Assembly (NCBI RefSeq): GCF_900172375.1
Contig: NZ_FWFS01000007.1
Span: forward strand, 1 to 64,000
Direction of reading: 5' to 3'
DNA: 64,000 nucleotides
Origin: Aquimixticola soesokkakensis
Lineage (GTDB): Bacteria > Pseudomonadota > Alphaproteobacteria > Rhodobacterales > Rhodobacteraceae
Position 1 is the stretch's first letter. Every line of letters begins with the position of its first letter. Positions 1 to 64,000 of the stretch are shown here, piece by piece. The position numbers and the translations under genes are program-made. The notes beneath the pieces were generated by a model. That model worked only from the letters and a program-made list of their open reading frames with translations, was not told the origin of the DNA and did not search any database.

Positions 1-330
1 GCGGCGATCATCAAGTCGGGCTGCGGCCTTATTACGGCTGGCCGCCACGACCATCGGCCGGAGCGACACGGCCGGAGCGACACGGCCGATGGTGCCTTCT
101 ACCGTCGCCTTTCGGCACGGATTGGAAAGCAGAAGGCGGTGACGCCAACCGCCCGCAAGATCGCCGTCCTGTTCTATAACGCCATCAGACATCGCATGAC
201 ATATCAGGATCAGGGCGCTGCGGCCTATGACGAGAGGCATCGCCAAAGGGTTCTGGCTAACCGTAAGCGGCGCGCAAAGACCTTGGGTTACGCCTTGGCG
301 CCCATGCCCAACCCAGAGGCTGTTTCTTAG
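1..330 (+). pseudogene. IS110-family transposase, C-terminal remnant
   Basis: The frame is open from the window edge to a TAG stop. From about position 94 it reads a typical IS110 C-terminus: AFYRRLSARIGKQKAV, then ARKIAVLFYNAIRHRMTY and a basic tail ending RRAKTLGY. IS110 transposases are about 330-400 residues, so at most the last quarter is inside the window. The sequence upstream of position 91 (rich in His, Arg and Asp) does not resemble the family and contains a 14-bp tandem duplication. This suggests that the remnant is rearranged, not merely cut by the window edge. The family call rests on recalled motifs. Confidence 0.55.
61..88. repeat. 14-bp tandem duplication
   Basis: The unit GAGCGACACGGCCG occurs twice in a row, preceded by a partial copy (CGGCCG). 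It lies just upstream of the recognisable part of the IS110 remnant and looks like a local slippage or duplication event in decaying DNA. Confidence 0.7.
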
Positions 331-350
331 GAAGCAACGCAGTTCTTCAC

Positions 351-716
351 GTGCCAAAAGCCGTGAGGTTCAGGTTTGTGGAAGAACACCGAGGTCAGTT
401 TCCGACAGAGCGCTTGTGTCATGTCATGGAGGTTAGCGCGCGCGGATTGCGGGCTTTCCGTAGTCGCCCGGCCAGCCGTAGACAACGCAGTGATCTGGTG
501 ACGCTGGCACACATCAAGGAACAGTCTCGTCTCAGCCTGGGCAGCTATGGCAGGCTGCGGATGACCGAAGAGCTGAAGGAGATCGGCTTGGACGTGGGGC
601 ATCGCCGTGTTGGCAGATCAATGCGTCAGAACGGCATATCTGTTGTGAGAACACGCAAACATAAGGTGACGACAGACAGTGATCACACGTTCAACATTGC
701 CCCGAACCTTGTTGAT
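351..716 (+). pseudogene. IS3-family transposase orfB, N-terminal fragment
   Basis: The frame resembles the N-terminal helical region of IS3-family OrfB: HRGQFPTERLCHVMEVS, then SYGRLRMTEELKEIGLDVGH, RRVGRSMRQNGI and DSDHTFNIAPNLVD. The last motif normally leads directly into the integrase core (DDE domain). Here the frame runs into the left end of the IS21-family element and stops at TGA 723-725. The integrase core does not resume on the other side of the IS21 element, so part of the IS3 element was lost or a later rearrangement occurred. Non-functional. Confidence 0.75.
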
Positions 717-739
717 TGTCACTGAGAACTGACCCGGTA
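711..739 (+). repeat. IS21 left terminal inverted repeat
   Basis: The 29 bases match the reverse complement of 3304-3332 exactly. The core begins TGTCACTGAGAACTGACCC. A related internal copy, TGTCACTGAGAATTGACCC, starts at 751. Confidence 0.9.
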
Positions 740-1243
740 GCCCCATAAATTGTCACTGAGAATTGACCCATGTGAACACACTTCCCCGACGGTTTTGGTT
801 GGGGTGATTTGGAGTGATCGACATGGGATTTTTGAGTGTCATTCGACGCTGGGCATTGCGTGACAAAATGCCGATACGCGAGATTGCCCGGCGGACGGGT
901 TTGTCTCGGAATACTATCAAGAAGTATCTGCGCGAAGGTGCGGTGGAACCGCAGTTCAAGACGCCCAAGCGTCCAAGCAAGATGGATCCCTACGCGGATC
1001 GGCTGTCAGCCTGGCTTTTGATCCAGACGCGGAAGTCACGCAAAGAGCGGCGGACAGTGAAGCAAATGCATGCTGATCTGGTGAAGCTGGGATATGATAG
1101 CTCTTATGAACGCGTGGCAGCTTTCGCCCGGGCATGGCGTGAAGATCGGCATCGAGCGGAACAGACGACGGGGCGCGGCACCTACGTGCCTTTGGTGTTC
1201 GCGCCCGGCGAAGCCTTCCAATTCGATTGGAGCGAGGACTGGG

Positions 1244-1277
1244 GTCACGCCAAAGGCGTGCTTTCAGCACGACATCG
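1244..1277. repeat. 34-nt hairpin repeat, copy 1, inside istA
   Basis: This segment matches 1668-1701 at 32 of 34 positions. It contains a CACGCC-AAA-GGCGTG stem-loop immediately overlapping a second one, GTGCT-TTC-AGCAC. It interrupts istA between the W of the SEDW motif and the I of the following IGGERVKLQV segment, shifting frame by +1. Confidence 0.85.
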
Positions 1278-1667
1278 GCGGTGAGCGCGTCAAACTTCAG
1301 GTCGCTCATATCAAACTGTCACACAGCCGCGCTTTCTTGGTGCGGGCCTACCCGCTGCAAACGCATGAGATGCTGTTTGACGCCCACTGGCATGCATTCC
1401 GTGTGTTCGGCGGCGTGCCTGGTCGCGGGATCTATGACAATATGAAGACCGCCGTTGATCGTGTGGGCAAAGGTAAGCAGCGAGACGTCAATGCACGCTT
1501 CAAGGCTATGGCCAGCCACTACGTGTTTGAGCCGGAGTTCTGCAATCCGGCGGCCGGTTGGGAGAAAGGCCAGGTTGAGAAGAATGTGCAGGATGCGCGC
1601 AACCGCATGTGGCAGGTCATGCCGGTCTGCGCCGATCTGGCAGAGCTGAACCAATGGCTTGAAGATC

Positions 1668-1701
1668 GTCACGCCACAGGCGTGCTTCCAGCACGACATC
1701 G
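1668..1701. repeat. 34-nt hairpin repeat, copy 2, inside istA
   Basis: Second copy of the 1244-1277 unit with two substitutions (loop A to C, and T to C). Both overlapping stems are preserved: CACGCC-ACA-GGCGTG and GTGCT-TCC-AGCAC. It interrupts istA between the R of WLEDR and IALWTE, again shifting frame by +1, and again is followed directly by ATCG. Confidence 0.85.
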
Positions 1702-2000
1702 CCCTTTGGACAGAGACACCGCACAAGGCTCTACCGGGGTCCATCGCTGACGTGTGGGAGGCCGAGAAGCCTACGCTGATGGCACTGCCCCCGGCATTCG
1801 ATGGCTTCATCGAACACAGTAAGCGTGTGTCACCCACATGCCTGATCACGTTCGAACGCAATCGCTACAGCGTTCCCGCCAGCTTTGCGAACCGCCGTGT
1901 CAGTTTGCATGTCTATCCCGAACGGCTGATCGTGGTCGCTGAAGGGCAAACGGTGTGCGAGCATGCGCGGATCATCGAGCGGTCTCATCCACTGCCCCGG

Positions 2001-2042
2001 CAGTGCATGTTTACATGCATGAGAGGGGGCAAGCCCGGCAAG
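2001..2042. repeat. 42-nt double-hairpin insertion inside istA
   Basis: This in-frame extra segment lies between LPR and VIYDWRHY of istA. It contains a perfect 7-bp stem TGCATGT-TT-ACATGCA (2004-2019) followed by GGGC-AA-GCCC (2027-2036). The sequence is unrelated to the 34-nt repeats, but the two-hairpin architecture is the same. Confidence 0.6.
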
Positions 2043-2078
2043 GTCATCTATGACTGGCGCCACTATCTCGCGCTCGTC

Positions 2079-2115
2079 CATTGTCCTCGGACCAATGGCG
2101 GACAAGGCCTCGCTC
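2079..2115. repeat. 37-nt double-hairpin insertion inside istA
   Basis: This extra segment lies between YLALV and QRKPGALRNGAPF of istA and shifts frame by +1. It contains CCATTGTCC-TC-GGACCAATGG (2078-2098, one bulged C). An alternative pairing joins TTGTCC (2081-2086) to GGACAA (2100-2105). Confidence 0.6.
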
Positions 2116-2469
2116 CAACGCAAACCGGGCGCACTTCGGAATGGTGCGCCGTTCACGCAGATGCCCGATGCCTTCCGTCAATTGCAGGATCACATGGCTC
2201 GCGTAAAGAAGGCGGTGACCGAGAGATGGTCGACATTCTGTCTTTGGTTCTTCAGCACAACGAAGAGGACGTTTTGTGTGCAGTGGAACTGGCACTTGAA
2301 GCAGGCGTCCCCACCAAGACGCATATCCTGAACCTGTTACATCGATTGATCGACCGCAGACCGACAGATCACCCCAAGGTCGATCCGCCGGACGCACTGG
2401 CATTGCAGACAACGCCAGTTGCCAACGTCGGTCGCTATGACGGGTTGCGCCAGACTGAGGAGAAGCGCC

Positions 2470-3261
2470 ATGCGTCATGACCCGGCAGGAGCCTCTATCG
2501 TCATCATGCTGCGCAGCCTCAAGCTCTATGGCATGGCAAATGCGGTCGACGATCTGGTCGCCCAGGGCGCGCCAGCATTCGAGGCTGCCACGCCAATGCT
2601 GTCACAATTGCTCAAAGCCGAGATCGCCGAACGTGAGGTACGGTCCATCGCCTACCACACGAAGGTTGCCCGCTTCCCCGCATACAAAGATCTGACGGGC
2701 TTCGACTTTGCATCGAGTGAGATCAACGAAGCAACAGTGCGGCAGCTACACCGATGCGAGTTTATCGAAGCGGCCGAGAATGTCGTTTTGATCGGCGGTC
2801 CCGGAACGGGCAAGAGCCACACAGCCACAGCAATCGGCGTCCAAGCCATCGAACATCACCGGCGTAAGGTGCGCTTCTTCTCGACCGTGGAATTGGTCAA
2901 CGCGCTGGAGCAGGAGAAGGCGCTTGGTAAGGCAGGCAAACTCGCTGAGATGCTGACGAAGGTCGACTTGGTCATCTTGGACGAACTCGGCTACCTGCCG
3001 TTCAGTTCATCTGGCGGGGCGCTGCTCTTCCATCTGCTCAGCAAACTCTACGAGCGCACCAGCGTCATCATCACCACAAACCTCAGATTCTCAGAATGGG
3101 CGCAGGTCTTCGGGGATGCAAAAATGACAACCGCGCTCCTCGATAGGCTGACCCACCGCTGCCACATCCTCGAAACCGGAAACGATAGCTACCGCTTCAA
3201 AGCCAGCGCTGAGGCTGCAAAGAAAACACGAAAGGAGGCCAAAACATTGACCACGTCATAA
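2470..3261 (+). CDS. istB: IS21 helper ATPase IstB
   Basis: IstB is the AAA+ ATPase that selects target DNA and stimulates IstA. The Walker A motif GGPGTGKS, Walker [13 protein letters not shown], sensor segment [13 protein letters not shown] and the [11 protein letters not shown] motif are all present. Its 263 residues are the usual IstB length. The start is ATG 2470, overlapping the 3' end of istA (stop 2478-2480) as usual for translationally coupled IS21 genes. The frame is intact, unlike istA, so IstB could be made but would lack its transposase partner unless another istA copy exists. Confidence 0.93.
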
Positions 3262-3303
3262 ACCACGACGCATAACTGAGGGTGGGTCAAATCTCGGTGA
3301 AAA

Positions 3304-3332
3304 TACCGGGTCAGTTCTCAGTGACAATCAAC
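3304..3332 (-). repeat. IS21 right terminal inverted repeat
   Basis: Exact reverse complement of 711-739. An internal degenerate copy lies at 3283-3300, between the istB stop and this repeat. Confidence 0.9.
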
Positions 3333-3838
3333 ATCAATTCCTTGACCGCTGGACCGAGCTTTATAATACGGCTCAGGATCTTCCTGAATGGACGCCATTT
3401 GAATATGCATCGCCTGACCCGATGGATCGTTCTGCTGCGCGCCGTATTCTCGAGGAAATGCAGCCTAGTGGGAAGTTCGGAAAGGCAAGAAAGATAGGCC
3501 TATTCGGCGGTCGTTACCGTTTGGAAGTCAGAGGGCACTCATTCTTCGTAAGCTTGCGTGTAAACGCAACCTACGATGAAGATCGGCCCGGTAGCCCTTA
3601 TAGACTGGCCTTCGAAAAAGGAAACCACGCGCGCTCCAGCAACTGCTTATCGCCGGATATTTCGGAAGAAATTCGCATTCGCCGCGGCGAAAGCAAAAGA
3701 ATCGACGAGCGGAGCGATCCTCATCTGAAAGATATATTGGCGACGTGGGATGGCGAGACCGCTACCTTGCGCGAACTTATTGACCGATATGTTTTCGAAA
3801 TATGTCAACTTGATGCGGCAAACTGGCCAAACCAGTAG
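3329..3838 (+). pseudogene. Broken gene of unknown function, 3' part
   Basis: An open frame runs out of the right end of the IS21 element without a start codon. It reads FLDRWTELYNTAQDLPEW, then MDRSAARRILEEMQPSGKFG, ending QLDAANWPNQ at TAG. The first in-frame ATG is at 3422. Continuous, protein-like sequence before that ATG suggests that the 5' end was removed by the insertion. Base use is visibly more AT-rich than the core genes, as expected for acquired DNA. I recognise no domain. The alternative is an intact small gene starting at 3422 (138 aa). Confidence 0.5.
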
Positions 3839-3930
3839 TTTTTTCGCCGTCGCTGACTTGAAATTTGTACATTCTACCCATGCTCACCAGACATTAGAAT
3901 ATAACGCAGCGAAGGTCTGCTTTCCGCCTA

Positions 3931-5466
3931 TTCCGTTGAAAAACTCTTGTTGATTTGTGGCTTGGTCGCTGATTCACTTTCGTTAGTGAAGCGGGGGGAT
4001 CTGCGATGCTGGGACCAAGACAAGAGGCGCAGCACGCATTGTTTTACGAGTTCTCGATAGAGGATCATGTCCCGCAGGATCACCTGCTGCGATCCATCGA
4101 CCGCTTCGTGGATCTGACAGGTATCCGCCAGCATCTGGCTCCGTTCTACAGCAATACCGGCCGCCCCTCCATCGATCCCGAGCTGCTGATCCGCATGCTC
4201 CTGGTCGGGTATTGCCTGGGCATCCGGTCGGAGCGGCGGCTCTGCGAAGAGGTGCATCTGAATCTCGCATACCGCTGGTTTTGTCGCCTCGATCTGGCGG
4301 ATCGGGTGCCAGACCATTCCAGCTTTTCGAAGAACCGCCACGGCCGGTTCCGGGACAGCGACCTGTTGCGTCACGTGTTCGAGACGGTTGTCGCGCGGTG
4401 TATCGCGGAGGGTCTGGTCAGCGGCCAGCGCTTCGCAGCAGACGCAAGCCTGATCGAAGCCGATGCCAACAAGCAGAACTCGTCCGCCAAGGAAGACTGG
4501 CACCCTGAAGCCATAAATCCAGCGGATGCGTCGCGGGCCGTTCGGGAATATCTCGAAGTTCTCGATGATGCCGCCTTCGGCGCGGCCACGCCCGTCAAGC
4601 CGAAGTTCACGTCCCATTCCGACCCGTCAAGCCAGTGGACGGCTGCCCGCAAAGGCCCTGCGTTCTTTGCTTATTCGACGAACTACCTGATCGATACCCA
4701 CCACGCCGTCATCGTCGATGTTGAAGCGACCCGGTCGATCCGGCAGGCCGAGGTCGGGTCCGTTCGCACGATGCTGGATCGGGTCAAAGACACGTTCGAC
4801 CTGCATCCCGAGCGCATCATCGCAGACACCGCTTACGGTTCCGGGCCGATGCTGGGCTGGCTGGTGGACCGCAAGATCGCACCGCATATTCCGGTCATCG
4901 ACAAGGCGGGCCGCACAGACGGCACGTGGTCTCGCGCTGACTTCGAATGGGACGCCGAGAACAACCAATACATCTGCCCGCAAGGCGAAACCCTCAAGCA
5001 ATTCCGACGCAACTACTCAGACCCGAACCGTGGCCCGACCGGCAAGGGCGTAGCCAAGTATCAGGCCCTGAAGCTGACCTGCCAATCCTGCCCCTCGAAG
5101 CCGAAATGCTGCCCGAATGCCGACGCCCGCAAGATCACCCGCGAAGAGCATGAAGACGCCCGCCAGGTTGCCCGCGATATCGCCAGGACGGCGCAATACG
5201 CCGTCTCAATGCGGCTCCGTAAGAAGGTCGAGATGCTCTTCGCCCACCTCAACCGCATTCTGCGGCTGGTGCGGCTCCGATTGCGCGGTCCCAACGGCGC
5301 GAATGACGAATTCTTGCTCGCCGCCACCGCCCAAAACCTCCGGAAATTGGCCAAGATCCTTCCTGCACCGCAGCATGATCGCCCAGCCTGACAAGAAAGG
5401 CGCTTGCGCGCTCATCAGCACCTGAATTTCTGCGCGAGCAAACAGGTGTTTTTCAACAGAATCCGC
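3931..5466 (+). mobile_element. IS1182-family insertion sequence
   Basis: One transposase gene is bracketed by imperfect inverted ends. The left end (about 3931-3950) reads TTCCGTTGAAAAACTCTTGT. The reverse complement of the right end (about 5441-5466) reads ATTCTGTTGAAAAACACCTG. The shared GTTGAAAAAC core and nearby matches support these as the termini. Exact ends are uncertain by a few bases. A short CCGCC occurs outside both ends but is too short to call a target duplication. Confidence 0.75.
4006..5391 (+). CDS. IS1182-family transposase
   Basis: A 461-residue DDE transposase of the IS1182/IS5-like superfamily. The N-terminal DUF772-type domain is clear (DHLLRSIDRFVDLTGIR; GRPSIDPELLIRMLLVGYCL; RWFCRLDLADRVPDHSSFSK). 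The catalytic core carries FAADASLIEADANK and IIADTAYGSG. A cysteine cluster lies near 350-375 (LTCQSCPSKPKCCPN), and the C-terminus reads LFAHLNRILRLVRLRLRG. The frame is intact and the length normal. A purine-rich GGGGGGAT lies upstream of ATG 4006. Likely a functional copy. Confidence 0.9.
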   Translation: MLGPRQEAQHALFYEFSIEDHVPQDHLLRSIDRFVDLTGIRQHLAPFYSNTGRPSIDPELLIRMLLVGYCLGIRSERRLCEEVHLNLAYRWFCRLDLADRVPDHSSFSKNRHGRFRDSDLLRHVFETVVARCIAEGLVSGQRFAADASLIEADANKQNSSAKEDWHPEAINPADASRAVREYLEVLDDAAFGAATPVKPKFTSHSDPSSQWTAARKGPAFFAYSTNYLIDTHHAVIVDVEATRSIRQAEVGSVRTMLDRVKDTFDLHPERIIADTAYGSGPMLGWLVDRKIAPHIPVIDKAGRTDGTWSRADFEWDAENNQYICPQGETLKQFRRNYSDPNRGPTGKGVAKYQALKLTCQSCPSKPKCCPNADARKITREEHEDARQVARDIARTAQYAVSMRLRKKVEMLFAHLNRILRLVRLRLRGPNGANDEFLLAATAQNLRKLAKILPAPQHDRPA

Positions 5467-5496
5467 CCATCTTAGTCGTATGCTGCGCTGCGTTGA

Positions 5497-6936
5497 TTAT
5501 CTTGCGACCTCTGCCCAGAAGGATGACTTCCGGGCATGGGCGTCCTCCAGCGCCTGCAGGTAGGCGGCGTGCGGGAGGTGCGGACCGTAGTTGCTGATAC
5601 GGGTGTCAGCCTCGGCGCAGCTTTGGAGGTGGCGAGCGGCGTGACCGTAGCGGCCTTTGCGTTGCTGAGTGAGCGCGTAATCGATCAGGGCGCGCCAGAG
5701 GAGCACGGCTTGAAGCGGGTGGTTTGGAGCCAGTTCCTCTGCCAGCGGCGTCAGGATCTCGTAGACATTGCCATCAAGATCGGCGTGGCGCGCGTCGATC
5801 AACTGGCGGGCCAGTTGTAGGTCCTGCGTGGCGCGGCAGAACCACAGCGCTTTGGTCATCGATGGATAGGCCAGCACGATCGCGCGGGCGGCGTCGGCTG
5901 CATCGATATCCTCGAAATCCGGCTGCAGCTTCAGATGATGGCGCAGCGCATCGGGGCAGAGCCGCGCTTCGAACCGCGCCCAAAGCGCATCGCGCACCTC
6001 GTTCTTTCGCCCGAGCGCCGAGAGGCAGGCGAAATGCGCATCATCGAGCTCGCGCGGGTCATGCCAGTCGGACCGCTGATCAAGTTTCTGCGCGGCGAGG
6101 GCCGTGCGGATCAGCACGAGGGCCTCCTCGGGGCGGCCCGCGTCCAGAAGGCGGGTCGCGGCATCGGGGGCGATGGTGTGGTAGGTCAACTGCTCGGGCG
6201 TGTATTTCGCCATCCAGCTATCCACGTCGCCCTGCTGATCAGCCACCTCCTGCAAGATGCGCTCGAGCGTGCTGTTACGATGCCTACGGGCGCGGTTTTC
6301 GCGGTCGGATTTGCGGACATAGTCGTGGCGGGCCAGCTCTGCTGCCGTGATCGGCGCCTCGCATGCTGTGGTGGCCTTCTCCTTCAGCGCGGCCAGACCC
6401 TCTGGGCCGAGCGCGGGTGCAAGGGCCTTAATCGCGCGATCAAAAGCGCCGTAACCATCCGCAACCGTAACCTCAAGGATCTGTTCGGCCAGCATGTCGG
6501 GTGTAAGCTTCAGACGCGGAGCGATCTCACCGATCGCCTCCATCGCCGCGTGCATCGTGTCGCCGATGGTGCCCCAGCTGTCATCGGTGCGCTCGTGGAT
6601 GGCTTCGGCCAGATGCAGCTGCGCCCAAAGGAGGTCAAAGGCCAGGCCCGGCGCGGTGGGCGCGATACGGGTCTCGATCAGCTGAATCGCCTCGGTCAGC
6701 TCCTGCGCGAGCTTTTTCTGCGAGGGGCGGTTGAGGAAACTCTTGCCCCGCCGGATCGCGGCAAAGCGCTTGCGGATATCGGCGGCAACCGTCTCGGGCC
6801 CGTCATCGGCGGCCAGAGCCATCCGCACCCTGCGCTGCCGCGCGGCATCGCCCTTCACTGCCTCAAGAAGCAGATCGGCCAGCACTTCCGCTCCGAGCGC
6901 GGTCAGGTTGGCTTTGTTGAGGGATTTGCCGGCCAT
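5497..6936 (-). CDS. DUF6880-like cytoplasmic protein
   Basis: A 479-residue soluble protein that begins MAGKSLNKANLTALGAEVLA and is rich in alpha-helix. Its C-terminal half has repeated helical pairs of TPR-like character (ATRLLDAGRPEEALVLIRTA; DAHFACLSALGRKNEVRDAL). I associate this pattern with the uncharacterised DUF6880 family found in alphaproteobacteria. No signal peptide or catalytic motif is visible. It is the first chromosomal gene after the IS cluster and appears intact, ending about 30 bp from the IS1182 right end. Function unknown. Confidence 0.75.
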   Translation of the reverse strand: MAGKSLNKANLTALGAEVLADLLLEAVKGDAARQRRVRMALAADDGPETVAADIRKRFAAIRRGKSFLNRPSQKKLAQELTEAIQLIETRIAPTAPGLAFDLLWAQLHLAEAIHERTDDSWGTIGDTMHAAMEAIGEIAPRLKLTPDMLAEQILEVTVADGYGAFDRAIKALAPALGPEGLAALKEKATTACEAPITAAELARHDYVRKSDRENRARRHRNSTLERILQEVADQQGDVDSWMAKYTPEQLTYHTIAPDAATRLLDAGRPEEALVLIRTALAAQKLDQRSDWHDPRELDDAHFACLSALGRKNEVRDALWARFEARLCPDALRHHLKLQPDFEDIDAADAARAIVLAYPSMTKALWFCRATQDLQLARQLIDARHADLDGNVYEILTPLAEELAPNHPLQAVLLWRALIDYALTQQRKGRYGHAARHLQSCAEADTRISNYGPHLPHAAYLQALEDAHARKSSFWAEVAR

Positions 6937-6960
6937 GAAATACGCCCTTGGGTCTGAGAG

Positions 6961-6980
6961 ATCGGCTTAGCCTAGCCGAT
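6961..6980. other. Short inverted repeat upstream of the DUF6880-like gene
   Basis: ATCGGCT-TAGCCT-AGCCGAT forms a perfect 7-bp stem 25 bp upstream of the minus-strand start at 6936. It could be a regulator site or a 5'-UTR hairpin; nothing else identifies it. Confidence 0.35.
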
Positions 6981-7001
6981 GGCGAGGGGAAATCAGCATA
7001 T

Positions 7002-7024
7002 GGAAAAGGCGCCCAGTGGGCGCC
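7002..7024 (-). terminator. Rho-independent terminator of the complex I accessory gene
   Basis: On the minus strand GGCGCCC-ACT-GGGCGCC is followed by TTTTCC. It lies 66 bp beyond the stop of the gene at 7090-7401. Confidence 0.75.
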
Positions 7025-7089
7025 CTATATATAGATCTTGGGGAAAGCTTAGCCTGCGTTGGGAAAAACTCAGGTTAGTTTTACAAACG

Positions 7090-7401
7090 TCAGTGCGTCC
7101 AAACCTGACGGCGGTTTGTGGCGAAGTTTTCGCCATATCCGCCGGCGCGCACGTTGTGGGCGCGGGATTTGGGGTCCTGGACGGCGGCGTCGATGCCGTT
7201 TGCTTTGGCATAGTCCAGTGCCGCTTCCTTGGTGGGGAAACGGAGGCGGACCTGGCTTTGGGTGTCGTCAGAGGAGGTCCAGCCCATCAAAGGGTCCACT
7301 TCGCGGCTTGATGCCGGTGCGAAATCCAGCACCCAATCTTTGGTCTTGGCTTGGCCGGACTGCATCGCTGTGCGGGCGGGTTGGTAGATACGTGCGCGCA
7401 T
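7090..7401 (-). CDS. NDUFS4-like NADH dehydrogenase (complex I) accessory subunit
   Basis: This 103-residue protein matches the 'ETC complex I subunit conserved region' family, the bacterial counterpart of the NDUFS4/18-kDa supernumerary subunit found in alphaproteobacteria. Typical residues are [15 protein letters not shown] at the N-terminus and the W-x-L-x-[21 protein letters not shown] and [12 protein letters not shown] segments. It probably docks on the matrix-side/cytoplasmic arm of complex I and helps stability. The start is ATG 7401 with AAGGAG seven bases upstream. Monocistronic, with its own terminator at 7002-7024. Confidence 0.9.
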
Positions 7402-7562
7402 CTGCGGCTCCTTGAGCTAGAGGCTGGAAAAGGCTGGGACGCCGCCGCATGGGGGCGGCCAGCCGGTTGCGAGCTTTATCCCCCAGCCACGTCGCCCGAT
7501 CAAGTGTGATTTACGTTGAAATTCTGCCCATCTAGCGCAGGATCGGACAAAGATGCCCTCAA

Positions 7563-7589
7563 ACCGCCGACCCGTGAGAGGTCGACGGT
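7563..7589. other. Intergenic hairpin
   Basis: ACCGCCGACC-CGTGAGA-GGTCGACGGT pairs at 9 of 10 positions. No T-run follows on either strand, so it is not a standard terminator. Confidence 0.5.
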
Positions 7590-7647
7590 CTGGGAAGGAA
7601 CCGTGAGTGGTTAAGAGGTGATCGCCCGACCTGCGACACTGGAGCGA

Positions 7648-7664
7648 GGGGTGGGGTGGGTGGG
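7648..7664 (+). other. G-quadruplex motif
   Basis: GGGGTGGGGTGGGTGGG: four runs of three or more G with single-base loops, the most stable class of predicted quadruplex. It lies in the intergenic region about 240 bp upstream of uvrB, on the uvrB coding strand. Confidence 0.7.
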
Positions 7665-7851
7665 TATATGTCGCGGGTCGGGTCAATCGATCTTGCTGCT
7701 TGCCTCTTCAGGCTAGGTCGATTTTTCCGACAAAACAAGAAAAATAATCGCTTAAGTTGTGCATAAATTCAAAAAATTCAGCCTAAAGTGGTAACAATTT
7801 CTTAACCTTTGCGCAGATAGGGCGATGTATTGGCCGGCGCCCTTGATAATG

Positions 7852-7866
7852 GAACAAATGCGGACC
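7852..7866 (+). promoter_or_regulatory. Possible degenerate LexA (SOS) site upstream of uvrB
   Basis: GAAC-N7-GACC differs by one base from the alphaproteobacterial GAAC-N7-GAAC form of the SOS box. It lies 40 bp before the chosen uvrB start. UvrB genes are commonly SOS-controlled, but a single degenerate match is weak. Confidence 0.25.
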
Positions 7867-7905
7867 ATTTCTAGTCTTGCACCGACCTGCCGCAAGGAGC
7901 CCGCT

Positions 7906-10080
7906 TTGGACGCCCCAGATTATCCGCTGACCGCGCCGACCCCTGACGTGCGCAACCGCCCCAAGCTGGAGGGCGGCAAAGCCTTTGTGCTGAATTCCGA
8001 ATTTGCGCCGGCAGGGGATCAGCCGACCGCAATCAAGGAACTTGTGGGCGGCGTATTGCAGGGCGAACGCGATCAGGTGCTTTTGGGGGCAACGGGCACC
8101 GGCAAGACTTTCACCATGGCGAAAATCATCGAGGAGACCCAGCGCCCCGCGATCATTCTTGCGCCAAACAAGACGCTGGCGGCGCAGCTCTACGGAGAAT
8201 TCAAAGGGTTTTTCCCCGATAACGCCGTTGAGTATTTCGTGTCCTTTTACGACTACTACCAGCCCGAGGCCTATGTCGCGCGCTCGGATACGTTCATCGA
8301 AAAAGAAAGCCAGATCAACGACCAGATCGACCGGATGCGCCATGCGGCGACGCGCGCTTTGCTGGAGCGCGATGATGTGATCATCGTTGCATCGGTGTCG
8401 TGTATCTACGGGATCGGGAGCGTCGAAACCTACGGGGCGATGACGCAGGACCTGAAGGTTGGTGAAAATTATGATCAGCGTCAGGTCATCGGTGACCTGA
8501 TTGCCCAGCAATACAAGCGCAACGATGCCGCCTTCCAGCGGGGCACGTTTCGGGTGCGCGGCGATAGCGTCGAAGTTTGGCCCGCCCACCTGGATGATGC
8601 GGCATGGCGGTTGTCGTTCTTTGGCGAGGAACTGGAGGGAATCGTTGAGTTCGACCCGCTGACAGGGGCCAAATCCGGCGCGATGGACCATGTGCGGGTC
8701 TATGCGAATTCGCACTATGTCACCCCCAAACCGGCGATGCGCACCGCCTTGCAAGGCATCAAGAAAGAGCTGCGCGTGCGGTTGGATCAACTCACAAACG
8801 AGGGGAAACTGCTTGAGGCGCAGCGGCTCGAACAGCGCACGAATTTTGACATCGAGATGTTGGAAGCGACCGGGGTGTGCAACGGAATCGAGAATTATTC
8901 GCGCTATCTCACAGGGCGCGCGCCCGGCGAGCCGCCGCCCACTTTGTTCGAGTTTATCCCCGATAATGCCATTGTTTTTGCGGATGAATCCCATGTTTCC
9001 GTGCCCCAGATCGGCGGCATGTACAAAGGAGACTTCCGGCGCAAGATGACCTTGGCCGAACACGGGTTCCGCTTGCCATCCTGTATGGACAACCGACCGC
9101 TCAAATTCGAGGAATGGGATGCGATGCGCCCGCAGTCGGTATTCGTGTCCGCCACCCCCGCCGCTTGGGAACTGGAACAGACCGGCGGTGTGTTCACCGA
9201 GCAGATCATCCGTCCTACCGGCCTGCTGGATCCGGTGATCGAGATCCGTCCCGTCGATACGCAGGTCGATGACCTGATCGACGAAGCGCGGCGGGTGATC
9301 GACAACGGAATGCGGGTTCTGTGCACTACGCTGACCAAACGCATGGCCGAGGATTTGACCGAATACATGCATGAGCAGGGCATCAAAGTGCGCTACATGC
9401 ATTCCGATATCGACACGATCGAGCGGATCGAAATCCTGCGCGACCTGCGGCTTGGCGCTTTTGACGTGCTGATCGGGATCAACCTGTTGCGCGAGGGGCT
9501 CGATATTCCCGAATGCGGGCTGGTGGCGATTCTGGATGCCGACAAAGAGGGCTTTTTGCGCTCGGAAACCTCGCTGATCCAGACCATCGGGCGCGCGGCG
9601 CGCAATGCCGACGGGCGGGTGATCCTGTATGCCGACAAGATCACCGGCTCGATGGAGCGGGCGATGGGCGAAACCGAACGCCGCCGCGAACGCCAGATGG
9701 CCTACAACCTTGAGCATGGCATCACGCCGCAGACGGTCAAAAAGAACGTCGAGGATGTGCTGGCCGGCCTCTACAAGGGCGATGTGGACATGAACCGCGT
9801 CACCGCAACGATCGACGCGCCACTTGCGGGGGGAAATTTGGCGGCGGTTTTGGAGGGCATGCGGGCCGATATGCGCAAAGCCGCCGAAAACCTGGAGTTC
9901 GAGGAAGCGGCGCGACTGCGCGACGAGGTCAAGCGCCTCGAAGCGGTCGAGCTGGCCATTGCGGACGACCCGATGGCGCGTCAGTCGGCGGTCGAAGCGG
10001 CGTCAAGCGCGCGCGGGCGCTCGACGGGCGGCAAAGGCGGCACGCGCAGCTATCGCGGACAGGCCAAAAAGAAGTTCTAG
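7906..10080 (+). CDS. uvrB: Excinuclease ABC subunit UvrB
   Basis: UvrB is the DNA-helicase-like damage-verification subunit of nucleotide excision repair, loaded by UvrA and then recruiting UvrC. Landmarks are the Walker A motif GATGTGKT near residue 65, the damage-clamping beta-hairpin region ([11 protein letters not shown]), helicase motifs including GRAARN, and a C-terminal UVR motif for UvrC contact ([15 protein letters not shown]). I place the start at TTG 7906 because AAGGAG (7894-7899) sits six bases upstream and the family's conserved sequence begins soon after. ATG codons at 7825, 7849 and 7858 would add residues unlike other UvrBs and lack a good ribosome site. Length is 724 aa from this start. 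Confidence 0.96.
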
Positions 10081-10116
10081 GCCGGCTGAGCGTTCCTGCT
10101 TTGGGGCGTGCGGGGG

Positions 10117-10713
10117 TCAGAGGCCTTTGCGCGCCCGCAGGGCGGCGGAAATCGTGCCCTCGTCGAGATAGTCCAATTCGCCGCCCACGGGCACCCCTTG
10201 GGCGAGGGAGGTGAGGGTGCACAGGCCGCCCAACTCGTCGGCGATGTAATGCGCGGTGGTTTGGCCGTCCACCGTCGCCCCGAGCGCAAGGATGACCTCG
10301 CGCACACCCTCGTCGCGGACCCGCGCTTTGAGTTGGGGGATACGCAGCTCATCGGGGCCGATGGCATCCAGCGCCGAGAGGGTGCCGCCCAGCACATGGT
10401 AGCGCCCGCCAAACACCTGCGCGCGCTCCATCGCCCAAAGATCGGCCACATCCTCGACCACGCAAATCTCGCCCGTTGCCCGTTTGTCCGAGGCGCAAAT
10501 GTCGCAGATTTCCGCGGTGCCGATATTCCCGCAGGTCACGCAATCGCGGGCGCGCGTCGCCACTTCGGCCATGGCCGTGGCCAGCGGCACCATCACGCGG
10601 CTGCGCTTTTTAAGCAGATGCAACACCGCGCGCCGCGCTGAACGCGGGCCCAAGCCGGGCAGCTTGGCCATCAGCGCGATGAGCGCCTCGATCTCGCGGG
10701 CGGCGTCGTTCAC
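10117..10713 (-). CDS. recR: Recombination mediator RecR
   Basis: RecR works with RecF/RecO to load RecA onto gapped DNA. The 198-residue length is standard. It shows the helix-hairpin-helix ([20 protein letters not shown]), the four-cysteine zinc finger ([16 protein letters not shown]) and a Toprim domain ([15 protein letters not shown] onward). The start is GTG 10713 ([15 protein letters not shown]), which matches the family N-terminus; the frame stays open upstream but without homologous sequence. It follows ybaB by 7 bp in a dnaX-ybaB-recR operon, the arrangement conserved in many proteobacteria. Confidence 0.95.
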
Positions 10714-10720
10714 GCGCGCC

Positions 10721-11065
10721 TCAGAACGGCATCTTGAAATCGGCGGGCAGGCCGAGGCCTTGGGTGATTTCTTCCATTTCGCGCTGTGAACGTTCCTGTG
10801 CGCGGGCCTGCGCATCCTTGATGGCCGCCAGGATCAGGTCTTCGACCACCTCTTTTTCGGTGGGCTGGAAGATCGAGGGATCGATGTCGAGGCCGGTCAG
10901 CACGCCCTTGGCGGTGGCTGTCGCCTTGACCAATCCGGCACCGCTTTCGCCGACAACGGTGATCGTGTCGAGCCGCTCTTGCAGCTCGCCCACTTTGCCT
11001 TGCATCTCTTGTGCGGCTTTCATCATCTTGGCCATATCGCCCAGACCGCCCAAACCTTTTAGCAT
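10721..11065 (-). CDS. ybaB: YbaB/EbfC nucleoid-associated protein
   Basis: A 114-residue YbaB/EbfC-family DNA-binding protein. It starts [20 protein letters not shown], with the central [16 protein letters not shown] helix and a Met/Pro-rich C-terminal tail. The family forms tweezer-shaped dimers that bind DNA non-specifically or at short palindromes. It lies between dnaX (3 bp upstream) and recR, a nearly universal gene order. Confidence 0.95.
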
Positions 11066-11068
11066 GTT

Positions 11069-12826
11069 TTAATCCTCTTCAAACGGGTCCCATTCGTCCT
11101 CGACCTCAGGCAGCGCCTCGACGGCGGCCTCCTGAGCAAGGGCTTGCGGGGTTTTGATGTTGGTAATCTTCGCGCCCGGAAAGGCTTCGAATACCGCGTT
11201 GACCAGCGGGTGCGCGCGCACCTCGGCCTCACGCGCCAGTTTTTCTTCGGCGCGGATTTCGGCCATGGTCGGCGCGCCACCGGTGTTGACAAGCGTCACT
11301 GTCCAGCTTGCGCCCGTGTAGCTTACCAGCCGCGATTTCAACCGGCCGGGAAGATCGCCGGGCGCGCCGGGTTTCATCACGAACTCAAGGCGTCCGGGCG
11401 TGTATTTCGCCACGCTGACGTAGGTTTCCACCTCGAACAAGAGCACGGCGTCGCGGTGCAGGCGGATCAGTTCGACCACATCGTCAAAGCCTGCGTAGCG
11501 GGCCAGCTGTTCTTCGGGCGCTTGGGCCAGGGCGGTCGCCGCACCCGAGGCCATGACCGCGCCATGGGTGACCTGCGGGCCGGAGGCCATGTTGCCCTGT
11601 GCGTTCAAACTGCTGCCCGCTGCGCCCGCATATGCGCCGCCGCCCGAGGGCGGGCGCGGGGGCGGGCTTTCGGCGTTCAGCCGTTTTACCAGATCTTCGG
11701 GGGCGGGCAGGTCGGCCACATGGGTAAGGCGGATCACGGCCATTTCCGCCGCCATCATCGCATTGGGCGCGGCGGCGACTTCTTCGAGGGCTTTCAACAA
11801 CATCTGCCACAGGCGGGTGAGCACCCGCATCGCAATCGCATCGGCCATGGCTTTGCCCCGGTCGCGCTCGTCGGGGCTGATGGTGGGATCATCCAGACTT
11901 TCGGGGGTCACTTTGATCACCGACACCCAATGGGTGATTTCCGCCAGATCGCGCAGGACCGCCATCGGGTCGGCCCCGTCGGCATATTGGCGGCTGAGTT
12001 CGGTCAGCGCCCCCGCTGCATCGCCGCGCAACACCAGATCAAAGAGGTCCAGAACCCGCCCGCGATCCGCAAGGCCAAGCATGGCGCGCACCTGATCGAC
12101 CGTGGTTTCCCCCGCGCCGTGACTGATCGCCTGATCCAGCAGCGAGGTCGCATCGCGCGCCGACCCTTCGGCGGCGCGGGTGATCAGCGCCAGCGCGTCA
12201 TCGGTGATGTCGCCGCCCTCGCTGCTGGCAATCTTGCGCAGCAGGGCCATCATCACCTCGGGTTCGATCCGGCGCAAATCGAACCGCTGGCAGCGCGACA
12301 GGACCGTGACCGGAACCTTGCGGATTTCGGTCGTGGCAAAGATGAATTTGACGTGTTCCGGTGGTTCCTCCAGCGTTTTGAGCAGCGCGTTGAAGGCGCT
12401 GGTCGAGAGCATGTGAACCTCATCGATGATGTAGATTTTATAGCGGGCGGATGCGGCGCGATAGTGAACGGAATCAATGATTTCACGGATGTCGCCCACC
12501 CCCGTGCGCGAGGCGGCGTCCATTTCCATCACATCGACATGACGGCCCTCGGAAATCGCCGCGCAATGCTCGCAGGTCCCGCAGGGTTCGGTCGTCGGCC
12601 CCCCCGTGCCATCCGCACCAACGCAGTTCATGCCTTTGGCGATGATGCGCGCGGTGGTGGTTTTGCCGGTGCCGCGAATGCCCGTCATGATGAAGGCCTG
12701 TGCGATCCGGTCGGCGGCAAAAGCATTTTTGAGGGTGCGCACCATCGCATCCTGCCCGACGAGATCGGCGAAGGTTTCAGGGCGGTACTTGCGCGCAAGA
12801 ACCTTGTAATCCGCTTGGCTGCTCAT
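11069..12826 (-). CDS. dnaX: DNA polymerase III subunits gamma/tau
   Basis: The clamp-loader ATPase of the replicative polymerase. It shows Walker A GIRGTGKTTTAR near residue 50, the zinc-binding cysteines (EPCGTCEHC), Walker B/DExx (IIDEVHMLS) and the SRC motif region (VTVLSRCQRFDLR). A Pro/Gly/Ala-rich linker (about residues 400-450) leads to the tau-type C-terminal domain. The start is ATG 12826, preceded by GGGAGA five bases upstream; an in-frame ATG at 12850 is less likely. 585 aa. The last codons are acidic (EVEDEWDPFEED). First gene of the dnaX-ybaB-recR operon. Confidence 0.96.
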   Translation of the reverse strand: MSSQADYKVLARKYRPETFADLVGQDAMVRTLKNAFAADRIAQAFIMTGIRGTGKTTTARIIAKGMNCVGADGTGGPTTEPCGTCEHCAAISEGRHVDVMEMDAASRTGVGDIREIIDSVHYRAASARYKIYIIDEVHMLSTSAFNALLKTLEEPPEHVKFIFATTEIRKVPVTVLSRCQRFDLRRIEPEVMMALLRKIASSEGGDITDDALALITRAAEGSARDATSLLDQAISHGAGETTVDQVRAMLGLADRGRVLDLFDLVLRGDAAGALTELSRQYADGADPMAVLRDLAEITHWVSVIKVTPESLDDPTISPDERDRGKAMADAIAMRVLTRLWQMLLKALEEVAAAPNAMMAAEMAVIRLTHVADLPAPEDLVKRLNAESPPPRPPSGGGAYAGAAGSSLNAQGNMASGPQVTHGAVMASGAATALAQAPEEQLARYAGFDDVVELIRLHRDAVLLFEVETYVSVAKYTPGRLEFVMKPGAPGDLPGRLKSRLVSYTGASWTVTLVNTGGAPTMAEIRAEEKLAREAEVRAHPLVNAVFEAFPGAKITNIKTPQALAQEAAVEALPEVEDEWDPFEED

Positions 12827-12902
12827 CGTCGTCTCCCGTGGTGTCGCCATAAACTAAGGGCGCGCGCGTGGCCCTGCAACCACCCAAGCGCGGCGCTGCG
12901 GG

Positions 12903-13949
12903 TTATTCGCCGCGCTTGCCGCGCTTGGCTTTCATCGCGGATTTATAGGTTTTGGAAAACTTGCGCCCGCGCTGGCGGGTTTCCGCGATGGTTTCCGAAT
13001 TGGCCGCATCTTCGGCCTTGAGCTTGCGCCAGCGCTCCAGACGTTCGGCGTTCAGACGGCCCGCCCGAACAGCTGCCTGCACCGCACAACCCGGTTCGGT
13101 CTGGTGTTTACAGTCGGAAAATTTGCAGTCGGTTTCCAGATCGGTGATGTCCTCGAACAGCGTGGCGATGCCCGCCGCCGTATCCACCAGCGCCAGTTCG
13201 CGCATGCCAGGGGTGTCGATCAGCCAGCCGCCCGCGTGCATCCGGTGCATCGAGCGCGCGGTGGTGGTGTGACGCCCTTTGGCGTCGTCCTCGCGGATGT
13301 CGCCCGTCGCCAGATCGGCCCCCGACAGCCGCTTGCCGATGGTCGATTTTCCGACACCGGAACTGCCCACCAGCGCAATCGTCTGGCCCGTCCCGCACCA
13401 GTGTTCGAGCCGCGCGATATCGTCCAGATCTTTGGCGTTGATCGCGATTGCCTCGACGCGGGGGGAAATTGCCTCGGCGCGTGCAAGATACTCGGCCGGG
13501 GTGCCAAGCGCCTTGTCGGCTTTGGTCAGGATCACCACGGGGGTTGTTTCGGCCTCGATGGCCAAGGCCACGTAGCGTTCCAGCCGCGCCTCGTTGAAAT
13601 CGGCATTGCAGGAGGTGGTGATGAACAGCGTGTCGATGTTGGCGGCGATCAACTGCGCGGCGGCGGTCGCCCCGGCGGCGCGGCGGCGAATCACGGAGCG
13701 GCGCTCCAGCACGCGCGCCAGGCGGCCAGCGTCCATGTCGCCAAGGGCAAAGTCGCCCACGGCCAGATCGGTCGCCACCATGTCGCCTGATAATGCCATT
13801 TCGACCACGTCAAGCGCGGGCGTCAGGGCCATGACACGGTTGCGCCGCACCTCCGACAGGCGCAGCGGCACAAGGCCTGCCTCCTCGGGCGTGATCTGAT
13901 CGGCAAAAGTGTCGGACCACCCCAAAAGGGTGACGTCAGGGTCATTCAT
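12903..13949 (-). CDS. rsgA: Ribosome small-subunit-dependent GTPase RsgA
   Basis: RsgA (YjeQ) is a circularly permuted GTPase that checks late 30S maturation. The permuted order is visible: the G4-like TKAD precedes Walker A (GSSGVGKSTIGKRL), followed by DTPGMREL. The C-terminal zinc motif is CKFSDCKHQTEPGC, with a very basic tail (RQRGRKFSKTYKSAMKAKRG). The start ATG 13949 (MNDPDVTLLGW) fits the family's N-terminal OB-fold. 348 aa. It stands alone upstream of the dnaX operon. Confidence 0.94.
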   Translation of the reverse strand: MNDPDVTLLGWSDTFADQITPEEAGLVPLRLSEVRRNRVMALTPALDVVEMALSGDMVATDLAVGDFALGDMDAGRLARVLERRSVIRRRAAGATAAAQLIAANIDTLFITTSCNADFNEARLERYVALAIEAETTPVVILTKADKALGTPAEYLARAEAISPRVEAIAINAKDLDDIARLEHWCGTGQTIALVGSSGVGKSTIGKRLSGADLATGDIREDDAKGRHTTTARSMHRMHAGGWLIDTPGMRELALVDTAAGIATLFEDITDLETDCKFSDCKHQTEPGCAVQAAVRAGRLNAERLERWRKLKAEDAANSETIAETRQRGRKFSKTYKSAMKAKRGKRGE

Positions 13950-14166
13950 GAGTGCATTCCGTTGGGCGCACGGGTGCGCAGGCGCTTGGGCGCAGTCTAC
14001 GCGGGTTTGACGCGCCAAACGAGGGCTAAATCGAGTGGGCGAAGGGGACACGTCCGGGGAGGAGGAATAGGGATGCCTTGGCGCGCGCGTTTAGCGCTGC
14101 GATGCCGATCACGCACCCTGTAGAAACGCACCCGGCTGCGCGCAGGCCGGATGCCAAAGGCGAAAA

Positions 14167-14266
14167 GGTGAGAGGCTGGACAACGACCCAAGCGGGGCTC
14201 GTTACGGCTGCTTCCTTCCGGACCTGACCGGGTTGGCGAGGCGCTCGCCCGCGCCAACCTCTCACC
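14167..14266 (-). ncRNA. ffs: Signal recognition particle RNA (4.5S type)
   Basis: On the minus strand the conserved SRP domain IV loop is exact: GGTCAGGTCCGGAAGGAAGC followed by AGCCGTAACGA. The ends pair (GGTGAGAGG... with ...CCTCTCACC), giving the roughly 100-nt rod typical of the small bacterial SRP RNA. It binds Ffh for co-translational membrane targeting. It lies alone between rsgA and the nucleotidase gene. Confidence 0.95.
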
Positions 14267-14316
14267 GCCCCACTTAAGGAAGGCGGATTATAAAAGCAAG
14301 GGGGAGGGGCGCTATT

Positions 14317-14386
14317 CCTTTGGGCCAGAATCCTTTGGGCCAGAATCCTTTGGGCCAGAATCCTTTGGGCCAGAATCCTTTGGGCC
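14317..14386. repeat. 15-bp tandem repeat, about five copies
   Basis: The unit CCTTTGGGCCAGAAT is repeated at 14317, 14332, 14347, 14362 and 14377 (the last is partial, ending TTTGGGCC). The copies are identical. It is intergenic, between the SRP RNA and the terminator of the nucleotidase gene. The perfect identity suggests recent expansion and likely copy-number variation between strains. Confidence 0.95.
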
Positions 14387-14400
14387 GGTGACCCTGCAAG

Positions 14401-14432
14401 GACCAAAGCGGGGGTTGCCGCCCGCTTTGGTC
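14401..14432 (-). terminator. Hairpin downstream of the nucleotidase gene
   Basis: GACCAAAGCGGG and CCCGCTTTGGTC form a perfect 12-bp stem with a short loop, 13 bp beyond the stop codon at 14446. There is no T-run, so it may be a weak or Rho-assisted terminator or an mRNA 3'-end stabiliser. Confidence 0.6.
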
Positions 14433-14445
14433 GGCTCGCAGCGGC

Positions 14446-16422
14446 TCAGAGAGCGATGCGGAACCGCGCAAACCCATCCGATCCTGCGCCCTCTTGGGTG
14501 ATGTCGAGTGCGGTCATCGCCGCAACGTAATCGGCGGCTTTGGGGCCGGTTTCGAACAGGACCGTGGTGTCGGGCATCGCCACAAAGGACCAGTTGTTAT
14601 TGGCCTTGGGGTCGACGGTGCCCTGATCCACAATGTATCGTACAACGATATCGCGATTGGTGTCGGGTCCTTCAAAAACAATGGTCGAACCATCGGCGCC
14701 GGGAAAGGTGCCACCGCCTCCGGCGCGGTAATTATTGGTGGCGACGATAAATTCCATGTCATCGGTGACCGGCGCGCCCGCATAGGTCAGATCCACGATG
14801 CGATTGGCTTGTGCGTTGATAACACCGCCATCCCTGTCGAACATCAGCGGCTGGCTGAGGTCGATTTTATAGCTGACCCCGTCGATCACGTCGAAATTAT
14901 ACGAGGGAAATTCGGCATTGAGCAGCATCTCGTCCGTGCTGCCCTGCGGGATCTGATTGAACATGCCAGCGGAGCGCTCCAGCCAACCTTTCAACTGTGC
15001 TCCGTTGATTTTTACAGCGCGGATCGTGTTGGGGTAGAGGTAGAGATCGGCCACGTTTTTGATGGCGACATCCCCAACGGGTACATCGGTGTAATAGTCC
15101 GGCCCCGCGCGCCCTCCCGCCTTGAACGGCGCCGCCGCAGAAAGCAGGGGCAGGGCCTCGAATTCGGTGCCCTTCATCATCTGCGCCATATACCACATCT
15201 GGGCATTGGACACGATCTGGACCGAAGGGTCGTCGGCCACCAGCGCGAAATAGCTGTGCAGCGGGGCGGCCGTTTTGCCAACAGCGCGCCGCACATAGTC
15301 CAACGTCTGGCTGTGGATGTCAGCGACCGAGGCTTCGACGCGGGCGTTGCTTTCAACGAGGGGCGTGACCGTGCGGTCCTCGCCGCGCTCAAAGATGGGG
15401 CGCGTTTGCACGCTGGTGGTGACAATACGCCACGCACCCGCCTCGCGTTCGAGCATCAGGTCGATGACCCCCAGATGCGAGCCCCAAAATCCGCCCATCA
15501 CCGTCGGTTTGCCGTGCACGGTGCCACTGGCGGCATCGACGGCGGCCATATCCGCGAAAGCGGGCGAGGGAAACACGAGGTGCGAGTGGCCGGTCATCAG
15601 CGCGTCAATGCCCGCCACGCCGGCCAGCGGGACGGAGGCATTTTCCATCAGATCGGTGTGATTGGCCGCGCCGATCCCCGAGTGCGAGAGGGCGAAAATA
15701 ATGTCCGCCCCTTCTTCGCGCATCTGCGGGACATAGGCCTGCGCGGTGTCAACGATATCGCGCACGGTGACCGCGCCTTCAAGGTGCTTGCGGTCCCATG
15801 TCATGATCTGGGGCGGGACGAAGCCAATAAATCCTACTTTGATTTTCTGCGGCTGGCCCGCGCCATCCATCACCGTTTTCTCGAGAATGATATAGGGCTT
15901 TACCAAGGTGACATCGTCGCGGGCTGTCGCGCCCTGTTCTTTGACGACATTCGCTGAAACAACAGGGAATTTTGCCCCTGCAAGCGACTTCATCAGAAAA
16001 TCGAGCCCGTAGTTGAATTCATGGTTTCCAAGCGTCGAGGCATCGAACCCCAATGTGTTCATCGCGGTGATGACGGGGTGCATGTCGCCCTCTTTCATAC
16101 CGCGTTCATAGGCGATGTAGTCGCCCATCGGATTGCCCTGTAGAAAGTCGCCGTTGTCTACCAACATAGAATTCGTGGCTTCGGCGCGGATTTTGTCAAT
16201 ATGGGATGCAGTCCGCGCCAGCCCGACCGTATCGACCGGCTTGTCTGCATAATAGTCGTAGGGAAACACATGGACATGTAGATCGGTTGTCTCCATCACC
16301 CGCAGGTGAACCTGACCAGCGGCCGCATGGGCGGAAAAAGGATGGAGAGCGATCATAGACGCACCTGCGATGGTGCCGGACAGGAACGTGCGGCGGGAGA
16401 AAGAATTGTGATCCTGTGTCAA
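14446..16422 (-). CDS. cpdB: Periplasmic 2',3'-cyclic-nucleotide phosphodiesterase / 3'-nucleotidase
   Basis: It hydrolyses 2',3'-cyclic nucleotides and 3'-nucleotides in the periplasm so that nucleosides and phosphate can be taken up. The N-terminus has a Tat-type signal (SRRTFLSGTIAGASM, cleaved near AHAAA). The metallophosphatase motifs follow: TTDLHVHVFPYD, DNGDFLQGNP, GNHEFNYG and GHSHLVFPSP. The C-terminal 5'-nucleotidase domain holds substrate residues (NNYRAGGGGTFPG). I choose TTG 16422 because AGGAGG lies five bases upstream; the ATG at 16503 has no such site. About 658 aa, the usual CpdB length. Confidence 0.9.
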   Translation of the reverse strand: MTQDHNSFSRRTFLSGTIAGASMIALHPFSAHAAAGQVHLRVMETTDLHVHVFPYDYYADKPVDTVGLARTASHIDKIRAEATNSMLVDNGDFLQGNPMGDYIAYERGMKEGDMHPVITAMNTLGFDASTLGNHEFNYGLDFLMKSLAGAKFPVVSANVVKEQGATARDDVTLVKPYIILEKTVMDGAGQPQKIKVGFIGFVPPQIMTWDRKHLEGAVTVRDIVDTAQAYVPQMREEGADIIFALSHSGIGAANHTDLMENASVPLAGVAGIDALMTGHSHLVFPSPAFADMAAVDAASGTVHGKPTVMGGFWGSHLGVIDLMLEREAGAWRIVTTSVQTRPIFERGEDRTVTPLVESNARVEASVADIHSQTLDYVRRAVGKTAAPLHSYFALVADDPSVQIVSNAQMWYMAQMMKGTEFEALPLLSAAAPFKAGGRAGPDYYTDVPVGDVAIKNVADLYLYPNTIRAVKINGAQLKGWLERSAGMFNQIPQGSTDEMLLNAEFPSYNFDVIDGVSYKIDLSQPLMFDRDGGVINAQANRIVDLTYAGAPVTDDMEFIVATNNYRAGGGGTFPGADGSTIVFEGPDTNRDIVVRYIVDQGTVDPKANNNWSFVAMPDTTVLFETGPKAADYVAAMTALDITQEGAGSDGFARFRIAL

Positions 16423-16745
16423 TTTGACCTCCTGGGGTGACGCGCCTGTCGCGGCGCACGGATTGCTCCAAGAAGGCATGCTGACACGAAGATCGCATGA
16501 CATGTCTCTGTGTTAGGGGAGCTTTCTGTCCGGAGTCACCTTGACTGGGGGAATTTAGCGCGAATTTGAACAACTTTAGGTTGTGTTGCGCGAAAATGTG
16601 ACACAGTTGCAACAGCCTGGCCGCGGCCTGCGCGCGCCCTGATCGCGCTTTGCCCGCGTTGGGGGGATGCTGTGCCTCGTATTGGCGGCCCTGGCGTGGC
16701 AAAACCCTTGCGTCAGGGCGGACAGCAAAGAGAGATTCGGACGAT
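16423..16745. other. Divergent intergenic region cpdB / nudC
   Basis: About 320 bp between two divergent genes, which must hold both promoters. I saw no clear Pho box, operator palindrome or RNA fold. Confidence 0.4.
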
Positions 16746-17711
16746 ATGCGCGATGCGGAACAGGTGACTTTCGGTGGCTCCGGCCTTGAGCGGGCGGCGC
16801 ATTTGCGCAACGACGGGGCGGCTTTGGCGCAGTTGGCGCAGCATCCGCAGGCGGGCTTTGTGCTGGCGTGGCGCGGAAAAATCCTGGTAAACATCGCAGC
16901 GGATAGCATGGTGCATTTGCATTTTGCGCCCGCAACACACCCGCTTGTTGCTGCCACAAAAACACCCCTCTTCTTGGGGCTGTCCGAAGACGAGCGGCCG
17001 CTTTTTGCCGTGGAGTTAACGGGGTTTACCCCGCCGGACGAGGCGCAGGACAGCTTTGACGACACATCCCTCCAGCGCCATCCGGACCTGCCCCCGACTG
17101 CCGGATTTGCCGAATTGCGCAGCATCATGACGCAGCTTAGCCCACGCGAGGCGGAACTGGCGGCCATGACGCGGGCGCTGTTTGAATGGCATCGCAGTCA
17201 CGGGTTTTGCGCGCGCTGCGGCTCTGCCTCGCAGATCAGCGCGGCGGGCTGGCAACGCCAGTGCCCAACTTGCGGCGCGGCGCATTTCCCGCGCACCGAT
17301 CCGGTGGTGATCATGCTGGTGAGCGATGGAAATTCGCTGCTGTTGGGCCGCTCGCCCGGCTGGCCGGAGGGCATGTATTCCCTGCTGGCAGGCTTTATCG
17401 AGCCGGGCGAAACCATGGAGGCGGCTGTGCGGCGCGAGGTCTTCGAGGAGGCCGGCATCCGGGTGGGCGCGGTCAGCTATCTTGCCTCACAGCCTTGGGT
17501 TTTCCCCGCATCCTTGATGTTTGGCTGCGCCGCGCAGGCCCTGACGCGAGAGATCACGATCGACCCGCTGGAACTGGAAGATGCGCGCTGGGTGACGCGC
17601 GAGAAGGCGATGGAAATTGTGGCCGGTGATCACCCTTTGATCAGCCCTCCGCGCAAAGGGGCAATTGCCGCGTTTCTTTTGGAGAGGTGGCTTGCAGATC
17701 GGCTGGATTGA
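16746..17711 (+). CDS. nudC: NAD(+)/NADH diphosphatase (NudC-type Nudix hydrolase)
   Basis: It hydrolyses NADH to NMNH and AMP, and in E. coli NudC also removes NAD caps from RNA. Visible are the four-cysteine zinc site (CARCGSAS ... CPTCGA), a complete Nudix box (GFIEPGETMEAAVRREVFEE then AGI) and the NADH-specific signature SQPWVFPASLM about 17 residues after it. The start is ATG 16746; an open extension upstream is not family-like. 321 aa. It is followed 43 bp later by an SRPBCC gene on the same strand. Confidence 0.93.
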   Translation: MRDAEQVTFGGSGLERAAHLRNDGAALAQLAQHPQAGFVLAWRGKILVNIAADSMVHLHFAPATHPLVAATKTPLFLGLSEDERPLFAVELTGFTPPDEAQDSFDDTSLQRHPDLPPTAGFAELRSIMTQLSPREAELAAMTRALFEWHRSHGFCARCGSASQISAAGWQRQCPTCGAAHFPRTDPVVIMLVSDGNSLLLGRSPGWPEGMYSLLAGFIEPGETMEAAVRREVFEEAGIRVGAVSYLASQPWVFPASLMFGCAAQALTREITIDPLELEDARWVTREKAMEIVAGDHPLISPPRKGAIAAFLLERWLADRLD

Positions 17712-17753
17712 CCCGATAAACGCCTCGCGAGGGCTAAAAGTGGAAGAGTGGTT

Positions 17754-18221
17754 ATGAAATTTTCGACGCGTCAGGATATCGAAGCACCAATCGACTATGT
17801 CTTTGGCCAGATTACCGATTTTTCCGCTTTTGAACGTCAGGCCCTGCGTCGGGGCATTCGTGTGAAACGCAAGCAGGACACGCTTGTTGCCGCTGTCGGA
17901 CTGGCGTGGTCGATCCGCGCCTCCTTTCGGGGGGCAGTCCGTGAAGTCGAAACCGAAGTTGCCACCTATGATCCGCCCAACGCCTTTAGCCTGACGTTTC
18001 ATTCGGCGGGCTTGTCGGGAGTCCTTGAGGTCGATGTGGTGGCCTTGTCGCGAACATCGACCCGCGTGACGGTGGGGTTGGATGTCCGCCCGCAAACCCT
18101 GTCGGCGCGCCTGTTGCTCCAGTCCGTGAAACTGGCGAAAAGCTCGGTGCAAAAACGCTTTGATACGCGGATTTCGGACCTCGCAGCCACCGTCGAAGAG
18201 CGCTATTCAACGGTGGCCTGA
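17754..18221 (+). CDS. SRPBCC (START-like) family protein
   Basis: A 155-residue protein that begins MKFSTRQDIEAPIDYVFGQI, the characteristic first strand and helix of SRPBCC/polyketide-cyclase-like folds. Alternating beta-strands follow (FSLTFHSAGLSGVLEVDVVA; TRVTVGLDVRP), then a long C-terminal helix. These folds bind hydrophobic ligands; the ligand here is unknown. ATG 17754 has GGAAGAG just upstream; GTG 17748 is an alternative. It is downstream of nudC and convergent with pheA (15 bp between stops). Confidence 0.75.
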   Translation: MKFSTRQDIEAPIDYVFGQITDFSAFERQALRRGIRVKRKQDTLVAAVGLAWSIRASFRGAVREVETEVATYDPPNAFSLTFHSAGLSGVLEVDVVALSRTSTRVTVGLDVRPQTLSARLLLQSVKLAKSSVQKRFDTRISDLAATVEERYSTVA

Positions 18222-18236
18222 GCCGCTTGTGCGCGC

Positions 18237-19067
18237 TTACTGGCGACGCGGATCGGCGGGATACACCCCCAGAATTTTGACCATCTCGGTGAAATACCCC
18301 AGTTCATCCAGCGCCAGTTTGACGTTTTCATCGTCAGGGTGGCCCTCGATGTCGGCGTAGAACTGTGTTGCGGTGAACACGCCGTCGACCATGTAGCTTT
18401 CGAGTTTGGTCATGTTCACACCATTGGTCGCAAAGCCCCCCATCGCCTTGTAGAGCGCAGCGGGAATATTGCGCACACGGAACATGAAAGCGGTGACCAT
18501 TTTGTCAGCGCGGCGCGTATAATCGGGCGCGCGCGCCATGATCAAAAAGCGCGTGGTGTTGAGTTTGTGATCCTCGATCTGACGCGCCAAAACGTCCAAT
18601 CCGAAAATTTCCCCCGCCAGTTCCGAGGCAAAGGCGCCACAGCTCGCGTCGCCGTCTTCCACAACGGATCGGGCGGCGGCGGCATTGTCGGACCAGTTGC
18701 GTGTCGCCAGCGCGTGCTCTTTGACGAAGCCGCGCGCTTGCCCCAAAAGTACGGACATGGCGCGCACGGTTTTGATGTCGCTCACCTTGGTTCCGGGCAG
18801 GCCCAGCAGGTTCACATGCACCCGCACAAAGGTCTCGTCGATGATATGCAGGCCGGAATCGGGCAGCAGGTGGTAGACATCCTGCACGCGGCCATAGGTC
18901 GAATTTTCCACCGCGATCATGCCCAGATCGGCAGCCCCCGAACGCACCGCTTCCATCGCATCCTCGAAGGTGGGGCAGGGCAGCGGCGTGAAGTCGGGGC
19001 AGGATTCGACACAGGCCTGATGTGAATAGGCACCGGGTTCGCCCTGGAATGCGATGTGTTTTGCCAT
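18237..19067 (-). CDS. pheA: Prephenate dehydratase
   Basis: It converts prephenate to phenylpyruvate in phenylalanine synthesis. The 276-residue monofunctional form is visible: MAKHIAFQGEPGAYSH at the start, a catalytic region containing the TRF motif (LNTTRFLIMA), and a C-terminal ACT domain for phenylalanine feedback (MFRVRNIPAALYKAMGGFAT; NMTKLESYMVDGVF). There is no chorismate mutase domain, unlike enterobacterial PheA. A single gene, divergent from cycM. Confidence 0.95.
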   Translation of the reverse strand: MAKHIAFQGEPGAYSHQACVESCPDFTPLPCPTFEDAMEAVRSGAADLGMIAVENSTYGRVQDVYHLLPDSGLHIIDETFVRVHVNLLGLPGTKVSDIKTVRAMSVLLGQARGFVKEHALATRNWSDNAAAARSVVEDGDASCGAFASELAGEIFGLDVLARQIEDHKLNTTRFLIMARAPDYTRRADKMVTAFMFRVRNIPAALYKAMGGFATNGVNMTKLESYMVDGVFTATQFYADIEGHPDDENVKLALDELGYFTEMVKILGVYPADPRRQ

Positions 19068-19188
19068 GATATGCCCCTATTTTATGGATTGATTGCGACT
19101 ATGTCATTCGGTCGCGGGTCTTATACCTTGAAATCATGTGAGGGAAGCATGTAGATAACGCCGAAACCTGCATCGAACGGGACGCGAC

Positions 19189-19710
19189 ATGTTCAACACT
19201 ATGACTCTGACGAAGGTCGTCGGTGGCCTTTGCGGCACCTTTCTGATCTTCCTGCTTGGCAACTGGGTGGCAGAAACCATCTACCACGTCGGACCCTCGG
19301 GCTCGCACGGTGAAAACGAGGTTGCTCAGGCCTATGCGATTGAAGTCGCGGACGCCGGTGGCGAAAGCGAAGAAGAAGCGATCCCCTTTGCCGACGTCTA
19401 CGCGATGGCGGATGCGGATGCGGGCGCGAAAGTCTTCAACAAATGTAAAGCCTGCCACAAGCTGGACGGCACCAATTCGACCGGTCCGCACCTTGACGGT
19501 GTTGTGGATCGTCAGGTCGCGTCCTTGGACGGCTTTGCCTATTCCGACGCGCTGGCCGGTCTCGACAACGCCTGGACACCCGAGCATCTGTCGGAATTCC
19601 TGGCAAGCCCCAAAGGCTACGCACCGGGCACGAAAATGGGTTTTGCCGGCCTTCCCAAAGTGGAAGATCGCGCCAACATCATCGCCTATCTCGCGACGAT
19701 GCCCAATTAA
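19189..19710 (+). CDS. cycM: Membrane-anchored cytochrome c (CycM / c552 type)
   Basis: A 173-residue c-type cytochrome. An uncleaved N-terminal membrane anchor (VVGGLCGTFLIFLLGNWVAE, about residues 11-30) is followed by an acidic Ala/Glu-rich linker. A class I cytochrome domain follows, with the CKACH haem motif near residue 86 and a distal Met (GTKMGF). In rhizobia and Rhodobacterales CycM shuttles electrons from the bc1 complex to the aa3 oxidase. Transcribed alone and terminated at 19748-19786. Confidence 0.92.
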   Translation: MFNTMTLTKVVGGLCGTFLIFLLGNWVAETIYHVGPSGSHGENEVAQAYAIEVADAGGESEEEAIPFADVYAMADADAGAKVFNKCKACHKLDGTNSTGPHLDGVVDRQVASLDGFAYSDALAGLDNAWTPEHLSEFLASPKGYAPGTKMGFAGLPKVEDRANIIAYLATMPN

Positions 19711-19747
19711 GGCCATTGGGGGTGCTGCGGCGCACCCGCGTTTCAAG

Positions 19748-19786
19748 AGGCTCCCGTGCTTTGGCGCGGGGGCCTTTTTTGTGGAA
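19748..19786 (+). terminator. Rho-independent terminator after cycM
   Basis: AGGCTCCCG ... CGGGGGCCT forms the stem, followed directly by TTTTTT. It begins 37 bp after the cycM stop. Confidence 0.85.
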
Positions 19787-20029
19787 CGCGCCCAAAGGAA
19801 CCGCCCATGTTCGCCCGTCTGAATACTTCACGCCCGAGTTCTGCACGCCAAGTTCTGCAATGGGCGCTGCGCAAATCACAGGCCATTCTCCCTCTCGTGA
19901 ACGCATGAGGTGCAGTTCGCCATTGGCAGGAGCGGATTTTCGCCGCACTCTGTGAAAAAGCGCAATTGCCCGCATCATGGCACCCGACCGTACCTTGCGG
20001 CGCGTGCCGATGCCGATACCGGAGGCCCC
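19787..20029. other. Upstream region of the yej operon
   Basis: About 240 bp with no supportable gene; presumably the yejA promoter region. A loose direct repeat (GAGTTCTGCACGCC / AAGTTCTGCAATGG) lies near 19833-19865. I could not identify an operator. Confidence 0.35.
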
Positions 20030-21946
20030 ATGATCCATCTGTCCCGTCGCCTGACCCTGAACGCCCTGCTTTTGGGCACGCTAGCGGGGGGCGGTCTGGC
20101 GTGGCCCGCGCTGGCCCAAGAGGCGGCGGAGGCCGAGACGCCCGAGGCTGCGGCAGAGGGCGAGACCCTGATCACCTCAAGCTATTTTTCGACATGGGGG
20201 GAGGTCAAATACGATGCGCCCTTCGCGCATCTGGACTACGTGAATCCCGAGGCACCCAAGGGCGGCACCATCACGATTTCTGCCAATGGCACCTTTGACA
20301 GCCTGATGCCCTATGCGACCCTGTCCGGCACGCCGGGGGCGCTGTCGTCGATCACATCCGAGACCTTGATGGTTGGCACGGCGGATGATGTGTCGGGGCA
20401 ATATTGCCTGCTCTGCACCACGATCGAATATCCGCAAAATCAGGACTACGTGATTTTCCATCTGCGCGACGACGTTACCTTTTCCGACGGCACCCCGATG
20501 ACGGCCGAGGATGTGGCCTTTTCGTTCAATCTGCTGCTTGAACAGGCGACACCATCGTTTCGCGAGGCGGTGTCCAAGCGCGTTGACAAGGTCGAGGCGA
20601 CCGGCCCGCTGACCGTGCGCTATGATTTCAACCCCGATGTCCCGCGCAAGGCCTTGATTTCTCAAGCGGGCAATACGCCGGTGTTTTCCAAGGCCTGGTT
20701 CGAAGAAACCGGCACGCGCCTTGACGAGGCCAGCTATAATGTGCCGCTTGGCACCGGCCCCTACATGCTGGGCGACTACAAACCGGGCGAGTGGATCGAA
20801 TACCGCCGTAACCCCGATTATTGGGGGATCACCCAGCCGCTCAAGGTCGGCACGGAGAATTTCGACACGATCCGCGTCGAGTATTTTGCCGATACCTCGG
20901 CGGCGTTCGAGGCGTTCAAAGCGGGGGATATCACCTTCCGTCAGGAAAATTCCTCGCTGAACTGGGCGACGGCCTATGACTTTCCCGCGCTTGATCGGGG
21001 GGATGTGATCAAGGAAGAGCTGGCGGACGGGTCTTTGCCGCCTGCCACCGGCTTTGTTTTCAACATCCGCGAGGATAAATTCGACGACCCGCGCATCCGC
21101 GACGCCATTGCGTTGATGTATAATTTCAGCTGGACCAACGATAACCTGCAATACGGCCTCTTTGCACAGCGCGAAAGCTTTTGGGAAAACCCCGAACTCA
21201 AGGCCGTTGGCCTTCCCCAGGGGCGCGAGTTGGAAATCCTTGAAAGCGTGAAGGACGATTTGCCAGAGGCAATTTTCACCGAGGAAGTGCGCATGCCCCA
21301 TAGTTCGGGCGATCGTGCGCTGGATCGGGGGAACCTGCGCAAGGCCTTGGCGCTATTTGCCGAGGCTGGCTATGAACCCGACGATACAGGGATGTTGCGC
21401 AATGCCGATGGCATGACCTTTGATCTGGAATTTCTGTCGGGCTATCAAGGGTATGACCGGATCATCAACCCCTATATCGAAAACCTCAAAGCGCTTGGCG
21501 TGAACGCGAAATATACGCGCGTTGACCCCAACCAATATCAGGCGCGCACCCAAAACTTCGATTACGACATGATCATCGACGGCTATAACAACGGGCTTGA
21601 GGAAGGCACGGGGCTGATGCAACGCTATGGCAGCTCCGGCACTGAGGATATTTTCAACCCCTCGGGGTTTGCGTCGCCCGCGACCGACAAAATCATCGAC
21701 ACGATTATCCAGGCGCAGACCTATGACGAGATGGCGGCAGGTGTGCGTGCGCTGGATCGGGTGATGCGGTATGAATTTTTCATTGTTCCAACGTGGTTTA
21801 ACAATAAATTCCTCGTCGCCTATTACGCCATGTTCGAACATCCGCCCGAGGCGCAAATGCCGCCCTATGCGCTGGGGTATCTCGATTTCTGGTGGTACAA
21901 CGCGGATAAAGCGGCCGAGTTGAAAGCCGCGGGTGCCATTCGCTAA
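20030..21946 (+). CDS. yejA: Peptide (microcin C-type) ABC transporter substrate-binding protein YejA
   Basis: A 638-residue periplasmic family-5 solute-binding protein (SBP_bac_5). It has a cleavable signal peptide (RRLTLNALLLGTLAGGGLAW, cut after ALAQ), then an Ala/Glu-rich linker. The fold residues include HLDYVNPEAPKGGT, YRRNPDYWG and DFWWYNADKAAELKAAGAIR at the end. This family binds peptides including microcin C. The start ATG 20030 has GGAGG just upstream. It is the first gene of yejABEF; the large size and GGTITISANGTFDSL segment favour YejA over DppA or OppA. Confidence 0.9.
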   Translation: MIHLSRRLTLNALLLGTLAGGGLAWPALAQEAAEAETPEAAAEGETLITSSYFSTWGEVKYDAPFAHLDYVNPEAPKGGTITISANGTFDSLMPYATLSGTPGALSSITSETLMVGTADDVSGQYCLLCTTIEYPQNQDYVIFHLRDDVTFSDGTPMTAEDVAFSFNLLLEQATPSFREAVSKRVDKVEATGPLTVRYDFNPDVPRKALISQAGNTPVFSKAWFEETGTRLDEASYNVPLGTGPYMLGDYKPGEWIEYRRNPDYWGITQPLKVGTENFDTIRVEYFADTSAAFEAFKAGDITFRQENSSLNWATAYDFPALDRGDVIKEELADGSLPPATGFVFNIREDKFDDPRIRDAIALMYNFSWTNDNLQYGLFAQRESFWENPELKAVGLPQGRELEILESVKDDLPEAIFTEEVRMPHSSGDRALDRGNLRKALALFAEAGYEPDDTGMLRNADGMTFDLEFLSGYQGYDRIINPYIENLKALGVNAKYTRVDPNQYQARTQNFDYDMIIDGYNNGLEEGTGLMQRYGSSGTEDIFNPSGFASPATDKIIDTIIQAQTYDEMAAGVRALDRVMRYEFFIVPTWFNNKFLVAYYAMFEHPPEAQMPPYALGYLDFWWYNADKAAELKAAGAIR

Positions 21947-21988
21947 CGCGCGCCACAACAAACCCTGACCAAGCGGAGAGCCTCCCCT

Positions 21989-23101
21989 ATGGGTGCCTAT
22001 ATCCTGCGGCGGTTGTTGCTGATCATTCCCACCCTGCTGGGCATTATGATCATCAACTTCACGCTGACCCAATTCGTCCCCGGTGGCCCGATCGAACAGG
22101 TGCTGGCCAAAATGCAGGGGGAGGGGGACGCGTTTTCCTCCTTTAACAACTCCGGCGATATGCAGGGCGACAGCCTGTCCTCCATGGATGATGCGCTGGG
22201 GGGCGGGGCCTCCACCTCGCAATATATCGGCGCGCGCGGCTTGCCGCCCGAGTTCATCAAGGAACTCGAAGCGCAATTCGGCTTTGACAAGCCGCCGCTG
22301 GAACGCTTTTTGACGATGATGTGGGACTATGCGCGGTTTGATTTTGGCGAAAGCTATTTCCGCTCGGTTGGCGTGCTCGATCTGGTCTGGGAAAAACTGC
22401 CTGTGTCGATCACGCTGGGCTTGTGGTCCACGCTGATCGCCTATGCGATCTCGATCCCGCTTGGCATTCGCAAAGCCGTGCGCGACGGCTCCAAATTCGA
22501 CACCTGGACCTCGGCCCTGATCATCGTGGCCTATGCGATTCCGGGGTTTCTCTTTGCGATCATGCTCTTGATCATGTTCGCGGGCGGGTCCTATTTGCAG
22601 TGGTTCCCGCTGCGCGGCCTTACCTCCAACGACTTTGACCAGCTGTCGTTCTTTGGCAAGATCGCCGATTACCTGTGGCACATCACGCTGCCAGTGCTGG
22701 CCTCGCTGATTTCGAGTTTTGCCACCCTTACGCTGCTGACCAAAAACAGCTTTCTCGATGAAATCCGCAAGCAATATGTGACCACCGCCAAGGCCAAGGG
22801 CCTCTCGGAGAGCCGCGTGCTTTACGGGCATGTCTTTCGCAACGCGATGCTGATCGTGATCGCCGGATTTCCCGCCCTGTTCCTGTCGGTCTTCTTTGGC
22901 TCCTCGCTGATCATCGAGACGATTTTCTCGCTCGACGGGCTGGGCCGCATGGGGTTCGAGGCCGCGGTGCAGCGCGATTATCCGGTGATCTTCGGCACGC
23001 TGTTCTTCTTTGGTCTCATCGGCCTGCTCATCGGGATCGTGTCCGACCTGATGTATGTTTTCGTCGATCCCCGCATTGATTTCGAGAAACGCGCCTCATG
23101 A
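21989..23101 (+). CDS. yejB: ABC transporter permease YejB
   Basis: A 370-residue inner-membrane permease of the binding-protein-dependent type. The first membrane helix is [21 protein letters not shown] long periplasmic insert typical of YejB follows (about residues 35-90, with [17 protein letters not shown]). Later come the permease core and an EAA-loop region that contacts the ATPase ([21 protein letters not shown]). It overlaps yejE by 4 bp (ATGA). With YejE it forms the import channel. Confidence 0.92.
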
Positions 23102-24204
23102 TCCTGTCTCCCCTTAACCAACGCCGCTGGCGCAATTTCAAAGCCAACAAGCGGGCCTATTGGTCGCTGGTGATCTTTGGCACCCTGTTCATCCTGTCGC
23201 TTTTTGCGGAATTCATCGCCAACGACAAACCGATCCTCGTGAACTATCGCGGCAGCTACTACACGCCGATTTTCAACTTTTACCCCGAAACCGAATTCGG
23301 CGGGGATTTTCGCACCGAAGCGGTCTATCGCTACATCGAGGTGAAATGTCTGGTGCGCACCGGCGGGATGGAAGACTGCTTTGACGATCCGCAAGGGCTC
23401 TATGATGATGCGGCGGACGGCGAGGTGAACGGCGAGAAAATCGAAAAGGGTTGGATGCTGTGGCCGCCCATTCCCTATAGTTTCCGCACGCCCGTCGACG
23501 GTCCCGGTGCGGCGCCCTCCGCCCCGACGGCACAGAACTGGCTTGGAACGGATGACACGAAACGCGACGTGCTGGCGCGGGTGATTTACGGTTTCCGGCT
23601 GTCGATTTTCTTCACGTTGGTGGTCTCGGTCGTCACCTCCATCGTCGGGGTGATTGTCGGTGCGGTTCAGGGCTTTTTTGGCGGCTGGGTCGATCTTGGA
23701 TTTCAACGCTTTCTGGAAATCTGGGGCGCAATGCCGTCGCTTTATGTCATCATCATTCTCTTTGCCATTCTGGGGCGAAGTTTCTGGCTGTTGGTGTTTA
23801 TCACGATCCTGTTCGGCTGGCCGGCGCTGGTGGGGGTTGTGCGGGCAGAGTTCCTGCGCGCGCGCAACTTTGAATATGTGCGCGCCGCGCGGGCATTGGG
23901 CGTGTCGAACCGCGTGATCATGTTCCGCCACATGTTGCCAAACGCGATGGTGGCCACGCTGACCATTCTGCCATTCATTGTCACCGGCACGATCGGCACG
24001 CTCGCCTCGCTCGATTTTCTCGGCTATGGCCTGCCGTCAAGTTATCCCTCGCTGGGGGAGCTGACCCTTCAGGCAAAACAAAACCTGCAAGCGCCCTGGC
24101 TTGGTTTCACAGCCTTTTTCACCTACGCGATCATGCTTTCGCTTCTCGTCTTCATTTTTGAGGGCGTGCGCGATGCGTTCGATCCGAGAAAGACGTTCCA
24201 ATGA
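23098..24204 (+). CDS. yejE: ABC transporter permease YejE
   Basis: A 368-residue partner permease. It has an N-terminal cytosolic segment ([20 protein letters not shown]), one helix, a large periplasmic loop (about residues 45-150) and a C-terminal permease core with the EAA loop ([20 protein letters not shown]). It ends [14 protein letters not shown], which is characteristic of YejE/OppC-type proteins. It overlaps both neighbours by 4 bp, indicating translational coupling. Confidence 0.92.
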
Positions 24205-25808
24205 AAGTTCTAGACGTCCAAAATCTGCGTGTGTCTTTTCGTCAGGACGGGCAGCTGCATCCGGCTGTCAAAGGCGTGTCCTTTCACGTCAACAAGGGCG
24301 AAACCGTCGCGCTGGTGGGGGAAAGCGGATCGGGAAAATCGGTCACCGCCCTCTCCACGGTCAATCTTTTGTCCGACAACGCGGTGCTGGACGGCTCGAT
24401 CACCTATGAGGGCGTGCAGATGGTCGGCGCGTCCGAAAAGGACCTGCGCCGCGTGCGCGGAAATGACATCAGTTTCATTTTCCAAGAGCCGATGACGTCG
24501 CTCAACCCCTTGCATACGCTTGAAAAACAACTGTCCGAAAGCCTGTTGATCCACCAGGGACTGTCGGGGGCAAAGGCGCGGGCGCGCATCCTTGATCTGC
24601 TGGAAAAAGTTGGAATCAACGACGCGCAAAGCCGTCTTGGCGCCTATCCGCACCAGTTGTCGGGCGGGCAGCGGCAGCGGGTGATGATCGCGATGGCGCT
24701 GGCCAACGGGCCGGATTTGTTGATCGCGGACGAGCCGACAACCGCGCTTGATGTGACCATTCAGGCGCAGATTCTCAGCCTTTTGGCTGACATCAAGCGG
24801 GCCGAAGGCATGTCGATGTTGTTCATCACCCATGACCTCGGGATCGTGCGCAAAATTGCCGACCGTGTCTGCGTGATGAAGGACGGGGAAATCGTCGAAA
24901 CGGGTCCCACGGCGGAAATTTTCGACAATCCCCAGCACCCCTATACCCGCATCCTGCTGGAAGCCGAATCGGTAGGGCGCCCGGCACCTGTGCCCAACGA
25001 TGCACAAGCGATCATCGAGGCGCGGGACCTGCGGATCTGGTTTCCGATCCAGACGGGGCTGCTCAAACGCGTCACGGGGCATGTTAAGGCCGTCAACGCG
25101 GCGTCTTTCAGTGTGCGTGCGGGCGAAACGGTCGGGATCGTAGGCGAATCGGGATCGGGCAAGACCACGCTGGCGCTGGCCACGATGCGCCTGATCGCCT
25201 CCGACGGGCCGATCGTGTTTCTGGGGCAGGATGTGCAGGGCTGGACCTCTGCCCAGATGCGCCCGCTGCGCCGCGACATGCAGATCGTGTTTCAGGATCC
25301 CTATGGCTCGCTCTCGCCGCGCATGACGGTCGAACAGATCATCGCCGAGGGGCTTGGCGTGCATGGTTTGGGCGAGCACGCCTCGCCCCATGAGGCCGTG
25401 AGCGACATCATGCGCGAGGTCGGCCTCGATCCCGCGACCATGACCCGCTATCCCCACGAATTTTCCGGCGGGCAACGCCAGCGCATCGCCATTGCCCGCG
25501 CGATGATCCTGCGTCCGCGTCTGGTGGTGCTGGATGAACCCACCTCTGCGCTCGATATGACAGTGCAGGTGCAGATCGTCGATTTGCTGCGCTCTTTGCA
25601 GATGAAACACAAGCTGGCGTATTTGTTCATTTCGCATGACCTGCGTGTCGTGCGCGCGCTGAGCCATAAGGTGATGGTAATGAAGCGCGGCGATGTCGTG
25701 GAGGCCGGCAGCGCGGACGAGATATTCGATGCCCCCAAAACCGCCTATACGCGCGCGCTGATGGCGGCTGCATTTGATCTGAAGGAAATGGAGGGGGCAG
25801 GGGTCTAA
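24201..25808 (+). CDS. yejF: ABC transporter ATP-binding protein YejF (tandem nucleotide-binding domains)
   Basis: A 535-residue protein with two complete ATPase halves. NBD1 has Walker A GESGSGKS (about residues 40-47), signature LSGGQRQR and Walker [12 protein letters not shown]2 has Walker A GESGSGKT (about 315), signature FSGGQRQR and Walker B LVVLDEPT. Each half ends in the oligopeptide-transporter C-terminal region (PYTRILL, AYTRALM). It powers YejBE. A strong hairpin terminator follows at 25822-25868. Confidence 0.94.
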
Positions 25809-25821
25809 CCACCTTGTTCTG

Positions 25822-25868
25822 AAACGAAAACGGGCGCAGGGAGTGATCCGCTGCGCCCGTTTTCGTTT
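25822..25868. terminator. Bidirectional terminator between yejF and dacF
   Basis: AAACGAAAACGGGCGCAG and CTGCGCCCGTTTTCGTTT form an 18-bp perfect stem with A- and T-rich outer arms. It serves both convergent genes. Confidence 0.92.
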
Positions 25869-25881
25869 GGTTGGCTCCTGC

Positions 25882-27492
25882 TTAGCTGGGGCCGAATTGC
25901 GCGCAATCCGAGCCGCGCGCAACCAGTTTGCGACAGGCAAGATCGGCACTCTCCTGCGTGAGGCCAACGAAATTGGCCTCCCAGCCACGGTTGCCGCGCG
26001 TCACCTTGCGCAGGGCGCCCGAAAGCGTGTTCATTTCGCGCAAAGCCACCGTCAGCAGTTCTTTTTCAGCGGCAAACTGGGTGTTGTAGGTGCCGATCTT
26101 GATGCCCCATTCGCGCCCGCCCGAGGTGGACATGCGCGTCACCACTTCGGGGCCGCTCGGGTCGATCGCCGCAACCTGCGTGCCGGTTTCGGCGGTGATC
26201 TGTTGAACAGCCGCCAATTCGATGCGCTCGGGTCGCGGGGTCGGCGAGATGCTGGTGATGCGCGCGGTTGTTGTGTTTTCCAGCGCCTCTTCAATGGCTT
26301 GGGCCTTGGCGGCTTCTTGGGCCTGTGCAAGCTGCGCGGCGGCTGAGGCGGCGGCTTGGGCATTGGCGGCGGCGGCTTCGGCGGCGACCTGCGCCTGAGC
26401 GGCCTGTACGGCGACCAGAATGTCGCTCGACATGGCGACGAGGATTTCTTCTTGCTCTGGGGCTATCTCCGGGGCACGGCCGGGACGCGGTTGCGGGATC
26501 GGGCTTGCGGCGACGGTCAGGTTCATGCGAATCGTTTTCGAGGCGGCTCCGGCAAGCAACATCTCGTTGGTCGCGCTGGTGCCACGGCCCATGTAGGGCG
26601 GGCGCGCCGGCTTGTTCACCGCCACATTCGAGGGGGCTTTACGAAAGCCGAAATCCATCAGTTCCGCCACTTTCGCGTTGCGCGCCGCCGAGGAGCGACC
26701 ACCCATCACGGTGGTGATGATCCGTTCGTTGCCGCGCTGTGCCGATGCGACAAGGTTCCAACCGGCTGCCGAGGTATAGCCGGTTTTAATGCCATCCGCG
26801 CCGGCGTAATTCGACAGGAACCGCGCGTTGGAGTGGCCGACCTGACGCACACCGGCATCCGCCGTCAAGCGGCTGAAAAGGTTGTAGTATTCGGGGAAAT
26901 CATAGAACAGGTGGCGCCCGAGGTTGGTCATGTCGCGCGCGGTGGACAGATGTCCTTCGCGGGTCAGGCCGTGGGCGTTTTTGAACGTGGTGCGGGTCAT
27001 GCCCAGCAGTTTGGCGGTGCGGTTCATCCGCTCGGCAAAGGCGCTTTCGGACCCTGAAACGGCCTCGCCCAAAGCGGTGGCGGCGTCATTTGCCGACTTC
27101 ACCGCAGCGGCGCGCACAAGATAGCGCAGCTTGATCTTTTGACCCGCGCTCAGGCCCAATTTCGACGGGGGTTCCTTGGCGGCATTGGCGCTGATGGTGA
27201 CCTCCTGATCAAGCGACAACTCGCCATGTTCGACGGCTTCAAACACAATGTAGAGCGTCATCATTTTGGTCAGCGAGGCAGGGTGCACCCGCGCATCGGC
27301 GTTTTCTTCCTGATAGATCTGCCCGCTGCGTGCATCCATCACCATCGAGGCAAATTCACCCGCCTGCAAAGCGATCGGAAGGGCGCAGAGAATCAGACCA
27401 GCGCCCAATCCAAGTAGATTTGAAGGAAAAATGCGTCGTCCAAGACGGCCCAAAAGCCGTCCAAACGCTGTCGCGCTGCTTGCCATATTCAT
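25882..27492 (-). CDS. dacF: D-alanyl-D-alanine carboxypeptidase with SPOR domain (PBP5/DacF type)
   Basis: A 536-residue peptidase that trims the terminal D-Ala from peptidoglycan stem peptides. It has an N-terminal membrane/signal segment (SNLLGLGAGLILCALPIALQ). The serine catalytic motifs are SLTK (ASLTKMM), SAN (VKSAND) and KTG (IKTGYT). After the catalytic and beta-sandwich part comes an Ala/Gln-rich linker (about residues 355-405). The C-terminal SPOR-like domain (REWGIKIGTYNTQFAAEKEL) would bind denuded glycan at division sites. The SPOR fusion is common in alphaproteobacteria. The gene symbol is by analogy. Confidence 0.9.
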   Translation of the reverse strand: MNMASSATAFGRLLGRLGRRIFPSNLLGLGAGLILCALPIALQAGEFASMVMDARSGQIYQEENADARVHPASLTKMMTLYIVFEAVEHGELSLDQEVTISANAAKEPPSKLGLSAGQKIKLRYLVRAAAVKSANDAATALGEAVSGSESAFAERMNRTAKLLGMTRTTFKNAHGLTREGHLSTARDMTNLGRHLFYDFPEYYNLFSRLTADAGVRQVGHSNARFLSNYAGADGIKTGYTSAAGWNLVASAQRGNERIITTVMGGRSSAARNAKVAELMDFGFRKAPSNVAVNKPARPPYMGRGTSATNEMLLAGAASKTIRMNLTVAASPIPQPRPGRAPEIAPEQEEILVAMSSDILVAVQAAQAQVAAEAAAANAQAAASAAAQLAQAQEAAKAQAIEEALENTTTARITSISPTPRPERIELAAVQQITAETGTQVAAIDPSGPEVVTRMSTSGGREWGIKIGTYNTQFAAEKELLTVALREMNTLSGALRKVTRGNRGWEANFVGLTQESADLACRKLVARGSDCAQFGPS

Positions 27493-27678
27493 CTGCCTCG
27501 ATTTGCCGGATCATTGTCGCCCAGCATTTATACCGGACAGGCTAACACGGGTTTTTCGGGCTGGAAACTACGAAAATTATTGGGAAAATTATCCTGCGAC
27601 CCATGTGCAACGCCGCATGTAGTGGTGGGAATTTGCCATTCATCTACATGTGTGATCGCCATGTCGAAGGACGCTTGT

Positions 27679-28410
27679 TTAACGAGACTGCGCAGTTGAA
27701 ATTTCGTCAAGAACAAGCGGAAGGTCGCGCAGACTGTCGATGTGACGAAAGCGGGGGTGATGGGTGGGGGCTTGCGCCACTTCCAGCGCCCAGGGCGTGC
27801 CATGGGGGACAAAGACGCCCCAAGCCCCCGCGTCAATCGGCGCGACCACATCGGATTTCATCGAATTGCCCAGCATGAGGGTGCGCGCGGGGTCCAGTCC
27901 GCGCCGCGCGAAAAGGTCGGCGTAGACGCGGGGCGTTTTATCCGAAACGATTTCGACGCCGTCAAAACGGTCCCCAAGCCCCGATTGCGCCAGTTTGCGT
28001 TCCTGATCCAGCAGGTCCCCCTTGGTGATCAGCAGCAGGTGGTAGTCCTTGGCGAGCGCACGGGTGATCGCATCAGCCCCGTCCAGCAGGTGGATGGGAT
28101 GGGCAAGCATCTCCTGACCCATGGCGATCAGTTCGGCAATGACAGCGGCGGGGACTCTTTGTTCGGTCACTTCGATGGCGGTTTCGATCATTGAAAGCAC
28201 GAACCCCTTCACACCGAATCCGTAGTGCCCCAGGTTGCGCCGCTCGGCCGCCAACAGGCGTTCGCCGAGGTGGTCGGGGTCGCTGTGATCCGCCAGCAAG
28301 GCAGCGAATCGATCCTGGGTGAGGCGAAAGAACTGTTCGTTTTCCCAAAGCGTATCGTCCGCATCAAAAGCGATGGTGGTCAGGGGGGATATGTTCTTTT
28401 TTACAGACAT
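27679..28410 (-). CDS. HAD-family hydrolase
   Basis: A 243-residue haloacid-dehalogenase-like phosphatase. Motif I is FDADDTLW (nucleophile Asp), motif II LLITKG (Thr), motif III Lys in the [11 protein letters not shown] region, and motif [21 protein letters not shown] (acidic Asp). The helical cap between motifs I and II places it in the C1 cap class (YjjG/phosphoglycolate-phosphatase-like). Substrate unknown. The start ATG 28410 (MSVKKN) is preferred over 28500, because the longer form has no family-like sequence. Divergent from clpS. Confidence 0.85.
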
Positions 28411-28526
28411 TTTTTCGTCATCGGTTAAACCTTGGCGCGGGATTGCACAGCACCCCCTTTTCTCTTTCGGGAGAGCCCTTATATAGTGCAGTTCACTCAC
28501 GAACGAACAGAATTCTGGAGCCTCTC

Positions 28527-28874
28527 TTGCACGACTTGCCTCGCATGATGTCGGACAAGCGCTCGACGCGTGACGACGATGGTGACCTCGGGGTCATTCT
28601 CGAAACCCGTCCGAAAACCAAGCGGCCACCGATGTACAAGGTGATGCTGCTCAATGATGACTACACGCCAATGGAATTTGTCGTCACCGTTTTGGAACGG
28701 TTTTTCGGCATCACCCATGCCCAGGCGATCGAGATCATGCTGACCGTCCACAAAAAGGGATTGGCTGTCGTGGGGGTTTTCGCCTATGAAATCGCCGAAA
28801 CGAAAGTGACCCAAGTGATGGATTTTGCGCGCCGTCACCAGCATCCGCTGCAATGCACCATGGAAAAGGAATAG
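28527..28874 (+). CDS. clpS: ATP-dependent Clp protease adaptor ClpS
   Basis: ClpS delivers N-degron proteins to ClpA/ClpP. The conserved core is complete: [48 protein letters not shown] and a C-terminus [13 protein letters not shown] favour TTG 28527 as the start, since GGAG lies six bases upstream and the protein (115 aa) then has normal length. ATG 28545 or 28548 are close alternatives. Adjacent to rsmC-like gene 21 bp downstream. Confidence 0.93.
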
Positions 28875-28895
28875 GGCGCTCGCCCGCCGATTGCC

Positions 28896-29906
28896 ATGTG
28901 CGCAACACGCCTCTCCCAAGTGCTCGACGCACAGCCCGCCGCCGGCGACACGCCTGATCGTTGCGTTGTGTTCCGCCCGTCTCCCGACGCGGATCTGGCG
29001 GGGCTCTTGCCCGAGCGCTGCGATGTGGTGCACGGGTTTATCCCCGCGATCGCGGCGCTGGAGGCGCGTGGCTGGACGGTCACCGCCCCGTCAGGGCGCT
29101 ATCGCACGGCCGTCGTTTTTGCAGATCGCTCGAAACTGTTGACGCGCGCGATGATCCACGATGCCGTGGCCTGCGCGGATTTCGTTGTCGTGGACGGGCA
29201 AAAGACCGATGGGATCGACAGCCTGTCACGTGATCTGCGCAAGCGGCTGGGGGAAGGGGCAATTGGCCCGATCCTGTCCAAATCCCACGGCAAGGCTTTG
29301 GGGATCACGACCGCGCAGATCGGTGACGCGCTTGCGGATTGGGCGTTGCCTGCAGACAAACAGGTCGCTGACGGGTTTGTCACCCGCGCGGGGATTTTTT
29401 CCGCCGACGGGATCGACGTTGCGAGCCGGCTCCTGGTCGACGCCTTGCCGGAGAAACTGGCCGGGACGGTTGGTGATCTCGGGGCGGGCTGGGGATATCT
29501 GTCGCGCCACATTCTGACGCGCGCCGGTGTCAAAACTCTGCATCTTGTCGAAGCCGAACAGGCCGCGCTTGCCTGTGCACGCCGCAATGTCACCGACCCG
29601 CGCGCGCAGTTTCACTGGGCAGACGCCACAGGGTGGAGGCCGCCTGAAAAACTGGACGCGGTGGTGATGAACCCGCCGTTTCACACCAGCCGTGCGGCCG
29701 ATCCGGCGCTCGGTCAGGCCTTTATTCGTGCAGGGGCCGGGATGCTCAAGCCCAACGGGCAATTATGGCTGGTCGCAAACCGGCAATTGCCCTATGAAAC
29801 CACTTTGGCCGACCTGTTTCGCGACGTTCGTGAAGTGGAAACCTCCAAGGGGTTCAAAGTGCTCTTTGCCGCACGCCCAAACACACGCCCCTCCCAAACC
29901 GCTTAA
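28896..29906 (+). CDS. RsmC-like class I SAM methyltransferase
   Basis: A 336-residue two-domain protein of the RsmC/RlmG type. An N-terminal pseudo-methyltransferase half (about 1-170) is followed by a catalytic half. The SAM-binding motif DLGAGWGYLSR is near residue 195, and the NPPFH motif (VVMNPPFHTSR) marks N2-guanine methyltransferases. It probably methylates a guanine in 16S rRNA (G1207 in E. coli RsmC), but the exact target is inferred. It lies between clpS and an SDR-fold gene, all on the plus strand. Confidence 0.85.
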   Translation: MCATRLSQVLDAQPAAGDTPDRCVVFRPSPDADLAGLLPERCDVVHGFIPAIAALEARGWTVTAPSGRYRTAVVFADRSKLLTRAMIHDAVACADFVVVDGQKTDGIDSLSRDLRKRLGEGAIGPILSKSHGKALGITTAQIGDALADWALPADKQVADGFVTRAGIFSADGIDVASRLLVDALPEKLAGTVGDLGAGWGYLSRHILTRAGVKTLHLVEAEQAALACARRNVTDPRAQFHWADATGWRPPEKLDAVVMNPPFHTSRAADPALGQAFIRAGAGMLKPNGQLWLVANRQLPYETTLADLFRDVREVETSKGFKVLFAARPNTRPSQTA

Positions 29907-29918
29907 TCGGAGCCTGCC

Positions 29919-30728
29919 ATGAGCTTTTCTATCGCTGGAAAAACCGCGATTGTCACCGGTGCCGGCAATGGCATCGGCCTTGCGATCGCCCGCCATCTGG
30001 CCGAGGCCGGTGCCAATGTCATGTGCGCCGATATCGACGAGGCCGCTTTGATCGAGGCCATGGGCGAAGAGGCGCGCGACGAGGGCAGCAACATCCGCTT
30101 TTACGCCGGAGACCTGCGCAAGAAACTGACGGTGACCAACCTGATGTCCGCGACAATCGACGCCTTCGAGCGGGTCGATATTCTGGTAAACGCCTCGCGG
30201 CAGGTCAGCTACGGCGACCCGCTTTGCGCCGAAACGGACGGGGTGGAAACCCTGCTTGAGCAAAACCTGATGACCTCGCTGCGCGTGATCCAGCACGTGT
30301 CCAAATGGATGATCAAAGCCGCCGAAAAAGAGGGCCGCGAGGGCAATGTCGGCTCCATCGTCAACCTCACGACGATTGCCAACCAGCGCACGCTAGCAGA
30401 GTTGACGGGCTTTTCGATCAGTGCCGCCGCGGTGGATCAGATGACGCGCTCGATGGCGCTGGCCCTGGCACCGCACGGCATCCGCGTCAACGCCGTGTCC
30501 ACCGGATCGGTGATGAGCGCCTCCTTGCAACGGTTTCTGGTCGAGCAGCCCGAGTACCGCGAGCAAATCATCAACCACACGCCGCTTGCGCGGATCGCAT
30601 CCGCCAGTGAAGTCGCCGAAGCGGTGCATTTCCTGGCCAGCGAGGCCTCCGGTTTCATGACCGGTCAGGTGATCACCGTCGATGGCGGGCGCACGCTGGT
30701 CGATAGCGTGCCCTCACCCTTCCACTGA
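29919..30728 (+). CDS. SDR-fold protein lacking the catalytic Tyr-x3-Lys
   Basis: A 269-residue classical short-chain dehydrogenase fold. The NAD(P) motif VTGAGNGIG is intact near residue 13, the coenzyme/structural segment ILVNAS is present (usually NNAG), and the C-terminal PLARIASASEVAEAVHFLAS is standard. The active site is altered. Where the family has Ser...Tyr-x3-Lys, this protein has SIVNLTT and GFSISAAAVDQM, so Tyr is Phe and Lys is Ala. It therefore probably binds a nucleotide without ordinary oxidoreductase activity. The reading frame is intact and codon use is normal, so it is not a pseudogene. It starts 12 bp after the rsmC-like gene, likely the same operon. Confidence 0.85.
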   Translation: MSFSIAGKTAIVTGAGNGIGLAIARHLAEAGANVMCADIDEAALIEAMGEEARDEGSNIRFYAGDLRKKLTVTNLMSATIDAFERVDILVNASRQVSYGDPLCAETDGVETLLEQNLMTSLRVIQHVSKWMIKAAEKEGREGNVGSIVNLTTIANQRTLAELTGFSISAAAVDQMTRSMALALAPHGIRVNAVSTGSVMSASLQRFLVEQPEYREQIINHTPLARIASASEVAEAVHFLASEASGFMTGQVITVDGGRTLVDSVPSPFH

Positions 30729-30729
30729 C

Positions 30730-31113
30730 TCAGCTTTCGGGAAATTGGGCTTTGCAGCTGGCGACCGTTTGCGCCGCGCGGGCGCTCAGTTGCTTTTGCT
30801 TGGCTTGCAGAGAGGCAAGTTTCTGTGCCTCGGCGGCCAGATCAATCGCGACCGGACGCTCGCGGGTGATTTCGCTCGGCACGGTGCAATAAACGGGCTT
30901 GCCCTCTTTGTTGGTGCCGCAGCGTTCGCGATCAAACGTGCGTTCGGTATATTCTTCCATGGCATAGCCGCGATCCAGATTGCGCTGCACCTGCGCGGTC
31001 AGGGAATTGACCACCCGCAAATCGCGCGTGGCCCCGTTGATGCAAATATCTTGTTGCGTGCAGGCTGACAGGGCCAGAGCAGCGGGCAGGGCGGCAAAGA
31101 GGATGGAACGCAT
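30730..31113 (-). CDS. Putative lipoprotein of unknown function
   Basis: A 127-residue protein with a lipoprotein signal (MRSILFAALPAALALSAC, lipobox LSAC, Cys near residue 18). The mature part has four further cysteines (ICINGA, RERCGTN, VYCTV, ASCKAQ) and a Lys/Gln/Ala helical C-terminus. I recognise no functional family. The start ATG 31113 fits the signal peptide; the longer frame to 31185 does not. Convergent with the SDR gene (stops 1 bp apart) and divergent from hemF. Confidence 0.7.
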   Translation of the reverse strand: MRSILFAALPAALALSACTQQDICINGATRDLRVVNSLTAQVQRNLDRGYAMEEYTERTFDRERCGTNKEGKPVYCTVPSEITRERPVAIDLAAEAQKLASLQAKQKQLSARAAQTVASCKAQFPES

Positions 31114-31237
31114 TGGATCACTCCGGATAGGGTTTGCATGATCATAGCGCAGTTTTGCCGCGACAAAAGCGCCGTTGGCGCCCAAGGCGGAAACCTGCTA
31201 CCTCACGCGCAATTGCTTGTCATGGCTGGAGACCCCG

Positions 31238-32143
31238 ATGACCACACCAAATCCCGCCCCGATGGAGGCTGAAAAAGCCCGCGCCTCTGCGTGGTTTCGC
31301 ACGCTGCGCGACGATATCGTTGCGACGTTCGAGGGGCTGGAGGACACGCAGACGCGTGGCCCCTTTGCCGACCAGCCCGCGGGCCGCTTCGACGTCACGC
31401 CGACCAAGCGCACCGCGGATGACGGATCGGATGCGGGGGGCGGTCTGATGAGCGTGATGCGCGGCGGACGGGTGTTTGAAAAAGTCGGCGTCAATATTTC
31501 TACCGTTTACGGCACATTGGGCGCGCGCGCGCAAAACGCGATGGCCGCGCGTAAGGGTCTGCCCGGAATGAAGGATGACCCGCGGTTCTGGGCCGCCGGC
31601 ATCAGCCTTGTGGCGCATATGCAAAACCCCCACACGCCGGCGGTGCATATGAACACCCGCATGTTCTGGACACCCCATGCGTGGTGGTTCGGGGGCGGGT
31701 CCGATTTGAACCCCTGCATCGAATACGACGCGGACACCGCCGCGTTTCACGCCGTGCAAAAGGCCCATTGCGACCGGCATTCGCCCGATTACTACCCGCG
31801 GTTCAAGGCATGGGCGGACGAGTATTTTTTCATTCCCCATCGTGGCCGCGCCCGTGGGGTCGGGGGGATTTTTTACGACGACCATTGCACAGGGGACTGG
31901 GAGGCCGATTTCGCCTTTACCCAAGATGTCGGGCGCGCCTTTTTGCCCGCTTTTACCGGCGTGACGCAAACCCGGCGCGACACCCCGTGGGACGCCGCCG
32001 ACAAGGACGCCCAGCTTGTGCACCGCGGCCTCTATGCCGAATACAACCTTGTGTATGATCGGGGCACGAAATTCGGGCTGGAAACCGGCCATGACGCCAA
32101 TGCGGTTCTGATGAGCCTACCGCCGATGGCCAAATGGGTGTGA
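31238..32143 (+). CDS. hemF: Oxygen-dependent coproporphyrinogen III oxidase
   Basis: It converts coproporphyrinogen III to protoporphyrinogen IX using O2. The 301-residue protein has the family signatures GGGLMSVMRGGRVFEKVGVN, HMNTRMFWTPHAWWFGGGSD and a C-terminal YAEYNLVYDRGTKFGLETGH. The start ATG 31238 has GGAG upstream. The O2-independent enzyme hemN is 2 kb away, so the cell carries both forms and can switch with oxygen level. Confidence 0.97.
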   Translation: MTTPNPAPMEAEKARASAWFRTLRDDIVATFEGLEDTQTRGPFADQPAGRFDVTPTKRTADDGSDAGGGLMSVMRGGRVFEKVGVNISTVYGTLGARAQNAMAARKGLPGMKDDPRFWAAGISLVAHMQNPHTPAVHMNTRMFWTPHAWWFGGGSDLNPCIEYDADTAAFHAVQKAHCDRHSPDYYPRFKAWADEYFFIPHRGRARGVGGIFYDDHCTGDWEADFAFTQDVGRAFLPAFTGVTQTRRDTPWDAADKDAQLVHRGLYAEYNLVYDRGTKFGLETGHDANAVLMSLPPMAKWV

Positions 32144-32164
32144 GCGGCGCGTGAGGCGCTGCGC

Positions 32165-33193
32165 CTAAGCGCGCAGCGCCTCGATCATCAGGGCGACGTT
32201 GTCGGGATCGGCATCGGGCGTAATCCCGTGACCAAGGTTGAAAATATGCGCGCCCTTCGAAAAGGCCGCGCGCACATGCAGCACTTCGTCCACCAGCGCC
32301 TGCCCCCCCGTAACCATATGCGACGAGGCCAGGTTACCTTGCACGCAGCCGTCCTTTTGCACGTTGGCCGCGCCCCATTCGGGGGTGATCGAATTGTCCA
32401 GCGCCACGCAATCGACACCGGTTTTGGCGTGAAAGCCGATATAGCCCTCGCCCGCTTCGCGCGGGAACCCGATGATCGGCAGGCCGGGATGACGCCGCTT
32501 CAATTCGGCGGTGATTTTGGCCGCAGGCGCGACCGCGTATTTTTCAAATGCCTCGCCCTTGAGCGAGCCTGCCCAGCTGTCAAAGATTTTGACCACCTCC
32601 GCGCCCGCTTGAACCTGCATATCGAGATATTCGATCGTGGCCTCGGTGATACGGTCGATCAGCGCGTCAAACACCGCCACATTGCCCATTCTGAGCGCAT
32701 GGGCAGGGCCCTGATCGGGGGTGCCACGACCGGCGATCATATAGGTCGCCACGGTCCAGGGCGCACCGGCAAAGCCGATCAGCGTCGTCTCGCGGGGCAA
32801 TTCGCGCGCAAGAATCCGCACGGTTTCATACACTGGCCCAAGCGTGTCGTGGATATCATCCTTGCCGCCCAGTTTGGCAAAATCATCCGCCGTGGTGATC
32901 GTCGAGAGGCGCGGCCCTTCGCCGGTCACAAACCAAAGATCCGCCCCCAGCGCTTGGGGGACGAGCAAGATATCGGCAAACAGAATGGCGGCGTCAAACC
33001 CGAAGCGGCGGATCGGTTGCAGGGTCACTTCTGCGGCGAGGTCGGGATTGTAACACAGTTTCAAAAAGTCGCCGGCCTGCGCGCGGGTGGCACGATATTC
33101 GGGCAGGTAGCGCCCCGCCTGACGCATCATCCAGATCGGCGGCACGGCCTGCGTTTCGCCCGCGAGCGCCTTGAGGATGGTTTTTTGCGTCAT
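32165..33193 (-). CDS. hemE: Uroporphyrinogen decarboxylase
   Basis: It decarboxylates uroporphyrinogen III to coproporphyrinogen III. Signatures are [17 protein letters not shown] near the N-terminus, [22 protein letters not shown] and [13 protein letters not shown] at the end. 342 aa from ATG 33193, which has AAGGGG seven bases upstream; ATG 33208 is less likely. Divergent from hemC and convergent with hemF. Confidence 0.97.
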
Positions 33194-33361
33194 GGTCGTC
33201 CCCTTCAAACTGTCGTCACCTAGGTCTAGCGCTGCGCATGATAAGTCAAGGCAGACAGGGGGGCGAAAGGCTTGAAAAAAACGTCGCAGGACAGGGTGAC
33301 GCAGGGTTTTTCGCCCGCGCGCAGCTTGTCAGCTTGCCCCCGCACGGCTAAGGCTTTGGCC

Positions 33362-34306
33362 ATGACTTTCGCGCTTCCCACCCCCGCCCAGACGCTCAAG
33401 ATCGGAACCCGTGGCTCGCCGCTTGCGCTGGCGCAGGCGCATGAAACCCGCGAGCGGCTGATGACGGCCTTTGCCCTGCCGGTCGAGGCCTTTGAAATCG
33501 TCGTTATTTCCACCCAAGGCGACCGCGTGACGGATCGCCCGCTGAAGGAATTGGGCGGCAAGGGGCTGTTTACCCGCGAGATCGAGGACGACCTGTTGTC
33601 GGGGGCCATCGACATTGCCGTGCATTCGATGAAGGACATGCCGGTTGACCAGCCTGAGGGGCTGACGCTGGACTGCTATTTGCCACGCGAAGACCCGCGC
33701 GACGCTTTCGTGCAGCTTTCGGGCGGCAAGCTGGCGGATCTGGCGGCGGGCAGTGTGGTGGGCACCTCCAGCCTGCGCCGCAAAGCGCAGCTTTTGAACA
33801 AGCGCCCCGATTTGCAGGTCGTGGAATTTCGCGGCAACGTTCAGACCCGCCTGCGCAAGCTGACCGACAACGTGGCCCAGGCGACCTTTCTGGCGATGGC
33901 CGGTCTGAACCGTCTGGGGCGCGACGATGTGCCCTGCACCCCGATCGAGGTCACCGAGATGCTTCCCGCCGTGGCGCAGGGGGCCATCGGGATCGAACGC
34001 CGCGCGTCGGATGCGCGGATGGGCGAAATGCTTGCGGCGATCCACCACGTGCAAACCGGTCAGCGTCTTGCCGCAGAACGCGCCTTTCTGGCGGCGCTCG
34101 ACGGGTCGTGCCAGACACCGATTGCGGGGCTCGCGGTGCTGGAGGGCGGTACCATCCGCCTGTCGGGCGAAATCCTGCGCACCGATGGCTCCGAGGCGCT
34201 GAGCGATGTGCAAACCGCGCCGCTCGAAGACGCCGCGGCGCTGGGCCATGCCCTGGCGCGGGGGCTTTTGGCCCGCGCGGGGCCGGGCTTTTTCGACTGG
34301 ACGTAG
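33362..34306 (+). CDS. hemC: Hydroxymethylbilane synthase (porphobilinogen deaminase)
   Basis: It polymerises four porphobilinogens into hydroxymethylbilane. The N-terminus IGTRGSPLALAQA, the motif SLRRKAQLLNKRPDL and the dipyrromethane-cofactor cysteine in LDGSCQTPIAG are all present. 314 aa from ATG 33362; an upstream extension is not conserved. Divergent from hemE with about 170 bp between them, and tail-to-tail with hemN (3 bp). Confidence 0.97.
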   Translation: MTFALPTPAQTLKIGTRGSPLALAQAHETRERLMTAFALPVEAFEIVVISTQGDRVTDRPLKELGGKGLFTREIEDDLLSGAIDIAVHSMKDMPVDQPEGLTLDCYLPREDPRDAFVQLSGGKLADLAAGSVVGTSSLRRKAQLLNKRPDLQVVEFRGNVQTRLRKLTDNVAQATFLAMAGLNRLGRDDVPCTPIEVTEMLPAVAQGAIGIERRASDARMGEMLAAIHHVQTGQRLAAERAFLAALDGSCQTPIAGLAVLEGGTIRLSGEILRTDGSEALSDVQTAPLEDAAALGHALARGLLARAGPGFFDWT

Positions 34307-34309
34307 CGC

Positions 34310-35662
34310 CTAAACCGCGCTGGAATGCCCCGCCGCCTTCACGTCGTAGGCGTCAAAATGGCGGGCAATCATCCGCGTGAGCGGGCGGGCGTGCGGCAAA
34401 ATGGCCATGTGGCGCGCACTGACATCAAGCATCTCGGGGAAGGCGGCGGTGGCGGTGGCACACCAGCCCTGCCATTGTTCAGCCGTCACCCCGAGCGGGT
34501 CCAGATCCCCCAGCCGCACGTTGAAATCACACATCAATGCCTCGATCAGCCGCGCGCGCAGCAGGTCATCACCGGCGAAACCATGACCTTTGTGGCTGGC
34601 CAGACGGCCTGCGCGGATCGCTTGGGTATAGGCCGAGGTGGCGGGGGCATTTTGCGCAAATCCTTGGGCAAAGCGCGAAATCGACGAGGCGCCAAGCCCG
34701 ATCAGCGTCGGGCAGTCATCACTGGTGTACCCCTGAAAATTGCGCCGCAGCCGGCCGCCCCGTTGGGCCTTGGCAAGACTGTCCTGAGGGCGGGCAAAAT
34801 GGTCGATGCCGATCTCGACATAGCCCGCTGCGACGAACAGATCGCGCGCGGTGTCAAACAGCGCCAGCCGCTGCTCGGGGTCGGGCAGCCTGTCGGTGGG
34901 GATCATGGTCTGGCGGCGCGCCATCCACGGCACATGGGCATAGCCGAACAAGGCCACACGATCGGGCGCGAGAGACAGCAGTTTTTGCACGCTGTCGCTC
35001 ATTTTCGCAGGCGTCTGTTCGGGCAGACCGTAGAGGATATCGGCATTGAGCGAGCGCACGCCACGCGCGCGCAGCCCCTCGACCGCCTGCGCCGTGACAG
35101 TGTAGCTTTGGGCGCGCCCGATCGTGGACTGGATGGCGGGGTCGAAATCCTGCACCCCGATGGAGGCACGGGTCATCCCCGCCTGCGCCAAGGCGTCAAG
35201 CCGCGCATCGTCGATTTCGTTGGGGTCGATCTCGACGGAAAATTCCGCGTCTTTGGCAAAGGGCAGCACCTGCGCCACCGCCTGCGCAAGATCGCCGATC
35301 ATCCCCGCGTCCAACAGGGTCGGCGTCCCGCCCCCCCAATGCATCTGCCCCAGCTGCAGCCCCTTTGGCAAATGACGTGCCACCAGCGCCAGTTCGGCCT
35401 TGAGGGTGTCAACATAGGCGGCAACGGGGCTTAGGGTGGTGGTGCCCTGCGTGCGACAGGCGCAAAACCAGCACAAACGGCGGCAGAACGGCACATGCAC
35501 ATAAAGCGACACCGGCACCGCGGGGTCGAGCGCGCCAAGCCAGTCGGCAAAACGCTCCGGCTTGAAACCGGCGCTGAAATGGTTGGCCGTGGGGTAGCTT
35601 GTGTAGCGCGGCACGCGTGCGTCAAACAGGCCGAGGCTGCGGAGTTGAATATGTTTGGTCAT
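34310..35662 (-). CDS. hemN: Oxygen-independent coproporphyrinogen III oxidase
   Basis: A 450-residue radical-SAM enzyme that makes protoporphyrinogen IX without oxygen. The [4Fe-4S] motif is CRRLCWFCAC near residue 60 (C-x3-C-x2-C plus the extra Cys typical of HemN), preceded by YVHVPFC. SAM-binding HWGGGTPTLL, IEIDPNEID-type and C-terminal HemN-domain segments follow. The promoter carries a perfect-type FNR palindrome 36 bp upstream of the start, shared with fnrL, which fits anaerobic induction. Confidence 0.96.
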   Translation of the reverse strand: MTKHIQLRSLGLFDARVPRYTSYPTANHFSAGFKPERFADWLGALDPAVPVSLYVHVPFCRRLCWFCACRTQGTTTLSPVAAYVDTLKAELALVARHLPKGLQLGQMHWGGGTPTLLDAGMIGDLAQAVAQVLPFAKDAEFSVEIDPNEIDDARLDALAQAGMTRASIGVQDFDPAIQSTIGRAQSYTVTAQAVEGLRARGVRSLNADILYGLPEQTPAKMSDSVQKLLSLAPDRVALFGYAHVPWMARRQTMIPTDRLPDPEQRLALFDTARDLFVAAGYVEIGIDHFARPQDSLAKAQRGGRLRRNFQGYTSDDCPTLIGLGASSISRFAQGFAQNAPATSAYTQAIRAGRLASHKGHGFAGDDLLRARLIEALMCDFNVRLGDLDPLGVTAEQWQGWCATATAAFPEMLDVSARHMAILPHARPLTRMIARHFDAYDVKAAGHSSAV

Positions 35663-35697
35663 GGGGATAGGTTTTAGCGCAGGCGCGGGCGTGCACT

Positions 35698-35711
35698 TTG
35701 ACGTGGATCAA
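35698..35711. promoter_or_regulatory. FNR box between hemN and fnrL
   Basis: TTGAC-GTGG-ATCAA matches the FNR/FnrL consensus TTGAT-N4-ATCAA in nine of ten positions. It lies between divergent genes, so FnrL probably controls hemN and its own synthesis. Confidence 0.85.
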
Positions 35712-35762
35712 GCTGGCGCGGATTTGACGGGGCGATACCCCGTTGCGCAGGATGGATGCGGT

Positions 35763-36503
35763 ATGACTGACCTTGGTTTCAATGCAAAAGACTGCGGCAC
35801 CTGTCCGATCCAGCACCGAGCGGTCTGTGCGCGCTGCGAGACCGACGAACTGGCCACGCTGGAAGCGATGAAATACTACCGCAGCTTCGAGGCGGGCCAG
35901 CCCATCGTCTGGTCGGGGGATCGCATGGATTTTGTCGGCTCGGTGGTGACGGGCGTGGCCTCTCTGAGCCAGGCGATGGAAGACGGGCGCACGCAGATGG
36001 TGGGTCTTTTGCTGCCGTCCGATTTTCTGGGCCGTCCGGGACGTGCGGCGGCCCCCTATGACGTGGTCGCCGTGACCAACACCACGCTGTGTTGCTTTCG
36101 GCGCAAACCCTTCGAGACGATGATGGGGGCGACCCCGCATCTGGCGCAGCGCCTGCTGGAAATGACGCTGGATGAACTGGATGCGGCGCGCGAATGGATG
36201 CTGGTTCTGGGGCGCAAAACCGCGCGCGAAAAAATCGCCTCGCTGTTGGCGATCATCGCGCGGCGTGAGGCCTCGCTGGCACCGGAGCGGGGGCAGGACG
36301 ATATGTCCTTTGACCTCCCGCTGACCCGCGAAGCCATGGCCGACTATCTGGGCCTGACGCTTGAAACCGTGTCGCGGCAGGTTTCGGCCCTTAAACGGGA
36401 CGGGGTGATCGTGCTGGACGGCAAGCGGCGGATCGTCATCCCCGATTTCGACGCCTTGGTGGCGGAAACAGGCGATGACGTGGATGGTGGCGTCTTCGCC
36501 TGA
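35763..36503 (+). CDS. fnrL: Oxygen-sensing Crp/Fnr-family regulator FnrL
   Basis: A 246-residue FNR-type activator. The N-terminal iron-sulphur cysteines are C11, C14, C22 and C25 (KDCGTCPIQHRAVCARC), with a distal cysteine pair in TLCCFRR. The dimer helix and a C-terminal helix-turn-helix follow (ADYLGLTLETVSRQVSALKR), whose E-x-V-S-R recognition pattern reads TTGAT half-sites. The start ATG 35763 matches FnrL proteins. In Rhodobacterales FnrL activates cbb3 oxidase and haem genes under low oxygen, consistent with the FNR boxes found here. Confidence 0.95.
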   Translation: MTDLGFNAKDCGTCPIQHRAVCARCETDELATLEAMKYYRSFEAGQPIVWSGDRMDFVGSVVTGVASLSQAMEDGRTQMVGLLLPSDFLGRPGRAAAPYDVVAVTNTTLCCFRRKPFETMMGATPHLAQRLLEMTLDELDAAREWMLVLGRKTAREKIASLLAIIARREASLAPERGQDDMSFDLPLTREAMADYLGLTLETVSRQVSALKRDGVIVLDGKRRIVIPDFDALVAETGDDVDGGVFA

Positions 36504-36533
36504 TCCGGCTTTGCGGTGTTGCTGGCGCTGTGA

Positions 36534-37373
36534 TCAATGCGCCATAAGCACGGGCCCTGTGGCGGTTTCCAACATGTGGCGCGTCGCGCCGCCCAGAATG
36601 GATTCGCGAAACCGCGAATGGCCATAGGCCCCCATGACCAGCAAATCGGCGGCGCTGTCGCGCAGGTGGCGGCTCAAGACATCCGACACCCGTGGCATGG
36701 TTTTTGCCAGCACCGACACCTCGACGCAGACGCCGTGGCGCGCCAGCATCTGGCTCAGCGCACCGCCCGGATCGGAGCGGTCGGGGCTATGTTGGGGCGG
36801 GTCGATCAGGGTGATATCGACATTGGTCGCACAGCTTAAAACCGGAAGGGCGGCGCGAATGGCCGTCATCGCCTCGCTGCTTTCATTCCATGCCACGGTG
36901 ATGCGCGCAAAGCTGTCGGGCAGGTCCACGCCTTCGGGGATCACCAGCACCGGAATTTTTCCGGCAAAGAGCGCGGCTTCCAGAATTTGCTCGTGCTCAT
37001 GCCCGCGCCCGGCCCCATAGGGGCGCGCCAGCACGGTCAGATCGCAAAACCGCAAGGCATGGGCGAGTTGGGATGTCAGCCCCGCGATCTGCGTGGTGAT
37101 CGCAACGGTCGCCCATGAAATATCGCTTTTCTCCAGTTGCGCGCGCATTGCGGCTTCGATGTCGAGCGCCTCTGCGCGGGCCTGTTGCAGCGTGTTTTGC
37201 AAGATCATCGCATTGGCACCGGCATAAAATGTCCCCGGCTGGGTGCGGTCGATTCCAAGGCACAGCACGTCAAGATGCGCCTCGAAGCGGCGCGCCAGCG
37301 CGATGGCCGCGCCAAGGGCATGCTGATCCTGCTCGGGATCGCAAATGATGGTGGTGAGGGTCTTGTAAGCCAT
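36534..37373 (-). CDS. Universal stress protein, tandem UspA domains
   Basis: A 279-residue cytoplasmic protein with two Usp domains. The second carries the ATP-binding signature as GAYGHSRFRESILGGATRHM. The first (about 1-145) has a degenerate version. The start ATG 37373 has GGGAGG five bases upstream; the longer frame to 37550 would translate the 15-bp repeats and FNR region. A perfect FNR palindrome sits 61 bp upstream, suggesting micro-oxic induction together with the divergent ccoNOQP. Such Usp genes commonly accompany fnr/cco loci. Confidence 0.9.
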   Translation of the reverse strand: MAYKTLTTIICDPEQDQHALGAAIALARRFEAHLDVLCLGIDRTQPGTFYAGANAMILQNTLQQARAEALDIEAAMRAQLEKSDISWATVAITTQIAGLTSQLAHALRFCDLTVLARPYGAGRGHEHEQILEAALFAGKIPVLVIPEGVDLPDSFARITVAWNESSEAMTAIRAALPVLSCATNVDITLIDPPQHSPDRSDPGGALSQMLARHGVCVEVSVLAKTMPRVSDVLSRHLRDSAADLLVMGAYGHSRFRESILGGATRHMLETATGPVLMAH

Positions 37374-37433
37374 GGCAGCCTCCCTGCGGTTGTGGCGATG
37401 AGCGAAGGCTAGGCGGGGCGAAGGGCGCGTGCC

Positions 37434-37447
37434 TTGATCCTGATCAA
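37434..37447. promoter_or_regulatory. FNR box upstream of the universal stress gene
   Basis: TTGAT-CCTG-ATCAA is a perfect match to the FNR consensus. It is closer to the usp start (61 bp) than to ccoN (223 bp). Confidence 0.88.
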
Positions 37448-37460
37448 CCCCGCCATCGCA

Positions 37461-37505
37461 CCGCCCCTGAACAAACCGCCCCTGAACAAACCGCCCCTGC
37501 ACAAG
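37461..37505. repeat. 15-bp tandem repeat, three copies, between two FNR boxes
   Basis: The unit CCGCCCCTGAACAAA occurs at 37461 and 37476 identically, and at 37491 with two changes (CTGCACAAG). It occupies the space between the two FNR palindromes of the divergent usp/ccoN promoter region, so copy-number change would alter their spacing. Confidence 0.9.
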
Positions 37506-37543
37506 CTGCAGCACAGGGCGCAACGCAAGAAAACCGCAGCCGA

Positions 37544-37557
37544 TTGACACAGATCAA
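37544..37557. promoter_or_regulatory. FNR box upstream of ccoN
   Basis: TTGAC-ACAG-ATCAA matches the FNR consensus in nine of ten positions. It lies 113 bp upstream of the ccoN start, a normal distance for an FNR-activated promoter with a leader. Confidence 0.85.
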
Positions 37558-37669
37558 AGAGCAGCGCGGGCGAAACCGTCACACCCTCAGCCACGCATCG
37601 GGACCGATATCGTGTCCTGCGACCTGCGCGCGGTATCGGCGCACAGAGGAGACGAAGGGACGCTAAACT

Positions 37670-39268
37670 ATGTGGAATACTGTTAAACTGGGGGGGCTGG
37701 CGCTGATCACATTGCTGGCGGCGATGGCCTCGAATTACGGCAGGGACTTTGCCTATCAGGTCCATGCGTTCATTGTGATGCTCGCGGCGGCTGTCACCTT
37801 TGTGTATGTGCTGCGCGCCACGGGCGAGCCGGCCAAACCCCGTGACACGGGGTATCAGGACGGGGTCATCCGCTTTGGCGTTGTCGCGACGACTGTCTGG
37901 GGCATCGTCGGCTTCCTTGTGGGGCTGGTGATTGCCTTGCAACTGGCCTTTCCCGCGCTCAATTTCGCCGCGCTACAGGGCTATGGAAACTTTGGCCGTT
38001 TGCGTCCCCTGCACACATCTGCGGTGATTTTTGCCTTTGGCGGCAATGCCTTGATTGCATCCTCCTTTTACGTCGTGCAGCGCACATCCGCGGCGCGGCT
38101 TTGGGGCGGCAACCTCGCGTGGTTCGTGTTCTGGGGCTACAACCTGTTCATCGTTCTGGCCGCGACCGGCTATCTGATGGGCGTCACCCAGGGCAAGGAA
38201 TACGCCGAACCCGAATGGTACGTCGATATCTGGCTTACCATCGTTTGGGTCGCCTATCTGGCCGTGTTCCTCGGCACCATCCTGATCCGCAAGGAAAAGC
38301 ACATCTATGTGGCGAACTGGTTTTACCTCGCCTTTATCGTGACCATCGCCATGTTGCACATCGTCAACAACCTCGTGCTGCCGGTGTCGATTTTCGGCTC
38401 GCGCTCGGTGCAGTTGTTTTCGGGCGTGCAGGACGCGATGACCCAGTGGTGGTACGGCCATAACGCGGTCGGCTTTTTCCTCACCGCAGGCTTTCTGGGC
38501 ATGATGTATTACTTCGTTCCCAAACAGGCCGAACGCCCGGTCTATTCGTACAAACTGTCGATCATCCACTTCTGGGCGCTGATCTTTCTGTATATCTGGG
38601 CGGGGCCGCACCACCTGCACTACACGGCTTTGCCCGATTGGGCCTCGACGCTGGGAATGGTGTTCTCGATCGTGCTCTGGATGCCAAGCTGGGGCGGCAT
38701 GATCAACGGGCTGATGACGCTTTCGGGCGCGTGGGACAAGCTGCGCACCGATCCCATCATCCGCATGATGGTCATCTCCATCGGCTTTTACGGCATGTCG
38801 ACCTTTGAAGGCCCGATGATGTCGATCCGCGCCGTCAACGCGCTGTCCCATTACACCGACTGGACCATCGGTCATGTCCACTCCGGCGCGCTGGGCTGGA
38901 ACGGGATGATCACCTTCGGGGTGCTCTATTTCCTCACGCCGCGCCTGTGGAACAAGGATCGGTTGTATTCGCTGCGACTGGTGGACCTGCACTTCTGGCT
39001 CGCCACCATCGGGATCGTTCTCTACGCGGCGTCGATGTGGGTGACCGGAATCATGGAAGGGCTGATGTGGCGCGAAGTCGACCCGCAGGGCTTCCTTGTG
39101 AACAGCTTTGCCGACACCGTTGGTGCCAAATTCCCGATGTATGTGGTCCGCGCAACCGGAGGTTTGTTGTACCTCACCGGCGCGCTGATCATGGGCTTCA
39201 ACCTGCTGATGACCATCCGCCGTGCGCCTGTAAAAGCAGAGACGCCGGTGATGGCAGCGGCACAATAA
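37670..39268 (+). CDS. ccoN: cbb3-type cytochrome c oxidase subunit I
   Basis: The catalytic haem-copper subunit of the high-affinity terminal oxidase. At 532 residues it has about 12 membrane helices. Haem and copper histidines are visible in [53 protein letters not shown] and [18 protein letters not shown]. The start ATG 37670 has a GAAGGGA-type ribosome site. First gene of ccoNOQP. Confidence 0.97.
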
Positions 39269-39279
39269 GGAGGGATCGC

Positions 39280-40005
39280 ATGTCATTTTTGTCCAGACAC
39301 GCCATGCTCGAAAAGAACGCCACGCTGATGCTGGTCGCCTCGCTTTTGGTGGTCTCCATCGGCGGGATCGTGGAAATCGCGCCACTGTTCTACCTTGAAA
39401 ACACCATCGAGGATGTCGAGGGGATGCGGCCCTATTCGCCGCTCGAACTGACGGGGCGCGAAATCTACATCCGCGAGGGCTGCTACAACTGCCACAGCCA
39501 GATGATCCGCCCCATGCGCGACGAGGTGGAGCGCTACGGCAACTACAGCCTTGCCGCCGAAAGCCAGTATGACCACCCGTTTCAATGGGGGTCCAAACGC
39601 ACGGGACCGGATCTTGCGCGGGTTGGGGGGCGCTACTCGGACGAGTGGCATGTCGATCACATGAGCGATCCGCAATCGGTGGTGCCGGAATCGGTGATGC
39701 CCAAATACGGCTATCTGACCGAAACCATCATCAAACCCACCTACATCAGGGACCTGCTTGGCGCGCACCGCGCGGTGGGCGTGCCCTATACGGATGAAAT
39801 GATCGAAAACGCGGTTGCCGATTTCAACGTCCAGATCGACCCCTACGGCGACTGGGAAGACATGGTTGCCCGCTACCCCAAAGCACAGGTGCGCAACTTT
39901 GATATGGAACCGGGGATTTCAGAAATGGATGCGCTGATCGCCTATCTCCAGATGCTCGGAACGCTGGTCGATTTTTCGACCTTCACGCCCGATGCCAGCC
40001 GCTAG
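39280..40005 (+). CDS. ccoO: cbb3-type cytochrome c oxidase subunit II (monohaem)
   Basis: A 241-residue membrane-anchored monohaem cytochrome c. It has an N-terminal helix ([20 protein letters not shown]) and the haem motif CYNCH ([15 protein letters not shown]). The axial Met lies in the PESVMPKYG segment. The start ATG 39280 follows AAGGAGGG. It passes electrons from CcoP to CcoN. Confidence 0.96.
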
Positions 40006-40014
40006 GGGGCCGCT

Positions 40015-40212
40015 ATGACCTATCATATCTTTCGCGAAATTGCGGACAGCTGGGTGCTTTTGGCCATGTTCGTGTTCTTTACGGCGGCCAGCCTTTGGGT
40101 CTTTCGCCCCGGTAGCGGCGCGTCCCATGCCGAGGCGGCAGGCACGCCGTTCCGCCACGAAGACGCCCCTGCGGCCGATCGCGCAACGTCGCCCGAGGAG
40201 GTGCAGAAATGA
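40015..40212 (+). CDS. ccoQ: cbb3-type oxidase small subunit CcoQ
   Basis: A 65-residue protein with one membrane helix (DSWVLLAMFVFFTAASLWVF) and a short hydrophilic tail. CcoQ stabilises the oxidase complex. It starts 9 bp after ccoO and overlaps ccoP by 4 bp. Confidence 0.92.
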   Translation: MTYHIFREIADSWVLLAMFVFFTAASLWVFRPGSGASHAEAAGTPFRHEDAPAADRATSPEEVQK

Positions 40213-41075
40213 CGAGAAAATCACCGCAAAACCAAGAGGTCGAAACCACCGGCCACAGCTGGGATGGCATTGAGGAACTCAACAATCCTTTGCCGAAATG
40301 GTGGCTGTACACGCTGTACGTCACCATCGTCTGGGCGTTTATTTACGCGCTGGCCTATCCTGCATGGCCCGGTCTTCGCGGCGCAAGTGCGGGGTTCTTA
40401 GGCTTTTCGACGCGCGGCGAAGTGGCCGGGGATATCGCGCGGTTCGAGGCGCTGAATGCCAGCATCGACAGCGCCCTGGCAGCGGCGGATCTGACCGAAA
40501 TCACGCCCGGTAGCGACCTCTACACCTACGCGCTGAACGCGGGGCATTCGGTGTTCCTCAACAACTGCGCACAGTGTCACGGCGCCGGGGCGGCGGGCAA
40601 TGTGGGCTATCCCAACCTGCTTGACGATGACTGGCTCTGGGGCGGCACCCTTGCCGATATCCAGTACAGTGTGACCCACGGCGTGCGAAACACCGATGAC
40701 GCCGATGCGCGCTATTCGCAAATGCCCAAATTCGGCGCGGACGGGATTCTGGAGGATGCGCAGATCGCGCAGGTTGTGAACTATGTTCTGCAGATATCGG
40801 GGCAGGACTTTGATGCCGGTCTCGCGCGCGCGGGGGCGGCGGTCTTTGAGGACAACTGCACGGCGTGTCACGGCGCGGATGGCACGGGGATGCGCGCGTT
40901 TGGCGCGCCGGACCTGACGGATGCGATCTGGCTGTATGGCGGCGATGCCGTCACCCTGACCGATAGCGTCACCAACGCGCGGTTCGGGGTCATGCCTGCC
41001 ATGGGCCTGCGGCTTTCGAGCGCCGAAGTGAACGCCGTTGTCACCTATGTCCACGCCCAAGGGGGCGGAGAATAG
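40209..41075 (+). CDS. ccoP: cbb3-type cytochrome c oxidase subunit III (dihaem)
   Basis: A 288-residue dihaem cytochrome c. One N-terminal membrane helix follows the conserved HSWDGIEELNNPLPKWW. The two haem motifs are NNCAQCHGAG (about residue 120) and DNCTACHGAD (about 217). Axial methionines are likely in SQMPKFG and GVMPAMG. It accepts electrons from soluble or membrane cytochromes such as CycM or bc1. Last gene of the ccoNOQP operon. Confidence 0.96.
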   Translation: MTRKSPQNQEVETTGHSWDGIEELNNPLPKWWLYTLYVTIVWAFIYALAYPAWPGLRGASAGFLGFSTRGEVAGDIARFEALNASIDSALAAADLTEITPGSDLYTYALNAGHSVFLNNCAQCHGAGAAGNVGYPNLLDDDWLWGGTLADIQYSVTHGVRNTDDADARYSQMPKFGADGILEDAQIAQVVNYVLQISGQDFDAGLARAGAAVFEDNCTACHGADGTGMRAFGAPDLTDAIWLYGGDAVTLTDSVTNARFGVMPAMGLRLSSAEVNAVVTYVHAQGGGE

Positions 41076-41126
41076 CGCCGCGCGCGCCAGCAAATCTTGC
41101 GCGCAGGGGAGGTTTCGCGCGCAAGA

Positions 41127-41180
41127 GCACCAGCCCATGGGTCTGTCAGTGGCCGTGTTCACGATGTCTCGGGCTGGTGC
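41127..41180. other. Long-loop inverted repeat after ccoP
   Basis: GCACCAGCCC (41127-41136) and GGGCTGGTGC (41171-41180) are perfect inverted repeats with a 34-nt spacer. They lie just upstream of the true terminator and may stabilise the 3' end of the ccoNOQP mRNA. Confidence 0.5.
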
Positions 41181-41194
41181 ACCTGTTTCTCCAA

Positions 41195-41226
41195 AGCGGC
41201 GCATATTTTGGTGCGCCGCTCTTTTT
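41195..41226 (+). terminator. Rho-independent terminator of ccoNOQP
   Basis: AGCGGCGCA and TGCGCCGCT form a perfect 9-bp stem followed by CTTTTT. Confidence 0.88.
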
Positions 41227-41590
41227 ATGTTTAGAAGTAAGTGTTTACCCATGGGGCGGCCCGTGGTCTTGCTGCGGTGCAACAGTGCCCTTTCACAAAA
41301 CCGCGAGGCTGTGGGTAGAATTTTGCGAAAATCCGCCTATAGTGAACCCAACGCAGGGCCGGTACGGAATTTGGTCCTCTGCATCGCCTCACGGTTTTTG
41401 CCGTGGTTCTTCGGGGCATTTCACTGCAACCGGTGAGGGCCGCACTTCGGCGAGGCAGGCATAAATCTGTACGAAAAATGCGGGCTCGCAGATGCGCTCG
41501 CTAGAAATGTAACGGTGTATGTCCTGCCGCGCGGACCGGAAGCATTCCGGCCCGTTTTGCTTTTGCGTACACCTTGGAAATCGAGGTTTC
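41227..41590. other. Long leader / possible small RNA region upstream of the BCCT gene
   Basis: About 360 bp between the ccoNOQP terminator and the BCCT start. A possible sigma-70 promoter is TTCACA (about 41291) with TAGAAT 18 bp later. A terminator-like hairpin follows at 41533-41564, just before the gene. I see no protein-coding gene here and do not recognise a known riboswitch. Confidence 0.4.
41533..41564 (+). terminator. Terminator-like hairpin in the BCCT leader
   Basis: GGACCGGAA-GCA-TTCCGGCCC pairs with one mismatch and is followed by GTTTTGCTTTT. It ends 26 bp before the BCCT start, so it either ends an upstream small transcript or acts as an attenuator. Confidence 0.55.
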
Positions 41591-43231
41591 ATGACGGATA
41601 CTTCCGCAAGCGGCATTCCCGCGCCAGAAGGCGCATCGGATGTCATCGACACAAATTACGAAATCGGACAGGACAATATCGAAAGCTCGATAGGACCGTT
41701 CGGCTTCGATATCCACAATCCGGTGTTCCTGTTTTCGGGACTAGCGGTTGTGGCCTTCGTGTTCTTCACGCTGGCGCTGCCCGATCAGGCGTCGAGCGTG
41801 TTTTCATGGCTTTTTGCCGAGGTGACGCAGAAATTCGATTGGTTTTTCCTCGGGGCGGCCAATATTTTCGTGCTGTTTTGCCTTGCGTTGATCGTCTCTC
41901 CGCTGGGGCGTATCCGTCTTGGCGGCGCGCAGGCAACACCCGATTACAGCTACACAGGCTGGTTTGCGATGTTGTTTGCGGCCGGCATGGGCATCGGTTT
42001 GATGTTCTATGGCGTGTCCGAACCGCTGTCGCATTTTTCGTCCTCCATCGGAGGGACCGCGCTGGAAAACGGGGCGCGCACCGATTGGGCGCCGCTTGGC
42101 GGGGCCGAAGGCGACACCCAGGCCGCAATTCGCCTCGGCATGGCGGCAACGATTTTCCACTGGGGTCTGCACCCTTGGGCAATCTATGCGGTTGTCGCGC
42201 TCGCGCTAGCTTTGTTTAGCTATAACAAAGGGTTGCCTTTGACTATCCGCTCGGCGTTCTACCCGATCCTGGGCGAACGCGTTTGGGGCTGGTGGGGCCA
42301 TGCCATCGACATTCTGGCGGTCTTTGCAACGCTTTTCGGCCTTGCCACATCGCTCGGCTTTGGCGCGACCCAGGCCAATGCGGGTCTGAACGAATTGTTC
42401 GGCATCCCGATGGGGGCGACAACGCAGGTGCTGTTGATCACCGCCATTTCGGCTGTGGCGACCTTTTCGGTCGTGCGTGGCCTTGATGGCGGGGTCAAGA
42501 TCCTGTCGGAAATCAACATGGGGTTGGCGACGCTTTTGCTGCTGTTCGTGCTTATTGCGGGGCCGACACTGGCAATCCTCACCGGCTTTGTCGACTACTT
42601 TGCCGCCTATGTGAAGAACCTGCCTGCATTGTCGAACCCCGTGGGGCGCGACGACACAAACTTTATGCAGGGCTGGACGGCCTTCTATTGGGCCTGGTGG
42701 ATCAGCTGGTCGCCCTTCGTCGGCATGTTCATCGCCCGCGTCAGCCGGGGCCGCTCGGTGCGCGAATTCCTGATTTGTGTGCTGCTGATCCCCTCGATCG
42801 TTTGCGTGTTGTGGATGTCGGTCTTTGGCGGCGTTGCGATCCAGCAGGTGGTCCAAGATGGCTACACGGCGGCGCAAGAGGCGGCTCTTGAACTCAAGTT
42901 GTTCAAAATGCTCGACGTTTTGCCTTTGGCAGGGATTACATCGCTGATCGGCATCGTGCTGGTCATCGTGTTCTTCGTGACCTCCTCGGATTCCGGTTCG
43001 CTGGTGATCGACACGATCACCTCGGGCGGGAAAGTCGACAGCCCCGTTCCCCAGCGTGTGTTCTGGTGCGTGTTCGAAGGCGCGGTCGCGGTGACATTGT
43101 TGCTCTCAGCAGGCGGTTTGCAATCGCTTCAGTCGATGGTGATTTCCACCGGCCTGCCGTTCACGATCGTGCTTTTGGTGATGTGCTACGCCATTTTCAA
43201 AGGCTTGATGGACGAACGCAAAGCCAGCTGA
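41591..43231 (+). CDS. BCCT-family transporter (betaine/choline/carnitine or DMSP type)
   Basis: A 546-residue sodium- or proton-coupled transporter with about 12 membrane helices. The family motif AGMGIGLMFYGVSEP and the helix 8 signature WAWWISWSPFVGMFIARVSR are clear. Trimethylammonium-type compatible solutes or DMSP are the likely substrates in a marine bacterium, but the exact one cannot be read from sequence. The start ATG 41591 follows GAGG. It lies between the two halves of the cbb3 oxidase locus and has its own terminator, so it is probably independently transcribed. Confidence 0.9.
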   Translation: MTDTSASGIPAPEGASDVIDTNYEIGQDNIESSIGPFGFDIHNPVFLFSGLAVVAFVFFTLALPDQASSVFSWLFAEVTQKFDWFFLGAANIFVLFCLALIVSPLGRIRLGGAQATPDYSYTGWFAMLFAAGMGIGLMFYGVSEPLSHFSSSIGGTALENGARTDWAPLGGAEGDTQAAIRLGMAATIFHWGLHPWAIYAVVALALALFSYNKGLPLTIRSAFYPILGERVWGWWGHAIDILAVFATLFGLATSLGFGATQANAGLNELFGIPMGATTQVLLITAISAVATFSVVRGLDGGVKILSEINMGLATLLLLFVLIAGPTLAILTGFVDYFAAYVKNLPALSNPVGRDDTNFMQGWTAFYWAWWISWSPFVGMFIARVSRGRSVREFLICVLLIPSIVCVLWMSVFGGVAIQQVVQDGYTAAQEAALELKLFKMLDVLPLAGITSLIGIVLVIVFFVTSSDSGSLVIDTITSGGKVDSPVPQRVFWCVFEGAVAVTLLLSAGGLQSLQSMVISTGLPFTIVLLVMCYAIFKGLMDERKAS

Positions 43232-43252
43232 ACGGCCTTGGACATCGACGAC

Positions 43253-43284
43253 AACAGGCGTGGGCACAAGCTCGCGCCTGTTTT
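43253..43284 (+). terminator. Terminator after the BCCT gene
   Basis: AACAGGCG ... CGCCTG with a 12-14 nt loop is followed by TTTT. It lies 21 bp after the stop codon and just before the FNR box of ccoG. Confidence 0.75.
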
Positions 43285-43296
43285 CATTTGCGCGCT

Positions 43297-43310
43297 TTGA
43301 CCTGTGTCAA
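43297..43310. promoter_or_regulatory. FNR box upstream of ccoG
   Basis: TTGAC-CTGT-GTCAA is a symmetric variant of the FNR palindrome (eight of ten consensus positions). It is 61 bp before the ccoG start. Confidence 0.75.
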
Positions 43311-43370
43311 GGCAAGCGCGGACAAAGGGGGGCACAAGGTGGTATTGCTACTTTGTAAAAAGGCCGCTGC

Positions 43371-44945
43371 ATGCGCCCCCCCAGCCCGTCTTCCAGCTTG
43401 GAAACAGACCTCTACGCTGCCCATGTCCCCGTGTTTCCGCGGCGCGTCAAAGGACGGTACCGCACCCTCAAATGGGCGATCATGGCTGTTGCGCTTGGCA
43501 TCTATTATGTCACCCCGTGGCTGCGCTGGGATCGCGGTGCGGCCTTGCCCGATCAGGCGGTGCTGATAGATCTGGCCAACCGGCGTTTTTATTTTTTCAT
43601 GATCGAAATCTGGAGCCACGAATTCTACTTCGTGGCGGGATTGCTGATCATGGCGGGGCTTGGCCTGTTTCTTTTCACCTCGGCGGCGGGGCGGGTGTGG
43701 TGCGGCTATGCCTGCCCGCAAACAGTCTGGACCGACCTCTTTGTCCTCGTCGAACGCTGGGTGGAGGGCGACCGCAACGCCCGCCTGCGCCTGTGGCGCC
43801 AAAAATACTCCTGGCACAAGGCCCGCTTGCGGCTCACGAAATGGGGGCTGTGGTTGGGGATCGGCTTTGCCACGGGGGGGGCTTGGGTCTTTTATTTTAC
43901 CGATGCGCCAACGCTTTTGCTGGGCCTTTTGCGCGGTGAAGCCCACCCGATTGCCTACACCACGATGGCGTTACTCACCGCGACAACGTTTTTCTTTGGC
44001 GGGTTTGCGCGTGAACAGATCTGTATCTACGCCTGCCCCTGGCCGCGCATTCAGGCGGCGATGATGGATGAGGACACGCTGGTTGTGGGCTATCGCCATT
44101 GGCGCGGCGAGCCGCGTGGCAAGGGAAAGATCCGGCGCAAGGCCGCCCAAGCGCCCCATGATGCTGTGACCTATGCAGCCCAGGACAGCACGGGGCCAAA
44201 ATACCGCTCTACTCCGATGCCGGGCTTGCGAAAAGCGCCCCAGACGCAGGTGGCTCTGCCCCAAAACCATGTCCAAGCGCTGGGCGATTGTATCGACTGC
44301 ATGGCCTGCGTGAATGTCTGCCCGATGGGCATCGACATTCGCAACGGGCAACAGCTTGAATGTATCACCTGCGCGCTGTGCATCGACGCCTGCGACGAGG
44401 TGATGGATAAAATCGGCAAGCCGCGCGGGCTGATTGACTACATGGCGCTGACCGATGAGACCCGCGAGCGCGCCGGTGGGGCGCCCAGATCGGTCTGGCG
44501 GCATATCTTGCGCCCGCGCACGCTGCTCTACAGCCTGCTCTGGGCGGGGATCGGCCTTGGGTTGGTCGTGGCCATGGTCTTGCGCTCGCCTTTTGATGTG
44601 GCCGTTGCGCCGCTGCGCAACCCGACCTTCGTCACGCTTTCCGATGGCACGATCCGCAACGCCTATGATGTGCGGGTGCGCAACAAGGGCGGGGATGCCA
44701 CCGATTTCTCCGTTGCCGTCACCGGCATCGAGGGCGCGCGCGTGGTGGTCGAAGGCTCTGACACCGACCACATTCGCGCGGGTGTCGATGCCATGGCGAT
44801 TGCGCGGGTCTTTGTCCTTGCGGGCCCGCATACGCTGGCCGCGCATCGGGATCGAAGCAAAATCGATCTGGTCGTGACGGATGATATCAGCGGCCTGTCG
44901 GTCGCAACCGCCACTGTGTTCAACGCAAAGGAGGCCCAACCATGA
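43371..44945 (+). CDS. ccoG: Cytochrome c oxidase accessory protein CcoG (copper reductase)
   Basis: A 524-residue membrane iron-sulphur protein needed for cbb3 assembly; in Rhodobacter CcoG reduces Cu(II) to Cu(I). It has membrane helices, the redox motifs CGYACPQTVW and CIYACPWPRIQ, and a double ferredoxin site (CIDCMACVNVCPMGID and CITCALCIDACDEV). A C-terminal Ig-like domain follows the last helix. It starts the ccoGHIS operon with an FNR box upstream, overlapping ccoH by 4 bp. A run of eight G lies inside the gene at 43874-43881. Confidence 0.95.
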   Translation: MRPPSPSSSLETDLYAAHVPVFPRRVKGRYRTLKWAIMAVALGIYYVTPWLRWDRGAALPDQAVLIDLANRRFYFFMIEIWSHEFYFVAGLLIMAGLGLFLFTSAAGRVWCGYACPQTVWTDLFVLVERWVEGDRNARLRLWRQKYSWHKARLRLTKWGLWLGIGFATGGAWVFYFTDAPTLLLGLLRGEAHPIAYTTMALLTATTFFFGGFAREQICIYACPWPRIQAAMMDEDTLVVGYRHWRGEPRGKGKIRRKAAQAPHDAVTYAAQDSTGPKYRSTPMPGLRKAPQTQVALPQNHVQALGDCIDCMACVNVCPMGIDIRNGQQLECITCALCIDACDEVMDKIGKPRGLIDYMALTDETRERAGGAPRSVWRHILRPRTLLYSLLWAGIGLGLVVAMVLRSPFDVAVAPLRNPTFVTLSDGTIRNAYDVRVRNKGGDATDFSVAVTGIEGARVVVEGSDTDHIRAGVDAMAIARVFVLAGPHTLAAHRDRSKIDLVVTDDISGLSVATATVFNAKEAQP

Positions 44946-45439
44946 CCCTGCCTGACAGTCCCGCCCGCCCCCCGCACGACAGCGGTTTTCGCCTCACGGG
45001 CACGCATGTTCTGGCGATCACTCTGTGCGCCTTTGCCCTGATCATCGCCGTCAACCTGTTTATGGCCGTCCAGGCGGTCCGCAGCTTTCCCGGCCTTGAG
45101 GTCAAGAATTCCTACATCGCAAGCCAGACCTTCGACATCGAGCGCGCCAACCAGATCCGGCTGGGCTGGACGATAGACGCGCGCGTTGCACAGGAGGTGC
45201 TGCGCCTTGAGATCACAGATGCGCAGGGGGCTGTTGTGGTTCCGCGCGCGCTCAATGTCAGCATTGGTCGCGCCACCACGCAAGCTGCCGATTTCAGCCC
45301 GCAGTTGCAGATCGACGGCGGCGTCTATCTGGCGCATATCGGCCCGTTGCTGCCGGGCAACTGGGACCTGCGCGTCACCGCCATCGCACCCGATGGCACG
45401 CCCTTTCATCAAAAAATCCCTCTGGATATTCAAAGGTAG
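44942..45439 (+). CDS. ccoH: cbb3 oxidase assembly protein CcoH (FixH)
   Basis: A 165-residue single-span membrane protein. The helix (THVLAITLCAFALIIAVNLF) is followed by the family segment MAVQAVRSFPGLEVKNSYIA and a periplasmic FixH domain. It forms a transient complex with the immature oxidase. It overlaps ccoG by 4 bp and precedes ccoI by 6 bp. Confidence 0.93.
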   Translation: MTLPDSPARPPHDSGFRLTGTHVLAITLCAFALIIAVNLFMAVQAVRSFPGLEVKNSYIASQTFDIERANQIRLGWTIDARVAQEVLRLEITDAQGAVVVPRALNVSIGRATTQAADFSPQLQIDGGVYLAHIGPLLPGNWDLRVTAIAPDGTPFHQKIPLDIQR

Positions 45440-45445
45440 CCCCTC

Positions 45446-47644
45446 ATGGCTGACGTGTCTTTTGCCGCTTGTCCGGCCTGTGTGGCTGCGCCTGCGGCCG
45501 CGGAACTGGCGCGCGCGCAGCCCTTGCGCACGGCGCGCCTTTGCCTCTCGCTGCCCGCCATACATTGCGCGGCCTGCATCACCGGGGTCGAGCGCACCCT
45601 GTTGCGACAGGAGGGTGTGCGCGCGGCGCGGGTGAACCTGACCCTCAAGCGTGTGCAGGTCGATGCGGCCGCGCAGGTCACCGCGCAAACATTGGTGCAG
45701 GCGCTGACACGCGTGGGCTTCGAGGCGTATGAACTGGACCCCGACGCCCTGGCGGCGAGCGAGACCGACAAACGGGGCCGTGCGATCCTGACGCGCATCG
45801 CGGTCGCGGGGTTTGCGATGATGAACGTCATGCTGTTGTCGGTCGCGATCTGGTCGGGGGCGCAAGCGGCCACGCGCGACATGTTTCACTGGGTGTCGGC
45901 GGCCATTGCCCTGCCTGCGGTGGCCTTTGCGGCGCAGCCGTTTTTCGGCGCGGCGTGGCGGGCGGTGAAAGGGGGGCGGTTGAACATGGATGTGCCGATC
46001 TCGCTGGCGATCCTGTTGGCCTGTGCCATGTCGCTGTTTGAGACCGTTCAGGGCGGCGAGCAAGCCTATTTCGATGCCGCCCTCTCGCTTACCTTTTTCC
46101 TGCTTGCGGGGCGGTATCTGGATTTTCGCACCCGCTCGCTCGCGCGCTCTGCAGCCGAACAGTTGGCCGCTCTCGAAGTGCCGCGCGCCACGTTGCAAGA
46201 TGGCCGCATCGTGCCCGTGGCCGAAGTTGCGCCCGGCGCGACGGTGCGCGTTGTTCCCGGCGCGCGGGTGCCGGTCGACGGGGTGGTCATCAGCGGCACC
46301 TCCGAGGTGGACCGCGCGTGGTTGACGGGTGAAAGCCTGCCGGCGCTTGTTGAAACCGGTGATCGCGTCACGGCGGGGGAGGTCAATCTGACCGGTGCGC
46401 TCGTGCTGCGCGTCACGGCGGCGGGGCGCGACAGCAGCCTGCACCGCATCGCGGATCTTGTGGCTTTGGCGGAAACCGCCCGCAACCGCTATACCTCGCT
46501 GGCCGACCGCGCCGCGCGCATCTACGCGCCGCTGGTGCATCTGCTGGCGCTTTTGGCCTTTGTGGCGTGGTTTGCCGCGTCGCGCGACCTGCGCCTGTCG
46601 CTCAATATCGCCGTGGCGGTCCTGATTATCACCTGCCCCTGTGCGCTTGGCCTTGCCGTGCCGGCGGTGGTCACTGCGGCGTCGGGGCGGTTGTTTCGCG
46701 CGGGGCTGTTGATCAAATCCGCCACCGCCCTCGAACGCCTCGCCGAGGTCGACACGGTGGTGTTTGACAAAACGGGCACTCTGACAACGGGCACAGCGCA
46801 GCTGACCAACCTTGCGGCGTTTTGTGCGGATGAAATCGGTGTGGCGCTGGCCTTGGCGCAGGGGTCTGCCCATCCGCTCAGCCTTGCCCTGAGCGAGGCC
46901 GCCCGCGCGGCGGGGCATCGCGCGGCGCAGGTCACGGATATCCGCGAAGTCGCAGGTTTCGGGGTCGAGGGGCTCTGGCGCGGGCAGACCGTGCGATTGG
47001 GCCGCGCCGCTTGGGCAGGGGGGGCGGTCGGGCAGGGCGGGACGGCCGCCTGGCTTGTCATCGCGAAGGCCCCTGCGCGCGCCTTTGAGTTTACCGACGA
47101 GCTGCGCGCGGGGGCGGTGGAATTGGTCGCAGGCTTGCAAGCGCAGGGCAAGCAGGTGGTGCTGCTATCGGGCGACAGCGCGCAAGCGGTCGCTCAGATC
47201 GCCGCGCGCTTGGGCATCGTGTCGTGGGAGGCTGACTGTCTGCCCCAGTCCAAAGCAGCGCGGATCGCGGCGCTGGCGGCCAGTGGCAAACGGGTGCTGA
47301 TGGTGGGCGACGGGTTGAACGACACCGCAGCTTTGGCGGGGGCGCATGTGTCGATTTCGCCGGCTTCGGCGCTTGAGGCTGCGCGGGTCGTGTCGGACAT
47401 CGTGCTGTTGGGCCGCTCGCTTGCGCCGGTCGCGCAGGCGCTTGAGGTCGCCGTGTCTGCACGCCGCCGGATCAAGGAAAACTTCGCCGTTGCGGTGGTC
47501 TACAATCTGATCGCCGTACCGGTGGCTTTGGCGGGGTTTGCCACGCCCCTTGCGGCGGCGATTGCCATGTCCAGCTCCTCCGTTCTGGTGTCGCTGAACG
47601 CCGTGCGCCTGCGCCGCGCCGCGACCGCGAGGCGCAGGGTATGA
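45446..47644 (+). CDS. ccoI: Copper-exporting P-type ATPase CcoI (FixI)
   Basis: A 732-residue P1B-type ATPase that supplies copper to the cbb3 active site. The N-terminal metal-binding domain has HCAAC. The transmembrane copper site is TCPCALGLAVPAVV, the phosphorylation motif DKTGTLTTGTAQ, and the hinge GDGLNDTAALAGAHVSIS. CcoI enzymes are slow and assembly-specific rather than detoxifying. Last but one gene of ccoGHIS, overlapping ccoS by 4 bp. Confidence 0.95.
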   Translation: MADVSFAACPACVAAPAAAELARAQPLRTARLCLSLPAIHCAACITGVERTLLRQEGVRAARVNLTLKRVQVDAAAQVTAQTLVQALTRVGFEAYELDPDALAASETDKRGRAILTRIAVAGFAMMNVMLLSVAIWSGAQAATRDMFHWVSAAIALPAVAFAAQPFFGAAWRAVKGGRLNMDVPISLAILLACAMSLFETVQGGEQAYFDAALSLTFFLLAGRYLDFRTRSLARSAAEQLAALEVPRATLQDGRIVPVAEVAPGATVRVVPGARVPVDGVVISGTSEVDRAWLTGESLPALVETGDRVTAGEVNLTGALVLRVTAAGRDSSLHRIADLVALAETARNRYTSLADRAARIYAPLVHLLALLAFVAWFAASRDLRLSLNIAVAVLIITCPCALGLAVPAVVTAASGRLFRAGLLIKSATALERLAEVDTVVFDKTGTLTTGTAQLTNLAAFCADEIGVALALAQGSAHPLSLALSEAARAAGHRAAQVTDIREVAGFGVEGLWRGQTVRLGRAAWAGGAVGQGGTAAWLVIAKAPARAFEFTDELRAGAVELVAGLQAQGKQVVLLSGDSAQAVAQIAARLGIVSWEADCLPQSKAARIAALAASGKRVLMVGDGLNDTAALAGAHVSISPASALEAARVVSDIVLLGRSLAPVAQALEVAVSARRRIKENFAVAVVYNLIAVPVALAGFATPLAAAIAMSSSSVLVSLNAVRLRRAATARRRV

Positions 47645-47799
47645 CTGTTCTTGTTTACCTTATTCCGGTGTCGATTTTCCTCGGGGGTGTGGGGCTTGGC
47701 GCCTATTTCTGGGCGATCCGCAGCGGCCAGTTCGATGACCCTGAAGGCGACGCGCAGCGCATTCTGTCGCAGGCCTATGACGATGCGCCCAAATCCTGA
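47641..47799 (+). CDS. ccoS: cbb3 oxidase maturation protein CcoS
   Basis: A 52-residue single-helix protein (MTVLVYLIPVSIFLGGVGLG) with the conserved AYFWAIRSGQFDDPEGDAQR segment. CcoS is required for haem and copper insertion into CcoN. Its ATG overlaps the ccoI stop as ATGA. It ends 2 bp from the stop of the convergent esterase gene. Confidence 0.93.
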   Translation: MTVLVYLIPVSIFLGGVGLGAYFWAIRSGQFDDPEGDAQRILSQAYDDAPKS

Positions 47800-47801
47800 G
47801 G

Positions 47802-48449
47802 TCAGGGCTGCGCGCGCGCGATGAGGGCTTCAACCTGAGGTAGAATGTCGGCCACAATCAGCGCGACGCCTGTCTGGTTGGGGTGGATGCCATCCGCCTG
47901 AAACACGCTGGCACGATCCGCCGTGCTGCGCAGGCCGGCGAAAAAGTCGGGGTAAAGCAACGTGTCGTATTGCACCGACAGGTCGCGAAACATCCCGTCA
48001 AACGCCGCTTTGTACGCAGCGCCGTAGTTGGCGGGGGCCTGTAAGCCGGCGATCAGAACCGGCAGGTCGCGGGCCTGCGCCGTGGCGACAATCGCGTCCA
48101 GATTGGCCTTGGATTGCGCCGGATCAAGCGCGCGCAGCAAGTCGTTGCCGCCCAATTCGACGATCACCGCGTCAATGTCGGGGGTCAGGCTCCAATCCAG
48201 CCGTGCGCGTCCGCCCGCGGTGGTGTCGCCCGATACTCCCGCGTTCACGATGACGACATCGGTCCCGCGCGCATCCAACGCTGCCTGCAATTGCGGGACA
48301 AAGCCGCTGTCGCGCGCGAGCCCATAGCCCGCCGTCAAACTGTCCCCCAGCGCCAGAACCTGTAGCGGATCCCCAAGCGCGGGGCCTGCGCCCAGCAGGC
48401 CCGCCGTGGTTACCACGATTGCCAGGCTCCCCTTGCTTGCCCGCGCCAA
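47802..48449 (-). CDS. tesA: Periplasmic SGNH arylesterase / lysophospholipase (TesA-like)
   Basis: A 215-residue GDSL/SGNH esterase. The nucleophile block is LALGDSLTAGYG, Gly block VSGDTTAGG, Asn block ELGGNDLLRAL, and the Asp-His block DGIHPNQTG. A signal peptide (SLAIVVTTAGLLGAGPALG) precedes the domain. I choose TTG 48449, preceded by AGAGGA. The longer open frame overlaps the divergent ABC gene and is not family-like. The divergent pairing with ybbAP mirrors E. coli tesA-ybbA-ybbP. Confidence 0.88.
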   Translation of the reverse strand: MARASKGSLAIVVTTAGLLGAGPALGDPLQVLALGDSLTAGYGLARDSGFVPQLQAALDARGTDVVIVNAGVSGDTTAGGRARLDWSLTPDIDAVIVELGGNDLLRALDPAQSKANLDAIVATAQARDLPVLIAGLQAPANYGAAYKAAFDGMFRDLSVQYDTLLYPDFFAGLRSTADRASVFQADGIHPNQTGVALIVADILPQVEALIARAQP

Positions 48450-48489
48450 GCGCCCATATCCTCTTTGGAGCCAAGCAGAAAGTGATCCT

Positions 48490-49248
48490 ATGACCCCAGC
48501 GACCCCAGACCTGCGCGCCATCGAGCGCGCCGATGCAGCGGATGCGATAATTTCCGTGTCAGAGGCGCAGCTTACGCTGGATGGCAATGCGGGGCGGATC
48601 GAGATACTCAAGGGCATCACCCTTGCCATCGCCAAGGGAACTTCGGTCGGGCTGATCGGGCCTTCGGGCTCTGGCAAATCGTCTCTCCTCATGTTGCTGG
48701 GCGGGCTTGAACGCGCCACGGGTGGTATGGTGCAGGTGCTCGGCCACGACCTTGGGGTGTTGTCCGAGGACGGGCTGGCGCGCCTGCGTAGGGATCATAT
48801 GGGGGTTGTGTTTCAATCCTTCCACCTTGTGCCGACGATGACAGCGCTGGAAAATGTCGCCATACCGCTGGAACTGGCGGGGGTGAAGGACGCATTTGCC
48901 CGCGCGAAGGCGGAACTTGACCTTGTCGGGCTGGGCCATCGCCAGAGTCATTATCCCGCGCAGCTTTCGGGGGGCGAGCAACAAAGGGTGGCCCTTGCGC
49001 GGGCCAGCGTTGCACGTCCCGATATCCTGCTGGCGGATGAGCCGACCGGCAATCTGGACGAAACCAATGGCGCAGCGATCATGGACATGCTGTTTGGCCT
49101 GCAAGAGCGCCACGGCGCGACGCTGGTGCTGGTCACCCATTCGCCCGATCTTGCCGCGCGCTGCGACCGCGTGATCGAACTGCGCGACGGGCGGGTGCAT
49201 GAGGGCGCAGGGACAAGTGCGCCTCTCGCCGCCGGGGTCCCTGCATGA
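48490..49248 (+). CDS. ybbA: ABC transporter ATP-binding protein (LolD/YbbA type)
   Basis: A 252-residue ATPase of the MacB/LolD exporter class. Motifs are Walker A GPSGSGKS, Q-loop VFQSFHLVPTMTALENV, signature LSGGEQQRVALARA and Walker B ILLADEPTGNLDE. The start is ATG 48490, 40 bp from the divergent tesA start. It overlaps the permease gene by 4 bp. Confidence 0.93.
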   Translation: MTPATPDLRAIERADAADAIISVSEAQLTLDGNAGRIEILKGITLAIAKGTSVGLIGPSGSGKSSLLMLLGGLERATGGMVQVLGHDLGVLSEDGLARLRRDHMGVVFQSFHLVPTMTALENVAIPLELAGVKDAFARAKAELDLVGLGHRQSHYPAQLSGGEQQRVALARASVARPDILLADEPTGNLDETNGAAIMDMLFGLQERHGATLVLVTHSPDLAARCDRVIELRDGRVHEGAGTSAPLAAGVPA

Positions 49249-51824
49249 GCCTGCGCCTTGCCGCGCGCTACGCCGGGCGGGAACTGCGCGGCGGTTTGCG
49301 CAACTTTCGCATCTTTTTGGCCTGTCTTGCGCTGGGGGTGATGGCCATCGCAGCGGTTGGCAGCCTGCGCAGCGGGATCGAGGCGGGGCTGGCCCAACAG
49401 GGCGCACGCCTGCTCGGCGGGGATGCGGAAATGGAATTCACCTACCGGTTTGCCGCGCCGGGCGAACGCGCGTGGATGGAGGAAAACACCACCGCCCTGT
49501 CGGAAACCGCCGATTTCCGCTCCATGGCCGCGGCCAACCTGCCAGCGGACAGGACAGCCACGGCGGGGGCGTCTACTGCGGGGGCGGGCAGCGGTCCTGC
49601 GCGCAGCCTCACACAGATCAAAGCGGTTGATGCGGCCTATCCGCTGATCGGCGCGGTCGAACTTGACCCGCCCATGCCGCTCGCGCAGGCCTTCGCGGGC
49701 AAAGACGGTCTGGCAGGGGCGGTCATGGCCCCCGAATTGATGGAACGCCTCGGGGTTGTCGCGGGCGATCCGGTCACGCTGGGTGGCGCGCCCTTCGTGG
49801 TGATGGCGGCCCTTGTGAACGAGCCCGACAATCTGGTCGGGGGCATCGCCCTGGGGCCGCGCACTCTGGCGCTGACGCGTGATTTGCAGGCGGCAGGATT
49901 GCTCGGCGCGGGCACGTTGTTCGAAAGCCAGTATCGGCTCTTGCTGCCTGAGGGCGCGGATTTGGACGCCGTTGAAGCCCGCGCGACCGAGGCGCTGGGC
50001 GGTGCGGGCTTTCGCTGGCGGGACGCGCGGCGCGGGGCCCCCGGTGTCGAGCGTTTCGTCAACCGGCTGGCCGATTTCCTTGTGCTTGTCGGGCTTGCAG
50101 GGCTTGCGGTCGGCGGTGTCGGTGTCTCGGCCGCGGTGCGGGCCTATCTGGATCGCAAAACCGGTGTGATCGCCACGCTGCGCACGCTCGGGGCCAGCCA
50201 AAGTTTTGTGTTTCAAGTCTATTTTCTGCAAATCTTTGTGCTCGCCCTTGCCGGGATTGCGGTGGGGGCGATCTTGGGGGCGCTGATTCCGCTGGCGGTC
50301 ATGCCGGTGATCGCCGCCCGATCGCCCGTGCCGATCCTCACCGGCATCTACCCCGTCGCACTGGCGCAGGCCGCGGCCTACGGCGTGCTCAGCGCGGGAT
50401 TGTTCACGCTCTGGCCCTTGGCGCAAGCGGAACATATTCGCCCTGCCGCCCTGTTTCGCTCGGCGCTGGCCGGACCCACGGGCTGGCCGCGCGCGCGCTA
50501 CCTCTGCGTCTTGGCGGGCCTTGTTGCAGCCCTTGTCGCCATGGCGGTGGTCTTTACCGGATCGACGCGACTCGCGGTCTGGTTTTGCGCCGGTGTCGTG
50601 GTGTCCTTTGGCGTGTTGTTGGGCCTGTCGGCGGCTATCCGGTTTTTCGCGCGCCGCCTCAGTCAGGTGGGATTTGTGCGCAAACGCTTTGCCCTGCGTG
50701 CGGCGCTTGCCTCGATTGCGGCCTCGCCTGCCGAAACACGCTCGGTTGTGCTGTCGCTTGGATTGGGGCTGACGGTGCTCTGCGCAATCGGACAGGTCGA
50801 TTCCAACATTCGCGGGGCGATCACGCGCGATTTGCCCGACAAAGCCCCGTCCTTTTTCGTGGTCGATATCCAAAGCGACCAGATCGCGGCGTTTCGAAGC
50901 GCAATTTCCGGCACCGCCGGTGTGGATCGCCTGGAGACCGCGCCGATGCTGCGCGGGATTATCACCCAGATCAACGGGCAGGACGCCGCCGAAGTGGCGC
51001 CCGACAGCTGGGTCGTGCGCGGCGATCGCGGCATTACCTATTCCGACCTGCCGCCCGACAATTCCGAAGTTACCGCCGGTGCGTGGTGGCCCGAGGATTA
51101 CAGCGGCCCGCCGCAAATTTCCTTTGGGCAGGAGCAGGCCGAGGAAATCGGGTTGGCGCTTGGCGACACGCTGACGGTCAACGTGCTGGGCCGCGACATT
51201 CGTGGCGAAGTCACCAGTTTTCGCGCGGTCGATTTTTCCGGCGCGGGGATGGGCTTCGTTTTGTCGATGAATAGCGCCGCCCTGTCGGGCGCCCCCCACA
51301 CATTTATCGCGACGATCTATGCGTCGACGACGGCTGAAGGCGATATTTCACGCCTTTTGGGGCGCGACATGCCCAATGTGACGGTGATCGGGGTGCGCGA
51401 CGCGATTGCACAAGTTGCCGATATCGTCCGCAGTTTGGCGGCGGCTTCCTTGGCGGGGGCCGGTGCGACGCTGGTAACCGGCGCGCTGGTGTTGATCGGC
51501 GCGGCCACCGCAGGCGAGGGGCGCAGGCGCTACGACGCGGCCATCTTCAAAGCCCTGGGGGCATCGCGGCGGGTGATTTTCACCAGTTTTGCCTTGCGCT
51601 CGGCCCTTTTGGGCGCGGCGGCGGCCCTTGTGTCGGTGGGGTTGGGCATGGCGGGCGCCTGGGGCGTGATGCGTTTCGTGATGGAGGCCGATTTCGTGCC
51701 GGATCTTGTGATTGCAGGTCTGATCGGCGGCATCGGGGTTGGCCTGTCGGTCTTGGCCTCGCTGCGGGTGATTTCGGTGGCGTTGCGCAGTGCGCCAGCA
51801 CGGGTTCTGCGCGCTGACGACTGA
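49245..51824 (+). CDS. ybbP: FtsX-like ABC transporter permease (YbbP type)
   Basis: A large 859-residue permease with two FtsX/MacB-type membrane units: an N-terminal helix (IFLACLALGVMAIAAVGSLR), a large periplasmic domain, a three-helix block near 270-400, further helices near 420-480, a second periplasmic region, and a C-terminal three-helix block. It couples with YbbA; such exporters are thought to act on hydrophobic or envelope substrates, in line with the linked esterase. Exact substrate unknown. Confidence 0.9.
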   Translation: MSLRLAARYAGRELRGGLRNFRIFLACLALGVMAIAAVGSLRSGIEAGLAQQGARLLGGDAEMEFTYRFAAPGERAWMEENTTALSETADFRSMAAANLPADRTATAGASTAGAGSGPARSLTQIKAVDAAYPLIGAVELDPPMPLAQAFAGKDGLAGAVMAPELMERLGVVAGDPVTLGGAPFVVMAALVNEPDNLVGGIALGPRTLALTRDLQAAGLLGAGTLFESQYRLLLPEGADLDAVEARATEALGGAGFRWRDARRGAPGVERFVNRLADFLVLVGLAGLAVGGVGVSAAVRAYLDRKTGVIATLRTLGASQSFVFQVYFLQIFVLALAGIAVGAILGALIPLAVMPVIAARSPVPILTGIYPVALAQAAAYGVLSAGLFTLWPLAQAEHIRPAALFRSALAGPTGWPRARYLCVLAGLVAALVAMAVVFTGSTRLAVWFCAGVVVSFGVLLGLSAAIRFFARRLSQVGFVRKRFALRAALASIAASPAETRSVVLSLGLGLTVLCAIGQVDSNIRGAITRDLPDKAPSFFVVDIQSDQIAAFRSAISGTAGVDRLETAPMLRGIITQINGQDAAEVAPDSWVVRGDRGITYSDLPPDNSEVTAGAWWPEDYSGPPQISFGQEQAEEIGLALGDTLTVNVLGRDIRGEVTSFRAVDFSGAGMGFVLSMNSAALSGAPHTFIATIYASTTAEGDISRLLGRDMPNVTVIGVRDAIAQVADIVRSLAAASLAGAGATLVTGALVLIGAATAGEGRRRYDAAIFKALGASRRVIFTSFALRSALLGAAAALVSVGLGMAGAWGVMRFVMEADFVPDLVIAGLIGGIGVGLSVLASLRVISVALRSAPARVLRADD

Positions 51825-51923
51825 GGTATCGCTCTGGCGCTTAGCCCGCGCCGCCGCCCTGACGCCCCTTGGCCCTTACAGGACGGGGGGGGGCAGGACG
51901 GGCGGCGCGGGCATGTGCGGGGC
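51825..51923. other. Convergent gap with a G9 homopolymer
   Basis: About 100 bp between ybbP and the chemoreceptor gene. It contains nine consecutive G at 51885-51893. No clear terminator. Confidence 0.5.
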
Positions 51924-54494
51924 CTAGAAATCTTCCCAATCCGATGCGGGGTCAGGGGCCAGCGCCACGGCCGTTGCTGCGCCCTGGGGGTGGCCCGTCG
52001 GCGCAGTGGGGCGTGGCGGAGACGGCACTGAAGCGGGCGCCGGATGCGCCCTGCGCGCGCTTGGGGTGGTCGCGACGGTGAAAATCGCCGTGGTGCGCGA
52101 CAGGGTTTCGGCCTCGCGGTTGAGTGCATGGCTGGCGGCCGTTGTTTGCTCGAACATGGCGGCGTTTTGCTGGGTGACCTGATCCAACTGGTTCACGGCA
52201 GAGTTGATTTCAGCGAGACCACTGGATTGTTCGCGCGCAGAGATCGCGATTTCCTCGACTTGCGTGGCAATATTTGTCACGGAGACGACGATGCCTTTCA
52301 ATGCTCCGCCCGCCTCATCCACAAGGTTCACGCCGCGGGTGACCTGACCACTGGACGCGGTGATCAGCTGGTTGATTTCGCGCGCCGCATCCGAGGAGCG
52401 CTGTGCAAGGGCACGCACTTCGGAGGCGACGACGGCAAAGCCACGGCCCGCTTCGCCCGCCCGCGCCGCCTCGACACCGGCGTTGAGCGCCAAGAGGTTG
52501 GTTTGAAAGGCGATATCGTCGATCACGGAGGTGATTTTGGAGATCTGGTTCGAAGAGTTTTCGATTTCACTCATGGCCGTCACGGCCTCGCGCACAACGT
52601 CGCCACTGGCTTCGGCATTCTTGCGGGCATCGCCCACCATCGTGCTGGCTTGGTTGGCGCGATCCGCTGCGGTGTGCACAGAGGCTGTCAACTGATCCAG
52701 CGCTGTTGCGGTTTCTTCCAGTGTTGCGGCCTGTTTTTCGGTGCGCCGTGACAAATCGTCGGCGGCATTGGAAATCTCCGATGCTTCGCCGCGGATCATA
52801 TCGGCATTTTCCACAACGCTCAGGATTGCATCCTGAAGACGCGTGACGGCGCTGTTGAAATCGAGGCGCAAGCTTTCGTAATCGGCGGAGAAAGGGTCCT
52901 CGATCACGGTGGTAAGATCGCCGCCTGACAGGCGGGCCAGACCATCGCGCAGGCGCTCGACCACAAGGCCTTGGGCGGCCTCGAAGTCACGCCGCGCGGT
53001 GTTCGCGGCTTCGATGGCCGTTTGCGCTGCGGTGATGTCATTTGCCATCAGAACAACGCGGCTGGTTTTGCCGCTGGCGGTGCGGATCGGGCAGATCGAC
53101 CCATCAAAGATCGCGGTTTTCCCGCCATTGAGGGACACATGGAACTGCCCCGTGACAGGATCACCCCCGCTGACGGCCTCCCAGATCACCTCTGGCGTCA
53201 GGTCGCCAACAGTTTCAAAGAGGTTCGAAAAGCGCTGCCCCTTGAGGTCTTGGGCGGTGACATTCAACGCATTGGCAAAATTCGTGTTCTGGTGCGAGAG
53301 GCTGCCGTCTTTCGAGAATTCGGCAAAGGCCAGGTTGCTGTCAATCGCATCCATGATGGCCGAATCAAAGGAGGCTTTGGTGGTGTCTTTCCATTCCAGA
53401 ACATAGCCGTTGGGCGCGCCGCTTGCGTCGCGGACGGGATTGATTTCAAGCTCGAGGCTCAGGTTTTCCAGTTCGACAGGCACAAGCATCGGCCAGCTGG
53501 TCGCCTGCGAGAGCATGCTGTGCGACCGGTTGTCGGGCCCATGAAAGAAGTCGATTTTTTGACCCACAATTGCCTCGGGGTCGAATTTGGGGATGCGGCG
53601 CTTCAATTCGTCGCTGTGGGAGGTCATCATGTTCTGAAACGCGGCATTGGCGAATTTGATTTCCAAATCGCGGTCAATAACGATCAGCGCCGCAGAACAG
53701 GCCTCAAAGGCCGAACTGCGATAGCTTGCCTCGATGGACGCCGTTTCCGCGTCGCCCAGATCGGTTCGGAACCGGTCAACGGATTTGGCGATCTCACCGA
53801 TTTCGTCGTGGCGTTTCGTACCCGCGACCGTGGTGGTGTAGTCCTTTTGCGCAATCGCTTGAACGGCTTTGGCGAGCTTTCCCAAGGGTTTGGAAATGTC
53901 GAAGTAGATCACTGCGCCAAGTCCCACAGTGCCGATTGCGAAAATGCCAATTGCCAGCATCAGCGCGGTTTGGCGGTTTTCCCCGGCCTTGTTCAAAAGG
54001 ACCGTCTCTGACCAGACGGCGGCAATCGCGCCCATGGGCGCGCTGGCAGAGTTTCCAAGGATGGGCTCCACGACGCCAAACCCGTCGCTGGTAATCACTT
54101 CCTCGCCCGTGTCCAAAGCGGTGGCAAGCGCCTGCGCGAGGGCGGTGTCTGTGCCGGTCGTGGTGCCAAATTCGAACAACACGTCGCTGTCGGCATTGAG
54201 CAAAATAACCCGCACCAGACTTCCGCTTGTCGTTTCATTGACCGAGGCGACCAAAGACTCCAGCGCGTCGAATTTTCCAAAGGCGACCGCGCCGCGCGCG
54301 GCATCCGCCAAGATGGGCGACATCATGCGCCCCGTCTCTTTGATGGCGGTGCCGGCGGTTTGATTGACGGTTTTGATATTTGTCAAAACCAGCGGCACCA
54401 CGACGACGAGACCCATCAGCACCACGGCGGCGAGCATTTTCGCAATGATAGAACGCAGCCCGCGACCTCTCGGGCGTGTGGAGTCTTTGGTCAT
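51924..54494 (-). CDS. Methyl-accepting chemotaxis protein with tandem PAS domains
   Basis: An 856-residue chemoreceptor. TM1 is near residues 16-38, a small periplasmic domain 39-175, TM2 176-198 and HAMP 199-252. Two PAS-like domains follow (about 260-370, 385-495), then a HAMP-like linker (about 515-555) and the MCP signalling domain. The conserved kinase-binding tip reads DDIAFQTNLLALNAGVEAAR and GRGFAVVASEVRALAQRS. The C-terminal Pro/Ala-rich tail ends DWEDF, resembling the NWETF pentapeptide that tethers CheR/CheB. A separate periplasmic sensor gene lies 26 bp upstream on the same strand. Confidence 0.93.
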   Translation of the reverse strand: MTKDSTRPRGRGLRSIIAKMLAAVVLMGLVVVVPLVLTNIKTVNQTAGTAIKETGRMMSPILADAARGAVAFGKFDALESLVASVNETTSGSLVRVILLNADSDVLFEFGTTTGTDTALAQALATALDTGEEVITSDGFGVVEPILGNSASAPMGAIAAVWSETVLLNKAGENRQTALMLAIGIFAIGTVGLGAVIYFDISKPLGKLAKAVQAIAQKDYTTTVAGTKRHDEIGEIAKSVDRFRTDLGDAETASIEASYRSSAFEACSAALIVIDRDLEIKFANAAFQNMMTSHSDELKRRIPKFDPEAIVGQKIDFFHGPDNRSHSMLSQATSWPMLVPVELENLSLELEINPVRDASGAPNGYVLEWKDTTKASFDSAIMDAIDSNLAFAEFSKDGSLSHQNTNFANALNVTAQDLKGQRFSNLFETVGDLTPEVIWEAVSGGDPVTGQFHVSLNGGKTAIFDGSICPIRTASGKTSRVVLMANDITAAQTAIEAANTARRDFEAAQGLVVERLRDGLARLSGGDLTTVIEDPFSADYESLRLDFNSAVTRLQDAILSVVENADMIRGEASEISNAADDLSRRTEKQAATLEETATALDQLTASVHTAADRANQASTMVGDARKNAEASGDVVREAVTAMSEIENSSNQISKITSVIDDIAFQTNLLALNAGVEAARAGEAGRGFAVVASEVRALAQRSSDAAREINQLITASSGQVTRGVNLVDEAGGALKGIVVSVTNIATQVEEIAISAREQSSGLAEINSAVNQLDQVTQQNAAMFEQTTAASHALNREAETLSRTTAIFTVATTPSARRAHPAPASVPSPPRPTAPTGHPQGAATAVALAPDPASDWEDF

Positions 54495-54520
54495 AATCTT
54501 TTCCGATCAACTAGCGAAGG

Positions 54521-55096
54521 TTAGAGCAGGGATTCCGCGTCGACACCGACGGTGACAGCGCCAATGGGGGCACCGCTTTCGGGATCGACCACCACAACAG
54601 ACACCTGACCGACATAGGATTGGGTCGATTCGTCGAATTCGACCTCATCCACAAATTGCCCGTTCGCGCCCGCGCCATAGGTTTTCTGGTGTTTGGCTTC
54701 ATCGCCCTGCCAGTAGTCGGAGGTGACGCCGGTGATCCCCGCGTTCAGGCCTTTGGCATCCATGACGATGATTTCGGCGATCTGCCCGCCTGCCTGCATC
54801 ATCACGCCGCGCAGATAGTCCGACAGCGGATCATTGAGCACATCGGCGATGATCGGCGTGTCGGGGGAGGCCACCGTCGCCCGCCACTCGGCATCCAGTG
54901 CGTCGATTTTGGCCTGATCAAAATCCGCAGTGACCGCGTTTTGCGCCTTCAACGCGGCAACGATTTCAGGGCTCGCGGCCCAAGTGCTGACCTCGGTGTC
55001 GAGGTAGGTTTGCAAGACAGCGGTGAAATCGGTGGCCTGCGCCGCAGTTGCGGTCAGGCTGCTCAGGGCGAGCGCATAGACGAGGGAAAGTTTCAT
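54521..55096 (-). CDS. Stand-alone periplasmic PDC/Cache-like sensor protein
   Basis: A 191-residue secreted protein. The signal peptide LVYALALSSLTATAAQA is cleaved near residue 21. The mature domain resembles a PDC/dCache sensor fold: TDFTAVLQTYLDTEVSTWAA, DPLSDYLRGVMM, IIVMDAKGLNAGITGVTSDY, a DEVEFDESTQSYVGQVSVVV strand, and GAPIGAVTVGVDAE at the end. This domain is normally fused to receptors. Here it is separate and precedes the chemoreceptor gene by 26 bp, so it may present ligand to that receptor. No membrane anchor is visible. Confidence 0.7.
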   Translation of the reverse strand: MKLSLVYALALSSLTATAAQATDFTAVLQTYLDTEVSTWAASPEIVAALKAQNAVTADFDQAKIDALDAEWRATVASPDTPIIADVLNDPLSDYLRGVMMQAGGQIAEIIVMDAKGLNAGITGVTSDYWQGDEAKHQKTYGAGANGQFVDEVEFDESTQSYVGQVSVVVVDPESGAPIGAVTVGVDAESLL

Positions 55097-55202
55097 GGAT
55101 CAGCCTTTCGGGTGCAAAAAATTCTTCTGCAGCCTAGGACCAATTTCCTATTTTTCGCTTAATCCCGCCCGATGTACCCCGCGCCCTTCGCGCGTGTCCC
55201 GA

Positions 55203-55898
55203 CTAGACGGACACAGAGGCCATGACTTCTTCTTTGGTGAGCACGCCTTTGCGCCCCTCAAGCGAGACAGCGCCGCGCGTGAGCACATAGAAGGTATCAG
55301 CAAGGGCATAGGCGAATTCAAAGTATTGTTCGACAAGGATAATCGCCATGTTTCCCTGGTCGCGCAGATACTCGATCACGCGTCCGATTTGCTGGATGAT
55401 ATTGGGCTGAATGCCCTCGGTCGGCTCGTCAAGCAGCAGCACCTTGGGCTTGGTCATCATCGCGCGCGCAATGGCAAGTTGTTGCTGTTGCCCCCCTGAA
55501 AGATCGCCGCCGCGCCGATGTAAAAACTCTTTGAGAATCGGGAAAAGTTCAAAAACTTCAGCGGGGATATGGTGCTCGGAGCGTGGCAGGCAGGCATAGG
55601 CGGTCTCGAGGTTCTCGCGCACGGTGAGCAGGGGGAAAATCATCCTGCCCTGAGGCACATAGCCGATTCCCCCATGGGCAAGCTGGTGCGAAGGCTGACC
55701 GCTGACATCCTTGCCATCCAGCCAGACCTTGCCGGAGGAGGCAGGGTGCGTGCCTGACACGGCCTTGAAAAACGAGGTCTTTCCAACCCCGTTGGTGCCG
55801 GTGATCACGGTGACCTCGCCCACTTTCGCCTCGATCGAAAGGCCATGCAGGATTTGCGATCCGCCGTAGTGCAGCGTGAGGTTTTCAGTCTTGAGCAT
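55203..55898 (-). CDS. urtE: Urea ABC transporter ATP-binding protein UrtE
   Basis: A 231-residue LivF-type ATPase. Walker A is GTNGVGKT, signature LSGGQQQQLAIARAM and Walker B VLLLDEPTEGIQPNII. The phrase GVGKTSFFKAVSGTHP and the short length fit UrtE. Last gene of urtABCDE, 9 bp after urtD. With UrtD it powers import of urea or short-chain amides. Confidence 0.93.
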   Translation of the reverse strand: MLKTENLTLHYGGSQILHGLSIEAKVGEVTVITGTNGVGKTSFFKAVSGTHPASSGKVWLDGKDVSGQPSHQLAHGGIGYVPQGRMIFPLLTVRENLETAYACLPRSEHHIPAEVFELFPILKEFLHRRGGDLSGGQQQQLAIARAMMTKPKVLLLDEPTEGIQPNIIQQIGRVIEYLRDQGNMAIILVEQYFEFAYALADTFYVLTRGAVSLEGRKGVLTKEEVMASVSV

Positions 55899-55907
55899 GT
55901 TGGTTCC

Positions 55908-56648
55908 TCAGCGTCCCAGATAGACTTCGATGACTTGCGGATTGGCGGTAACATGGTCCAGTGACCCTTCGGCCAGAACCGACCCCTCGTGCAACACGGT
56001 AACCTTGCACTCAAGACGGCGCACGAATTCCATGTCATGCTCGACGACCACGACCGCGCGGGTCTTGGCGGTGCGTTTGAGAATGTCGGTCGTGTGTTCA
56101 CGCTCGGCCAGAGTCATGCCCGCCGCCGGTTCATCAACCAGCAGCAAGCGCGGGTCCTGCGCCAGCAACATGCCGATTTCGAGCCACTGTTTTTGCCCGT
56201 GGCTCAGTTCGCCCGATTTGCGTTTGAGCTGGTCGGAGAGGCCGATTTCCGAGGCCAGTTCCTCGACCTTGGCGATGTCTTTGAACTTGGGTTTGAAAAA
56301 CAGCACCGACCAGGGCGCGCGGGTGTTTTTGACGGCCATCATCAGGTTGTCAAAGACGCTTTGGTCCTCGAACACGGTGGGGCGCTGGAATTTGCGGCCC
56401 ACGCCGATGCGCGCGATTTTTGCCTCGTTCATGCCGATCAGGTTGCGCGACATCTCGCCCCAAAGCACCGTTCCGGCGTTGGGTTTGGTCTTGCCGGTCA
56501 CGATATCCATGAAGGTGGTCTTGCCCGCGCCGTTGGGCCCGATGATGGCACGCATTTCGGCCTCACCGATGGAAAACGACAGGTTGTTGATCGCCTTGAA
56601 CCCGTCAAAAGAAACGGAGACGCCGGACACTTCCAGAAGCTGGCTCAT
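55908..56648 (-). CDS. urtD: Urea ABC transporter ATP-binding protein UrtD
   Basis: A 246-residue LivG-type ATPase. Walker A is GPNGAGKTTFMDIVTG, with the UrtD-typical GKTKPNAG. The signature is SHGQKQWLEIGMLLAQ and Walker B LLLVDEPAAGMT. It overlaps urtC by 4 bp. Confidence 0.94.
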   Translation of the reverse strand: MSQLLEVSGVSVSFDGFKAINNLSFSIGEAEMRAIIGPNGAGKTTFMDIVTGKTKPNAGTVLWGEMSRNLIGMNEAKIARIGVGRKFQRPTVFEDQSVFDNLMMAVKNTRAPWSVLFFKPKFKDIAKVEELASEIGLSDQLKRKSGELSHGQKQWLEIGMLLAQDPRLLLVDEPAAGMTLAEREHTTDILKRTAKTRAVVVVEHDMEFVRRLECKVTVLHEGSVLAEGSLDHVTANPQVIEVYLGR

Positions 56649-57877
56649 TTTTCGGCCTCCTCTTCGCGCAACGACCCTTGATCGGGGCCAAGCGGCGCGC
56701 CGTGACGGTTGGGAGCAAGTTTACCCGCGATCAGGTCCACCAGACCGCCGATGCCCTGCGGGGCAAACAGCGTGACCAGCACAAAGGACAGGCCCAGGAG
56801 GACCAGCCACCAATCCACCCAGTCCACGGTGTAGAACCCAAGCGGGATGGACGGCACCTGACCGCCCGTGAACCAGGTGGAGACGAGGCTGACAAAGGCC
56901 GCGCCAAGCACGGCGCCGTAAAGCCGTCCGCGCCCGCCGATGGCGACCCAGACCGCGAGGTAGATCGAGGCAATCGGCGCCATTTCTCCGGGGTTGATGA
57001 TACCCGCCTGCGGATAATAGAGCGCGCCGGCGATGCCTGCGATCACGGCGGTGAGGACAAAGACGAAGAGTTTATAGCCCTCGACCGAATAGCCCATGAA
57101 GCGCACGCGCTGCTCGTCGTCGCGGATGCCGCGAATGACCGAGCCGAATTTGCCCGACACCACCCAGGCACAGAGCAGATAGCCCAACGCCAGCGCCAGC
57201 GCCGAGGCCCAGAAGAACCAGATCGAGATCAGCGATTGGGGCACTGCGTCGAGGTGAGGCAGGTTTTGCAGGCCCGACAGGCCGTTGTTGCCGCGCAACC
57301 CGCTTTCGTTCTGGTAGAGGTAGAGCGAGAGGGCCAGCGTCATCGCTTGGGTCAGGATCGACAGGTAGACGCCCGTGACGCGGCTGCGAAACGCGAGCCA
57401 GCCAAACACCAGCGCCAAAAGGCCCGGCACCAGCACGACAAGGATCAGTTGCAGCGGCAGGCTATGGGCAAAGGCCCAGACAGCGGGGAATTGGTTCGAT
57501 CCGACGACGCCGAAAATCTGCCCGCCGATGGCGTCGCGGATTTCGGTCGGGGTGGGGGGCAGGGCCGCGTTCATCAAGGAACCCATGACGATGTCGCGGG
57601 TGCGCTCGTACATCAGCCACATGCCGATCATGTAGCCGCCAAGGCCGAAAAAGGCGAAATGCCCGAGCGACAGGATGCCGATGTAGCCCCAGACCAGATC
57701 CATCGCGAGAGCGATCAGGCACAGGCACAGGGTCTTGCCGAGGGTTTTCACGAAAGACGTGGAAATAAAGCCCATTCCGGTGGCCTCGGAGCCGACGGTC
57801 ACAAAGAGCGTGAACAGCGCCAGCAGGCCGATAAAGATGAGGATCGAGGGGTTCTTGGCAAAGAAAGTATTTTGCAT
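56645..57877 (-). CDS. urtC: Urea ABC transporter permease UrtC
   Basis: A 410-residue LivM-type permease with about ten membrane helices. Family segments are MDLVWGYIGILSLGHFAFFG, IRDDEQRVRFMGYSVEGYK and WVAIGGRGRLYGAVLGA. Start ATG 57877. It lies directly after urtB (1 bp gap). Confidence 0.94.
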   Translation of the reverse strand: MQNTFFAKNPSILIFIGLLALFTLFVTVGSEATGMGFISTSFVKTLGKTLCLCLIALAMDLVWGYIGILSLGHFAFFGLGGYMIGMWLMYERTRDIVMGSLMNAALPPTPTEIRDAIGGQIFGVVGSNQFPAVWAFAHSLPLQLILVVLVPGLLALVFGWLAFRSRVTGVYLSILTQAMTLALSLYLYQNESGLRGNNGLSGLQNLPHLDAVPQSLISIWFFWASALALALGYLLCAWVVSGKFGSVIRGIRDDEQRVRFMGYSVEGYKLFVFVLTAVIAGIAGALYYPQAGIINPGEMAPIASIYLAVWVAIGGRGRLYGAVLGAAFVSLVSTWFTGGQVPSIPLGFYTVDWVDWWLVLLGLSFVLVTLFAPQGIGGLVDLIAGKLAPNRHGAPLGPDQGSLREEEAEK

Positions 57878-57878
57878 G

Positions 57879-59942
57879 TTAGTCTCCCGCCGCGCGGCCC
57901 TTGAGGGCGATGATGCCTCTGGGACGGAACTGGATGAAAATGATGATGAAAATGATCATGTAGGTCTGGGCGGCGAGCGTATTGGCCGGATTGAACCACT
58001 CGATTCCCTTTTGCAAAAAGCCGATCATGGTCGCGCCCAAAAGCGTGCCCCAGATGTTGCCAACCCCGCCCACGACCACGGTCATGAAGGACTGGACGAT
58101 GTAATCCGCCCCAAGCTCGGAAGTTACCTTGGCATAAAGCCCGATGGCGACACCGGCGATACCGGCAATGCCCGAGCCAAGGCCAAAGGTCAGCATGTTC
58201 ACGCGGTCGGGGTTGATCCCCATGGAGGCGGCCATGCGCGGGTTTTGCGTCACCGCGCGGGTTTCCAGACCCAGTCGGGTTTTCTTCATGATGAACAGGA
58301 AAATCCCAAGGAAAATCAACGCCAGCACGAAGATCGCGATGCGGATGTAGGAAATCCCCACCACATCGTTGAGCTGGAACGACCCATCCAGCCAGGAGGG
58401 CGAGGTAAGAGGGCGCGCCTGGGTGCCAAAGATGTTCTTGGCAAGTTGTTGCAGGGCAATCGACACCCCGAAGGTCGAAAGCAGCGTTTCGAGCGGGCGG
58501 TTGTAGAGCCAGCGGATGATCAGCCGCTCCATCGCCACGCCGGCCGCGAAGGTCACGGCAAAGGCGGCCGGAATCGCAACGATCAGCGACAGGGTGTAGT
58601 CGGGAATGATCTGTTGGACCACGTAGCCCGTGTAGGCGCCCATCATGATGAATTCGCCATGGGCCATGTTGATCACCCCCATCACGCCAAAGGTGATGGC
58701 AAGGCCGATGGCGGCAAGGAAATAGATCGAGGCCAGCGACAGCCCGTCCAGCGACAGATCGAGGAACTGGTTAAAGCCCACTTTCGTACCGATCCCTGTC
58801 AACGCGTCGCTGGCCGCATCCGTGACCAGCGCAGAGGGTTCTGCGAAGGTCTCGTAAAAGGTAAAGCCGTCCAGAATGGTGTCGATTTCATCCGGCGTTG
58901 CGGCCAGCGGCACTGTGCCCTCGGCGGCCAAGGCCGCATAGGCGCGCGCGCGGGTCTCATCACTGTCGAGATCGGCAACGGCGATGCCGCCGACCTGACC
59001 ATCAACGATATTGGCCTCAAGCGCGGCGCGGTTGTCCGCCACCGTAAGGAGCGGCGGCGCAAGGTCGTTGTCGACCAGCAAGGCGTAGGCCTCAAGGCGC
59101 GGCAGGGCGTCCGAACCGACTTTGAGCGTGCGCGCGACATTTCCGCCCTCGGGCAGGGTTGTGCCGACGCGCAGGGTGGTGGCGACCAGCGGGTTCAACG
59201 CGGCGCGCGCATCGACCCCCAGATCGCCGTTGAAATAGCCAATCGCCTCGACGCGCTCTGCGTCACTCTCGCCAAATCGCACGGTTAACAGGCGTTCCAG
59301 CCGCTCGGCGCGGGCGCGATTGGCCGCATCCATGTCTTTGTCCAGAACGCTGCGCAGCGGGGCCAGATGCGAGGCGTCGCCGTCGCGTTCGATGCCCGCT
59401 AAAGCCGCGCCGCGCACGGCCGGATCGTCGGAATTGAGCTGGAAGGACACCAGAGCCGCCCCCATCAATCCGCGAATGCCGGAGTTGGGCTTGAGCTGGG
59501 TGAAGTCATCCTCGGGCATGTCCCCAAGGGGCTCGCCGGTCGAAAAATCAAAAATCCGCAGCGTGTCGCGGTCCACTTCCTCTGCGTAGAAAAACAAACC
59601 GTCGCTGTCGCGCTGCCACATCTCGCGCGCTTGCCATTTTTCCAGCACGCTTTGCGCTTGGGGCAGGCCGGAGGTGGCAAGGGCATCGATTGCGGGCTGG
59701 ATGGTACGCCGCGACGCGGCCTCGATGAGGTCGCGGTTGGCTTGCAACAGGGACTGGATGGGCGAAAGCGCGGGCATCGCCGCACTGGCTGTCGCACCGG
59801 GTGCCTCACCGGGTGCCTCACTGGCCTGAGGTGGTGTCTCTGTTTGCGTGGGCGCGCCATCTTGCGCCAGCGCCGCTGTGCCATGGGCAAGGGCAAGGGC
59901 GCACAAAAGCGCGGCAAGCCGTCCGGAAGTCTTGAAAATCAT
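57879..59942 (-). CDS. urtB: Urea ABC transporter permease UrtB
   Basis: A LivH-type permease with a long N-terminal periplasmic part, as in other UrtB proteins. From ATG 59942 it is 687 residues: a signal peptide (RLAALLCALALAHGTAALAQ), a Pro/Glu-rich segment with repeated SEAPGEAPG, a helical periplasmic region to about residue 390, then the permease core (FGVMGVINMAHGEFIMMGAY; GVSIALQQLAKNIFG; ENPRMAASMGI-like GINPDRVN). An in-frame ATG at 60008 is possible but lies before the signal peptide without a better ribosome site. Confidence 0.9.
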   Translation of the reverse strand: MIFKTSGRLAALLCALALAHGTAALAQDGAPTQTETPPQASEAPGEAPGATASAAMPALSPIQSLLQANRDLIEAASRRTIQPAIDALATSGLPQAQSVLEKWQAREMWQRDSDGLFFYAEEVDRDTLRIFDFSTGEPLGDMPEDDFTQLKPNSGIRGLMGAALVSFQLNSDDPAVRGAALAGIERDGDASHLAPLRSVLDKDMDAANRARAERLERLLTVRFGESDAERVEAIGYFNGDLGVDARAALNPLVATTLRVGTTLPEGGNVARTLKVGSDALPRLEAYALLVDNDLAPPLLTVADNRAALEANIVDGQVGGIAVADLDSDETRARAYAALAAEGTVPLAATPDEIDTILDGFTFYETFAEPSALVTDAASDALTGIGTKVGFNQFLDLSLDGLSLASIYFLAAIGLAITFGVMGVINMAHGEFIMMGAYTGYVVQQIIPDYTLSLIVAIPAAFAVTFAAGVAMERLIIRWLYNRPLETLLSTFGVSIALQQLAKNIFGTQARPLTSPSWLDGSFQLNDVVGISYIRIAIFVLALIFLGIFLFIMKKTRLGLETRAVTQNPRMAASMGINPDRVNMLTFGLGSGIAGIAGVAIGLYAKVTSELGADYIVQSFMTVVVGGVGNIWGTLLGATMIGFLQKGIEWFNPANTLAAQTYMIIFIIIFIQFRPRGIIALKGRAAGD

Positions 59943-59973
59943 GGGGTCGCCTGACTGAGGAGGAGGGGGCGAA

Positions 59974-59999
59974 ACGGGAGCCCGCAAAGAGGCTCCCGT
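59974..59999 (-). other. Hairpin between urtA and urtB
   Basis: ACGGGAGCC-CGCAAAGA-GGCTCCCGT is a perfect 9-bp stem in the urtA-urtB gap, without a T-run. Hairpins after binding-protein genes commonly stabilise the upstream mRNA so that binding protein is made in excess. Confidence 0.7.
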
Positions 60000-60019
60000 C
60001 AGGATCATGCAAAGGCCGA

Positions 60020-61288
60020 TCAGTAGTTCGATTTGACCTGAACGCAGGTCTCGGTTTCGGTGTTGTACATCCCGCAGTCGAGTTCGCTCCAGTCGGAGGT
60101 CAGCACTGCAGATTCCGGCAGGAAGTCGGTCCAGGCATCGCCGGGAACCGGATCGGTCTGGCTGATGATGTCGAACTGGCCATCCTCAAGGATCTCGCCG
60201 ATCAGAACCGGCTTGGTGAGGTGGTGGTTGGGCAGCATTTCCGCCGTGGAGCCGGTGAGGTTGGGGAAAGTCTGGCCGACCATCGCATCGACAACGGCGT
60301 CCACATCGGTGGTGCCGGCGGCTTCAACGGCCTGAACCCACATGTTGAAGCCGATGTAGGTGGCTTCCATGGGATCGTTGGTCACGCGGGTGTCGTCGCC
60401 GGTGAACGCATGCCACGCCTCGATGAAGGTCTCGTTTTCGGGGGTGTCAGCGGATTCAAAGTAGTTCCACGCTGCGAGGTGACCGACAAGGTTGGAGGTG
60501 TCGAGACCCGACAGTTCTTCCTCGCCCACCGAGAAGGCGACGACGGGGATGTCATCGGCCGAAATGCCCTGCGCGGCGAGTTCTTTGTAAAAGCCGATGT
60601 TCGCATCGCCGTTGATGGTCGAAATCACGCCGACCTTTTTGCCGTCCGCGCCCAGTGCCACAACGTCGGAAACGATTTTCGACCAGTCGGAATGGCCAAA
60701 GGGGGTGTAGTTCACGAAAATATCGTCGTCCGCGATGCCCTTGTCGCCCAGGTAGGCCTCAAGAATGTTGTTCGTGGTACGCGGGTAGACATAGTCGGTG
60801 CCCAGCAGCGCGAATTTCTCGACGCCCAGTTCTTCGAGGAAATAGTCGGTGGCGGGGATTGCTTGCTGGTTCGGGGCCGCGCCGGTGTAGAACACGTTTT
60901 TGGACGATTCCTCGCCCTCGTATTGCACGGGGTAGAACAGCAGGCCGTTGAGCTCTTCGATCACGGGCAGTACCGATTTGCGCGACACGGAGGTCCAGCA
61001 GCCGAACATCACGTCAACGCCTTCGACGGTGATCAGCTCGCGGGCTTTTTCAGCAAACAGCGGCCAGTCGGACGCGGGGTCCACGACCACGGGCACCAGC
61101 ATTTCGCCGTTGATGCCGCCCTTTTTGTTCTGCTCTTCGATGAGCATCAAAACGGTGTCTTTCAACGTGGTTTCGGAGATGGCCATCGTGCCGGAGAGCG
61201 AGTGCAAGACGCCGACTTTGATGTCGGCATGTGCTGCGGTCGTGGCGGCCAGAACGCTCAGGCTGGCGGTCGCGAGAAGCTTTTTCAT
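60020..61288 (-). CDS. urtA: Urea ABC transporter substrate-binding protein UrtA
   Basis: A 422-residue periplasmic binding protein. The signal peptide (MKKLLATASLSVLAATTAAH) is followed by the UrtA signature IKVGVLHSLSGTMAISE, FGCWTSVSRKSVLPVIEE and LLFYPVQYEGEESS. The mature domain resembles FmdD/UrtA amide-binding proteins. First gene of the operon. No urease genes are in this window. Confidence 0.95.
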   Translation of the reverse strand: MKKLLATASLSVLAATTAAHADIKVGVLHSLSGTMAISETTLKDTVLMLIEEQNKKGGINGEMLVPVVVDPASDWPLFAEKARELITVEGVDVMFGCWTSVSRKSVLPVIEELNGLLFYPVQYEGEESSKNVFYTGAAPNQQAIPATDYFLEELGVEKFALLGTDYVYPRTTNNILEAYLGDKGIADDDIFVNYTPFGHSDWSKIVSDVVALGADGKKVGVISTINGDANIGFYKELAAQGISADDIPVVAFSVGEEELSGLDTSNLVGHLAAWNYFESADTPENETFIEAWHAFTGDDTRVTNDPMEATYIGFNMWVQAVEAAGTTDVDAVVDAMVGQTFPNLTGSTAEMLPNHHLTKPVLIGEILEDGQFDIISQTDPVPGDAWTDFLPESAVLTSDWSELDCGMYNTETETCVQVKSNY

Positions 61289-61817
61289 GGTAGATGTCCC
61301 AGTTTATTTTTCCCTGTTGGACGTGGCGCGGCGTCGAGCCTGTGCCTCGGTCCGTGGATGACCCTGCGGGAGGTCACGGGGTTTTGTCTTGTCGAAAATT
61401 TTGGCACAGCCACTGGGCCGACCGGAGGCGCGCGGGGGCGGGTTCGGGCCTGAGGCCCCGGCACGCCCGTGATTCCCTGTGGGGGGTGCGGGGCGCTTTT
61501 GCCGTGCGCGGAGATGAGTAAAGCGCATAAAAGATTGTAGTTTTTTTCAGGACCGGCCCTGCGCAGATGCACGTCGCGGGGCAGGGCTTGGTGCGGCTCG
61601 CTCGGAACCGGCGCTCTGTTAAGACGGTGTAAAGGGGGCATTGATGCGGCGATGAATAAATGCGCCGATGGTCAATAATTGTGCAAAATGCCTGATTTCT
61701 GCGCGTGCAGGAATCGGTGCGCCTCTTGTTGGCGGGGTCTTGGCCAACGCCTTGGCGGCTGCGGACAGGCGCACCGCAGGCTGCGCCGCGCGGGGGCACG
61801 CGGCGGGGTTTTCAGGG
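61289..61817. other. Intergenic region upstream of urtABCDE
   Basis: About 530 bp between urtA and the end of the ROK gene, so it must hold the urt promoter. It is GC-rich with short inverted repeats (for example GGGCCTGAGGCCC near 61465) and a T-run near 61542. I did not find a convincing NtrC or sigma-54 site, nor a gene. Confidence 0.4.
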
Positions 61818-62993
61818 CTAGTTCAGGAAATATTGCGCGAAAATCGGCGCGCTCGCCCCGCCGATCACGCGCGCATTGCCGCCGACGCTGCCCTGTTCGA
61901 TGCGCGGCGGGATCAGCCCGCGTGTATCGAGCGACGCGAAGCTGTCGCGCACCACCTCGACCAGCCGCGCGCGCACATCCGTTGGAAAAGCGCCGTCGAT
62001 GACGATGGCCTCGAAGTCGATGACGGCGCAGACGGAAATCGATGCGCGGGCAATTTCGCGCCCCGTCCGTTCGATCCATGCTGCGACAAAAGGTTCGATG
62101 GTGGTCCAGTCCTGCGGTTGCTGCCACAGGATGCTGGGGTCTTTCCCCGCCATCACCAGATCGGCTTCCAGAAGGTAGATCGACGCGGTGTCGATCAGTT
62201 GGCGCGGATTGCCTGCGGCGTCTGCGGTGCGCAGCGACCCGAAGGCGCCGGCGTTGCGCTGATGGCCCTCCAGAACCGAGTTGTCGAGCACCACACCGCC
62301 CCCGATAAACGAGCCCAGAAAGAAATAGGCATAGTCGCGAAAGGCGCGGCCCCGGCCAAAGGCATGTTCGGCCCGACAGGCGGCAGTTGCGTCATTTTCG
62401 ATGTAGACGGGCAGGTCGGAAAACTCCGCGATCCGCGCGACGATATCCACATCGCGCCATGTCACCGATTCTTCGGGCGGCGCGCCGAGGGCTTCGGTCC
62501 AGTTCCAGATCTCGAAGGGCGCCGCAAGGCCGATGCCCGTGATGCGGTTGCGATGGTCGGCGGGCAGGCCAAGGGTCAGCTTGGTGATTCCCTCGCGCAG
62601 ATAGCCCAGAATGAGGTCGGGCATCGGGTAGCGGTAGGTGAGCTGGCTTTGCCCGTGAATTGCGCCGTGCAAGTCCATGATGACCAGATCGGCAGAGCGG
62701 CGCCCGACCTTCATTCCGATGGAATACGCGCCCGAAGCGGCCAGTTTCATCGGGATGGACGGCTTGCCCACTTTGCCGCGAACCGGTTCGCCACGTTCAA
62801 GAAACCCGTCGGTTTCCAGTTTGCGCAGGATGACCGAAACGGTCTGGGGAGACAGGTTGGACAGGCGTGCAAGATCGCTGCCGGGCATGGCGCCATGGCG
62901 TTGCAGCAACGTCATGATCAGCCGTTCGTTATGGTCACGTACCCCGCGCTGGTTCACGCCAGCGCTGATGGCGGTGATCTGGTCTCCGTCCAT
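61818..62993 (-). CDS. frcR: ROK-family transcriptional repressor (FrcR-like)
   Basis: A 391-residue ROK regulator. An N-terminal winged helix-turn-helix (GSDLARLSNLSPQTVSVILR; LETDGFLERGEP) precedes a sugar-kinase-like ROK domain with GIGLAAPFEIW and ENDATAACRAEHAFG. The start ATG 62993 follows AGGAGGAG. It is divergent from a fructose-type ABC binding protein, the same arrangement as frcR-frcB in Rhizobiaceae and Rhodobacteraceae. It probably represses that operon until sugar or sugar phosphate binds. Symbol by context. Confidence 0.88.
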   Translation of the reverse strand: MDGDQITAISAGVNQRGVRDHNERLIMTLLQRHGAMPGSDLARLSNLSPQTVSVILRKLETDGFLERGEPVRGKVGKPSIPMKLAASGAYSIGMKVGRRSADLVIMDLHGAIHGQSQLTYRYPMPDLILGYLREGITKLTLGLPADHRNRITGIGLAAPFEIWNWTEALGAPPEESVTWRDVDIVARIAEFSDLPVYIENDATAACRAEHAFGRGRAFRDYAYFFLGSFIGGGVVLDNSVLEGHQRNAGAFGSLRTADAAGNPRQLIDTASIYLLEADLVMAGKDPSILWQQPQDWTTIEPFVAAWIERTGREIARASISVCAVIDFEAIVIDGAFPTDVRARLVEVVRDSFASLDTRGLIPPRIEQGSVGGNARVIGGASAPIFAQYFLN

Positions 62994-63034
62994 ATTCTGT
63001 CTCCTCCTGATCACATCTAGCCTCCGGTTTAATT

Positions 63035-63055
63035 AATAAATCAAGTAGATTTATT
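63035..63055. promoter_or_regulatory. Probable ROK operator between frcR and frcB
   Basis: AATAAATC-AAGTA-GATTTATT is a perfect 8-bp inverted repeat in an AT-rich stretch within a GC-rich region, 41 bp from frcR and 112 bp from frcB. The AT-rich symmetric form is typical of ROK (Mlc/NagC/XylR-type) operators. Confidence 0.75.
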
Positions 63056-63167
63056 TATTGACGTGTTGCGGTGAATCGGGTTTCTTGTGGGCAATCCTGA
63101 TGGCCCGAGTGGCACAGGACATGAAGGGGCCAAGGGGAGTTGGCACCCAATTTCTGGGAGGAATACC

Positions 63168-64000
63168 ATGAAAAAACTTCTGGCCGGTACGGCCCTCGCA
63201 TTTGCATCCATGTCCGGCGCATCCTTTGCTGCTGACACCACTGCGTGCCTCATCACCAAAACCGACACCAACCCCTTCTTCGTGAAAATGAAAGAAGGCG
63301 CCTCGGCAGCGGCGGCTGAAAACGGTATTGATCTCAACACTTTCGCCGGCAAAATCGACGGCGACGTGGAAACTCAAATCGCCGCCGTTGAATCCTGCAT
63401 CGCTGCGGGCGCGAAAGGCATTCTGATCACCCCCTCCGACAGCCGCGCTTTGGCTCCCGTTGTGGGTCAGGCCCGCGACGCAGGTCTGCTTGTGATTGCC
63501 CTCGACACCCCCTTTGAGCCTGCCGAGACGGCAGATGCAACCTTTGCCACCGACAACTTCCTTGCCGGTGAGCTGATCGGCCAGTGGGCCGCGGCCACGA
63601 TGGGCGACACGTCGGAGGCGAAAATCGCGCTGCTCGACCTCAACCCCTCGCAAATCTCCGTGGATTACCTGCGCGACAACGGCTTCTTGCAGGGCTTTGG
63701 CGTCGACATCAAAGACCCCACCAAAATGGGTGACGAAGATGACGCACGCATCGTTGGCAACGACGTGACCAACGGCAACGAAGAGGGCGGGCGCACCGCC
63801 ATGGAAAACCTGCTGCAAAAAGACAGCGGTGTGAACGTGGTCTACACCATCAACGAACCTGCCGCTGCGGGTGCCTATGAGGCCCTGAAATCGGTCGGTC
63901 TTGAAGATCAGGCGCTGATCGTCTCCGTCGATGGCGGCTGCCCGGGCGTGCAGAACGTCGCGGACGGCGTGATCGGCGCAACCTCCATGCAGTTCCCGCT
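63168..64000 (+). CDS. frcB: Fructose-type sugar ABC transporter substrate-binding protein (partial)
   Basis: The frame is cut by the window end (277 residues visible). Signal peptide [20 protein letters not shown] (cleaved after FAA) is followed by a periplasmic-binding-protein-like fold of the ribose/fructose class: [59 protein letters not shown]. This matches FrcB of the FrcBCA fructose importer. The start ATG 63168 has GGGAGGA upstream. Permease and ATPase genes would be expected beyond the window. Confidence 0.9.

Follow-up and report, generated by a model that had tools for sequence, protein, structure and literature searches.

The window, by which we mean the entire stretch of 64,000 nucleotides from Aquimixticola soesokkakensis analyzed here, hosts an IS21-family element in which both istA and istB have IS21 homology. 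End-to-end alignment with seven relatives places this element on the forward strand at 750..3320, and its left terminal repeats extend a few tens of bases beyond that span. The relatives reside on plasmids of Sulfitobacter, Roseovarius, Phaeobacter (two), Tritonibacter (two), and Rhodobacteraceae bacterium SC52. Each has istA and istB annotated except the copy of Tritonibacter mobilis F1926 (L008), which is without annotation. In the window, istB (2470..3261, forward strand) is open and insert-free, as judged from the open reading frames (ORFs) and the alignment. The istA gene (814..2480, forward strand) is interrupted: its zero-frame ORF in the ORF list stops at 1284, right after the first of several inserts, and tblastn finds istA fragments spread over three frames. 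The window copy comprises 2571 bases, and its excess over the 2443-base relatives corresponds to four inserts plus a lesion of two nucleotides, all in istA. Upstream, at window positions 1-725, lie ORFs that read by eye as IS3-like, and the IS21 element seemingly sits inside or beside another transposase gene.

Four inserts and a fifth lesion in istA

The inserts are described here with type labels (A, B, C, D, and F) that were coined in this analysis; type D is close to type A, and types D and F occur in relatives. Insert 1 (type A; 1244..1273, forward strand) reads GT-CACGCC(AAA)GGCGTGCT(TTC)AGCACG-AC and adds a net 25 nucleotides at 1244-1268. Insert 2 (1668..1697, forward strand) is a second type A copy, with loops ACA and TCC and a net gain of 25 near 1669-1695. 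Insert 3 (type C; 1990..2028, forward strand) consists of the hairpins CACTGCC/GGCAGTG and GCATGT/ACATGC with a GAGAGGGG tail, for a net gain of 39. Insert 4 (type B; 2072..2113, forward strand) reads GCTCGTC-CATTGTCCTCGGACCAATGGCGGACAA-GGCCTCGC and adds a net 37 around 2076-2113. The gains of 25, 25, and 37 shift the istA frame and the gain of 39 keeps it. Together the four inserts total 126 nucleotides, a multiple of 3, and the +2 lesion still shifts the frame. This fifth lesion, at 2197..2202 on the forward strand in the alignment, is hairpin-free and is common to the window and the Sagittula marina copy (L138). A type B element that was later lost may have left it behind, given that the ends of this type read GCTCG..CTCGC.

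An earlier note on this DNA had proposed that four discrete segments, each with two closely spaced or overlapping palindromes, split an otherwise normal istA. Alignment with the seven relatives indeed gives discrete insertions with conserved flanks, and two close or overlapping palindromes are found in every insert. The coordinates in that note were correct to within a few bases except for the third segment (2001-2042), which had been placed 11-14 bases too far to the right. The note did not have the identity of inserts 1 and 2 as one element or the hairpin-free fifth lesion. Because of that +2 lesion near 2197, removal of the four segments does not restore a normal istA as had been supposed.

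Six of the seven relatives carry none of the four inserts, and the seventh, from T. mobilis F1926, carries insert 4 along with two inserts of its own. For this gene, close relatives did not have the segments as in-frame coding sequence, nor did the alignment dissolve into scattered indels only. In the alignment, window inserts 1, 2, and 4 and one F1926 insert each take the place of about five bases of the target, and no target duplication, which would be expected of a MITE, was seen by eye at those three window inserts. A 25-base double-hairpin pattern, allowing up to 3 mismatches, matches the window three times versus 0.05 expected; two of these matches are exact and lie in istA, and the third is a weak reverse match that overlaps the first. 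The insert-4 core matches the window once versus 0.00 expected. RNA fold z-scores for the four segments are modest (-1.9, -1.6, -2.6, and -0.35), and fold energy was therefore set aside as proof of structure in favor of recurrence elsewhere as the basis for recognizing these segments as elements. Rfam covariance models gave no match up to an E value of 1 in window positions 700-3400.

Element types and the IS21 copies that carry them

A single 26-base core, CACGCCnnnGGCGTGCTnnnAGCACG, underlies inserts 1 and 2, which differ in their loops. Exact matches to this type A core are present in 117 stretches from a public genome collection (genome_contigs), with 129 matches that reduce to 124 places after tandem merging and to 86 groups after grouping of similar flanks. 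By record title, with orders assigned by eye, these stretches derive mostly from Rhodobacterales, along with Hyphomicrobiales and a few others. In the genome of A. soesokkakensis itself, both type A matches fall in this istA. The type B core, as in insert 4, was found with up to 2 mismatches in 42 of 295 genomes of the family, and a reversed-pattern control yielded 0 among the matches listed. The genome of A. soesokkakensis has five type B places: insert 4 itself, a site next to an ORF with rve domains (L013), and three that are in IS3 sequence as judged by eye. Type C relatives of insert 3 are present on plasmids of Leisingera, Phaeobacter, Sulfitobacter, Roseobacter, and Octadecabacter. The search of the genome and its relatives thus found the same elements in other transposases and genomes. 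This recurrence, together with their absence from six of the seven aligned relatives, bears out the suspicion that the segments are not scattered decay and identifies them as discrete insertions of dispersed double-hairpin elements.

Type A elements are GC-rich, with stems of 5-6 bp and loops of 3, and from their sequence can be read as two overlapping inverted mini-palindromes. Among 124 unique flanks, the core is preceded by CGT (71), GGT (12), or TGT (10) and is followed by ACG in 90 cases. The arrangement CGTC-ACGCC..GGCGT plus an inverted partner is thus frequent in type A. The tag before types B and C varies. There is also a slight excess of target-flank complementarity, at offsets 2-6 for type A and at shifted offsets for type B. 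Tandem type A arrays with a 27-base unit are found at L114:3458-3537 and in L148 (reverse strand), with 3 and 4 units, respectively. Type A is often located in or next to other palindromic repeats, including a GCCCGACCGCCC..GGGCGGGCGC set (L053, L056, L061, L070, L075, and others) and, in records titled Rhizobiales, Hyphomicrobium, and the like, CCTCTCCCC..GGGGAGAGGG repeats (L055, L060, L062, L083, and others). In the genome of A. soesokkakensis, a type C-like stretch (G000:C20:512-550, locus L221) and a type B stretch (C20:1148-1174, locus L014) lie about 600 bases apart. A second IS of this genome, IS3-like by eye at these two loci, may carry several inserts.

Numerous other IS21 copies are laden with inserts. 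There are 13 in each of two Pseudooceanicola spongiae copies (L064 and L140), nine in L091, eight in L111, at least seven plus a fused insert 1/2 in S. marina L138, four in L134, three in L008, and two in L204. The three inserts of L008 are all in istA, and one of these has the window insert-4 core at the same position. The bases GCGCTCG precede the core in both copies, and because GCGCTCG recurs with the core at other sites, it must be part of the element. The insert-4 core is also at the same site in L138, which shares with the window insert 4, the +2 lesion, and inserts 1 and 2 in fused form, and which has at least six further inserts. Near position 3947 of L138, the istA stretch between inserts 1 and 2 is deleted, apparently by recombination between them, and one extra type C-like stretch of this copy did not separate as a discrete insert in the alignment.

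The two laden copies of P. spongiae are 99.86% identical over 2898 bases, lie far apart on the chromosome, and carry the same 13 inserts, which represent types A, B, C, and D in both orientations. The presence of two near-identical laden copies in one genome indicates that a laden IS21 moved or was duplicated after it acquired its inserts. A third IS21 copy in this genome has open istA and istB genes, and it is possible that this copy serves as a helper that supplies transposase in trans.

Type A and D inserts in IS21 have net lengths of 24 to 28, and once 51, with +27 at several sites. In a Paracoccus liaowanqingii plasmid (L018:2001-2045), a type B core lies in frame within an annotated 522-amino-acid IS21 transposase of another subfamily. 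From this case, some inserts are predicted to be carried as extra peptide. The in-frame examples, which include the +39 insert of the window, the +27 IS21 sites, and L018, imply that not every insert need kill its gene.

Landing sites and the condition of laden copies

The context of the elements was assessed by blastx of their flanks against 36 reference transposase proteins, one of which (PL_IS630) has 6 stops and is probably misframed. For type B, 14 of the 23 grouped sites, the one in the window among them, have transposase-matching flanks (Fisher 1e-15). For type A, the figure is 11 of 86 after grouping (Fisher 2e-5) and 27 of 124 before it, and for control positions taken from the same loci it is 5 of 345. 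The other 75 grouped type A sites match none of the 36 transposases, and thus most type A elements lie outside recognized transposases; by eye, several type A groups are in intergenic palindromic repeats. An assignment of context by longest ORF and Pfam domain was abandoned owing to frequent wrong-strand ORFs and to most members having no match (best 25 of 71 and best 25 of 118 families).

Insert positions, which were entered by hand from the alignments with L138 shifted by +27, recur between IS21 copies. Copies L064 and L091, whose backbone dS is about 1.1 and of which L064 is nearer to the intact copy L203, share 7 positions versus 0.26 expected, and L091 has all four L134 positions versus 0.08 expected. 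An all-against-all comparison of nine copies (36 pairs) finds at least one common position in 23 pairs and none in 13, with 7 pairs passing Bonferroni correction (p 0.05/36). The seven passing pairs all fall within the set L064, L091, L134, L111, and L069, some of which share a 6-nucleotide deletion and perhaps share inserts by descent; for the passing pair L064/L111, descent is probably the cause. In an earlier set of 11 hand-picked pairs, 5 were not significant at 0.05. The window copy has one position in common with each of L008, L064, L091, L111, and L138, none of them significant after correction. At shared sites, the subtype and orientation of the inserts are mostly alike.

The extent of constraint on the laden copies was gauged from N/S values, which are parsimony counts made with hand-picked outgroups and no tree model, and with codons near gaps or poor matches omitted. 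Among copies that have inserts in common and diverged afterward, raised values were obtained for L111 (35N/18S; Fisher 8e-8), L138 (44N/29S; 2e-7), and L064 (12N/10S; 0.011) versus 56N/162S for a pool of less damaged reference copies (L003, L203, and L205), of which L205 is damaged itself by a +1, a -1, and one in-frame stop in istB. Further branch counts are 94N/106S for L091, 10N/11S for L134, and 21N/17S for L069. Ambiguous sites numbering 33 for L064/L111, 108 for L064/L134, and 146 for L203/L064 were omitted. Single-base indels and large deletions are present in L138, L111, and L091, and one in-frame stop is present in L138; the compared codons of L064, L091, and L111 have none.

The window copy departs from this trend. 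Despite sharing inserts 1, 2, and 4 and the +2 lesion with L138, its unique changes since the split from that copy number 8N/29S (553 codons kept; 13 ambiguous and 3 three-state sites omitted), a ratio that does not differ from that of the less damaged copies (Fisher 0.69). Similarly, L204, with two inserts, gives 29N/76S. The low values of the window and L204 could be explained by recombination, recent insertion, or independent hits. Besides the inserts, the window and L138 are joined by only 7 shared derived sites, 4 of which adjoin inserts. Given this small number and conflicting site groupings at about 1600-1860, either recombination or independent insertion at hot spots may have been at work.

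Several explanations for the inserts deserve consideration. The earlier note regarded palindrome-mediated template switching in a dead gene, with hairpins made locally, as a serious alternative. A broken frame and related copies with many indels are what such ordinary decay would produce. However, a 26-base core at 129 places, many of them unrelated, cannot arise locally, and the same type B core lies beside different transposase families in different genomes. Recurrence thus refutes ordinary decay as the general cause, and we give this explanation almost no credence, although it could have shaped single copies. That note had also raised translational bypass, by which ribosomes would skip the double-hairpin inserts, istA would still be expressed, and the elements would spread as nearly neutral passengers. 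Several short inserts per gene, akin to the 81 corrected insert blocks of Magnusiomyces mitochondria in the available portion of PMC5009743, are compatible with this proposal, as are the 126-nucleotide total of the window inserts, the low N/S values of the window and L204, the stop-free compared codons of L064, L091, and L111, and the movement of L064 and L140 with all of their inserts. Against bypass stand the frame-shifting +2 lesion, the variable out-of-frame insert lengths, the raised N/S values of L111, L138, and L064, the indels and deletions of L138, L111, and L091, and the in-frame stop of L138. Moreover, the elements also occur outside genes by eye, and the open IS21 of P. spongiae can provide transposase in trans. 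Bypass therefore seems quite improbable.

It is also conceivable that inserts spread in a homing-like manner, with short-tract gene conversion carrying them from a laden IS copy to the homologous position of an intact one instead of de novo movement on each occasion. The agreement of subtype, orientation, and position in diverged IS21 copies fits transfer as well as it fits targeting, and the paucity of derived sites other than inserts that join the window and L138 points the same way. However, for six inserts common to L064 and L091, the identity of the two copies within 30 nucleotides of the insert is 0.70-0.87 versus 0.78 overall, such that no long gene-conversion tracts are seen. Furthermore, the elements are also in unrelated IS families and intergenic repeats, which requires movement to new sites. 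We infer that the hot spots arise from a preference for certain targets rather than from recombinational transfer, and we regard recombination as a possible but rather unlikely general route. More doubtful still is a homing-like class of approximately 30-bp hairpins that targets conserved transposase sites across IS families with its own subtype for each site. Such a class might carry out a guided, transposon-hunting inactivation, or its inserts might be tolerated because they are removed or skipped in expression. The latter option is considered because the window copy stayed constrained though it shares inserts with a diverged copy.

Drawing on the directly observed insertions, recurrence, transposase enrichment, shared positions, frame disruption, and duplicate laden copy, we favor, with a probability of roughly 0.7, the reading that the segments are REP/RPE-like miniature mobile palindromes that prefer transposase genes, usually break them, and land at hot spots. 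As so understood, the elements are about 27-44 bp in length, form at least three subfamilies with two overlapping or adjacent hairpins each, and belong mainly to Rhodobacterales. They would circulate and settle in intergenic palindromes and, disproportionately, in transposase genes of several IS families, where they hit identical positions repeatedly and replace a few bases of the target. Perhaps they move as DNA by a hairpin-based mechanism or hairpin-recognizing machinery. A Y1 transposase of the RAYT kind is not supported as the general mobilizer: no Y1_Tnp domain was found in the genome of A. soesokkakensis, and across 295 genomes Y1_Tnp is not associated with type B (2 of 42 positive and 28 of 253 negative genomes; Fisher 0.28). 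In the window, the inserts and the 2-nucleotide lesion together destroy the istA frame, and the IS21 element is most likely dead or dying with istB still open. It seems reasonable to infer that laden copies make no full-length IstA. Laden IS21 elements would then persist as decaying passengers that are, most likely, mobile in trans via an intact relative.

Relation to known palindromic elements and coding gaps

Mobile palindromes of less than 50 bp rank with the most poorly understood mobile DNAs, and for their closest published counterpart, the CGTC repeats, no mobilizer is known. Repeated hits at the same transposase positions, with 13 in one 2.5-kb IS21, constitute a dense natural record of landing and of effects on the target. 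These elements make it testable how palindromes without a transposase move and whether such palindromes brake insertion sequences. A literature search that covered few subscription papers and no preprints turned up neither these elements nor comparable inserts in transposases.

The small dispersed repeats of cyanobacteria are likewise very small and mobile and also occur inside genes. In addition, the byps of Magnusiomyces capitatus resemble the present inserts in size and hairpins. Like the inserts, the byps and the T4 gene 60 gap are short, and several can interrupt one gene, with 81 instances in M. capitatus according to the portion of the source available (PMC5009743). The present case differs from those systems in its additional frame lesion, the raised N/S of several laden copies, and occurrence outside genes, and the indirect evidence is mostly against bypass. 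REPIN/RAYT (TnpA-REP) systems are similar in that hairpin pairs behave as miniature non-autonomous elements, as far as the accessible text of the sources indicates (PMC8266576, PMC3116915), but the results for Y1_Tnp given above set the present elements apart.

The closest counterparts are the CGTC REPs of alphaproteobacteria, which the available part of PMC3733652 describes as palindromes of 20-40 bp, often in inverted pairs, that are mostly intergenic and in some cases intragenic, with no dedicated transposase found. That text defines them by a terminal unpaired CGTC (or TGTC/CCTC) tag, a stem of 8-9 bp, a loop of 4-5, and complementary AT at the stem base, and it notes only few and fortuitous associations with transposase genes. 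It also equates the Rickettsia palindromic elements RPE-4 and RPE-6 with CGTC REPs. RPEs resemble the present elements as palindromic inserts within protein genes, but they add encoded amino acids, whereas all of the window inserts except insert 3 are frame-shifting. In comparison with the CGTC REPs as so defined, type A often has the CGTC-ACGCC..GGCGT arrangement with an inverted partner, and the elements are likewise small palindromes that are in some cases intragenic. However, the GC-rich type A stems are 5-6 bp rather than 8-9 bp, with a loop of 3; the tag is not constant, and types B and C do not fit; and transposase genes are over-represented. The stem length, the inconstant tag, and this over-representation thus point to a variant of REP/RPE-like palindromes with hot spots that goes beyond the published CGTC kind.
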